Assembly (NCBI GenBank): GCA_905182635.1
Contig: CAJJCM010000002.1
Span: 1 to 46,651 of the forward strand
Reading direction: 5' to 3'
Origin: an uncultured Candidatus Poseidoniales archaeon
GTDB taxonomy: Archaea; Thermoplasmatota; Poseidoniia; Poseidoniales; Poseidoniaceae
Length of the DNA stretch: 46,651 nt
Position 1 is the first letter of the stretch. Every line of letters begins with the position of its first letter. The position numbers and the translations under genes are program-made. This document shows positions 1-46,651 of the stretch, piece by piece. The notes beneath the pieces were generated by a model. The model worked only from the letters and a program-made list of their open reading frames with translations, was not told the origin of the DNA and made no database searches.

Positions 1-3000
1 CTCGGTGGGGGCCCTGCTGTTCGCCAGTTGGTCCAAGACTCAGCAACAGGAGGCATGGGTGTTGAAAACTTAGCGATTTCTCCTGTCAGCGGTCAGAGCG
101 GCCTGCTTGGAAGAACGATGGGGCAAATCTTTGCTAATTTCTCAATTGCGGCTGTTTTGGATTCATCGCAAGGGATTTACGGATTTTCGAATCTTGATTT
201 GACGGCTTCCTGCTCTGCCGCTTCATTCTGTCGAGTTCAGCCTGCAGATACCAACAGTGATTGGGCAGGGCCGTGGTCATCGACTGGGCATACTGTTGAA
301 GGATGGGGCATTCGAGCGTTCAAGTTCACACCTGGCATCTCCTCGCCTGCTCCCTTAACCATGCGATTAACTGCAGATGTAAGTCAATTTGACGGTGTCG
401 TCGTTTCACGTGCCACTACGGATGGTTTGTGGACTGCTACAGATTTAAATTTCCAAAACAACGTTGCTACTGCACTCATTCCCGGTTTCGGAAATTTAAC
501 CGATGAAGTCTGGGCCATCACTTGGTATGCCAGCACAATCGCCGATTGCGATCGGACCAGTTGCGGGCCATCGTATCCACAAGGCACCGTAGATATCGAA
601 GCCGCCCGCATCACATCCCCTGCTACATTGACTCTCAATACGACCACGCTGAGTGATCGTGATGGTGACGGTTCACCTGACACTGCTCAAGTAAATTTCG
701 AAGTATTTTCAAACGCCTTCTTCGAAGACCTTGATGTCACAACCAAGGTTCTTGACAACAGTGGAGTTGTTGTTGATACCCAAACTAAGCGAGTTTCGGC
801 TGGTGGCGGTACGGCTACAGAAGAGAGTATTTGGTTCACTGCACCCTACAATTCTCAATATACCTTCCAAATGGAAATGCAAGATATGATTGGCATAACC
901 GCCGATACGTTATCCACTTCTCCTCAAGTGCTCAACAACATGATGCCAACGGCAAACGGCACACTTTCACCAAACGAATCCCAAACTTGGGAGAACATTC
1001 AATTTTCGGGTGATGGATTCGATGCATGGGGTCTATCATTTGACAACAATTCGTTGCCTTACCTCGATGCACCGATTGCATATGCTTGGGATTTCGGAGA
1101 TTCAACAACCTCTGGCTTGAAATCGCCGTACCGTTCCTACCAATCTATTGGCTTATACAACGCAACTCTGCGTGTCCAAGACCAAGGTGGCTCATGGTCT
1201 GATGTCGATGTTCTACCGTTGAATATCACCGACACCACTCCACCAATTCCTTTGATTACGGTTAATAATTTATTAATCGAGGAGGAAATCACCATTCTCA
1301 CCAATCAAATGATTTTGTTTTCAGGCTCTTTGACCGTCGACAATGTTCCAACTCAGAATTTATCATTCCAATGGGATTGGGGCGATGGAATGACCGATGG
1401 TGGAATCGGTATGTTTGACGCACCTCACGGATGGGGAGATATCGATGGAGTCAATGCTACTTACGACCTGACACTGACCGTTTCAGATGGCATCAACATC
1501 GGTGTCAAAAGTATTCTTGTTCATGTCAACAACCGAATTCCGTATCAAATCTTTTCGGAAAACTTGTCGACGTATACCTATACTGCAATCGTGATGCCAG
1601 ATGTGTTCAAAGATTCTGATGGTAGCATCGTCTCTTATTCGTGGGTTTTCCCTGATGGCGTCAATCTTGACGGTGGAGTGACGATGCGAGACGATGAATT
1701 CACACTTACGACTTCGAATAATCCCAATCCGATGCCATCATGGGATACACCCGGAATAAAATCAGCTGAATTAACCGTGACGGATGATGATGGAAGTTCG
1801 GCATCTGCAGTGTTGTTGATCTCTGTTTTGAATCAAATCCCAGTTGCAGATTTTATTGTTAAAACAACCACTTCCGGAACTTCAATTATTGATTTCAGAG
1901 TTGAAGACGGCCAAGTCGAAACTCCATACACCTTTGATGGGCGCACTTCATTTGACCCTGATGGCACAGTTGGAGATTCAAGCGATTTGACCTATAACTG
2001 GAGTTTTTCTGATGATGAATCCTTTGGCGCAAGTCCGCAAGTCACTCATTCCTTTTCTCTGCCGGGCGTTCACACGGTGACTCTTATCGTGACCGATGAG
2101 GCCGGTGCACAAAGCACTGCCAGAGTGTTGACGGTTGAAATTGCCAACCCTTTGCCAATCATCGCTGTTCAAATCCTCGATGCTTGGTCGAACGGCGAAC
2201 AAATAACTGATTCCAGTGTTCTTCCTGAAGTGACCGATTTAGATTGGTCTCGAACCTTTAACGAACAAGAAGAAACGTTTGCAGCACCGCATTCTTTACT
2301 GTATTTCGATTCCGATGGAACCCGTGATGGTGACCAATCATTTGAAGGGAAATATGTTCCATTGGATGTCAATTCACCCGATTGGAACGGTCTTGTCCAA
2401 TACAGTTGGGATTTCGGTGATGGTTCCCCACTTGACCATGAAGCAACACCTTGGCATGCCTATTCACTTCCTGGTAAATACACGGTGTCACTCACAGTTC
2501 GAGATGCATTTGGTACGGGAGATGTCACTCGTGCATATTTCACGGTCATCATCGATCATCCGCCGGTGATTCACGACATCTTCACTCCAGAGGATGTTAT
2601 TGTTTCAGATTCACACTCTTTCTCAGCAAACATCTCAGATATTGAAACAGACCTTGGTCTTGCAATCTATCGCGATACGAACATCAATGATGGTTCAATC
2701 TCCGACCGGGATGAAACGCTCAGTCCAGTCTTGCAGATTCGCTGGGACATGGATATTGAAACCGATGCAGATAACAACGGAAATCCCGCAGATGACTGGA
2801 TTGAACCACAGGCTGGCACTGAGACTCGTGTTGCTGGAAGATGGACTGAAGTCGGCACCTATACACTTCGTTTGGAAGTTTGTGACAGCGTCGGCATCTG
2901 TGATTCCATGGACCGAGAACTCGATGTCAATCCCGAACCTACTGCACCACCATCTTTGTCAGATTTCAGTGTTGAAGAATGGAAGAGTTGGCTTGCTGAT

Positions 3001-3264
3001 GCCGGTTCTGACCTTGCAACCTTTGTTGCTCTGATTGCGGTGGCGTTGATACTTGGTTGGCTTGTCATGCGAGACAAGTCTGAACTTGAGGATGAAGCAA
3101 AGCAAGCAGCAGAGACCTATACCGATGTCGAGCATGTCGAAGACCAAGGTGGTTTACTTGGCATGGACCACCATGCCCCACCGCCTGTACCGGGAATCTT
3201 ATCGAAAGACGAACGTAGAAGTGATGACAGTGGATATATTCGGCCTCTTCGACGAAGAGGTTGA
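1..3264 (+). CDS. PKD-repeat surface protein, C-terminally anchored (5' partial)
   Basis: The reading frame is open to the left edge, so the listed TTG at 28 is not a real start and the N-terminus lies outside the window. The visible part of about 1,087 residues carries five or six PKD-like beta-sandwich modules, recognised by repeats such as YAWDFGDS, FQWDWGDG, YNWSFSDD and YSWDFGDG, each followed by a G-x-Y/H-T-V-x-L-x-V strand. DRDGDGSPD and FDPDG stretches look calcium-binding. A single hydrophobic segment (LATFVALIAVALILGW) about 65 residues from the end is followed by a charged tail, which suggests an anchored extracellular protein with its C-terminus inside. PKD modules usually mediate adhesion or accompany exported hydrolases; no catalytic domain is visible here. 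The 388-aa exported protein downstream shares this anchor style. Confidence 0.85.
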   Translation, partial: LGGGPAVRQLVQDSATGGMGVENLAISPVSGQSGLLGRTMGQIFANFSIAAVLDSSQGIYGFSNLDLTASCSAASFCRVQPADTNSDWAGPWSSTGHTVEGWGIRAFKFTPGISSPAPLTMRLTADVSQFDGVVVSRATTDGLWTATDLNFQNNVATALIPGFGNLTDEVWAITWYASTIADCDRTSCGPSYPQGTVDIEAARITSPATLTLNTTTLSDRDGDGSPDTAQVNFEVFSNAFFEDLDVTTKVLDNSGVVVDTQTKRVSAGGGTATEESIWFTAPYNSQYTFQMEMQDMIGITADTLSTSPQVLNNMMPTANGTLSPNESQTWENIQFSGDGFDAWGLSFDNNSLPYLDAPIAYAWDFGDSTTSGLKSPYRSYQSIGLYNATLRVQDQGGSWSDVDVLPLNITDTTPPIPLITVNNLLIEEEITILTNQMILFSGSLTVDNVPTQNLSFQWDWGDGMTDGGIGMFDAPHGWGDIDGVNATYDLTLTVSDGINIGVKSILVHVNNRIPYQIFSENLSTYTYTAIVMPDVFKDSDGSIVSYSWVFPDGVNLDGGVTMRDDEFTLTTSNNPNPMPSWDTPGIKSAELTVTDDDGSSASAVLLISVLNQIPVADFIVKTTTSGTSIIDFRVEDGQVETPYTFDGRTSFDPDGTVGDSSDLTYNWSFSDDESFGASPQVTHSFSLPGVHTVTLIVTDEAGAQSTARVLTVEIANPLPIIAVQILDAWSNGEQITDSSVLPEVTDLDWSRTFNEQEETFAAPHSLLYFDSDGTRDGDQSFEGKYVPLDVNSPDWNGLVQYSWDFGDGSPLDHEATPWHAYSLPGKYTVSLTVRDAFGTGDVTRAYFTVIIDHPPVIHDIFTPEDVIVSDSHSFSANISDIETDLGLAIYRDTNINDGSISDRDETLSPVLQIRWDMDIETDADNNGNPADDWIEPQAGTETRVAGRWTEVGTYTLRLEVCDSVGICDSMDRELDVNPEPTAPPSLSDFSVEEWKSWLADAGSDLATFVALIAVALILGWLVMRDKSELEDEAKQAAETYTDVEHVEDQGGLLGMDHHAPPPVPGILSKDERRSDDSGYIRPLRRRG
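3244..3260. repeat. Perfect 7-bp inverted repeat at gene end
   Basis: CCTCTTC, a 3-nt loop and GAAGAGG lie within the last codons of the PKD gene, just before its stop. The same arms recur at 31335-31352. It could act as a 3'-end hairpin but no long T-run follows immediately. Confidence 0.4.
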
Positions 3265-3312
3265 CCGTTAGTTTGTATAACCCCCTTTTGTATCGCTGTA
3301 TGAGGAGAAGCC

Positions 3313-4479
3313 ATGTCATCGCATATACGAGTGAGTTCAATTACGTTGACCTTGCTCTTACCGATGCTTTTGGTGTTACTTTCCAGCCCAATCTCTATGC
3401 AGGTTCAAGCTGCGGATTCTTGCGCGGGTGATACTTCCCCGATTCGCTGGAATGAGACGGCTCAGCGAACGGCTTTGGTCCCCCATTACAACGGCAATTG
3501 GTGGAATAGTTGGCTCGAGGAGGACGGTAGAGACGATGGAAGAAGGGGTAATGGGAATAACAACGGGGATAACAATGACGATATGGCGGAAGAACCTCAA
3601 ACACCTTCAGATGTGGTTGTGGGTCCCGAAGAACCCTGGATGTATGAATCTTGGATGTTGCCTCGCCTTGAACCACTTGAGGAAAACCATTACACAACGA
3701 TGTTAATTGGTAACGACAGCGTTGGTGCTTTGAGGGTAAATCTTTCAGCCGATTATCGGACGACGGTTTGTGTCCGCCTTCAAGATACCAATCTCAATGC
3801 GGTTGAAGGGGACGTCTATCTCTTCACGACTGAGGAATATGAGAGTTATACTCAATCGTATAATACGGCTCATGAAACATCCGACTTTCGGTTCGACGAA
3901 ATCGAAGAGTCGCTTTCGAATATTCCACCTGAATGGAGAAGTTTAAATTTTTTAGGTTGGAAATCGTATCGAGATTCACATGAATATGAGCGGACTTCTG
4001 AAGTAAATTTCGCCTTGAACCTCGACGGTCCAGAGATCTACTCGTCACTCTTTTCAGGAACGGATTGGCAGGATTTCTATATCGTCATCGACACTTGGGA
4101 TAATGTCCATGATAACGACGCAGTCGCTCCGAATTCAATTATCGCAGCGGACGTTACCATCATTACCACTGAACGAAGTTTCATCCTCCCTCCATTCACA
4201 GTATCTCTTGTATTCTTGGTGACATTTCTCGGAACACTTGCCATCCCGTTTATCCTCAATGCAAAGTATATGAAAGCAGGATTGATCGCTGAGATGCCAC
4301 AAAACATAGTCCCCTCACTGGATACTCCTGCTGAATATCCACAGCCACATCCTCCGGTAGTCCCGCCTCAAAAAGAGGTCGTCAGCCTTCCCGAACCAGC
4401 ACGAATTGAGCCTTCTGGATATCAATCGGTTTCAGAAGGACTTGATGGGCAAGTCCGTGTAGAATCAGAGTTGCCCTAA
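3313..4479 (+). CDS. Exported membrane-anchored protein of unknown function
   Basis: This is a 388-residue protein of unrecognised family. The first 35 residues form a signal peptide (short charged start, leucine-rich core, VQA-A cleavage-like site). A low-complexity Asn/Asp/Gly stretch (GNNNGDNNDD) follows. The middle is a secreted-type domain rich in Asp, Thr and Tyr, and there is a transmembrane helix near residues 295-317 (VSLVFLVTFLGTLAIPFIL). A proline-rich cytoplasmic tail ends the protein. The ATG is preceded by GAGGAG at a suitable distance. It follows the PKD protein by 48 bp on the same strand with the same topology, so a shared envelope role is likely, but no activity can be assigned. 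Confidence 0.75.
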   Translation: MSSHIRVSSITLTLLLPMLLVLLSSPISMQVQAADSCAGDTSPIRWNETAQRTALVPHYNGNWWNSWLEEDGRDDGRRGNGNNNGDNNDDMAEEPQTPSDVVVGPEEPWMYESWMLPRLEPLEENHYTTMLIGNDSVGALRVNLSADYRTTVCVRLQDTNLNAVEGDVYLFTTEEYESYTQSYNTAHETSDFRFDEIEESLSNIPPEWRSLNFLGWKSYRDSHEYERTSEVNFALNLDGPEIYSSLFSGTDWQDFYIVIDTWDNVHDNDAVAPNSIIAADVTIITTERSFILPPFTVSLVFLVTFLGTLAIPFILNAKYMKAGLIAEMPQNIVPSLDTPAEYPQPHPPVVPPQKEVVSLPEPARIEPSGYQSVSEGLDGQVRVESELP

Positions 4480-4509
4480 AAACGCCGTTTGTGAGGGCTA
4501 TCTTCGAAC

Positions 4510-5412
4510 TTAATACTCAAGGAGTCTCCAAGCATCTTGGAGGTCTCGAACGTTCACAAGGCCCTTGTCAGAGAGGCGGAATTCATCTCGCATGGTTGCG
4601 TAGACCAAATCTTGCCCAAGTGTTGGGGCGTGAATCCGAGTCCAATCGCCACCGTTTCCAAGCGCCATGATGCTGTAAGGGGGGGTCGAATCTTGAGCAC
4701 TCAATGTGTTTGCTGCATCGACGAGTTGGAGTGCGTCTTGGTGGTCTTTGAGTGTGCTGCAGAATTTGACGAGATCTCCACTGTCTGCGTTTGAAGTGAC
4801 AAAAGAGACGATATCTTCAGAACTTGGTGTCCCATTCATATCATGCTGCGATGCGATAATTTGACATTTTGCTGCTTGAGCGGCTTCAACAAGAGCTTTA
4901 CGATCTTTGGCTTTAATCGATAATTCGAGGTCAATCCATTTGACCTCTGACTCGATAGCGGATTGAAGAATGACAAGGCGTTGCTTCTCATCACCTGAGA
5001 AATGGCCGCCGTCACGAACGGAGCGAACTGAAAAAATAACTGGGAGGGCGATTGCTTCTTTGAGTGCGGCGATGGATTTTTCGACATCGACTTCTTCAAA
5101 GTCCATAACAGGCCATTCATTGACTGAAGGCATGGTCGAGATACGCTTGCCTTCCGCATCCTCGGTAATAGTTGCTTGAGGCTTTTTGAGATACAGCCGG
5201 TCAAAACGAACTTCAATCATATTGGCGCCTTGAATTCCTGCACGAGCAGCTTCGTCAACCATTGCTTTCACGGTTGTTTCTTCAAGAGATACGCATATCT
5301 TGGGGTTGGGCATACTTTCGGCGACTTTGGCACGCTTCTTAACGCTCTCGCTTGTATTGTTTTGAGGATTCAGTCCTAATGCGGAGGTTTTCCGGCTTTT
5401 TTTTGACCGCAT
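4510..5412 (-). CDS. aroD: 3-dehydroquinate dehydratase, type I
   Basis: Converts 3-dehydroquinate to 3-dehydroshikimate in aromatic amino acid synthesis through a Schiff-base lysine. The type I signature is visible: substrate-binding IEVRFDRL near the start of the barrel, the catalytic His in IIASQHDMN, the Schiff-base Lys in DLVKFCST, and the late IMALGNGGDWTR segment where the family usually has MG..G..SR. The recognisable domain begins at MPNPKICVSLEE (about 5313). The extra 33 or so N-terminal residues are Lys/Arg/Ser-rich and either a real extension or an overlong call. The track start at 5436 is a TTG; I used the ATG at 5412, and no Shine-Dalgarno site decides between them. The gene is divergent from gyrB and convergent with the 388-aa protein. 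No other shikimate gene is adjacent; aroA lies 31 kb away. Confidence 0.88.
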   Translation of the reverse strand: MRSKKSRKTSALGLNPQNNTSESVKKRAKVAESMPNPKICVSLEETTVKAMVDEAARAGIQGANMIEVRFDRLYLKKPQATITEDAEGKRISTMPSVNEWPVMDFEEVDVEKSIAALKEAIALPVIFSVRSVRDGGHFSGDEKQRLVILQSAIESEVKWIDLELSIKAKDRKALVEAAQAAKCQIIASQHDMNGTPSSEDIVSFVTSNADSGDLVKFCSTLKDHQDALQLVDAANTLSAQDSTPPYSIMALGNGGDWTRIHAPTLGQDLVYATMRDEFRLSDKGLVNVRDLQDAWRLLEY

Positions 5413-5500
5413 TTGTTGGTGATTTTTCCGGCTCAAAAGAGTGTTCTTGAACGCGAAAAGTTAGCCTGAAATGCAGGTGGTTTGACACCCCTTTTGGAGT

Positions 5501-5530
5501 ACCTTTATACCCCCTCGGCACAGGGTATAG
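5501..5530. promoter_or_regulatory. Divergent aroD/gyrB promoter region with TATA-containing dyad
   Basis: TATACCC (5506-5512) and GGGTATA (5523-5529) form a perfect 7-bp inverted repeat with a 10-nt spacer, in the 246-bp gap between aroD and gyrB. On the minus strand it reads GGGTATAAAGG, a plausible archaeal TATA box for aroD. Either arm could serve as TATA for gyrB on the plus strand. The remaining gap up to the gyrB Shine-Dalgarno site holds a weak GGAC/GTCC hairpin (about 5562-5573) and AT-rich sequence, and no gene that I can see. Confidence 0.4.
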
Positions 5531-5616
5531 TTGTAGAGGGGCGTGAGGAGAGCGGAATAGGGGACTGCGGTCCAAAATTATCCTGTCAACTGCCTCATTT
5601 TTCAACTCATTTCTGA

Positions 5617-10330
<4,714 letters not shown>

Positions 10331-10385
10331 TCTTCCTAACGAAGCGACGCCTTCAAACATGATTCCATACTGTGCGTGTTTGTAC

Positions 10386-10401
10386 CGGCCCCCGTCGGCC
10401 G
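10386..10401. repeat. GC-rich hairpin between gyrA and the next gene
   Basis: CGGCC, a 6-nt loop and GGCCG lie in the 86-bp gap after gyrA and 15 bp before the next ATG. No T-run follows. It may be a gyrA 3'-end structure or part of the downstream leader. Confidence 0.3.
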
Positions 10402-10416
10402 TTGCGGTGATGTTTT

Positions 10417-11673
10417 ATGGATGAGCGCTCATTGATTTATAATTGGAATACTGTAGACTATGAACTCAACCGAAAACCAGCCAATCACCCCCATGGAGTT
10501 TGGTTCGATGATGAGACTCTTCGAGACGGATTGCAAAGCCCAAGCGCTCGAAACCCAACCATTGAACAAAAAATTGAATTACTCACTTTTATGGAAAATC
10601 TTGGCATTCAAAAGGTGGACCTTGGCCTGCCTGGCGCAGGTCCATACCATTTGGAACACATCGATGCATTGATGTCTCATATCACTGAAAATGATTTCAA
10701 AATCCGACCCGGTGCTGCAGTTCGAACACTCATGAATGACATCGAACCTTTGGTTGAGTTACAAGTCAAACATGGCACTCCAATCCAGGCCAGCGCTTTC
10801 TTAGGCACCAGCCCAATACGTCAATATACAGAAGGGTGGACAATCGAAAAACTTCTTACAACGATGGAAAAACCAGTTTCTTTTGCGATTGAAAACGATG
10901 TACAGGTTATGTTTGTCACCGAAGACACAACCCGTTCGAAACCGGAAGATGTCAAAATCATCTACCAACGTGCAATGGAATTGGGAGTCCGCCGTCTTTG
11001 TATTTGCGATACATGCGGTCACGTCACTCCAAACGGGGTCAAAAAGTTGTTACAATTCATCGATGAAGAAGTCATCAAAGATGCAGGCTACAAGCGTGCA
11101 GAAATCGAAGTTAACTGGCATGGTCACCAAGATCGTGGCTTGGGTGTTGCGAACAACATCGCTGCTGTTGAAGCAGGTGCAGACGTTATTCACGGAACCG
11201 CGTTGGGTGTCGGGGAACGCGCCGGCAATGCTCCACTTGACCTGACTTTGGTCAATCTCAAACTTCTCGGAGTGATTGATAACGACCTTACCCAACTGGG
11301 TGCTTATGTGAAAAAGGCAAACGAATACATCGAAGTACCTCTTCCTCGTAACTATCCCGTCTTTGGTATGGATGCTTTTGAAACTGGAACTGGTGTTCAC
11401 GCTTCTGCCGTGATCAAGGCCATGCGGAAGGGCAACAATTGGTTAGCAGACCGAGTGTATTCTGGTGTCCCTGCTGGAGATTTTGGACTGAAACAAGTTA
11501 TCCGTATTGGACATATGGCCGGTCGTTCAAACATCATTTGGTGGCTTGAACAAAACGGCTATGAAACTCCAGATGACCTTGTAAACCATATTTTTGAAGT
11601 GGCCAAAAGCCAGCGACGAAACATGGAAGAGATTGAAGTGAAGAACGCAGTTGATGCTTTCCTAAACGCTTGA
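10417..11673 (+). CDS. DRE-TIM metallolyase: isopropylmalate/homocitrate/citramalate synthase-like
   Basis: A TIM-barrel enzyme of the HMGL-like/DRE-TIM family that condenses acetyl-CoA with a 2-oxoacid. Visible hallmarks are DDETLRDG (metal Asp and catalytic Arg near the N-terminus), the TEDTTR strand, the HxH metal motif in NWHGHQDRGLG, and the GVGERAGNAP loop. After the barrel comes the FETGTGVHASAV segment of the lid region. At 418 residues it lacks the C-terminal LeuA dimer regulatory domain, so it is unlikely to be a feedback-regulated leucine-pathway enzyme of classical type. No other leucine, lysine or isoleucine genes lie nearby, so substrate choice (2-oxoisovalerate, 2-oxoglutarate, pyruvate or oxaloacetate) cannot be read from context. 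The stop directly abuts the stop of the convergent downstream gene. Confidence 0.85.
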   Translation: MDERSLIYNWNTVDYELNRKPANHPHGVWFDDETLRDGLQSPSARNPTIEQKIELLTFMENLGIQKVDLGLPGAGPYHLEHIDALMSHITENDFKIRPGAAVRTLMNDIEPLVELQVKHGTPIQASAFLGTSPIRQYTEGWTIEKLLTTMEKPVSFAIENDVQVMFVTEDTTRSKPEDVKIIYQRAMELGVRRLCICDTCGHVTPNGVKKLLQFIDEEVIKDAGYKRAEIEVNWHGHQDRGLGVANNIAAVEAGADVIHGTALGVGERAGNAPLDLTLVNLKLLGVIDNDLTQLGAYVKKANEYIEVPLPRNYPVFGMDAFETGTGVHASAVIKAMRKGNNWLADRVYSGVPAGDFGLKQVIRIGHMAGRSNIIWWLEQNGYETPDDLVNHIFEVAKSQRRNMEEIEVKNAVDAFLNA

Positions 11674-13005
11674 TTAGGCTTCAGCCTCTTCTTCGTTTTC
11701 GGAGAATGTGTCACCTTTGACAGCGTTCAATTCCTTTGTTACCGTCCATTCGGACTCAACACTTCCGCCACTCCATTCTGCATCGACAGCGACTTCGTCG
11801 ACTTCAGTCTCCTCTCTCCAAACGGGTTCACTTTGTGAGCCGCACACAAGGAAACGGCCATTGTCATCAATTTGGTCGTTCAACAGACGGAGATGCTTCG
11901 AAATCGGTAAGAAATGCCCAACAGGCATTCCTGCTGCAGTAAAGGGATTCGTGGCTGCGCCAATGATCAATCCATCTTCAGGGGCAACCACATCGACGGT
12001 AATACCCGGTGTCCCTGGGTCTGAGATGGTTGCGATGACTTCACCTTCACGCATTACTGAGCCTGCTGAGACAAACATGTCCAACAAGCCACTCTCGCCT
12101 GCTCGTAGCCAGTGTGAACCACTTGCGAGCATTCGGAATCGTGGGCGATGAGGATTACCATCGATCATACGCAGCGAACGAAGAACATTCAAGACACCAT
12201 GCATGGCGACCTTGACCGCTTCGTGGTCAAGGGAATTCGCCCCGCCACCTTCGTAGGTAATGACTGGGATGTCAAGTTCGATTGCTGCTTTGCGCAAAGA
12301 CCCAGAGGGTGGTTTTGAATCGAGAATAATTTCAATTCCAAAAGCTTTCGCAAGAATATTTGAACCAGCATGAGTTAATTTTGCACGAAGTTGTGGCATA
12401 TTGGAGCGACCTTTTCCAGCACTGTGCAAATCGACAATTGCGTCAACGTCGGAGAACAAATACTTCCATGTTTGAGCCGCCACCCGCCTTGTAGTGGAGC
12501 CTTTCATGTCTCCAGGGAAATTGCGATTCAAATCACGACCATCGGGGAAGTATCTCGATTTCGACCGATATCCGGGTAAGTTGACAATCGGCACAATACG
12601 AATGGTTCCAGCCAATTGCATAGGGTCGAGAGGTTTTCCAGAATCTGTAAAGTTGTTTGAAAGTAAGTGTGTACATGTTGAGGGGCCGGTCAACTCATCG
12701 CCGTGTACACCACCGAGAATGGTAATGGTTGGGCCAGGTCGAATGCCATGTAGAATCGTGACTGGAATCGGCCATGAATCCCCCAAATTGGTATTGAGGA
12801 GTGGGAGATGAACGGTTCGCATTGTACCCGGTTTGATGATTTTACGATAGAAGCGTGCATTGGGCCATTTTGCACTTCGATCCCATTCGGGCCGGTCTTC
12901 TAATTTGTGTGCCGCCATTGCTTCTTGAATGGCGTTTCTTCTTCGTTTTGGAAGTTCATGGGCAACACGAATTTTGGACTTCGTCCGTGGTTTCTTTGCT
13001 GCCAT
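11674..13005 (-). CDS. Succinylglutamate desuccinylase/aspartoacylase-family zinc deacylase
   Basis: An M14-like zinc amidohydrolase of 443 residues. The zinc ligands are visible as GGVHGDE (His about 101, Glu about 104) and DLHSAG (His about 200). The substrate-binding DLNRNFPG motif lies between them and the catalytic glutamate is in ITYEGGG. A C-terminal beta-rich domain (REGEVIATISDPG, VVAPEDGLIIG) is typical of this family, in which it often gates the active site. The N-terminus is Lys/Arg-rich and the tail is acidic (ENEEEAEA). Substrates in the family include N-acetylaspartate, N-succinylglutamate and related N-acyl amino acids; none can be chosen here. The ATG start gives a 91-bp divergent gap to the thioesterase gene. 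It converges with the DRE-TIM gene with no spacer between stop codons. Confidence 0.87.
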   Translation of the reverse strand: MAAKKPRTKSKIRVAHELPKRRRNAIQEAMAAHKLEDRPEWDRSAKWPNARFYRKIIKPGTMRTVHLPLLNTNLGDSWPIPVTILHGIRPGPTITILGGVHGDELTGPSTCTHLLSNNFTDSGKPLDPMQLAGTIRIVPIVNLPGYRSKSRYFPDGRDLNRNFPGDMKGSTTRRVAAQTWKYLFSDVDAIVDLHSAGKGRSNMPQLRAKLTHAGSNILAKAFGIEIILDSKPPSGSLRKAAIELDIPVITYEGGGANSLDHEAVKVAMHGVLNVLRSLRMIDGNPHRPRFRMLASGSHWLRAGESGLLDMFVSAGSVMREGEVIATISDPGTPGITVDVVAPEDGLIIGAATNPFTAAGMPVGHFLPISKHLRLLNDQIDDNGRFLVCGSQSEPVWREETEVDEVAVDAEWSGGSVESEWTVTKELNAVKGDTFSENEEEAEA

Positions 13006-13096
13006 GGTGTTGGCAGTGAACCCCCCTCAATAAGAATGCTCATATATTCGTACAAACAAGCAAAGAAAACAAGTGCTTACAGGTGAGCCCAAGGTT

Positions 13097-13564
13097 ATGG
13101 AAGAAGTCGGTGTACAACGTCAATATGCTCCAAGTTCGATATGTTTCGGATGCGGTCCAGCCAATCAACAAGGTTTGCAAATCAACAGTATTCGTATTGA
13201 AAACGGACTTTCAATGGAGTTTCTGCCCGAACAGCACCACCAAGCCTTCCCCGGTATGATTAACGGAGGAATCATTGGAACCCTTTTGGATTGCCATGGG
13301 AATTGGACGGCGGCTGTTGCGCTTATGGATGCACAAGGTCTCGAAGAGCCACCGTGTACCGTTACAGCCTCTTATACGGTTAAATTACGCCGCCCTACAC
13401 CGACAGATACCGTTCTCAAAGTGACCAGTCAAATCAAAGAATTAAGTGATGACCGAGTAGAAATTGAATTGCTCTTGGAAGCGAATGACAAAGTCTGTGC
13501 AACGGGGAGTGGACTGTTTGTTGCGGTGAAAGAAGGGCATCCTGCTTATCACCGATGGAGTTGA
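13097..13564 (+). CDS. PaaI-type hotdog-fold thioesterase
   Basis: A small hotdog-fold protein likely to hydrolyse an acyl-CoA thioester. It shows the family pattern CFGCGPANQQGLQI near the start, the central helix MINGGIIGTLLDCHGNWTAA with the NGG...LLD signature, and the beta-strand series PCTVTASYTVKLRRPTP. The track starts at a GTG (13073), but the ATG at 13097 has AGGTGA about 10 bases upstream and begins MEEVGVQRQYAP, so I prefer it; the protein is then 155 residues. It almost touches the SprT-like gene downstream and is divergent from the zinc deacylase. The acyl substrate is unknown. Confidence 0.82.
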   Translation: MEEVGVQRQYAPSSICFGCGPANQQGLQINSIRIENGLSMEFLPEQHHQAFPGMINGGIIGTLLDCHGNWTAAVALMDAQGLEEPPCTVTASYTVKLRRPTPTDTVLKVTSQIKELSDDRVEIELLLEANDKVCATGSGLFVAVKEGHPAYHRWS

Positions 13565-13572
13565 GCCAAACA

Positions 13573-14103
13573 ATGGCAAAACCAAGCAAAGAGCAGGTTC
13601 TTCTCTTGGATGAGTTGAGAAACTTCGTCATTGAGGTCATGCGAGATATGCCTGAGTGGGTTGATGCAAAAGTTGAGCGTTTGCGCTCAATACCATTGGG
13701 TGTGCTTCGTAGGAATGCAACCCAACGTCATGGAGTTACTCGTTGGCGACGAGGTGTTGACCTTCGTTCCCTCAACCCAGAAGATGTTGAAGTGATTGAT
13801 ATTCATCCTCAAATGTTGAATCCACAGTGGAAGGCATATTCTGCCTTTGTCTTACACCATGAATACATTCATGCGCTTGGATTACGTGCTCATAATACTC
13901 TTTTTCGAACACTTGAGGCGGCTTGGCCTGGCCGTACAGCCGGTGGACATGGTACTCAGTTTACCGAACACCTGCGTCGCGAAAAAGCGATTTGGCTATG
14001 GTGTTGCCCAGATTGTCAACAAGAATTCCCACGACAAAAACCATCTCGTAGAAAATATCGATGTCGTAAATGCAATACGATTCTTATCGATAAAAAAATC
14101 TAA
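13573..14103 (+). CDS. SprT-like zinc metalloprotein with C-terminal zinc ribbon
   Basis: A 176-residue protein with the SprT/Spartan arrangement: HEYIHALGLRAHN gives the HExxH zinc motif near residue 96, a third His candidate lies in GGHGTQF, and a C-terminal zinc ribbon is formed by CCPDC and CRKC. Eukaryotic Spartan proteins degrade DNA-protein crosslinks; archaeal SprT-like proteins of this size are mostly uncharacterised, so a protease role in DNA maintenance is inferred from family only. Two starts are possible: ATG 13555, which overlaps the thioesterase gene, or ATG 13573 (MAKPSKEQ). I used the second. The position just after the thioesterase suggests co-transcription without implying shared function. 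Confidence 0.8.
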   Translation: MAKPSKEQVLLLDELRNFVIEVMRDMPEWVDAKVERLRSIPLGVLRRNATQRHGVTRWRRGVDLRSLNPEDVEVIDIHPQMLNPQWKAYSAFVLHHEYIHALGLRAHNTLFRTLEAAWPGRTAGGHGTQFTEHLRREKAIWLWCCPDCQQEFPRQKPSRRKYRCRKCNTILIDKKI

Positions 14104-14159
14104 ATATCGCCTTAGCATCAAACCATTGAATTGAAGGGAGATGATGAATACGGCAATCT

Positions 14160-16214
14160 ATGGGCTGTCGTCATGGTGGTGAACAGCGGCCAATCCGTCC
14201 ATTACTTCTTCTTCTCAGTGTGTTGCTGCTGCCTCTTTTAATCTCAGGAGTCCAAGCGAACTTGAATCAATCAAGCGATGGTGGCGAACTTTTTTTATCA
14301 TGTATTCAAGACAATGAATGCTTCTTAACTCCAGTTGCCACCGGAGAAGAAGTCATTTCAGATACGGTATTCGCCTCACCTGCACAACCCGATACGGTCA
14401 CACTTGAATTTGAAATGGACCCGCAGCAAAAAGAGTTGGCCTTACTCCCGAGTCTTCTCAAATCGATGGTTGTTGATTTGCGATTCACCGGTGAATTCTC
14501 AGGCGCTAATAAACCAGAACTCGAAGTTTCGTTGATTCTTGCTTCAACGGTCACGACATGGAACTTTGATGCAGAAGTCTTACCCTCAGCAACCACTTCA
14601 AATCCCTATACCTTGGAGGATGAAGCACTCAATTTGAACGGAGAACGATTACTGTGGCCAGAGCAAACTGTACGATTGCGATTGACGTTTGTTCTTGACC
14701 GACCGGGGACATGGGAATTGCACCTTCGTGGAGCTTCATCCTTGTATTTAGAAATTCCATGGTCCGAAGATATCGATGCTCGAAATACCGACGAGCCATC
14801 CAGCGACCTCGAACCTCAGTCCACCATTTTTGAAACGATTCATTACGGGGCCTTACTCGAGAACGATCGAGATTGTTGGACCTTTACGATTGAACAACAC
14901 GAACTGTTAAACATCTACCTTGAATGGGAAACTGTTCCAATCGAAATTCAACAAAGTCATGGTTTACCCGACCTCATTCAACCCTCTGGGCGCCTATCGG
15001 CTTCACCGGATGTAATTGTCAAAGAAAACGATGATTCGACTCGAATTACTTACCGTTGGCGTGCTCTTCCTCTTGGAGAATATATCTTCTGTATTGGAGG
15101 GACTGCAGGGAAATTCCAACCCTATATTTGGACCGGCCAACTTTCATATGAAGGTTCAGGCCCTCTCAATCCAAATGACTTTGATGGCAAGGCTTTCTAC
15201 CCCTCAGGTACTGCGCTCTTAGGCGATGAGAATGAAGCAGTATCCCTCACACAATCTGGCTTTGGCCTTCTCTTCCTTGGCTTTTTAGCATTGATTGGAT
15301 TTGTGATTGATGGCCTTCGTAATTCAACCTCTACTTTGCTTCGGTTTGGGGTTTTCACGCCAGGTGTAATTTTCTTACTCGTTGGAGGCATTTTACATCC
15401 GATGTGGGTCTTGGGCGATGAAGTTCAAACCGAATCCGAAATACAACTTGATGATTTGATTGAGATGCGACTCCAACAATTGTGGGATGTTTCGTATCCT
15501 GGTGTCCCCGAACAAGTCTTAGTAACTCATACAGGTTCAACTTGGGGCATGCTCGATGGTGATAATTTACAACTCAGACTTCTTGTTGAGGAGGCACATC
15601 CACTCCCCGATGGCCGATGGCAATTGATTGTACCAGAATTACAAGACCTACGTCTCGACCAAGCCATTTTCTCTCAAGTCGCTCAAGGAGGCGGTCAAAC
15701 GACCGACCAAGGTATGCTTGAACAACAAACAGTTCGCTTTATTCTACTCGCTGGGCGTTCTCTGCTTCTCGATATGCTGATGCTCGAAGCAATGATGGTG
15801 GTCGATGAACTTCCAAAGTCTTCCGTCTTCCATGTTGATTTTGATATGGTGAATGCTCCAGCAACTGGTTCAGTCAATGTTCCTGCTTGGTCAACACGCC
15901 CGGCATCAGTGAGTGTAAACGACTGGGTTCTGCTTCAAGGGGCTTTATTCCCAGAACAGATTTCTGTGAGTCTTTGCGATTGTGATTTAGACCTCTTAGA
16001 TGTCCGTTTTATCGAATCGCCTGGCTTTGATATCGGTGATGTCCCGCAAAACATCAACATCGAGAATGCTTCAGGACTCATTGGTTATTCGACACAAGTT
16101 GCTCTTTTTGGACTGTTCCTTTGTGTATTCGCAAGCCGAACTGAATATCAACGCCGTCAAAAAGCAAAAGCTCTCGCAACAACATTCTTTGGTCAAGAAT
16201 CAAAGTGGGATTGA
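14160..16214 (+). CDS. Large exported membrane protein of unknown function
   Basis: A 684-residue protein of unrecognised family. An N-terminal signal sequence has a very leucine-rich core (PLLLLLSVLLLPLLISGVQA). The first 360 or so residues are extracytoplasmic-type beta-rich sequence. Two hydrophobic helices follow (about residues 366-384 and 393-415), then a second soluble domain of about 220 residues, then a third helix (about 642-660) and a short Arg/Lys-rich tail. In-frame sequence upstream of the ATG is closed by a TGA at 14142, so the start is fixed to within a codon or two. It follows the SprT-like gene by 56 bp. No catalytic motif is evident. Confidence 0.72.
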   Translation: MGCRHGGEQRPIRPLLLLLSVLLLPLLISGVQANLNQSSDGGELFLSCIQDNECFLTPVATGEEVISDTVFASPAQPDTVTLEFEMDPQQKELALLPSLLKSMVVDLRFTGEFSGANKPELEVSLILASTVTTWNFDAEVLPSATTSNPYTLEDEALNLNGERLLWPEQTVRLRLTFVLDRPGTWELHLRGASSLYLEIPWSEDIDARNTDEPSSDLEPQSTIFETIHYGALLENDRDCWTFTIEQHELLNIYLEWETVPIEIQQSHGLPDLIQPSGRLSASPDVIVKENDDSTRITYRWRALPLGEYIFCIGGTAGKFQPYIWTGQLSYEGSGPLNPNDFDGKAFYPSGTALLGDENEAVSLTQSGFGLLFLGFLALIGFVIDGLRNSTSTLLRFGVFTPGVIFLLVGGILHPMWVLGDEVQTESEIQLDDLIEMRLQQLWDVSYPGVPEQVLVTHTGSTWGMLDGDNLQLRLLVEEAHPLPDGRWQLIVPELQDLRLDQAIFSQVAQGGGQTTDQGMLEQQTVRFILLAGRSLLLDMLMLEAMMVVDELPKSSVFHVDFDMVNAPATGSVNVPAWSTRPASVSVNDWVLLQGALFPEQISVSLCDCDLDLLDVRFIESPGFDIGDVPQNINIENASGLIGYSTQVALFGLFLCVFASRTEYQRRQKAKALATTFFGQESKWD

Positions 16215-16217
16215 AGT

Positions 16218-16844
16218 TTACTTCTTTCCTTTCTTTGCTTTTTCTTTAGCATCTTGAATGACGTCATCAGAATCAACGCCTGCCTTTTTAGCAGCCTCTT
16301 TGATGATTTCTTCCTCTCGTGTAGAGATTTCTCCATCTTTGGAAGCGGACTTGACTACAGCATCGATGTTCATCTTTGCGGCTTCTTCATCGGTAATGCC
16401 CAATGCGTCTTGGAATGATTTCAATTCAGCCAATTCTACTTCGGTGATGATTCCATCTTCCCAAGCGGCTTCATAGGATTCCAAAAGGAAGGAACGGTAT
16501 GCGTCTGGATTGACAAGAACATCTCGGATCAGGCCATGATTCGGGCCGTCATCCTTTTGTGACATCTCAAGGATAGCAATCGAGCGACGCATTTCCTTGA
16601 CTGCCATATCTTTGAGGCCGTGTCCAGCCCAAACTGCACCTGCTGCGATGACAGCAGCAGCAAACCAACGCATGACGTCAGGATTAACAAATTCCCAAGG
16701 TGCGACAAGGTGGAAAATACCGAGCACAGCCATTGCTGCACCACACATAACTTCGACCCAGTCATTCATATCCGGTTCATCTTGAAAAATCGAAAGTCGT
16801 TCTTCAACCATGGTTTCAACATCATCGCCCATGTGTAAGGACAT
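16218..16844 (-). CDS. Two-TM protein with acidic helical, TerB-like C-terminal domain
   Basis: A 208-residue protein. Residues 29-48 and 58-77 are hydrophobic helices (GAAMAVLGIFHLVAPW and FAAAVIAAGAVWAGHGL). The cytosolic-type C-terminal 110 residues are helical and acidic, with repeated D-G-x-I/E-[ST]-x-x-E patterns (WEDGIITEVELAELKSFQ and SKDGEISTREEEIIKEA). Such paired helices with a D-G turn resemble TerB/tellurite-resistance-like and EF-hand-like folds; that is pattern similarity only. It ends in a lysine-rich tail (KEKAKKGKK). The start is ATG 16844, with a second ATG four codons in. It converges with the 684-aa membrane protein (3-bp gap) and is divergent from hel308. Confidence 0.7.
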   Translation of the reverse strand: MSLHMGDDVETMVEERLSIFQDEPDMNDWVEVMCGAAMAVLGIFHLVAPWEFVNPDVMRWFAAAVIAAGAVWAGHGLKDMAVKEMRRSIAILEMSQKDDGPNHGLIRDVLVNPDAYRSFLLESYEAAWEDGIITEVELAELKSFQDALGITDEEAAKMNIDAVVKSASKDGEISTREEEIIKEAAKKAGVDSDDVIQDAKEKAKKGKK

Positions 16845-16923
16845 GAGAAGCCGGGTCTTATGGGTGTCGGATTGAACCTATCCAAGCGTTGTCCTTTTGG
16901 ACTGTTGGCGCGGTTGAGGATAC

Positions 16924-19539
16924 ATGGAGGCGACCGAGCGGGCAGTGATGGCCTTAGATTTGCCTCCAAAGGTGCTCAAGTTCTTGACAGAAACGTGGGG
17001 AATCAAACACCTCCATCCCCCTCAGCACGAGGCGATGCCGAGTGTTTTGTCAGGTGCCAACACTTTACTCGCAATTCCAACTGCAAGCGGCAAGTCATTA
17101 GTTGCTTACCTCGGTATTGTGCGGCGTTTACTCGTCGATGAACCGGGTTCAAAGGCCGTGTATATTGTCCCTCTCAAAGCCCTTGCAAGTGAGAAGCATG
17201 AAGACTTGGTTGCCTTGGGTGGTTCGGTCGGATTAACCGTTGGGCTTGGCATAGGTGATGCTTCGGGAGAAGCCAAAAAAATCGACGAATGCGATATTCT
17301 GGTATGTACTTCAGAGAAACTCGATTCATTAATGCGAAATCGGTCTGAACTTATGGCAAATGTATCGATTGTAATCGCCGATGAATTTCATCTTATGAAT
17401 GATTCAACTCGAGGCCCAACCCTGGAAATAAACCTCACGCGATTACGATACCTTCGCCCAAAAGCACAAATTATCGCTCTTTCAGCCACGGTTGGCAATT
17501 GTGAAGAATTGGCTACCTGGCTCGATGCAAACCTCGTCATTTCATCATGGAGGCCCGTCGCTTTGGAATACAGCACCTTTCATGATTTACACCTTGAACC
17601 TCGACTTGTTCAAGCCGCAGGTCTGTCGACAGAAGCAGATGTACTCCAACCTCCACGTGACCTCGAAGGGCCAAAATCGCACCCGAGTTGGGTGGTTGTC
17701 AATGATGCAATCGACCAAGAGGGGCAAGTGCTGATCTTTGTCGGAACTCGACGCAGTGCTCAGTCCGAGGCTTTGAAACTCTCCAAACGAGTTGAAAAGC
17801 GACTCAAAAAAGAAGACCCTGACCGGCTGAAACGCTTGGAACTCTTCGCTTCAACACTTGAAGGGCGTAGTCAAACGGCCATGGCGGAGCGCCTTGCCGA
17901 ATCAATACGGGGCGGTATTGCATTCCACCACGCAGGCCTAACCCACGGCCAAAGAAAGGCCATCGAAGGCGCTTTTAAAGAGGGTTTACTCATTGGATTA
18001 ACAGCAACACCAACGTTGGCAGCAGGTGTCAATTTACCTGCTCGCAGAGTCTTGGTTCGAGACCTCAAGCGTTGGCATGATGGAATGAGTCGTCCACTTC
18101 CAGTGATGGAGGTTCGCCAAATGCTTGGCCGGGCTGGCCGTCCAAAGTACGATACTTTTGGAGAAGCATGGGTCTTGTGTAAGGGGACGGATGGCTGGAG
18201 TATTGCTGATGATGTCAGCGAACGGTATTTCTTTGGACCCGTAGAATCGATTTCCTCAAAATTAGCAAGTGAACCAGCATTACGCGCTCACCTTTTGGCT
18301 TCAATTGCAACTGGAGGATTTCGTCATCGTGGTGAAATTGGTGATTTCTTTTCAGCTACTTTCCTTGGATCCACCATCTCGAAAATGCAACTCAATGAAC
18401 GCCTTGATGAAATGCTAAATTGGTTGGTTGAAGAACGATTTATTCGTAAAAAAGGCATCGATGAAGCCTATGCTCAACGTCGTGCAGATGCTCAAGTAAG
18501 CAGTGATGAAGAAGAAAACTGGGACGATGAAATGCCAATATGGGCAACCATCGCCCAATCAACGGGTGGGGTTGAATTGCGTTCAAGTCGTTCAGAACAA
18601 ACTCCGCTGCCCAAGTCATCGACTGCGTTTACACAGGCCTCCTTAGGTTTTACTTCCGCTTCGGATTTGGCTCAAGTAGGAGGTTGGTCTGCGCCTTCAG
18701 CGAACGACCATTCCTCGATGGAATATGAAGCGACTCTGATGGGTGAGCGGATCACACAACTCTATCTTGACCCACTTTCGGCATCGGTCTTGCGGACAGG
18801 CCTTCGAAGGGCAGTTCGTCGGAAAGTACGTCAAAACGGTCCAGTAACCGACTTTGGCTTGATGCATTTAGCGTCTTCAACCCCTGATTTCTTACCACTT
18901 TGGGCTAAGAACTCTGAAATGGAACGAAGTTCTTCTCTTTGGCTCAAAACCAATGCTGTAGAAGATGAATTGCTCGCGGATGATTCGTTGGAAGAACGAT
19001 TACTGGGTAAGGTCAAATCAGCATGGATGCTTGAAAAGTGGATTGAAGAGGAAACACTGCGCACCATCGAAAGTGATCTTGATGTTAGCCCTGGAGATGT
19101 CAATCATCGTGTCGACCTCATGGGATGGCTTCTTGCTGCTGCCCAGCAAGTTCTTCTGACGGATGACGCCTTTGCTGAGGAACACCTTCCAATCATTGGA
19201 GAGATTGCTACCATTCTCGATATGTTGAGGCAACGAGTCCGGCATGGTTGTAAAACTGACTTGCTGCAATTGGTCAACATCAAGCATATTGGGCGTGCGC
19301 GTGCACGAGAATTGGCCGGTATGGGCATCAGAACACCGAAAGGGGTCATTTCAATGGACCGCCCGACGCGAAACAAAATCTTGGCAAAACGAGGATGGGG
19401 CCCACAGTTACTCGAAAAAATTCACAAAGAAGTCGAAAAAGTCCTCCGTCGCCCCGAATCGCCAGAAAAGCGGAGTAAGGCAATCACTCAACGTGATGAC
19501 GATGTTCCACTTTCGGATGAGACTCCATCGGATAATTGA
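16924..19539 (+). CDS. hel308: Hel308-type superfamily 2 DNA helicase
   Basis: A Ski2-like 3'-5' DNA helicase that acts at stalled replication forks and in recombination. The motifs appear in order: the Q-motif-like HPPQHEA (about residue 31), Walker A AIPTASGKS (50-58), PLKALA, DEFH box (153-156), SAT in ALSATVGN (about 186), GIAFHHAGLT, TPTLAAGVNLPAR and motif VI QMLGRAGRP. Winged-helix and ratchet domains follow. The C-terminus carries a helix-hairpin-helix module (NIKHIGRARARELAGMGI). The length of 871 residues exceeds the usual 700-750; an acidic and Ser/Thr-rich stretch of about 85 residues in the middle (roughly 515-600) accounts for most of this. Cgi121 starts 25 bp downstream. Confidence 0.93.
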   Translation: MEATERAVMALDLPPKVLKFLTETWGIKHLHPPQHEAMPSVLSGANTLLAIPTASGKSLVAYLGIVRRLLVDEPGSKAVYIVPLKALASEKHEDLVALGGSVGLTVGLGIGDASGEAKKIDECDILVCTSEKLDSLMRNRSELMANVSIVIADEFHLMNDSTRGPTLEINLTRLRYLRPKAQIIALSATVGNCEELATWLDANLVISSWRPVALEYSTFHDLHLEPRLVQAAGLSTEADVLQPPRDLEGPKSHPSWVVVNDAIDQEGQVLIFVGTRRSAQSEALKLSKRVEKRLKKEDPDRLKRLELFASTLEGRSQTAMAERLAESIRGGIAFHHAGLTHGQRKAIEGAFKEGLLIGLTATPTLAAGVNLPARRVLVRDLKRWHDGMSRPLPVMEVRQMLGRAGRPKYDTFGEAWVLCKGTDGWSIADDVSERYFFGPVESISSKLASEPALRAHLLASIATGGFRHRGEIGDFFSATFLGSTISKMQLNERLDEMLNWLVEERFIRKKGIDEAYAQRRADAQVSSDEEENWDDEMPIWATIAQSTGGVELRSSRSEQTPLPKSSTAFTQASLGFTSASDLAQVGGWSAPSANDHSSMEYEATLMGERITQLYLDPLSASVLRTGLRRAVRRKVRQNGPVTDFGLMHLASSTPDFLPLWAKNSEMERSSSLWLKTNAVEDELLADDSLEERLLGKVKSAWMLEKWIEEETLRTIESDLDVSPGDVNHRVDLMGWLLAAAQQVLLTDDAFAEEHLPIIGEIATILDMLRQRVRHGCKTDLLQLVNIKHIGRARARELAGMGIRTPKGVISMDRPTRNKILAKRGWGPQLLEKIHKEVEKVLRRPESPEKRSKAITQRDDDVPLSDETPSDN

Positions 19540-19564
19540 AAGAGAATATCCATCTGGAATCACC

Positions 19565-20122
19565 ATGGCACAACCTCCGTTCCCATGCTTTGCTTGGTGT
19601 TCAGAGCAGCCAGTTGATGCCAAGAGGCTCCTCCAAACATTCCTTGAACTCCGTCCAAACTCTCAATGGGTAATGGTCGGTGATGGATGCGTGCAATCCA
19701 ATCTCCAATTGTGGACCGCGTGGATGTGTGCATCTCGAAGATGGATTCGTAAGACTTCATTGGCTCGCTCGCTCGACGCTGAGTTCTTGCGCTATCTTTC
19801 GGGAACCCACCATGTTTCTGAAGCCTTCAAACGGTCGGGTGTTCGAGACGATGACAATGCGGGTTTTGTTGTTTTTTTACCCGAGGCCATCGCTACTGAT
19901 GAAACTCAAGCGGATTGCCAAGTGGTCGAATATGACTTTGAAGATATTGAACTCCAAGCAACTTCGATGCTTTCCCGTCTTGAACTCGAAACGAATTCGG
20001 ATGAATATATTCTTTCAAAATTAGGGGCACTCCGGCTGGGAATGAAATTTGAATCCGAACAAGAAGTCCTTACCGAATCTGCACTTATTGGACATATTCT
20101 CTCTTCTGAATTTACTTCGTGA
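19565..20122 (+). CDS. cgi121: KEOPS complex subunit Cgi121
   Basis: Regulatory subunit of KEOPS, which with Kae1, Bud32 and Pcc1 makes the t6A modification at position 37 of ANN-decoding tRNAs; Cgi121 binds Bud32 and the tRNA CCA end. The core family pattern is visible in LWTAWMCASRRWIRKTSLARSLDAEF followed by LRYLSGTHHVSEAFKRSG (a helix with the ARSL..EFL.YLSG signature). The track ORF begins at 19244 in an out-of-frame extension inside hel308; the real start is most likely ATG 19565, giving 185 residues. No strong Shine-Dalgarno site is seen, so translation may depend on hel308. No other KEOPS genes lie in the window. Confidence 0.88.
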   Translation: MAQPPFPCFAWCSEQPVDAKRLLQTFLELRPNSQWVMVGDGCVQSNLQLWTAWMCASRRWIRKTSLARSLDAEFLRYLSGTHHVSEAFKRSGVRDDDNAGFVVFLPEAIATDETQADCQVVEYDFEDIELQATSMLSRLELETNSDEYILSKLGALRLGMKFESEQEVLTESALIGHILSSEFTS

Positions 20123-20173
20123 GCAAAACGAAATAGAGTAGAGTTCAAACACCATTGCTTCTACCGCCTTTGT

Positions 20174-21616
20174 ATGGTGATGAGCGCAAGTCCAACTGAT
20201 GAGCACAGACCGAGTACAGGTCGCTACCTCGATCAATCGAAAATACAAGCTGCACTTGACCATGCACAAGACCTTGGTGCATCGTATGCGGAAGTTCGAT
20301 TGATGGCAATTACCGATTCGAGTGTCGCTCTTCGAGATGCAAAACTTGAGCGAGCAATTCCTGGACAAGAAGTTGGCGTCACCTTGAGAATTTTGGCGGA
20401 CGGTGCGTGGGGTGTTCATTCGACCACGGACTTAATCTCTTTACCATCTCAAATTGAATCGACGGTTCGACTGGCAAAAGCAGTTGCTGCTCGCCGTTCC
20501 TCTAAAGACAGACCCGTTCAGTTGGCGGAAGTCCCCATTTTGCAAGACGAGATTCATTGGAAACCAAAGCAAGATGTTCGTAACACGGAGTTACAAACTA
20601 AAATTGATTATTTGAACACACTCCATGACAGTGCGGCAGACGATGACCGCATTATTTCAGTGACGTGTGGCTGGAGCGATGAGCACCTCCATACAGAACT
20701 GATGACCAGTGAAGGAATGAACCGAGTTTGGTCATTCCAACGTTCACTCATCAATGCAAGCGTCACCGGTCGAGATGGTGACGAGGTAGTATCCTATAGA
20801 ACAAGACACGGCGGAGAAGGTGGGCTTGAAGTTATCGAAGCATGTGACCTCGGACAACTCGGTGAATCAGCCCGAATTGCCACATTACGTCTCCTCAAAG
20901 CAGAACGAGCACCTTCTGGTAAATTGCCACTGATCGCCGACCGCGATTTGACAGGTGTCTACATTCACGAAGCACTGGGCCATCCATGTGAAGCCGACCT
21001 TGTGGCTGCTGGTGATTCATGTCTTGCTGGGAAACTCGGTCAGACCATCGGAAATGATATTGTATCGGTCGTTGATGACCCTACAATGCGTGGTGGCTAC
21101 GGAGCCCATCCAATCGATGATGAAGGACTCGACACTCGTGAGAAAAACCTCATCAAGAAAGGTGTTCTTACAGAATACCTCAATCATCGAGAGACTGCGC
21201 ATCACTTTGGCATAGAGCCAAATGCAGGTGCACGAGCCCAAGATGGCTTGCACCATCCACTTGTTCGCATGTCGAACACAATGATCAAGGGTGGAACGCA
21301 CAATGACATCGATGAATTGATGGAAGACATTCAGTATGGCGTTTTTGCTTGTGGCTCTCGTGGCGGTCAAGTCGATACAGGTCGTGGCTCATTCCAATTT
21401 GCAGCCCAAGAAGCTTGGTTGATTGAAAACGGAGAAATCACTCGTCCATTGAAAGATGTAAGCGTAAGTGGTTTGACACTTCAAATTCTAAAAGATGTTG
21501 ATGGATTAACCCGGGATGCACGCCTTGCAGCCCCTGGATTCTGTGGCAAAGGACAAACTGTCCCTGTCGGTGACGGCGGCCCAATTATGCGAATTTCTCA
21601 GGCTCTGGTGGGCTGA
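20174..21616 (+). CDS. tldD: TldD metalloprotease-like protein
   Basis: Catalytic partner of the TldD-TldE heterodimer, a zinc protease that in bacteria trims leader peptides such as those of microcins and unfolded peptides. The HExxxH zinc motif is intact as HEALGHPCE, with the third-ligand cysteine region downstream (CGSRGGQVDTGRG). The N-terminal half shows the two-layer domain of the family (YAEVRLMAITDSS, GVTLRILADGAWG), and the C-terminus has PVGDGGPIMR. The 480-residue length is normal. Two near-adjacent ATGs (20174 and 20180) are possible starts. tldE begins two bases after the stop, which indicates an operon. The archaeal substrate is unknown and no peptide-modification genes are adjacent. 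Confidence 0.95.
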   Translation: MVMSASPTDEHRPSTGRYLDQSKIQAALDHAQDLGASYAEVRLMAITDSSVALRDAKLERAIPGQEVGVTLRILADGAWGVHSTTDLISLPSQIESTVRLAKAVAARRSSKDRPVQLAEVPILQDEIHWKPKQDVRNTELQTKIDYLNTLHDSAADDDRIISVTCGWSDEHLHTELMTSEGMNRVWSFQRSLINASVTGRDGDEVVSYRTRHGGEGGLEVIEACDLGQLGESARIATLRLLKAERAPSGKLPLIADRDLTGVYIHEALGHPCEADLVAAGDSCLAGKLGQTIGNDIVSVVDDPTMRGGYGAHPIDDEGLDTREKNLIKKGVLTEYLNHRETAHHFGIEPNAGARAQDGLHHPLVRMSNTMIKGGTHNDIDELMEDIQYGVFACGSRGGQVDTGRGSFQFAAQEAWLIENGEITRPLKDVSVSGLTLQILKDVDGLTRDARLAAPGFCGKGQTVPVGDGGPIMRISQALVG

Positions 21617-21618
21617 AA

Positions 21619-23022
21619 ATGCTTCCAGATGATGCAGTCGACCGTATTGTAGCGGGTTGCCGAAGCATTGGTGCTCTCTGTCAAAGCCAAGGTGTTCAAC
21701 AATGGGAAATCGTGGCCACACAATCGTATGGGCACAGCATAGACATTGAAGCGGGTAAAATCGCCCTTGCTGCCGGAGGCGGTGAAGGTGGCTATGGTAT
21801 TCGGATTGTCGAAGATGGACGATTTGGTTATGCATATCTTGTCGATTTAGGCTCTGCAGATTATGCCATTCAACAAGCACGCGATATTGCTAAAGTATCG
21901 CCTTCTGTGAAGGGTTTTGTCCTTCCGAGTGAACAAGAGGCGAAAAAAGTAGGAGGATTGTTTGACAAGAACATCCTCAGTATTGGTCCCGAAGATTTAC
22001 TTGAACAGGCTGATGCGATTTTGAGTGAAGTTGCTTCCCTTGATGAACGAGCCGTCGTTACTGGCGGTGGCTTAGGCGTTGGAGCAAGTGCTGATGCGAT
22101 TTTTTCCAGTGAAGGGATCGAGTCCAGCGGTGTGACGACTTCACATGGAATTGGTGTTCAAGTTTCCATCGATGCCGATGATGAGTTGACCAGTTCATAC
22201 GAAGGTGATTCAAGTTGTCAACGCCTTCAGAATGTACCTGATTGTATTGCTGTTGCTGTTGATTGGGCACAGAAGACCCGTGGGCCTATTGAAGTCAATA
22301 CCGAAGCACATGACACTCCAGTTTTGATGACAAGTGAAGGTTTTTCACCGTTGTTTTCAATGGTCGTTCCTTCTGCTGTTCGTGGTGACCGGTTGGTTCG
22401 AAATGAATCATTCTGGTCTGGAAAGCAAGGTGAACTTGTGCTTGCAGACGACCTTTCACTCATCGATGATGGAAGAATGGAGGGCGGAAAATCGGCTTCT
22501 TCTCGAGATGGAGAAGGCGTTCCAACTCGCCGCCAAACCTTAGTCGAAAACGGCCGTCTTGTTGGTTCATTGTGGTCGACAAGAGATGCTGCACAACAAG
22601 TGGCTGAAGGCCGTATCGAACATGCAGAAACCAACGGTTGTGCAGTTCGAGGTAGTCATCAAAGTCCACCGGGTACTGGCTGTGCTGATTTACAAATGGT
22701 TTCCTCTCGAAAAAGCTCCTCGCAAGAGGCACTTCTTGAGCGAATGGAAGACGGTTACATCGTCCATAGCGTCATGGGGGCGCATACTGCGAATCCAACC
22801 AGTGGTGATTTCTCGGTTACATCGAGTACGCTCTTGCGGGTCGAGGGTGGAGAAATTCTAGGACCGGTTAAGCAAGCTGGGCTATCTGGTAATCTTGCTA
22901 AGGCTCTTTCTAAAGAAGTGTACCTTGGGAATGATGTTCGTATCCAAGGATCTTATTCATCCGGCAACATGCACCTTCCTGACGTCCTGTTGATGCAAGG
23001 ATTACGAATCAACCCCGCATAA
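21619..23022 (+). CDS. tldE: TldE/PmbA, partner of TldD
   Basis: Non-catalytic paralogue of TldD that completes the heterodimeric protease. It has the same overall fold (GGEGGYGIRIVEDGRFGYAY in the N-terminal half, SGNMHLPDVLLMQGLRI at the C-terminus) but lacks the HExxxH motif, as expected for the E subunit. Length of 467 residues is usual. Its start lies 2 bp after the tldD stop. The stop is followed by the unusual 190-bp gap before rpa. Confidence 0.93.
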   Translation: MLPDDAVDRIVAGCRSIGALCQSQGVQQWEIVATQSYGHSIDIEAGKIALAAGGGEGGYGIRIVEDGRFGYAYLVDLGSADYAIQQARDIAKVSPSVKGFVLPSEQEAKKVGGLFDKNILSIGPEDLLEQADAILSEVASLDERAVVTGGGLGVGASADAIFSSEGIESSGVTTSHGIGVQVSIDADDELTSSYEGDSSCQRLQNVPDCIAVAVDWAQKTRGPIEVNTEAHDTPVLMTSEGFSPLFSMVVPSAVRGDRLVRNESFWSGKQGELVLADDLSLIDDGRMEGGKSASSRDGEGVPTRRQTLVENGRLVGSLWSTRDAAQQVAEGRIEHAETNGCAVRGSHQSPPGTGCADLQMVSSRKSSSQEALLERMEDGYIVHSVMGAHTANPTSGDFSVTSSTLLRVEGGEILGPVKQAGLSGNLAKALSKEVYLGNDVRIQGSYSSGNMHLPDVLLMQGLRINPA

Positions 23023-23213
23023 GTCTCTCAGTCGCTTGATTCGATAATCAACGGAAAGGAACAAAGTCCACGGCATTCTTTATGTCCTGTCGTCTCTCCT
23101 GTAGTTATCCATGGAGGTCAAGGGAGTGTACAGTCTCAACCAAACCGCACGAAAGCCCGCAGCCTGTTCTCCGTACAGGCCCCGAACGAACACGTCTGGC
23201 GGAGGTCTTTGCA
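23023..23213 (+). other. GC-rich leader region upstream of rpa
   Basis: A 191-bp gap between tldE and the supported rpa start. It starts AT-rich with a TGATT/AATCA repeat (about 23037-23050), carries a TATA-like TTCTTTATG near 23076-23084, and then becomes clearly GC-richer than the neighbouring gaps. The 3' part has a 6-bp hairpin (GCCTGT/ACAGGC, 23162-23180) and two copies of GGAGGTC, at about 23113 and 23201. The second copy is the rpa ribosome binding site. A small ORF fits in it (listed separately); otherwise it may be a roughly 100-nt structured leader. Confidence 0.4.
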
Positions 23214-23221
23214 ATGTCTGA
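23111..23221 (+). CDS. Possible 36-codon upstream ORF overlapping the rpa start
   Basis: An ATG at 23111, about 29 bases after the centre of a TATA-like TTTATG, opens a 36-codon frame (MEVKGVYSLNQTARKPAACS...) that stops at 23219-23221, eight bases past the first base of the rpa ATG. An internal GTG at 23126 lies 7 bases after GGAGGT and could be an alternative start. The peptide is basic with two cysteines and resembles nothing I know. The layout suits a leader peptide coupled to rpa translation, but the frame may be open by chance. Confidence 0.25.
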   Translation: MEVKGVYSLNQTARKPAACSPYRPRTNTSGGGLCNV

Positions 23222-24908
23222 AAAATACGAAACGCACGTTAAATCGATACTCGCAGAATGTCCTGATGCCAATCCGGAGGAAGTATCTGCAGCCTTTGCA
23301 AAATACGAAACAGAATTCTTTATTCCGCCACAAGATGCTATGCGTTCGATTCTTCGACGCTTCAAGGGTGAAACAACACCTACTCCATCAGCAGGGACCT
23401 CTGGTTCATCCTCTTCAGCACCTAAACCCACACGTAAGGTGAGCCGATTAAGCGAATTGAAAGGCGACGACCGAGAAATCGAGATTGAAGTGGAAATTAT
23501 TTCCCACAATATTCGTGACCAAACGATTCGAGGCGAGGAAAAGCAAATCGCCTTTGGACTTCTTGAGGATAACCCTTGGGAAGAGAATGGTGAGAAAAAC
23601 CGTTGGGAATACAAAGATTGGGGCCCGAACTCCAATATTACTCCCGGTTCAGTCGTTCGTATTGAAGGTGCTTCAGTCAATGAATATCAGGGGAAGATGT
23701 CGTTGAACATCAATCAATCCACCCGTATCGCTGTTATTCGTGAAGGAACACGCCCTGTGACCGCCCCTGGCGAGGCTCAAGACATCTCGAGTTTGCCATC
23801 TGAGGGCTATGTCTGCATTGTTGGACGAATTCTTGCCACTCGCCCCGACCAGATTCACCGTAAGGATGGTACGGGCTCAATTGATATCATTCGAGGCCGC
23901 CTCGCAGATGAAACAGGTACTATTGGTTTCCTTTCATGGGAGCCTCTTGAACACGAAGTAGGAACGCTTCTCAAGATTGAAAGTGCACAAGTTCGAACGT
24001 TCCGAGATACACCTGAACTCAACTTCGGGCGGACAACAAAAATCGAAGTCTATCACGATAAGAATTTTGCAAATGTCGACGCACTCTCTGAACAGACCGT
24101 ACTGACTTTATCTGAACTCCGAGACGGAGCACGAGATGTTGACGCAGTCGTTCAAATTACTGAATGGGCAAAACGTTCGTTCACCCGTGATGGTGAAGAG
24201 CGCTTCCTCTGGTCGGGTCAAATCGCTGACCCAACCGGCCGTTGCAGAATGAGTGCATGGAGTGAATTGCCCATTACTGAAGACCAATTGCCGTTAACTG
24301 TTCGTCTCAAAGGCGTACGTGTGCGTGCCTGGCAAGGCATCCCCGATATCACCATTGACACAATCGATCAAGTCGAAATACTCGATGCACCTCCTTGGGA
24401 CAGCGAATTGGATTTGAAAAACCATACCGTTGAAGTCGCTTTGCATGAACTTTCTACCGGTGCAAGCCGAATCGGAATCTCGACCAGTGCAATTGTGGTT
24501 AGTGTTCGAGAAGATTCTGGCTTTATCAAACGGTGCACAGAATGCCGTCGAGTTCTCCGAGAAGGAGCTTGTGCTGATCACGGACCAAACGATGGTAACA
24601 ACGATATACGCCTGCGTTTGGCTATTGATGATGGACGTGCTAGTGTCTCTTTGTTGACGAATAAGGACGCAACATTGAGTCTTCTTGGAATGAATGAATC
24701 CGAACTTCAAGGTGCTATTGACGATGCTGGACAGATTGCTTTTGTTCAGTCCTTGCGTGAAAAGATGCTCGGGCGTAAAATCAATGCTTCAGGCCGTACC
24801 ATTGTCGATGAACAAGGTGCTATGCTGCTCGCAGATGGTGCTTCAATGATTGACGAAGATGCAGGATTACGGGCGACTGAAATCCGTGCTCAATGGAGGG
24901 TTGCTTGA
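23214..24908 (+). CDS. rpa: Replication protein A, single-stranded DNA-binding, multiple OB folds
   Basis: Main single-stranded DNA-binding protein for replication and repair. After a helical N-terminal segment (YETHVKSILAECPDANPEEV) and a Ser/Pro-rich linker come OB-type domains: about residues 75-180 (VSRLSELKGDDREIEIEVEI), 190-290 (EGYVCIVGRILATRPDQI) and 295-400 (LSELRDGARDVDAVVQI). A zinc-finger-bearing domain follows (CTECRRVLREGACADHG) near the C-terminus. This matches euryarchaeal RPA. The track start at 23082 adds 44 residues without RPA character; ATG 23214 has GGAGGT eight bases upstream and is the better start, giving 564 residues. The stop overlaps the next ATG (TGATG), so RPA and its partner are translationally coupled. 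Confidence 0.92.
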   Translation: MSEKYETHVKSILAECPDANPEEVSAAFAKYETEFFIPPQDAMRSILRRFKGETTPTPSAGTSGSSSSAPKPTRKVSRLSELKGDDREIEIEVEIISHNIRDQTIRGEEKQIAFGLLEDNPWEENGEKNRWEYKDWGPNSNITPGSVVRIEGASVNEYQGKMSLNINQSTRIAVIREGTRPVTAPGEAQDISSLPSEGYVCIVGRILATRPDQIHRKDGTGSIDIIRGRLADETGTIGFLSWEPLEHEVGTLLKIESAQVRTFRDTPELNFGRTTKIEVYHDKNFANVDALSEQTVLTLSELRDGARDVDAVVQITEWAKRSFTRDGEERFLWSGQIADPTGRCRMSAWSELPITEDQLPLTVRLKGVRVRAWQGIPDITIDTIDQVEILDAPPWDSELDLKNHTVEVALHELSTGASRIGISTSAIVVSVREDSGFIKRCTECRRVLREGACADHGPNDGNNDIRLRLAIDDGRASVSLLTNKDATLSLLGMNESELQGAIDDAGQIAFVQSLREKMLGRKINASGRTIVDEQGAMLLADGASMIDEDAGLRATEIRAQWRVA

Positions 24909-25837
24909 TGCAATCTGGAACACGTGCAAAGCGCCAACCTGCTTGGCACATGCTTGCCTCTGAATACAGTGAAGCTACGCTCAATGAGAAAGGCTCAGGT
25001 GAATATGACCCTTCCTTTGTCATCACGAAACTTGGCGCTAAAGTCAACAGAGTGGTCGTAGCGGGACTTTTGGAACGACTTGAAGTTCGAGAGACATCCA
25101 ACGGTTCAACACTCCACCAGGGACAAATGCGTGACCCATCAGGGGTCCATTACTTTTCAGTTGGAGATTATGCAACTGAATCAATGCGTGAACTTACGTT
25201 GGTTTTGGCTAAGAAACTCGAAGCTGGAGAGCCGGTACTTCTCCTCATGGTGGCTAAATCAAAATGGTATCAAACCGATGAAGGAGCAATCTATACTTCA
25301 CTTCGTCCTGAGGAAGCATGTGAGATTGATGCGCAACAGTATGCTCTTTGGCTGACTCGAACCTGTGAAGACACTCTACAGAGAATGAAGCATTTTTCTG
25401 ATTCGTTGTCGGCTGAACCTACACGAGAAGGATTGATTGGCGCAGGAATTCCGGAACACATGGTCGATGGGCTGCTTGTGTCTCGAAATCATTATGGTGA
25501 GATTGATATTGAGAATTATACCCTCAACATCATGCAAGCTTTGGATATTGCTGAAGGACGCATGGAGGCAGCCAGCCAGCCAGTCGCCGCACCTGCTCCA
25601 AATCAAGATGCAGATGCAGGTGAAGTTGCTACAGGTGACGAATCTGAGGTAAAGGAGACGATTATCTCGATTATTGAGCAACTTGACCAAGGCGATGGTG
25701 TCGATTTTGAAACTGTGTTAACCAATACAGTCGCACGTGGATTTGACCGAAGTTTGGCTGAAGATAAACTCGATGAACTCTCAAATGAAGGCACACTCCA
25801 CGAACCAAGATTTGGTTGGTTTAGAATCGTAGCCTGA
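24908..25837 (+). CDS. RPA-associated protein (COG3390-like)
   Basis: A 309-residue protein encoded immediately after rpa, with a TGATG overlap and GGAGGG upstream; the track's ATG at 24893 is therefore an overextension. The N-terminal domain (AWHMLASEYSEATL, YDPSFVITKLGAKVNRVVVAGLL) is an OB-fold-like region typical of euryarchaeal RPA-associated proteins, which bind their cognate RPA. A Pro/Ala/Asp-rich linker leads to a C-terminal winged-helix-like domain (ETIISIIEQLDQGDGVDFETV, KLDELSNEGTLHEPR). The domain order and the rpa linkage are those known from haloarchaeal rpa-rpap operons. The role is presumed to be stabilising or modulating RPA on single-stranded DNA. Confidence 0.85.
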   Translation: MQSGTRAKRQPAWHMLASEYSEATLNEKGSGEYDPSFVITKLGAKVNRVVVAGLLERLEVRETSNGSTLHQGQMRDPSGVHYFSVGDYATESMRELTLVLAKKLEAGEPVLLLMVAKSKWYQTDEGAIYTSLRPEEACEIDAQQYALWLTRTCEDTLQRMKHFSDSLSAEPTREGLIGAGIPEHMVDGLLVSRNHYGEIDIENYTLNIMQALDIAEGRMEAASQPVAAPAPNQDADAGEVATGDESEVKETIISIIEQLDQGDGVDFETVLTNTVARGFDRSLAEDKLDELSNEGTLHEPRFGWFRIVA

Positions 25838-25897
25838 TGATTTTGACCCCCAACATTGAAGTCCTTACCACTGCGTGGGTAGAATAGAGGTCAACAT

Positions 25898-26251
25898 ATG
25901 GCTGGCATAGATTTTTTTATTCGCCCCGCATCAGGAACTACAAGCGCAGATTGGGTGCGTATACCCAATTGTGACATGAAAGTCCGTCTTACACGTCGCC
26001 TTACACGCACAATTATTCGTGGTGAGGAGGGCGACGACCTGCATGATGAAGGTTCCGAATCAGCCGTTTATACCGTTAAAGGAGAAATCGTGCTTGATGA
26101 TTACAAGCGAGTCCTTACCATGTTCCGGTCTGGCCAACCTTACATTCATGATCCATTTGAAGAACGAGATGTCAAAGTAATATTTGCATCGCTGGAATAC
26201 GATGGTTCAAATGAAATGTTCAAATTTGAATTACTCGAAGATATTGTGTGA
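25898..26251 (+). CDS. 117-aa protein of unknown function leading the Tad-like cluster
   Basis: A compact beta-rich protein without signal peptide or membrane segment. AGAGGT lies 7 bases before the ATG, supporting the start. It has a basic first half (MKVRLTRRLTRTIIRG), an acidic turn (GEEGDDLHDEGSE), then VYTVKGEIVLDDYKRVLTMFRSGQPYIHDP. The pattern of R..I.GEEGDD..DEG followed by a G-x-I strand and a loop reading SGQPYIHDP recalls N-terminal domains of phage tail hub or baseplate-type proteins; this is a weak resemblance only. It starts 60 bp after the RPA partner gene and ends 9 bp before the first T2SF gene, so it probably belongs with the membrane cluster. Confidence 0.65.
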   Translation: MAGIDFFIRPASGTTSADWVRIPNCDMKVRLTRRLTRTIIRGEEGDDLHDEGSESAVYTVKGEIVLDDYKRVLTMFRSGQPYIHDPFEERDVKVIFASLEYDGSNEMFKFELLEDIV

Positions 26252-26260
26252 GATGAGATT

Positions 26261-26842
26261 ATGCGAAAATTGGATGAGCAGAGAGAAGTTCTCTATGTCA
26301 TCCGAACATTGGATGTCTTGATGTCCTCAGGGGTTGGTCTTGAAGCAGCGATTCACACCATTGGAAGTGGCGGTTACGGCATCATTTCAGAAGATTTCTC
26401 AGGCATAATGACCCGTTTACAAAAAGGAAGCAGCCGTGGGTTAGGGTCTGAGTTGAAGAGTATGATGAACAAAGCAGGTTCGGAAGGCTACCGCCGACTC
26501 CTCAATACAATGTACACCAACGTCACACAGAACACTGACATCATTGAAACTATTCGAAAGCAAGGCGCACGTATGGAAAATGAACGTTCCGAGTCAGTCA
26601 CAAAATACATTGAAGAACTCGGTTCAGTCCCTGAAACTCTTCTTTCCATTGGTATGATTGGACCGATTATCTTAGCGATTGCCGGACTTATTCCACAGTT
26701 GATGAGCGGTGAGATGGGTGCATTCATGAAATTACCACCGACCGCCACCATCAACATCGTGGTAAATGTCGGACTCGCTTTGACATTGTTTGGGATGTTC
26801 ATGATTGGCTTGAAAGCCCATACGAAGGACCCGGGGTTGTGA
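26261..26842 (+). CDS. Single T2SF-domain membrane protein (TadB/TadC/FlaJ-like)
   Basis: Polytopic platform protein of a type IV pilus, Tad or archaellum-like machine. The soluble helical bundle of the T2SF fold covers roughly residues 1-120 (VLMSSGVGLEAAIHTIGSGGYG, ENERSESVTKYIEELGSVPETLL) and two hydrophobic helices follow (IGMIGPIILAIAGLIPQL and INIVVNVGLALTLFGMFMIGL). At 193 residues it is one T2SF unit, where FlaJ normally has two in one chain of about 550 residues. Its stop overlaps the GTG start of the next T2SF gene. Confidence 0.83.
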   Translation: MRKLDEQREVLYVIRTLDVLMSSGVGLEAAIHTIGSGGYGIISEDFSGIMTRLQKGSSRGLGSELKSMMNKAGSEGYRRLLNTMYTNVTQNTDIIETIRKQGARMENERSESVTKYIEELGSVPETLLSIGMIGPIILAIAGLIPQLMSGEMGAFMKLPPTATINIVVNVGLALTLFGMFMIGLKAHTKDPGL

Positions 26843-27579
26843 TTTTCATGATATACGGGTTGATTGAAACATTCAACGAGAATCTCTTGTTGCTGGTGCT
26901 GCTTGTATTCGGTATAGCAAGTGCTGCTGGTGGAGTCCCTCCAATGCTTGAGCGCAAAAGGCGCCGTTCTATAGAAAACACACTCCCCTCTTTACTCGAA
27001 TCCCTCTCGGATTCAGTTGGTGCAGGACGTGGCATTCAAGAAGCGATGATGGAGCAATCCCGAACGCTTCCTGGCGTGCTTGGACAATTACTAAAAGAAA
27101 CTCTTGAAGAAAGCCATTCTTCCTCATTTGATGCTGCACTTGCTGCGTTTGCTGCAAAAACGCGCTCATCACAAGTCCAACGTGTCATGGTCTTGATTGA
27201 GACTGCGATTGAACAAGATGCCCCTCTCCAAGGCATCCTTTCGGATTTAGCAATGGATTACGAACGCTTGAACGATCTAATGAATAAGCGAGAAGAAGAG
27301 TTATTGGGCAAAGGTATACTCATCGTTCTCTTCATCAGCATCGGTTTGCCAGTGCTTATCGCCTTCATCGTTGGATTATTTACACCTGCGAACAAGGGTT
27401 TTCAAATCGATTCATTCAATGTCACCTTTTCACTTTTCTTTGGAGCAGCATCTGCAATTGCTATTGGCGTTTCAGGTCGAATGCTCGGGCGATTTAAAGA
27501 TGCACTTTGGTGGATGCCAGGGTGGGTTGCACTTTCAATGGGCCTCTATCTCGGGGCAGTCATAATGATTGGAGGATGA
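26839..27579 (+). CDS. Second single T2SF-domain membrane protein (TadB/TadC/FlaJ-like)
   Basis: A 246-residue second half of the pilus platform. It opens with a membrane helix (LLLLVLLVFGIASAAGGVPP), then a cytosolic T2SF bundle (LPSLLESLSDSVGAGRGIQEAM, SSQVQRVMVLIETAIEQDAPLQG), then helices near residues 155-178, 190-212 and 221-243. The start may be the GTG at 26839, which overlaps the previous stop as GTGA, or ATG 26848. The next gene's ribosome binding site (GGAGGATGA) is the end of this gene, so the set is tightly coupled. Confidence 0.83.
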   Translation: MIFMIYGLIETFNENLLLLVLLVFGIASAAGGVPPMLERKRRRSIENTLPSLLESLSDSVGAGRGIQEAMMEQSRTLPGVLGQLLKETLEESHSSSFDAALAAFAAKTRSSQVQRVMVLIETAIEQDAPLQGILSDLAMDYERLNDLMNKREEELLGKGILIVLFISIGLPVLIAFIVGLFTPANKGFQIDSFNVTFSLFFGAASAIAIGVSGRMLGRFKDALWWMPGWVALSMGLYLGAVIMIGG

Positions 27580-27583
27580 AAAA

Positions 27584-28822
27584 ATGAGTGAACTAGTCTT
27601 AGCGCAATACGGTCGAGTAACAATTTATACTGAAGAGAATCATCCATCGCCGATTTATCACGTCGATGGAGCAATTGAACCAAATCCCTATGGAGACCTC
27701 GCGGTTCTTTTGGAAGATGATGCACTTGAAGAAGTGATGTACAATGGTGGAACACAATGTGTGAAAGTCGCCCACCGTGATCATGGTATGTGCCGAACAA
27801 ACCTTTGGGTTGATGACGATTCAGGAATTCAAATTGCCAAGAACATCGCCGCCTTTACCAACGTACCACTTGGTGATGGACCCGGCCTTGTTCCCATCTT
27901 CGATGGACGACTTCCCGATGGTTCCCGTGTCAACGGCACTATTCCACCGGTGACTCCTGATGGCCCTACGCTCACCATCCGTAAATTCAGAGAAGACCCA
28001 TTAACTATGATTGATTTAGTAAAGTTCGGTACGGTCAACTCCCGTCTTGCAGCAATGATGTGGGTCTGGATTGAAGGTCTCGACAGCCGCCCAGCAAACT
28101 TTGTTATTGCTGGTGGAACAGGTTCTGGTAAAACTACCACACTCAATTGTCTCGGGATGTTTATTCCATGGGACCGCCGTTTGCTCACAGTAGAAGATAC
28201 CGCTGAATTGCAAGTCTATCACGACCACTGGCTTCGTATGGAGACTCGCCGACAACGCGCAGATGGAACCCCTGAAGTCGATATGAATGATTGTCTCAAG
28301 TCAAGTCTTCGTATGCGACCTGATCGAATCATTGTAGGAGAAGTTCGTGGACCTGAAGCAGCAACATTGCTTACAGCCATGAACACCGGCCACGATGGTT
28401 CCTTCGGTTCACTGCACGCTAATACGGCTCAGGAAACGGTCACTCGTATGATTAACCCTCCAATGAATGTCCCCCCAATTATGCTCGGCGGACTTGATTT
28501 AATCATCATTCAAGCACGACTCCACGTCAATGGAAAAACGGTTCGTGTCATTACTGAAGTCGCTGAGGTTGCAGGTATGGAGGGTGACAAACCTCGTTTA
28601 AACATCATCTGGAAGTACAATGCTGCCACTGGTCAAATCGAGGAAACTGGAATACCTTCCAAACTTCGCGAAGTAATTTGTTCAGCTGCAGGTATCTCAC
28701 CCGATGTGTTTGAAAAACACGTTGCACAACGTCAAGCGATTATCAAAGACTTGGCACGCCGTGATATTCACGACATCCAAACAGTAACACAAGTTATCCA
28801 AAACTTCTACGCATCGCGTTGA
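27584..28822 (+). CDS. Type II/IV secretion ATPase (TadA/FlaI/VirB11-like)
   Basis: Hexameric cytosolic ATPase that powers assembly or secretion through the two T2SF proteins upstream. Motifs in order: an N-terminal domain ([18 protein letters not shown]), the [14 protein letters not shown] segment, Walker A GGTGSGKT (about residues 177-184), Asp box [10 protein letters not shown], Walker [17 protein letters not shown], and His box [16 protein letters not shown] lies 7 bases before ATG 27584, which overrides the track's TTG at 27569. The length of 412 residues is slightly short for FlaI (about 550) and close to TadA. No pilin, prepilin peptidase or other archaellum gene is adjacent; a lone pilin gene lies at 34.8 kb. 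The gene is convergent with the SAP-repeat protein, 6 bp away. Confidence 0.9.
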
Positions 28823-28828
28823 AGAGAA

Positions 28829-30703
28829 TTAACCACGTAAGCGGGCGAGTAAGTCATCGATAGCATCGATTTTTCCGCGAGCGGAATTGAGTCGGTCAGA
28901 TGCATCACTGACGGATTCAGCAATGACGATTTCCACATCCGGTTGTTGTTCAGTTTTCGGCTTGAATGCTTCTGCAAGTGCTTTCAGTTCAGTCACAATA
29001 GCGTCGACTTGATTATCTGATATCATGATTCCAGGTGCAATCCGAGGAATTTCCGAAGGGGAAATAAAACCTAATTCAGCGCCAATGATTCCAGCACAAG
29101 CAAGAACCCGTGGTCGTAGGTCAATCGTGTTGACCTCATAGCCTTTCGATTCAAGGAATCGAATCACCAAGGCTTGTTGTGAGTCTGAGAAACTTCCTTC
29201 ACTTGATTCAAGGATAGTTTCCACCAATTCTTCAAACCCAGCAATGTTTCGTTCAAGGCGGTCAACCGTCATTCGTTCAATATCGGTGAAATGAACAGCA
29301 CCATGTTGGAGGACACGAAGAATACGATTACGACGTGCAATCGATGGGTCTTGTAGTGCTTCTTCTTGATGGATTTCTATATGCAGGTCGAAAAGGGCAT
29401 GGAGTCTTCCAGAAATACTTGGGATTCTCAAATCGAGACCCATGTCATGTCCAATTTGTTCAAAAGTCATTCGTGCACGAACTAAATCACCATCCGAAGA
29501 TGCGAGGGTATTATTCAACTGACCGCGGAGCACATCACGAGCGTTTTCAAAATTACGCAGTGCTTCACGCTCTCTCCAAGAGTTTGGCATTGCAAAGACT
29601 GCATCCTTTTCAGTTTGAGATCGGAACTCAAGTTCCATCAAAGTATTACGAATTCCGTCGCTTACCGCAGGGATTTCAACTGCAAAACCATGGCTGGAGA
29701 GGCTGCGGATGAAAGCTTCGAGGTCTTCTCCATCACTGGTGCTGCTCACTGCTAAGAAATCTCTACCTGCTGATTCAATTTCTGCTGCCCGAGCTGTCAA
29801 CTCAAGTAAGACTGCTTCAACTTCGAGGCTATGTTCGACAACCTCTGCAACATGAGCACTTTGAACCATTGCTGGTGTGCTATCAGTGTCGATTTCCCTT
29901 TGTCCTGCTCGAAGAACATCATCGATTGAGGCAGCAAGTGGGGCGCGTGAGATTGGAATGCCTTCTTGAGCAAGTTCAGTTCGCATTTCAGTTTCTTCTT
30001 CGAACGTCCATCCTTCTGGATGTTGAGACACAAATGTCTCGGCCGTTTCGAGTACGACATCCTGTTCATCAATGTGAGTTTGTCCGGGCGATTCATTCTT
30101 AGAATCTTCAGTTGGACTCGGTATTTCAACGGCTGAATCGCCACTTCGTGGCCGACGCAGACTCTTCTTGACTTTACCCCAGCCACCTTGTTGATAGGCC
30201 AAAACGCCCGCGATACGAACAAGTAAAGCCTGTTTATTCCCAGAGAGGGGTAATTCCAATGTCTTACACAATTCATGCAATTCATCGCGAGTCAATGAGT
30301 CCAGTGATTCAGGAACGAATTGTTTTGGGTCGTGATTAAGATGCAGATACAGGCGTTGACGCCGAGCACGAACAGAGCCTGATTTTTTGATACCAAATAT
30401 TCCAAGAATTTCACCGATTTCGGCGTTCATGAGGTTTTTAATTCCATTTGGTGAAAGGTCCCATTCGTCCAATATAAGTTGTTGAATCAATCGTCCTCTG
30501 ACCACTTCAACAGAGCCATTTTTTGGTAAGTTGTAAGTGACCGCTAGCTCTTTGAGTCCATCAAAACGCGCTTGATAGAGTTCGTTCAAGAGTTCGCCTT
30601 TTGCAGTCACAGTCTCACCTACAGTGGAGTTTCGGTTCAAAGGGGTATATGTGTCTTCGCTGTGTTGCGATGCGGAAAAGGGCAATTCTTCGACTGTTTT
30701 CAT
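28829..30703 (-). CDS. Large protein with three SAP-like modules, unknown function
   Basis: About 624 residues from ATG 30703 (MKTVEELPF); the track begins 20 codons earlier at a less convincing start. Three tandem helix-extended-helix stretches resemble SAP DNA-binding modules: FDGLKELAVTYNLPKNGSVEVVRGRL, then IGEILGIFGIKKSGSVRARRQRLY, then LTRDELHELCKTLELPLSGNKQALLVRI. A basic patch (KVKKSLRRPRSG) and an acidic disordered linker follow. The C-terminal two thirds are helical, with a region (IARRNRILRVLQHGAVHFTDIERM) and a final KGKIDAIDDLLARL helix. SAP modules usually bind DNA, so a nucleoid or repair role is possible; no enzyme motif is seen. It is divergent from the 193-aa helical protein with about 70 bp between starts. 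Confidence 0.65.
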   Translation of the reverse strand: MKTVEELPFSASQHSEDTYTPLNRNSTVGETVTAKGELLNELYQARFDGLKELAVTYNLPKNGSVEVVRGRLIQQLILDEWDLSPNGIKNLMNAEIGEILGIFGIKKSGSVRARRQRLYLHLNHDPKQFVPESLDSLTRDELHELCKTLELPLSGNKQALLVRIAGVLAYQQGGWGKVKKSLRRPRSGDSAVEIPSPTEDSKNESPGQTHIDEQDVVLETAETFVSQHPEGWTFEEETEMRTELAQEGIPISRAPLAASIDDVLRAGQREIDTDSTPAMVQSAHVAEVVEHSLEVEAVLLELTARAAEIESAGRDFLAVSSTSDGEDLEAFIRSLSSHGFAVEIPAVSDGIRNTLMELEFRSQTEKDAVFAMPNSWREREALRNFENARDVLRGQLNNTLASSDGDLVRARMTFEQIGHDMGLDLRIPSISGRLHALFDLHIEIHQEEALQDPSIARRNRILRVLQHGAVHFTDIERMTVDRLERNIAGFEELVETILESSEGSFSDSQQALVIRFLESKGYEVNTIDLRPRVLACAGIIGAELGFISPSEIPRIAPGIMISDNQVDAIVTELKALAEAFKPKTEQQPDVEIVIAESVSDASDRLNSARGKIDAIDDLLARLRG

Positions 30704-30775
30704 CCCTCCATTTGTGTGTAGAGTGTAGATTCTACGGGCAATGGTTTGAAGAGTATGAAGCACTGGAGAGTCGTG

Positions 30776-31357
30776 ATGGCAAGAACTGTGAAGGCTACAA
30801 AACTCGCTCTCAAGGAAGCGAATGGGCTTGTCGAATCCCTACGGGAACTGGTTTGGTCAGATTTGAAAACTCAGTATGCTGGTTTTGAAGAAATACTTCA
30901 TTCACGAACAAGTGATGCTGAAGAAGCAATTCTTGATGCCACCAAAGGAAAGTTGGCAATTATTGCTGGAATTGGCGTGATGCGAACAGAACTCGAACGA
31001 GCTCAACGTCGATTTTCCCGCTCAAATGACCCCAATGAGTTACGAGAACTTTTAGTCGATTTAGGAGGTCGAATCTCCCGTTTGAGAGAAGCCAATGACA
31101 ACATTGTTGAATCGCTTAAATCAGTATTGAACCCAAACTTGTCCGGCGTTGAAATTGTTGAAAAGTTTGCTTCTGACCTTCAACGCTCAGCCGGGACATG
31201 GGAGCGTAACGGCCGCGAAATCGATGAATCGATTCTCGAATTATGCGATGGTAATGAACCGGCTGAACTGGGTGACTTTGAGCAACACATTACCAAACAA
31301 GGGTATGGAGCATTACTCGAACATCCTTCTCATTCCTCTTCTGATGAAGAGGCTTGA
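30776..31357 (+). CDS. Helical, probably coiled-coil protein of unknown function
   Basis: A 193-residue protein starting at ATG 30776, six bases after GGAGAG; the track start at 30746 is a TTG without support. The sequence is almost entirely helical and charged (LVESLRELVWSDLKTQYAGFEEIL, IGVMRTELERAQRRFSR, ELLVDLGGRISRLREANDNIVESL) and has no membrane segment, cysteine pair or catalytic motif. The tail HSSSDEEA is acidic. It is divergent from the SAP-repeat gene and its last 28 bases overlap the end of the HemC-like gene on the other strand. A role with the SAP protein is conceivable from position only. Confidence 0.6.
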   Translation: MARTVKATKLALKEANGLVESLRELVWSDLKTQYAGFEEILHSRTSDAEEAILDATKGKLAIIAGIGVMRTELERAQRRFSRSNDPNELRELLVDLGGRISRLREANDNIVESLKSVLNPNLSGVEIVEKFASDLQRSAGTWERNGREIDESILELCDGNEPAELGDFEQHITKQGYGALLEHPSHSSSDEEA

Positions 31358-32544
31358 AGTGAATGGAGATTCAATAAAGCGGGCCTTGCAAGGCTGTATT
31401 CTTCGGGAAGTCCAGGGTATTTCCTCACCATTTCTTCATGTTCAGTTTGCATATTTTCAAGCAGGATTGAAAATTCTTTGAGAACGTTAACCATTCCCAT
31501 GTGGCTTTCTTCAAGTTCGCAAATACGTTCTGCACTTGCAGTTACAGTCCCAGAAAAGTTCAACGTTTCAATTTTTATTTCCAAGCGTGGACTCGTAGAC
31601 AAACCCTTCTTTGGAACTGACCGGGCCCATTTTTCAGCCCCAATTAAACGCTTACCACTTACTTTCCCTTGAGTAAGCGTTGAGTCAAGTAATGAATCAT
31701 TGGTGAAGTCGTCATTCGAGCGCTGTGCTTCGTTGAGAATCGTCTTAAATTTACGCTGTTCGACAAAGATGCCAACAATTGGATGAATTTCTTCAGGCAA
31801 CGAGTCAAGTAAGGCCCCTTCGATTCTATGAGCGAGGTATGCACTTGGATCGAACATCGGCAGAACAATCGCACTCGGGAATCCCGTACGGCTGACCAGT
31901 AAAGTGAATCCATACAATGGTGGTGGGATGAAATGGGTGCGTTCAGGGTTTTCACGTTGCAGGCCAAGTGTATGACGGCGTGATTTGAACTTCAATGCCG
32001 AATGTTCACCTCGTGAGACGATGAATCCTTCCAATAATTGATCTTGGCGACATTCTTCAATCCAATGGATTCTATCTTCTTCATCTAAATTGAGATACGC
32101 ATCAAGTTTGCCAATACGGTCAGCAAATTGTTCACTCGTCAGTAGGATGAGGTCGTTACGAAGACGGCGCATTTGCCGTCGAAGCAGTTCATTGTCACAG
32201 ACGACTAAGGCCTGTGAACACAAATATTCTGGTTTGTCACCAGAGACGAGGACCCATGTTGGTTCTCGGCGTGGTAGGATTCCAACGATCGATAATCCCT
32301 CAACATCGAGGTTTCTCCAATCCAAGGCACTCATTGCTACAAGGTCGCCAGTACCCTTTTGGAGAGTTTCAATTGCTGATTCAATATGGGGGAGTTGGAC
32401 CAATTTGAAATCAAATTCCTTGCGGTTTTGTTCGATGGTTCGTTCAATTTGAAGACGTACACCATCACGGCGTGATGCAGTGGTTAGGACTTCAAGTCGA
32501 ACCTTCTCTGTCAACACATCACCTCGGCGAGGATGAATCCTCAC
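31330..32544 (-). CDS. Degenerate porphobilinogen deaminase (HemC)-like protein with C-terminal helical extension
   Basis: From the GTG at 32544 (VRIHPRRGD, resembling the HemC N-terminal strand) the protein has 404 residues. HemC-like landmarks occur in order: TGDLVAMSALD where HemC has D-[IL]-A-V-H-S-x-K-D (active-site Asp about 75 kept, His and Lys lost); GLSIVGILPRREPTWVLVS for the G-L-x-L..I..RExPRDAxVS strand; LLRRQMRRLRNDLIL for S-S-L-R-R-Q..L..R-P-D-L; and DRIGKLD for TRLxKLD. In the C-terminal domain AHRIEGALLDSLPEEIHPIVGIF matches the ER..L..L-GG-C-x-x-P-I-G region, but the cysteine that carries the dipyrromethane cofactor is absent. About 140 extra helical residues follow. Canonical catalysis is therefore unlikely. 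It is divergent from the prenyl synthase. The track's start at 32706 overlaps that gene and is rejected. Confidence 0.7.
   Translation of the reverse strand: MRIHPRRGDVLTEKVRLEVLTTASRRDGVRLQIERTIEQNRKEFDFKLVQLPHIESAIETLQKGTGDLVAMSALDWRNLDVEGLSIVGILPRREPTWVLVSGDKPEYLCSQALVVCDNELLRRQMRRLRNDLILLTSEQFADRIGKLDAYLNLDEEDRIHWIEECRQDQLLEGFIVSRGEHSALKFKSRRHTLGLQRENPERTHFIPPPLYGFTLLVSRTGFPSAIVLPMFDPSAYLAHRIEGALLDSLPEEIHPIVGIFVEQRKFKTILNEAQRSNDDFTNDSLLDSTLTQGKVSGKRLIGAEKWARSVPKKGLSTSPRLEIKIETLNFSGTVTASAERICELEESHMGMVNVLKEFSILLENMQTEHEEMVRKYPGLPEEYSLARPALLNLHSLQASSSEEE
31335..31352. terminator. Palindrome in the overlap of two convergent genes
   Basis: CCTCTTC, loop TGAT, GAAGAGG: a perfect 7-bp inverted repeat that encodes the acidic C-termini of both convergent proteins. 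It could form a bidirectional 3'-end hairpin. The arms are identical to those at 3244-3260. Confidence 0.35.
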
Positions 32545-32595
32545 ATTACAAGGCCGGAGACTACGGGTTAAGAAGGACACCCCTGTAGGAGAGTC

Positions 32596-33579
32596 GTGGC
32601 CAGTGTTGAGTTGAAAGCCAGTGACCGCCTCGAAACAATGAGGTTTTTGGTCGATGCCGAGCTTGAGGCGTTGATTGAAAATGAAATCAAGAACGGCTCG
32701 GGACAAGTTGCTGAACTGTGTGGCTCAGTACTCCTTGCAGGTGGTAAACGCCTTCGCCCATTATTGATTCTCCTGGCCCATGAAATCGCTGGAGGTACTG
32801 ATGTCGAGGAGATTATGCCGCTTGCACTGGCATCTGAAATGATTCACACAGCAACCTTAGTCCATGATGATATCAATGATGAAGCCTCACATCGACGAGG
32901 AATCGAAACAATTCATTCTCGAGTCGGTCTTCCAAAAGCTGTAATTGCTGGTGATTGGTTATTTACACAAGGTTTCGCACTTGGTGGGCAATATGATGAA
33001 CGAATTGTCCGTATCTTAGCCCAATATTGTGCTGACCTTGCAGTTTCAGAATTCGAACAACTTGACCATGTTCTTGACCTTACGACTTCTCCCGAGGATT
33101 ATCTCAGTATTGTTCGAGGAAAAACGGCTGGACCTTTTGCAGCTGGGTGCTATGCTGCGGGCTTAGTAGCGGGACTTTCTGAAGAGCAAGCATCTTCGCT
33201 CAAATGTTTTGGAATGGAACTCGGAATCGCCTTCCAATTGGTCGATGATTTACTTGACTTACGAGGTGATGAACGAATGGGTAAACCCAGAGGAGCGGAC
33301 GTCATTGAAGGGAAAATGACACTCCCCTTGATTCATGCATTGACTCTTTCCCACGGTGAAAAGCGACAACGTCTCGCCTACATCATAGAAAATTTTACCG
33401 ATGATTCGTTTGATGAATTGATGGTGTTGCTCAATCATTCTGGCAGTTTGCATTATGCAGAAATATTAGTGAGTACTCATTTAGAACGAGCAATCGCAGC
33501 ACTCGAAATTTTTCCAGAAAGCGATGCAAAGAGATTGATGTTCCATGTCACTGATTATGTCATGCGTCGACATGTGTGA
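32596..33579 (+). CDS. trans-Prenyl diphosphate synthase (GGPP or longer chain)
   Basis: Class I all-trans prenyltransferase that elongates allylic diphosphates with isopentenyl diphosphate. The family motifs are all present: GGKRLRPLL, the first aspartate-rich motif HDDINDEASHRRG (DDxxD about 91-95), GKTAGPF, and the second motif QLVDDLLDLRGD with a following GKMTLPLIHAL. The residue five before the first motif is Ala (HTATLVHDD), where archaeal GGPP synthases usually have an aromatic; long-chain quinone-type synthases also read IHTATLxHDD. Both archaeal lipid and quinone side-chain roles are therefore open. Start is GTG 32596 with AGGAGAG close upstream, or ATG 32638. The flavoprotein gene follows at once. 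Confidence 0.92.
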   Translation: MASVELKASDRLETMRFLVDAELEALIENEIKNGSGQVAELCGSVLLAGGKRLRPLLILLAHEIAGGTDVEEIMPLALASEMIHTATLVHDDINDEASHRRGIETIHSRVGLPKAVIAGDWLFTQGFALGGQYDERIVRILAQYCADLAVSEFEQLDHVLDLTTSPEDYLSIVRGKTAGPFAAGCYAAGLVAGLSEEQASSLKCFGMELGIAFQLVDDLLDLRGDERMGKPRGADVIEGKMTLPLIHALTLSHGEKRQRLAYIIENFTDDSFDELMVLLNHSGSLHYAEILVSTHLERAIAALEIFPESDAKRLMFHVTDYVMRRHV

Positions 33580-33587
33580 GGGATTAT

Positions 33588-34733
33588 ATGGCTCGTAAAG
33601 AGGTCGAACATCGCCAAGTGATCGTCATTGGTGCAGGGCCTGCAGGTTCCGCATGTGCGCAACGACTTGCTGAAGATGGCATTGATGTTCTGATGTTAGA
33701 ACGTAGAGAGATTGTTGGAAACCCTGCTCAATGCGGTGAATGTATACCGAATTGGGGTGAGGTTGTTGGTACTTTTTCTCATCTTGATGACCATCAATGG
33801 CTAAAAGATTATTTTGAATTCCCTGACCGTTTAAGACTTCATGATCTTGATAATATGCGAGTCTTCCTTCCTTCGGGAAAAGCCTACCATTTCGATTTGG
33901 ATGCTTTCGCAGGTCATCGTTTACACTTTGATGGATTCCTTTGTGACAAGGCGATTAACGCTGGTGCTGAGATTCATACCGGTGAAGCACTGACTCGGAT
34001 TCAACACCAATCAAAACTTGACCGAGACCTTTTGATTACGAGCCATGGCCGGTATTCGTTTGATTTCTTGATTGATGCAAGTGGTTCATTGGCACATGTT
34101 GCTCGGCTACGCCATGGTGGCGATGAACGCTATAGACCAAAAGACCAAGTTCCTACTGTCTATGCTCAAGTCCAGGGAAAAGTACCAGAAACCTTTGATG
34201 TATTTTTGGGTTCAGTTGCCCCCTCTGGCTATGCGTGGATTATTCCAAAGGGTCCAGACACTGCAAATGTTGGTATTGGAGTGCGTGCAGGATATTTGGA
34301 AGGTAATTTGAAAGACCATTTGATTGAATTTTGTGCCTCTTTAGATTTTGAAATACTTTCTTGGGGTGGAGGCTGGATTCCGATGGGTGGTCCAGTGAAA
34401 ACAATGGTTGATGGAACAACATTGGCTGTTGGTGATGCGGCTGGACTCGTCATGCCAAGTAACGGTGGCGGTATTTCTCAAGCGATTATTTCTGGATGTT
34501 TTGCAGCAGAAGCGATTCTTGACAATCTTCGAGATGGAGCGTCTTTGACCATGTATGAGACTCGAGTTCGGGCCTCGATGGGGAGGGCGTTGAAGAATTC
34601 CCTTCGTTCCAAGAATATGGGCTATGCGTTCTTCAAAGGGGACTTGGTTACAGAAGCGTTGTTGAGAATCCTTGGTCCAATCGGTGGAATCAAACGAGCC
34701 ATGGAGTGCGATAAGCCGATGTGGCTTTTCTGA
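33588..34733 (+). CDS. Geranylgeranyl reductase family FAD-dependent oxidoreductase
   Basis: Flavoprotein of 381 residues that reduces isoprenoid double bonds, in archaea mostly those of geranylgeranyl chains of membrane lipids. The FAD-binding Rossmann motif is at the N-terminus (VIVIGAGPAGSACAQRLAEDG, then an acidic-basic LER), NPAQCGECIP matches the family's cysteine-containing loop, and the second FAD motif is VGDAAGLVMPSNGGGIS. ATG 33588 follows a GAGG site; the track's GTG 33576 overlaps the previous stop. Pairing with the prenyl synthase suggests that the synthase's product, or a lipid or quinone built from it, is the substrate. Confidence 0.92.
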   Translation: MARKEVEHRQVIVIGAGPAGSACAQRLAEDGIDVLMLERREIVGNPAQCGECIPNWGEVVGTFSHLDDHQWLKDYFEFPDRLRLHDLDNMRVFLPSGKAYHFDLDAFAGHRLHFDGFLCDKAINAGAEIHTGEALTRIQHQSKLDRDLLITSHGRYSFDFLIDASGSLAHVARLRHGGDERYRPKDQVPTVYAQVQGKVPETFDVFLGSVAPSGYAWIIPKGPDTANVGIGVRAGYLEGNLKDHLIEFCASLDFEILSWGGGWIPMGGPVKTMVDGTTLAVGDAAGLVMPSNGGGISQAIISGCFAAEAILDNLRDGASLTMYETRVRASMGRALKNSLRSKNMGYAFFKGDLVTEALLRILGPIGGIKRAMECDKPMWLF

Positions 34734-34765
34734 AAGGGCGCAAAAGGGGTATTCTGACCTTCTTT

Positions 34766-34808
34766 TGAAACGGTTGGTTCAAGTCCTATCGATACTTCAG
34801 TCGTTTCA
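34766..34808 (+). promoter_or_regulatory. Inverted repeat spanning the pilin start
   Basis: TGAAACG (34766-34772) and CGTTTCA (34802-34808) form a perfect 7-bp inverted repeat with a 29-nt spacer; the second arm ends on the A of the pilin ATG. A transcript that includes both arms could mask the start codon. It could also be chance in an AT-rich gap. Confidence 0.25.
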
Positions 34809-35305
34809 TGCGCAATGTGCGGAGGTCACTTGACAATGAGGCAGTCAGCCCCGTTATCGCCACCGTATTGCTGCTTGCAATCACAGTTATGCTTTCGAGC
34901 ATGGTCTTCGTTTTGATGCAAGGTACACTTACCACGACTGAGAAACCACCTGCACAAGCGACCGTCAGTGTTCGTGGATTGTCAAACGGTTTCCACGTGA
35001 TTCGTATGACGTCTCTAGACCAAACAATAGACCCAGCTAAGATTCAATATGACCTTTATCCGGAGAATTTAGATGACGGTGACCCGATTCGTGGTACAGT
35101 CAGTGACTCGAATGTCTATGGGTTGATTGGAGCCAACGTTTCTTTCCATGATCGTGATGCAGGTTATTCTGTGAGTCAAGGTGATTATTTTGTCATCGAC
35201 TCGACGACGGTAGGCTCTGATTCAGGCACCTGGCGATTCAAACTCGTTGATTTATCCACCAATTCGGTAATGATTGATGTTATTTTACCGCCGATAGAAA
35301 TTTAG
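34808..35305 (+). CDS. Archaeal type IV pilin-like protein
   Basis: A 165-residue secreted subunit with the classical archaeal pilin N-terminus (DUF1628 type): a short basic leader MRNVRRSLDNEA, then VSPVIATVLLLAITVMLSSM as the assembly helix, followed by a beta-rich head of about 125 residues. Cleavage by a prepilin peptidase would be expected just before the hydrophobic stretch. It is the only pilin in the window, 6 kb from the Tad-like ATPase, which may assemble it. The frame admits only ATG 34808 at the N-terminus. It is convergent with moaA, the two stops being adjacent. Confidence 0.88.
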   Translation: MRNVRRSLDNEAVSPVIATVLLLAITVMLSSMVFVLMQGTLTTTEKPPAQATVSVRGLSNGFHVIRMTSLDQTIDPAKIQYDLYPENLDDGDPIRGTVSDSNVYGLIGANVSFHDRDAGYSVSQGDYFVIDSTTVGSDSGTWRFKLVDLSTNSVMIDVILPPIEI

Positions 35306-36310
35306 TTAGCCACCGATGAATGACATCTCTACGGGATGTCTTGTTTCTTTGAGTTGAGTTCTCAATTCTGAATACCGGTCTTCTCGATGTAGCCAGATAT
35401 CTCGAATAATCGTTGCAATCTCTTGTTCATCCGCACCAAAGCGAAGGATTCCACGTAAGTCAAATCCTTGTTCTGAAAATAAGCATGTGTAGATTGAACC
35501 ATGTGCAGAAAGGCGTGCACGAGAACAATCCCCGCAAAACGGTTTGGTCACCGATTCGATGAAACCAACGGTTGAACCATCAACGAGGCGCCATAATCGG
35601 GCAACATCAGAGGGGTGAGCAGCAGCTCTTGGTTCAAGTGGTCCGAAATGGTCTCGTAGAACCTCCCTCATCTCTTGTCCACTCATTACCGAATCGAGGT
35701 TCCAATTATTAGTGGTTCCAACATCCATGAATTCAATGAACCGGACGATTATGTTGCGTTCGCTACAGGCTTTTGTTAAAGGGACTATTTGAGACTCATT
35801 GACGCCTTTTTTGACGACGCAATTGACTTTAACTGGTAAGCCAATCTTTTGAGCAACATCAATTCCCTTGAAGACATCTTCAGGCGAACTTTTACTGTCT
35901 GTAATCGTTTGAAATAATTCTGTATGCACAGCATCAAGGCTAACGGTGATTCGGTTGAGACCACTTTTGAACAGTATCTCTGCATGACGTTCAAGCAGCA
36001 CACCGTTGGTGGTTAATGCGATATCAAGTTCAGAATCAAGGTCACGTAGTAAAGCGATAAAGACATGTAAATCTCTTCGAAGAAGTGGCTCTCCACCGGT
36101 GATTCTGACTTTTGAAAGCCCCAAAGGGAGCAACGATGCAACCACACTTGTCATTTCTTCGTAACTCAAAATCTCCTCTTTTGCCAAAAAAACATGCTCA
36201 GGACCAAAGTTTTCTCTCGGCATACAATATGTGCATCGGAAATTGCATCGGTCAGTGATGGAGATTCGAAGGTCCCTCAATGGGCGACCGAGTGAATCCT
36301 GCAACGACAT
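35306..36310 (-). CDS. moaA: GTP 3',8-cyclase MoaA
   Basis: Radical SAM enzyme that converts GTP to 3',8-cyclo-dihydro-GTP, the first step of molybdenum cofactor synthesis. The radical SAM cluster is CNFRCTYC (Cys 22, 26, 29), with GGEPLLRRDL for SAM binding. The second 4Fe-4S cluster is at PFCGDCSRARLSAHGSIYTC, and the C-terminal Gly-Gly needed for activity is present (SFIGG). I moved the start from the track's TTG to ATG 36310 (MSLQDSLGRP): it matches family N-termini and lies 26 bases after a TATA-like element, as for a leaderless mRNA. No other moa genes are in the window. Confidence 0.97.
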   Translation of the reverse strand: MSLQDSLGRPLRDLRISITDRCNFRCTYCMPRENFGPEHVFLAKEEILSYEEMTSVVASLLPLGLSKVRITGGEPLLRRDLHVFIALLRDLDSELDIALTTNGVLLERHAEILFKSGLNRITVSLDAVHTELFQTITDSKSSPEDVFKGIDVAQKIGLPVKVNCVVKKGVNESQIVPLTKACSERNIIVRFIEFMDVGTTNNWNLDSVMSGQEMREVLRDHFGPLEPRAAAHPSDVARLWRLVDGSTVGFIESVTKPFCGDCSRARLSAHGSIYTCLFSEQGFDLRGILRFGADEQEIATIIRDIWLHREDRYSELRTQLKETRHPVEMSFIGG

Positions 36311-36330
36311 AGTGCAGGCTATGCGACTGA

Positions 36331-36340
36331 GGCTTTTTAT
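36331..36340 (-). promoter_or_regulatory. TATA box of a leaderless moaA promoter
   Basis: The minus strand reads ATAAAAAGCC, centred about 26 bases before the moaA ATG at 36310. This is the usual distance between an archaeal TATA box and the transcription start, so the mRNA probably begins at or next to the start codon. Confidence 0.5.
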
Positions 36341-36366
36341 TCTGTGTTGCAAGGGTTGATGGGTGC

Positions 36367-37818
36367 TTGGAGTCTGGGACCATCATGGGGAGAGGTTGGG
36401 TGAAGCGTTGGACCTCATCTGGCAAAGATCACCGACGTAACGACCTTCGTATTCTTCGAATCACGCCGAGGTCGAATTCGACTCCGATTCAATGGCGGTT
36501 ACCGCCTTCAAAGAGCCACTTAATTCGTGCACTTGCTTTGTTTTCTCAGACCCAACAACACGTCACATTGGAGAACGTCGCCTCTGCAGGTGACGATGTG
36601 AGGGCAATGCGTTGCAGCCTTGCGCAAATGGGTGTTCATTTCGATGACTATGACCGTGAAGGTCAGTTACTTCAGCAAAAGAATCCGATGGACCTTGGCC
36701 CACACCCCAATTCGGTACAGTGGGTCCTTACCGGTGTCGGTCCGTTCGGTTTCAAACGTCCAGCCAGCGTACTCAATGCTGCGAATTCAGGCACAGCCCT
36801 CCGGTTTTTAGCAGGTATTGCAGCCCGAATGGAAGGTCCAATCATGTTGGATGGTGACCATTCACTGCGTCAGAGAGACTCTGATGCCCTGTGGGATTCG
36901 CTCAAACAGGCTGGGGTAGAGGTCTCGATTGGCCAAGGAAAAGAACGTTTACCTGTACTTCTCAGTGGTCCTTGGAAAAAGGAGAAACTTGAACAAGGCA
37001 TCGAACTTGACATCACCCGTTCAAGCCAACCGCTTTCGTCATGGATGCTGGCATCCGCAGCACTTCCAGTGGACATACAACTCAACCTTCAGGGTAAAGG
37101 TGTCTCAAACCGTCATTCAAAATTGACGGCTGAAATGATTCATCTCACCGGTGGAAAGGTTGAACTGGAAGGCGGCCAGTGTATGCTTTCACCTTGGGAA
37201 CCATCGTTCGAGGGGACCTACACGGTCCCTGGTGATGCTTCAATGGCTTCGTTTGCATTCTTGGCGACTCATTGCCTCGATGCAGAAGTAGAACTCCACG
37301 GTTGGCCGGGCGATGAACAAGCCATCGGGCATGAACTTCTTTCCAAATACGCTATAGAATGTGGCATTAAGTGGGATGGTGACCTGTTAAAAAGTATTGG
37401 TTCAACCCTCCCAGTTACGTTGGATGTCATCGATTCAAATGACATTCTACCCCCTCTTGCTGCATTGCTTTCACTAGGGCCTGGTGGGCGAATCAGCGGA
37501 GCTGCACATGCGGTTCACAAAGAGAGTGACCGCTTATCTCGAACAGTAGAATTGCTCAGTTTCTTTGGAATTCACGCAACCTTGCACGATGATGGAATCG
37601 AAGTCGAAGGCAATCAAAAGCCAACCATGCCCCAACAACCAGTGCCGACATTCAACGACCATCGTTTATTCATGACAGCAGTACTTCTTGCCTCAAAAAC
37701 AGGTGGTGAAGTGATTGGACATACACTTCATCATGTTGCTGATGAAGCCTTTGTGCAGCGTTTACAAGAGGCTGGTGTTCAAATTGAAGCGACTACAACA
37801 CCCTCGCTTGCTGATTAA
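36367..37818 (+). CDS. aroA: 5-enolpyruvylshikimate-3-phosphate synthase
   Basis: Transfers enolpyruvyl from PEP to shikimate 3-phosphate in the shikimate pathway. Signature segments in order: LPPSKSHLIRALAL (substrate-binding Lys), NAANSGTALRFLAG (PEP-binding loop), GDASMASFAFLA, SNDILPPLAALLSL, KESDRLS and FNDHRLFMTAVLLA. At 483 residues from the track's TTG it is longer than the usual 430; the homologous part begins near LRITPRSN, so 30 or so N-terminal residues (MGRGWVKRW...) may be untranslated. ATG 36385 is an alternative start. The gene is divergent from moaA and its end overlaps mutL by 4 bp on the opposite strand. Confidence 0.95.
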   Translation: MESGTIMGRGWVKRWTSSGKDHRRNDLRILRITPRSNSTPIQWRLPPSKSHLIRALALFSQTQQHVTLENVASAGDDVRAMRCSLAQMGVHFDDYDREGQLLQQKNPMDLGPHPNSVQWVLTGVGPFGFKRPASVLNAANSGTALRFLAGIAARMEGPIMLDGDHSLRQRDSDALWDSLKQAGVEVSIGQGKERLPVLLSGPWKKEKLEQGIELDITRSSQPLSSWMLASAALPVDIQLNLQGKGVSNRHSKLTAEMIHLTGGKVELEGGQCMLSPWEPSFEGTYTVPGDASMASFAFLATHCLDAEVELHGWPGDEQAIGHELLSKYAIECGIKWDGDLLKSIGSTLPVTLDVIDSNDILPPLAALLSLGPGGRISGAAHAVHKESDRLSRTVELLSFFGIHATLHDDGIEVEGNQKPTMPQQPVPTFNDHRLFMTAVLLASKTGGEVIGHTLHHVADEAFVQRLQEAGVQIEATTTPSLAD

Positions 37819-39827
37819 CCGTGACGGCCAAAATGGTGGTCGAGAGAATCTAAAGGAAGTCGTAATGCGGTCGGACGCCCATGTACGCAAGCCCATGGAT
37901 TGGTGATACGTCGCATGTCATCGACCAATCTCCGCATTTCAGGTAAAGTCAACTTTTCATTCGCTTTGACTGCACCTCGGCATGCATTGAGAAATGCGAG
38001 GTGGTCTTTTCGTCGGTCAACCGTTTCCAGTGGTGCTCCATCTTCGGCGGTGTCTTGCAGTAAGTCGAGTAGAAATGGAATCAATTCTTCACCCGCCAGC
38101 AAGTGAGGTGCGGCGTCAATCACCCATCCATTGTCATTTTCACGCAACGAAAACCCAACATCACTCAACGTATCCACCGCTGCAGACATTCGTGCTGATT
38201 GGCGGGCATCGAGGTCGAGTTGAATCGGTTCAAGTTTGGTTTGACTCTCCCACAATGAGGCATCGTGCCGCAAACGTTCGTATCGAATACGCTCATGGAG
38301 TGCATGTTGGTCGATCAACAGCAATTCACCTTCGGCTTGAACTAAGATGTAAGAATCTGCGAATTGAGCCAAAGGTTCCATTTCAGGTAATTCATTGATT
38401 ATGCCAGTGAGAGGTTGTTCCTCATTCGGAGAACTTCGATGCCCACAGCCTGCATGACGATGAAGGGTCCTTTCAGCAGGTGATAATGCCGGAGCGGTTG
38501 GTTTCTCATCCATTCCAGGTAATGTTTCTTGGGCTTCTGGAGCCGTTGATTGGGGGCGCTTCTTTTCAACAGACTCAAGTTCAGTTGCTTCTTTTCCATG
38601 AAGATTCAATTGCGCACCTGCAGCAATTGCCCATGCTGGAGGTGCTTCGATTTTCGATTCATTGGGAAGCACAAGGGCAGGAGCGCCTGCAGCCGCGTCC
38701 AATGGGTTGACTGAAGGCGTATCTACAGCAGAAAGGTGTTCTTGAATCGAAGTCACTTTCTGCATGCCAAGGCCTTGTAGCCCGGGAATGCCACCGGCAG
38801 CATCAGGTTGAGTCGGGACGGATTCAAGTGTGTGAGCGATGGCACGTTCAAGACGCTCCAATACACGCCAGGAATGGCGAAGACGAACTTCTCGCTTGGT
38901 AGGGTGGACGTTAACATCGACTTCTTCGGGTGGTAAAGTCAGTGAGAGGACGGCAATGGGGTGTCTTCCTTGCATCAATCGGGTGCGGTAACCTCGGCGT
39001 ATGGCTTGAAGGAACGGTCCTGCAGCAACGGGGCGTCCATTGATGAGAATATGGATGTCATCGCCTTTACCTCGGGTGATATCTGGCGTACTGATCCATC
39101 CACTCCACCGTTCTTGACCCGGTGCTTCAGCATCGTTTCCAGGTGGGGTTATTTCGAGCATTGACTCAACTTGGCCACCGAGTAAGTCGAAGAGCCTGTC
39201 CATCATAGATTCAGCCGGAGGAATGTCGAGCATGACTCGTTCATCGATGACCAGGCGGAATCCAGTGAATTGGTGGGCCATTGCATGTGCTACGACCACA
39301 TCGACGACTCGAGCGTTTTCAGTGGCAGGGCGTCGCTGGAATGCCAAACGGGCGGGAGTATTACGGAACAGGTGCTCGACATCAACACGGGTGCCATGTT
39401 GCATGCCAAAAGGTTCTACAAGCCCTTTTTCACCGTTCTTCATCGCTATTGATTTTCCTTCTTTTCCCTTGGGGCGACTTGAAATTGAGAGATGAGATAC
39501 CATGCCGATACTCGCCAAAGCCTCACCGCGGAATCCGAGCGTATGAATCGAATTCAAATCCTCGGCCTTTTGCAATTTTGAGGTTGCATGTCGGTCCAAT
39601 GCTAAACGCAAATCTTGTTCATCGATTCCGTTTCCATCATCTTCAATACGAATCAGGTCAAAACCTCCACGCTCAACGGTAATTACAAGACGAGTAGCAC
39701 CTGCATCAAGGCTGTTTTCAAGCAATTCTTTGACCACTTGTGCTGGTCGTTCAACGACTTCTCCAGCTGCAATATGCCCGATGGTTTTTTCATCAAGTTG
39801 TTGAATTCTGTTCGGTTCAGACATCAT
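37815..39827 (-). CDS. mutL: DNA mismatch repair protein MutL
   Basis: Bacterial-type MutL, the GHKL ATPase that couples MutS to strand removal. The N-terminal ATPase motifs are intact (ELLENSLDAGAT, DDGNGIDE, TLGFRGEALASIG). A long Pro/Glu-rich linker with GMDEKP precedes the C-terminal dimer domain. That domain carries the endonuclease signature DQHALHERIRYE together with ACRGAVKA and CVHGRPTAL, so this MutL should nick DNA itself, consistent with no mutH being present. ATG 39827 follows GGAGGA inside the end of mutS, so the genes overlap and are translated together. The 670-residue length is ordinary. Confidence 0.97.
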   Translation of the reverse strand: MMSEPNRIQQLDEKTIGHIAAGEVVERPAQVVKELLENSLDAGATRLVITVERGGFDLIRIEDDGNGIDEQDLRLALDRHATSKLQKAEDLNSIHTLGFRGEALASIGMVSHLSISSRPKGKEGKSIAMKNGEKGLVEPFGMQHGTRVDVEHLFRNTPARLAFQRRPATENARVVDVVVAHAMAHQFTGFRLVIDERVMLDIPPAESMMDRLFDLLGGQVESMLEITPPGNDAEAPGQERWSGWISTPDITRGKGDDIHILINGRPVAAGPFLQAIRRGYRTRLMQGRHPIAVLSLTLPPEEVDVNVHPTKREVRLRHSWRVLERLERAIAHTLESVPTQPDAAGGIPGLQGLGMQKVTSIQEHLSAVDTPSVNPLDAAAGAPALVLPNESKIEAPPAWAIAAGAQLNLHGKEATELESVEKKRPQSTAPEAQETLPGMDEKPTAPALSPAERTLHRHAGCGHRSSPNEEQPLTGIINELPEMEPLAQFADSYILVQAEGELLLIDQHALHERIRYERLRHDASLWESQTKLEPIQLDLDARQSARMSAAVDTLSDVGFSLRENDNGWVIDAAPHLLAGEELIPFLLDLLQDTAEDGAPLETVDRRKDHLAFLNACRGAVKANEKLTLPEMRRLVDDMRRITNPWACVHGRPTALRLPLDSLDHHFGRHG

Positions 39828-42471
39828 GTGTTCCTCCAAGCATTTTCTTTAGTCTGTAGAGTGCTTCATGTGCTTGTCGTGGCGAAAGTTCATCAGCATC
39901 GATCTGTGAAAGATAAGCCAGCGTTTCTTTCTCTTCGGAACTGATGCTCGGCACAGGTTGCGTCGTTCCATTTTTTTGTGTCAGGGCGGCTGCAGCAAAA
40001 TATCCCATCAAACTGGATTGACCATCAGCACGAGCAGAAGGTGTTCCCGACTCTCCTGCCTTGGCGCCGTGGGCTTGTTGTTCTAGGAACGCAAGAAGGT
40101 CACTTGCCCGTTCGACAACCGGGCGTGGTAATCCCGCTAAAGCGGCGACTTGCACTCCATATGAATCGTCACATGGCCCATCTGCAACCGTGTGAAGGAA
40201 TCGAAGTTCGCCGTCTGCTTGCGCCACTTGAACATGGACATTGACCAACCCATCGACTTCGCCTTCCAAGCCAATCAATTGATGATAATGAGTGGCGAAT
40301 AAAGTGCGCGAGCCAATTCTCTTACAGATGTCTTCAGTCACTGACCAGGCGATTGACAAACCATCAAATGTTGAAGTTCCACGACCAATTTCATCGAGTA
40401 AAACGAGAGATTGCGAAGTTGCTCTCCGAAGAATGTGTGCGACTTCAATCATTTCCATCATGAAGGTTGAACGTCCACGACGCAGGTCATCACTTGCTCC
40501 AACTCGAGTAAATATACGATCGACTAATCCAATTCTTGCTTTCTTAGCAGGGACAAAACTTCCGGTTTGGGCAAGAATAGTCAGCAGCGCAGTTGTCCGA
40601 AGGTAGGTCGATTTACCACCCATATTCGGTCCAGTAATCAATAGGAAGTTCCGTTTCTTTTGCATTTGAATATCATTGGGGACAAATCCAGATTGCATTT
40701 CGAGGGCTGGGTGTCGGGCCCCCTCCACCTTGAAGTGGTGACCGTCGGTTAATTCTGGTCGAGTCCATGAACGGGAGCGTGCGATAGAGGCAAAACATTG
40801 GAGGACGTCGATTGCAGCAACCCGACCAGCAATATTCGCCAGTGCTTGTGCATGTATTCGACTCCGCTCACGCAGAGAAGTAAATTCGCGATATTCCAAC
40901 TCTTTGACCTTGGTATCAGCAGTGAGCAATAGGTCGTCTCTTTGTGACAATTCCTCAGTCACGTATCGTGAACCATTGGTCATCTGTTGCTTTCTGCGCC
41001 ATTCTTCGGGAACTTTTACTTCATTGGATTTGGTCACTTCGATAAACCAACCAATTTGTCGATTCATTCGTACTTTCAGAGAAGGTATCTCCAATTCAGC
41101 ACGTAACTTGGATTCTAAATCACTGAACCACGAATGTCCGGATGCTGAAGTCTCTCGGAGTTCATCAATCGCCGAATGTAAGCCAGGGCGGATCAATGAG
41201 CCATCACGAATACTGAGAGGTGGTTCATCGACGAGTGTTCGGCGAATATCTTCTGCAAGGTCGCTCAAGGCATCTAATTCATGAGAAAGGTGTCCTAAGA
41301 GTGGATTTTCAGTTTCGTTGCAGAGGTTGATGATTGCCGGCATACGTTCCAAGGCATCGGAAACGGCCAGTAAGTCGCGACCGTTTGAACGGTTATAGGC
41401 GAGTTGAGTTGCCAAACGTTCCATATCTCGAAGTCCACGGAGCGCTTCTCGTATCCCATCAAGGCGTCGAGCAGAACGCGAAAGTGAACCAACTGCTTCA
41501 TGGCGAGCACTGATCGCTTCAAGATTGCAAAGTGGCCGTAGAATCCAAGTTTTCAACAATCTTCTTCCCATCGAACTCCGGCATGCATTCAATGTTGAAA
41601 GTAGGCTGCCTTCGAATTCACCAGCAAGTGTCGATGTTAATTCCAAGTTCCTCAAAGTTGTTTGGTCCAGTACCAGGTGTCCAGATTCATCGATGATTTC
41701 GATCTCACGAAGTGGAATCTCATCAGCAATATGCATGGTCGCAAGATAGTCAGCGGCTAAACCAGCAGCCGCCAAAGCAAGTGGGGCGTCATCTAAATCC
41801 AAATGCCCTAAATCAGCGACTTTGAGGACTTTTTCAAGTCGATCCCTGCGTTTATTTTCACTGGCTCTGTGCTGACTGATGAGCACGCTATCGAGGTGTG
41901 AGAAGAGGGCGCACAAGGCAGTATCTTCAGCATCTTGAGGTGAAACTACGATTTCAGTTGGTCGCCAACGCATGATTTCATCCAGTGCTCGAGCAAATCG
42001 ATCTTCGCCATTCAAGTGTGATGCCCATGCCTGTCCTGTAGACGCGTCGACAATGCCGAGGCCAAGTGCAGACTTTCCAAGTGTTACAGATACCAAGAGG
42101 GAACGTTCATCTGTACCGAGTAATGATTCCTCATACAAACTTCCTGGGGTGTAGACTCTCGCAACGATACGTTCCAGTAACTTCGCCCCTTCTCTGAGTT
42201 CTTGTTCTTGCTCTGCCACAGTGACTTTGTGTCCTGCTTTGAGCATCACCCGTATATTATCTTCAAGTGCATGCCAAGGGAATCCAGCCATTTGAATCGG
42301 CTTATCGGCTTTTTTATCACGTGAAGTTAATGCGAGACCGAGGACTTCAGAACCAACCACAGCATCCTCGTGAAACAATTCATAGAAGTCACCCATACGA
42401 AAGAAAAGAATAGTGTCGGGATGTTCCTCCTTGATGTCCATAAATTGGTCCATCATCCCCCTTTTTTCCAT
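39817..42471 (-). CDS. mutS: DNA mismatch repair protein MutS
   Basis: Mismatch-recognition ATPase of the bacterial MutS1 type. The mismatch-binding Phe-x-Glu motif is in FFRMGDFYELFHEDA near the N-terminus. Connector, lever (LDQTTLRNLELTSTL, LLKTWILRPL) and clamp domains follow, then Walker A (TGPNMGGKSTYLR), Walker B with signature (VLLDEIGRGTSTFDGL), ATHYHQL, and a C-terminal tail. The length of about 884 residues is typical. ATG 42471 has GGAGTG eight bases upstream and is a better start than the track's TTG. The gene overlaps mutL. Its Shine-Dalgarno site lies within a possible interleaved hairpin. Confidence 0.98.
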   Translation of the reverse strand: MEKRGMMDQFMDIKEEHPDTILFFRMGDFYELFHEDAVVGSEVLGLALTSRDKKADKPIQMAGFPWHALEDNIRVMLKAGHKVTVAEQEQELREGAKLLERIVARVYTPGSLYEESLLGTDERSLLVSVTLGKSALGLGIVDASTGQAWASHLNGEDRFARALDEIMRWRPTEIVVSPQDAEDTALCALFSHLDSVLISQHRASENKRRDRLEKVLKVADLGHLDLDDAPLALAAAGLAADYLATMHIADEIPLREIEIIDESGHLVLDQTTLRNLELTSTLAGEFEGSLLSTLNACRSSMGRRLLKTWILRPLCNLEAISARHEAVGSLSRSARRLDGIREALRGLRDMERLATQLAYNRSNGRDLLAVSDALERMPAIINLCNETENPLLGHLSHELDALSDLAEDIRRTLVDEPPLSIRDGSLIRPGLHSAIDELRETSASGHSWFSDLESKLRAELEIPSLKVRMNRQIGWFIEVTKSNEVKVPEEWRRKQQMTNGSRYVTEELSQRDDLLLTADTKVKELEYREFTSLRERSRIHAQALANIAGRVAAIDVLQCFASIARSRSWTRPELTDGHHFKVEGARHPALEMQSGFVPNDIQMQKKRNFLLITGPNMGGKSTYLRTTALLTILAQTGSFVPAKKARIGLVDRIFTRVGASDDLRRGRSTFMMEMIEVAHILRRATSQSLVLLDEIGRGTSTFDGLSIAWSVTEDICKRIGSRTLFATHYHQLIGLEGEVDGLVNVHVQVAQADGELRFLHTVADGPCDDSYGVQVAALAGLPRPVVERASDLLAFLEQQAHGAKAGESGTPSARADGQSSLMGYFAAAALTQKNGTTQPVPSISSEEKETLAYLSQIDADELSPRQAHEALYRLKKMLGGTHDV

Positions 42472-42479
42472 GCACAATA

Positions 42480-42521
42480 CACTCCTTGCTCTCGCTGGAG
42501 TTTACTGTCATTGCCGAGAGC
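42480..42521 (-). promoter_or_regulatory. Possible structured mutS leader masking the ribosome binding site
   Basis: Two perfect stems are interleaved in plus-strand order: ACTCC (42481-42485), GCTCTCG (42488-42494), GGAGT (42497-42501) and CGAGAGC (42515-42521). In the mutS mRNA the second member of the short pair is the Shine-Dalgarno GGAGT. The two stems must either alternate or form a pseudoknot. A further CTTGAAA/TTTCAAG inverted repeat lies farther upstream, near 42542-42565. Confidence 0.35.
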
Positions 42522-42579
42522 ACATGAAGGTTCTCGCGCAGGCTTGAAAGAACAGTTGTTTTCAAGCGTTAAGCGTGAA

Positions 42580-43830
42580 TTATTGATTCTGCCGTATTCG
42601 CTTAGATGCCGTCCACAACATCACACCAATGACGACGGTGGATGCAGTGACGAAAAGGAAGTTCAAGAAACCTCTCCCACTCTCTATAGAGCCAATCGCT
42701 AAGGTGTCAATCGAGTAGGTTGCAGCGTCTCCATTTGCATTTATCCCATAGGCATAAACGACATCATTAGAGACATCTGAAGTTTCGATCGTCAAAAGCA
42801 AAGGTTGTGCCAAAGGCATTTTCTCAGCAACGCCATCAACCATACGAACGACAGAGGTACTTCCTGCGCTTCCGAACAGCCAAACTGCTCCGTTTTCATC
42901 GAGTGTTGCTGAAACACTGGAAAAGTCCACAGTTGTCGTCGTTCGGTCTTTGGCGATATGGACTGCCGAATCCGTTCCTGCTGCAAGCAAAGTTCCGTTG
43001 TCAAGTCGAACCAATGAGTGAATCTCTCCCTTGTCCAGTTCTTCAATAGATGTAAGCATTGGCGAGGTAGGTCCAGCCGACCAAGAAATGAAGCCGATAA
43101 CGGGGTGCTTTATTGGTGCAGCAGGGCTATCTTCATCGGCACCAAAGGCATTGGTCGTCAAACCAATTGCAATCCAGGTGCCATCATCTAACGCTTCAAC
43201 CATATTCCAAGCGATGTTGCCGGAATTCACCATTGCAGCGGTCAATGTCGCATTTCCAAAAGCATCTTGAGCTGGTAAAAGTTCTGAGCCTACGGAACCA
43301 AAACCACGAAGACTGGTCGAGTCTCCTTCATCGGTAACCATCAGCCAGCGGTACGAATCACCATTTGGTTGTTCAGCAACATCAACGACATCAAAAACTT
43401 CTTGGTTGCTGTTGAGAGGGAGAATGGTGCGTTGTGATACCTCAGCATTGACATGGATGATTTCAAGGGTATTGTTTGAAGGAGAGACAACAATACTTCC
43501 GTCGTGCAGTTCAGTCATGAATGTCATTCCTAACACATCATCATAATTTGCACCGATATCATTGAGGATACCCGCATCATCTTGATGCAAGATAATTCCA
43601 CCTTCATCGCCGAGGATTAAAGCGGTGTAGGTGCCAGAATCACCGTAGATAATGTCCAATACTCGTCCATCGACTGCATCGAGTCCATTACTTCTGTATT
43701 CGACACCAGGGAGCGAGGATGTGCCTTGTATGGCGAGAGCGCCGATAATTATAAAGACGAAAAAGCCGGTTATAGCAAGCCATTGATGTTCCGATTCTTC
43801 TTCAAGAAGACCGCGCCAACCCTTCGCCAT
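42580..43830 (-). CDS. Membrane-anchored, propeller-like extracytoplasmic protein
   Basis: A 416-residue protein starting at ATG 43830 (MAKGWRGLLEEE); the track adds 43 codons of unlikely leader. A hydrophobic helix near residues 19-37 (LAITGFFVFIIIGALAIQG) and another close to the C-terminus (FLFVTASTVVIGVMLW) bracket a large Asp/Ser/Thr-rich domain. That domain has repeated four-strand-like units (SNGLDAVDGRVLDIIYG, GDEGGIILHQDDAG, ELHDGSIVVSPSNNT, LDDGTWIAIGLT, LDNGTLLAAGTD, LDENGAVWLFGS), which suggest a beta-propeller. No enzyme or ligand can be assigned. It precedes mutS on the same strand with a 108-bp gap and is divergent from the L10e gene. Confidence 0.7.
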   Translation of the reverse strand: MAKGWRGLLEEESEHQWLAITGFFVFIIIGALAIQGTSSLPGVEYRSNGLDAVDGRVLDIIYGDSGTYTALILGDEGGIILHQDDAGILNDIGANYDDVLGMTFMTELHDGSIVVSPSNNTLEIIHVNAEVSQRTILPLNSNQEVFDVVDVAEQPNGDSYRWLMVTDEGDSTSLRGFGSVGSELLPAQDAFGNATLTAAMVNSGNIAWNMVEALDDGTWIAIGLTTNAFGADEDSPAAPIKHPVIGFISWSAGPTSPMLTSIEELDKGEIHSLVRLDNGTLLAAGTDSAVHIAKDRTTTTVDFSSVSATLDENGAVWLFGSAGSTSVVRMVDGVAEKMPLAQPLLLTIETSDVSNDVVYAYGINANGDAATYSIDTLAIGSIESGRGFLNFLFVTASTVVIGVMLWTASKRIRQNQ

Positions 43831-43944
43831 GATTACAGGATGCGAAACGAGCACATGAAACCTTTTATCGAACCATGAGCCAAGTATCTGTTCTCTAATT
43901 CGGGATTTCTTGCGGCAAGGCTTGAGGCGGAGAGATGATAAAGG

Positions 43945-43952
43945 GAATATAG
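43945..43952 (+). promoter_or_regulatory. Probable TATA element for rpl10e
   Basis: GGGAATATAGG lies about 30 bases before the L10e start, in the 149-bp divergent gap. The Shine-Dalgarno site GGAGAG at 43969-43974 then precedes ATG 43980. Nothing else is visible in the gap apart from a GATAAAAGG element on the minus strand near 43862-43870, plausible for the divergent membrane protein. Confidence 0.35.
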
Positions 43953-43979
43953 GTGGCAAGAATGCTTGGAGAGAGTATC

Positions 43980-44519
43980 ATGGCACGTAAACCAGCATCA
44001 ATGTATCGCCGCCTTAAGGGGCCTGCCTATACCCGCCGTAAGTACATTGGCGGTGTTCCGAACAACAGAATTCAGTCATTCCACTCAGGAAACCGTGTTG
44101 CTGCTGAGACTGGGCAGTTCAAAGTCATCATGGAACTCCGTGCTGACAACGACTGTCAAATTCGACACACTGCCCTTGAAGCAGCCCGTGTTATTTCAAA
44201 CTCCACCATCCGTAATATTGCAGGAACTCAAGGCTACGCTCTTCGAGTCCACACCTTCCCTCATCACGTGCTTCGTGAAAATAAGCAAGCAACTGGTGCT
44301 GGTGCTGACCGTGTTTCTCAAGGAATGCGCTGCGCATTCGGAAAGAATGTCGGAACAGCCGCTCGTGTCAGACGAGGACAACGAGTTATGTCTTTGCAAG
44401 TCAATCCAGAGCACTACCTCACTGCCCGTGATGCAATGCGTAAGGCCAGCATGAAGTTCCCTACTCCATGCACCGTCCGCTTGATTCAAGGACACGAGCA
44501 CCTCAAGGGTCTCATTTGA
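43980..44519 (+). CDS. rpl10e: 50S ribosomal protein L10e (uL16)
   Basis: Archaeal/eukaryotic uL16 homologue in the large subunit near the peptidyl-transferase centre and tRNA elbow. The N-terminus MARKPASMYRRLKGPAYTRR is diagnostic, followed by YIGGVPNNRI, LRVHTFPHHVLRENK, GADRVSQGMRCAFGK and the C-terminal MKFPTPCTVRLI. ATG 43980 with GGAGAG upstream gives 179 residues; the track's GTG at 43953 adds nine codons. It is likely its own transcription unit, with hairpins after the stop. Confidence 0.97.
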   Translation: MARKPASMYRRLKGPAYTRRKYIGGVPNNRIQSFHSGNRVAAETGQFKVIMELRADNDCQIRHTALEAARVISNSTIRNIAGTQGYALRVHTFPHHVLRENKQATGAGADRVSQGMRCAFGKNVGTAARVRRGQRVMSLQVNPEHYLTARDAMRKASMKFPTPCTVRLIQGHEHLKGLI

Positions 44520-44523
44520 AATC

Positions 44524-44573
44524 CATTGGGTTTTGCCCAATGTCGGACAAACCTCTGTTTGTTGAGGCTTTTT
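44524..44573 (+). terminator. Tandem hairpins and T-run after rpl10e
   Basis: CATTGGG/CCCAATG (44524-44542, 5-nt loop) is followed by ACAAAC/GTTTGT (44547-44562, 4-nt loop) and a TTTTT run at 44569-44573. This is an unusually complete terminator-like arrangement just after the L10e stop and before the rli1 promoter region (AATAAAAATC near 44596-44605). Confidence 0.5.
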
Positions 44574-44635
44574 GGGCGTGAGTTCCATAAGTCTGAATAA
44601 AAATCAATCGTTGAAGCAAACAAGGAGGTGGATGA

Positions 44636-46414
44636 ATGAGAGTCGCAGTTCTAAAGGAAGATCATTGTCAACCGAAGAAATGCAACGATGAATGTCAAGT
44701 TTTCTGCCCACCGGTTCGTAACGGTCAAGAATGCATCATCATGGATGATAAGACTGGTAAACCTCACATTTCTGAGAGCCTCTGCATCGGTTGTGGTATT
44801 TGTATTAACAAATGTCCGCATGATGCTTTAATTATCGAACAATTGCCAAGTGAACTGGAAACCGATATGATTCACCGGTATTCTATGAATGGTTTCCGTC
44901 TGTTTCGTTTACCAACACCTTCGAAGGAAAGTGTCGTTGGAATTCTTGGGCCAAACGGGATGGGGAAATCAACTGCAATCAATGCACTTTCAGGTCGAAT
45001 GGTCCCCAACCTTGGCGATTGGATGAACAAAGATGCCGATTGGGATGATATTATTGAATCACTTCCCCGTGGCGAATTACGAGATTTCTTTATTTCGGTT
45101 GAAAAGGGTGACATCAAAGTGGCTTTGAAACCACAGAATGTCGATCGCTTACCAAAGAAAATCCAAGGCACAGTCCGAGACTTGCTTACAAGGGTGGACG
45201 AGAGGAACATGTTCGAAGAGCTGACCAAAGAACTGGCAATCGACCACTTGCTCGACCGAACTGTACAGCAACTTTCTGGCGGTGAATTACAACGAATGGC
45301 AATTTGTGCTACACTGTTGCGTGATGTGGATGTTTATTTCTTCGACGAACCCTCATCCTATCTGGATATTCACGAACGTATGCGTATTGTAAGAATCATA
45401 CAAAAATTAGCAGAGACAAAGCGTGTGATTGTAATTGAACACGACCTCGCAGTTCTCGACGTACTTGCAGACTTGGTCCACATCGTCTATGGTGTAAAGG
45501 GTGCTTTTGGAATCTTCACACCCGCGCGAACGACTCGCCAAGCCATCAATACCTATCTCGATGGTTTCTTGCCAGAACAAAATGTTCGTATTCGTGATAA
45601 ACCAATCAAGTTCCTTAATCACAGTGACCGTGTATCTGAAACTGGCAGTGAAGTCGTTTCTTGGGGTGGCCTTTCGAAGAAACTTGGCGAGTTCCAACTC
45701 ACCACAGGCGAAGGCGCAGTACATCGTTCAGAAGTGGTTGGTGTCGTCGGTCCAAACGGCACAGGCAAAACTACGATGATCAAAATTTTAGCAGGTGAAC
45801 ACGGTTACGATGAAGGATGGGTCACTGAAAATGCGACGGTTTCATACAAGCCTCAACACATCGATGTCGACATGGATTGCAGTGTGCAACTATGGCTTGA
45901 CAGCGAGATTGGTCCAAAGTGGCGTGTTGGTGAATACAATGTCAACGTCATTCGTGCATTAGGTGTTGACCAATTACTTCCAAAACGAGTTAAGAAACTC
46001 TCTGGAGGTGAACGCCAAGCCGTTGCTATCGCAATCTGCCTTGGAAGAGATGCCGACCTTTACCTGTTGGATGAACCTTCAGCCCACCTTGATGCAAACG
46101 CTCGAATGGAGGCTGCGAAGGCAATACGAAGAACGATGGAAGCCAATGAGAAATCAGCATTTGTCATTGACCACGATGTTTACTTTATTGATATCGTGAG
46201 CGATTCTCTCCTTGTCTTTGAAGGCGAAGGTGGAATTCACGGTAAGGCGGAAGGCCCGTTCAAACTTCGTGAAGGAATGAATCGTTTCCTTGAAGGAGTC
46301 AACGTCACGTTCCGGCGTGATCATGATTCAAAGCGTCCACGAATCAACAAAATCGAAAGTCGAAAAGACCGAGAACAACGAGGAGTCGGAGACTTCTATT
46401 CCTTTGACCATTGA
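44636..46414 (+). CDS. rli1: ABCE1/Rli1 ribosome-recycling ATPase
   Basis: Twin-ATPase iron-sulfur protein that splits ribosomes after termination together with aRF1 or Pelota. The N-terminal 4Fe-4S domain has both cysteine series (CQPKKCNDECQVFCP and CIGCGICINKCP). The first nucleotide-binding domain has Walker A GPNGMGKST, signature LSGGELQR, Walker B VYFFDEPSSYLD and the EHDLAVLD switch. The second has GPNGTGKTT, LSGGERQA, LYLLDEPSAHLD and the IDHDVYFID switch, with the hinge between them. The length of 592 residues is standard. The ATG follows AAGGAGGTG. The next gene starts 15 bp after the stop. Confidence 0.98.
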   Translation: MRVAVLKEDHCQPKKCNDECQVFCPPVRNGQECIIMDDKTGKPHISESLCIGCGICINKCPHDALIIEQLPSELETDMIHRYSMNGFRLFRLPTPSKESVVGILGPNGMGKSTAINALSGRMVPNLGDWMNKDADWDDIIESLPRGELRDFFISVEKGDIKVALKPQNVDRLPKKIQGTVRDLLTRVDERNMFEELTKELAIDHLLDRTVQQLSGGELQRMAICATLLRDVDVYFFDEPSSYLDIHERMRIVRIIQKLAETKRVIVIEHDLAVLDVLADLVHIVYGVKGAFGIFTPARTTRQAINTYLDGFLPEQNVRIRDKPIKFLNHSDRVSETGSEVVSWGGLSKKLGEFQLTTGEGAVHRSEVVGVVGPNGTGKTTMIKILAGEHGYDEGWVTENATVSYKPQHIDVDMDCSVQLWLDSEIGPKWRVGEYNVNVIRALGVDQLLPKRVKKLSGGERQAVAIAICLGRDADLYLLDEPSAHLDANARMEAAKAIRRTMEANEKSAFVIDHDVYFIDIVSDSLLVFEGEGGIHGKAEGPFKLREGMNRFLEGVNVTFRRDHDSKRPRINKIESRKDREQRGVGDFYSFDH

Positions 46415-46429
46415 GAGGCTGATGATACA

Positions 46430-46651
46430 ATGCCCGTAGGAATACCACCACTTGGAGGCCCATTGGGGCGCTCACGTTCACGAATTTCTGCGAGCGGCTT
46501 GACCACCTTTCTTCGTTGTAAACGTCAATGGTTCCTTGGTTCTAAAGTTGGGATTTCAGGACCATTGCGGCCATCCCAAGTGATTGGAATTGTACTTGAG
46601 GATGCATTCTGTAGTTTGATGATGCAACGTCCAACAGTACACATTGAAACG
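46430..46651 (+). CDS. PD-(D/E)XK (RecB/Cas4-like) nuclease, 3' partial
   Basis: ATG 46430 opens a frame that runs off the right edge after 74 codons. The track omits it. The visible MPVGIPPLGGPLGRS leader is followed by SASGLTTFLRCKRQWFLGSK, which matches the S-x-S-x-L-x-x-[FY]-x-x-C-x-x-x-[FW] opening of RecB-family nuclease domains, and by GIVLEDAF, where the family has the G..x.H.. helix. The catalytic residues lie outside the window. GAGAGG precedes the start. A link with ABCE1 is positional only; repair-type nucleases of this class are common in this lineage. Confidence 0.6.
   Translation, partial: MPVGIPPLGGPLGRSRSRISASGLTTFLRCKRQWFLGSKVGISGPLRPSQVIGIVLEDAFCSLMMQRPTVHIET

Follow-up and report, generated by a model that had tools for sequence, protein, structure and literature searches.

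A conserved upstream frame laid over mutually exclusive RNA helices before rpa in Poseidoniales: a probable translation-gated leader

The stretch of DNA preceding a gene for a single-stranded DNA-binding protein in an uncultured marine archaeon raises the question of whether the mRNA leader itself could take part in controlling this protein. Few examples of regulatory RNA leaders have, to our knowledge, been described in archaea, and the way in which the cellular level of replication protein A (RPA) is set remains an open question. The window, i.e. the whole stretch of 46,651 nucleotides that was analysed, is a contig of a draft genome whose closest named relatives are “Candidatus Poseidoniaceae”, UBA91 and UBA258 (Marine Group II). 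Upstream of the leader lies the pair tldD-tldE (Pfam PmbA_TldD domains) and downstream of it lies rpa:

23023-23213, + strand: rpa leader, between the tldE stop codon (23020-23022) and the rpa ATG at 23214
23214-24908, + strand: rpa, replication protein A-like single-stranded DNA-binding protein, 564 aa

The rpa product matches the OB folds of solved SSBs and aligns with NCBIfam PRK07218 (E 3.7e-78), but under the curated cut-off of that model. In relatives L021, L022, L024-L026, L029, L030, L203 and L209, the start codon of rpa is apparently TTG and not ATG. The end of rpa in the window is overlapped by a 314-aa gene (24893-25837) for which no significant family was found in Pfam or NCBIfam and which, judged by its position, may encode an RPA-associated protein.

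The original prediction, made from the letters of this DNA only, had presented the leader as richer in GC than other gaps. Its GC content does exceed that of the window (52.4% vs 47.2%) and reaches 56.1% in the part 23100-23213, but two of the 12 other gaps slightly surpass it (53.2-53.5%), which leaves the description only roughly true. Folded as a single sequence, the window leader has no unusual energy (z +1.4), so that a structure is visible only through the comparison with relatives. These were located through the RPA protein and their upstream DNA was then retrieved, mostly from metagenome assemblies; the resulting set of leaders is partly redundant, some loci being the same genome taken from two collections.

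A frame of 36 codons (23111-23221) had been proposed within the leader. It exists and its TGA falls inside the rpa start, but its ATG at 23111 is not conserved, several relatives having CTG or CAG at this place. In contrast, all 144 distinct upstream open reading frames (uORFs) collected share, in the same frame, the GTG at 23126. The uORF is thus most likely of 31 codons:

23126-23221, + strand: uORF, 31 codons, GTG start, product VYSLNQTARKPAACSPYRPRTNTSGGGLCNV, with a TGA stop overlapping the rpa start region

The frame is open from the same GTG in 57/57 of the first relatives, with 31-37 codons and a GGAGG about 8 nt ahead of the GTG in every one of them, and it is also open in all further loci. 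The wider set comprises about 176 related leaders with uORFs of 27-45 codons and takes in every genus sampled in Poseidoniales, including g11, g12, g15, g16 and g20. In the window, the TGA (23219-23221) overlaps the region of the downstream start (ATG 23214). This overlap is general in the window's family; the stop lies 4-26 nt ahead of the rpa start in a second family, probably Thalassarchaeaceae. Among the first relatives, the distance from the uORF stop to the rpa start ranges from -26 to +20 nt.

A sequence-only model of the uORF start region matches 258 of the 340 genomes of the class and 35 of the 38 near-complete ones, almost always once per genome and only before rpa; the apparent misses that were inspected (g11, g12) carry diverged versions of the leader. 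The possibility that other genes share it was discarded, the second matches being weak and partial or belonging to a second rpa locus. One assembly (G184) carries two rpa loci, C13:448 and C14:119939 (L170 and L171), with an identical leader peptide, which reflects either a duplication or assembly redundancy. The leader was not found outside the order in 243 genomes of the phylum, save two borderline partial matches (E about 0.008), nor in the sister family f3, save one match at E 0.048, and a search with three patterns gave no viral copies. No Rfam 15 covariance model matches the window leader, the only hit being a chance one to mir-204 (E 0.057), far under the gathering score, and the leader is undescribed in the open-access PubMed Central papers searched (CC0, CC BY and CC BY-SA only).

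The TATA-like element announced by the original prediction is present:

23079-23084, + strand: TATA box of the rpa promoter, TTTATG

In most relatives, a box of this kind stands 44-49 nt ahead of the uORF GTG. This position places the transcription start, by inference and not by measurement, about 5-9 nt ahead of the uORF Shine-Dalgarno (SD) sequence, so that the leader would have its own promoter, independent of tldD-tldE. A GC-rich element, CCNGTCGNC (window 23070-23095; relatives L032-L058), follows the TATA box at a near-fixed distance and takes the form ACCGYCG in the second family, where a GTCGGT-like inverted copy is found about 40 nt upstream. In a search of 13 genomes, the strict form, CTTTATNNCCNGTCGTC, was confined to the rpa promoter. 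This element is possibly the operator of a transcription factor.

Consensus folding of separate clades yielded a common 5' stem-loop, and further pairings connect it to the ribosome site of rpa. The segments involved are the following:

23113-23124, + strand: strand A, uORF SD GGAGG and linker, pairing with strand B
23126-23129, + strand: 5' side of helix P2, GUG start codon and next base (GUGU), pairing with GCAC at 23147-23150
23130-23146, + strand: conserved 17-nt apical loop, ACAGUCUCAACCAAACC; most members fit NNCUNMMCCAAN
23147-23150, + strand: 3' side of P2 (RCAC), uORF codons 8-9
23156-23167, + strand: strand B, CCC (23156-23158) and GCCUGU (23162-23167), pairing with A, or alternatively with C through GCCUGU
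23168-23180, + strand: strand C, UCUCCGU (loop of the B:C hairpin, with the anti-SD CUCC) and ACAGGC, the latter pairing with B; C pairs alternatively with D
23194-23206, + strand: strand D, GUCUGGCGGAGGU, holding the rpa SD GGAGG (23201-23205) and pairing with C

In A:B, AGGU (23115-23118) pairs with GCCU (23162-23165) and GGG (23122-23124) with CCC (23156-23158). Against shuffled partners, this helix gives a Stouffer z of -8.3 over 36 clusters, compared with -3.0 and +0.2 for neighbouring control segments. In its fixed register, 268 of 420 cells are paired vs 221 +/- 8 after shuffling, a count reached in 0/2000 shuffles; wrong registers are paired at 41-47% vs 64%, and several pair types occur at identical positions. 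Among the close relatives of the window A:B is nearly invariant, with almost no covariation, and the helix is supported by the comparison across the wider order. The invariance of the GTG (144/144) is attributed to the pairing of the start codon with CAC in P2. In genus g9 (L058, L204, L206), this CAC is lost or shifted; in L058 and L204, GGUGU could pair instead with ACGCC, an apparent compensatory shift. An H-type pseudoknot combining GGU/ACC with GUG/CAC was considered and dropped, GGU not covarying with ACC in the wider set. The apical loop is a possible binding site for a ligand or a protein, no ligand having been identified.

Two sites GGAGGTC and a hairpin had also been pointed out in the leader, and both now find a place in the same architecture. 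The sites (23113-23119 and 23201-23207) correspond to the SD sequences of the uORF and of rpa, the latter 8 nt ahead of the ATG at 23214, and are tied into competing helices; the hairpin (GCCTGT-TCTCCGT-ACAGGC, 23162-23180) is B:C. In the window's family, B:C has a z of -9.7 over 27 clusters; it is 100% paired, with two pairs showing double changes and a score reached in 0/500 shuffles, and its strands read GCCUGU/ACAGGC in the window, CCCGUC/GACGGG in g12 and GCCAG/CUGGC in g15. In C:D, the CUCC loop and ACAGGC are paired with the region of the rpa SD, GUCUGGCGGAGG, with a z of -9.4 vs +1.4 for a control segment in the window's family, 92.8% of the pairs formed and double changes in four pairs and 15 cells (0/500 shuffles). 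B cannot pair with A and C simultaneously, nor C with B and D, which makes these helices mutually exclusive. The z-scores take clusters as independent, and relatedness means that their significance is overstated; on this comparative evidence, the double changes and the wrong-register controls, rather than the z-scores, carry the argument for the predicted helices. The downstream half of the mechanism is not uniform, because C:D is weak in some relatives (L021, L024, L026, L029 and L194) and the second family uses another long-range helix, between the loop (codons 1-5) and the uORF end (z -12.6 vs +2.8 for a control). In the window's family, pairing of the apical loop with the rpa end was tested and is unsupported (z -1.2).

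Taken by itself, this strong covariation could belong to a structured RNA acting alone, as a riboswitch or a protein-binding leader for whose ligand or protein the conserved loop would be suited, and the open frame would be a mere by-product; a peptide that is unconserved after codon 11 fits with this explanation. A stop test was run on 59 clusters at 80% identity, each represented by one sequence, with the anchor GTG picked by motif and not by openness. Over codons 2-27, stops occur in 0/59 clusters in the uORF frame, the other two frames having them in 45 and 38 clusters; over codons 13-27 no cluster has an in-frame stop where shuffling predicts 30.1 (minimum 19 in 1000 shuffles). Insertions and deletions respect the frame in the same way: L117 and L118 have exactly one additional codon close to the uORF start, and in L184 (relative to L117) and L194 one base is lost after codon 10 and regained later, the frame being restored before the stop. 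The shifted middle of L184 rejoins the ending that it shares with L117 (DRRG...HV in both). A by-product would not account for these features, nor for a stop position tied to the rpa start or a properly spaced SD before an invariant start codon, and an RNA working without translation of the frame is accordingly judged unlikely.

The original prediction had left the choice between a coupled leader peptide and a structured RNA, and would have been refuted by frameshifts and stops in orthologous leaders without covariation. The opposite is observed and both options are supported, since an open frame ends at the rpa start and covariation is present in the same nucleotides. The codon-level conservation which it proposed to check holds for the frame, open across the order, but selection on amino acids is absent from codon 12 on (pN/pS 0.93). 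Changes beyond codon 11 are evenly spread over the three codon positions (155/151/156), and such values in a frame that is kept open suggest that translation itself, and not the peptide, matters. Judged from these comparisons, selection keeps the uORF open and correctly terminated without keeping its peptide beyond codon 11.

According to a nascent-peptide attenuation, the uORF peptide would stall the ribosome in response to amino acids, drugs or stress, and the stalled ribosome would select B:C or C:D; the layout of three mutually exclusive helices is that of classical attenuators, and a pattern at the N terminus, L-[NP]-Q-x-[AT]-R, is found repeatedly throughout the order. However, codons 2-11 hold the pattern CTN-MMC-CAA-NNN-RCA-C mostly at the nucleotide level, with GCA or ACA but not GCC, GCG or GCT, and with CAA almost never replaced by CAG. 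The conserved codons thus behave as nucleotide constraints, which the loop and P2 account for, and the conserved amino acids or regulatory codons expected at the stall site of an arrest peptide are missing. The conserved codons are moreover located very near the start for an arrest in the ribosomal tunnel, and the remaining peptide evolves without amino-acid constraint, which leaves this explanation quite improbable. A functional small protein co-expressed with RPA would also agree with a frame open order-wide and provided with its own SD; it is made very improbable by the pN/pS from codon 12, the equal rates at all codon positions and the frame-shifted middle tolerated in L184 and L194. Finally, an N-terminal extension of RPA from an in-frame ATG at 23082 is scarcely credible, for although the window and its close relatives have an open rpa frame upstream of the start, other members have stops there, the SD GGAGG lies 8 nt before the ATG at 23214, and the ATG at 23082 would precede the inferred transcription start.

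We consider it probable that the rpa mRNA carries at its beginning a translation-gated RNA switch, in which translation of the uORF unmasks the rpa SD, although no expression, probing or Ribo-seq data support it. The comparison shows a uORF kept open and ending at rpa and competing helices that are conserved; the order of the ON and OFF states, the coupling to rpa, the ligand and the effect on the RPA level are inferred. Near the 5' end, the uORF SD and GUG would sit in the stem-loop formed by A:B and GUGY:RCAC, under the conserved 17-nt loop. In the window's family, A:B together with C:D would cover both ribosome sites, while B:C would expose both. A ribosome starting on the uORF would melt A:B, cross B, C and D and finish on the rpa start codon; behind it B:C could re-form, so that the rpa SD would stay accessible for reinitiation or for a new initiation event. 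The output of rpa would then follow initiation on the uORF, and the conserved loop could tune it, possibly with RPA as repressor. For the window leader, the energy model gives a free minimum of -26.6 kcal/mol that contains B:C, and -23.6 for A:B plus C:D. Two predicted states within 3 kcal/mol are compatible with a switch of unproven direction, the proposed OFF state not being favoured by this model.

By analogy with known autogenous control, RPA is the most economical candidate regulator, binding the conserved loop; this is a testable guess, RPA binding being untested. The fuller scheme, in which throughout Poseidoniales RPA, or a signal of DNA damage or replication acting through it, would bind the loop that hides the uORF start, so that a throw-away frame gates RPA synthesis, can only be offered tentatively and remains rather doubtful. 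An abundant and uncultured order of marine archaea has conserved this leader, whose strands and base pairs are exactly named, which makes the idea testable. It also represents a clean case in which translation apparently serves an RNA switch as a mechanical component while most of the peptide is ignored by selection.

Several known systems resemble this leader in part. Attenuators of the erm and trp type have a short leader ORF laid over mutually exclusive strands and control a downstream ribosome site (erm) or a terminator (trp). The rpa leader likewise has a short ORF over mutually exclusive helices, A:B, B:C and C:D sharing strands B and C, but its uORF has neither a conserved arrest peptide nor a run of regulatory codons. 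The conserved 17-nt loop would be compatible with a metabolite riboswitch; the association with a single gene, rpa, hints at no metabolite.

Coupling through RNA unfolding or through termination-reinitiation is a known general mechanism (PMC12548453). The rpa leader resembles it by its adjacent or overlapping frames and by a downstream ribosome site in an inhibitory structure, which upstream translation would unmask (PMC12548453). Of the features that define a coupled pair, the short or negative stop-start distance is met, as is the downstream ribosome site in an inhibitory structure, through C:D, a comparative prediction limited to the window's family. The differences from this general mechanism are that the upstream frame of rpa encodes no conserved protein, that an alternative partner within the same strands also sequesters the ribosome site of this frame, and that the leader is found in one archaeal order, before rpa.

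Another parallel concerns phage T4, in which a structured 5' element of the gp32 mRNA mediates repression by gp32 itself (PMC535899). The gene 32 operator consists of a 5' pseudoknot followed by a less structured stretch rich in UUAAA/UAAA over the ribosome site (PMC535899). In the window leader such a pseudoknot and such UUAAA/UAAA repeats are absent and the ribosome site is predicted to be paired; the rpa leader has instead a stem-loop, a uORF and competing helices, and is not homologous to the operator. Both are structured 5' mRNA elements of an SSB-type replication protein, which makes an autogenous control plausible for rpa, and the analogy concerns the possible mode of working and not the descent. 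If true, the rpa leader would be a cellular counterpart of the autogenous control of phage gp32, built on a new RNA architecture.
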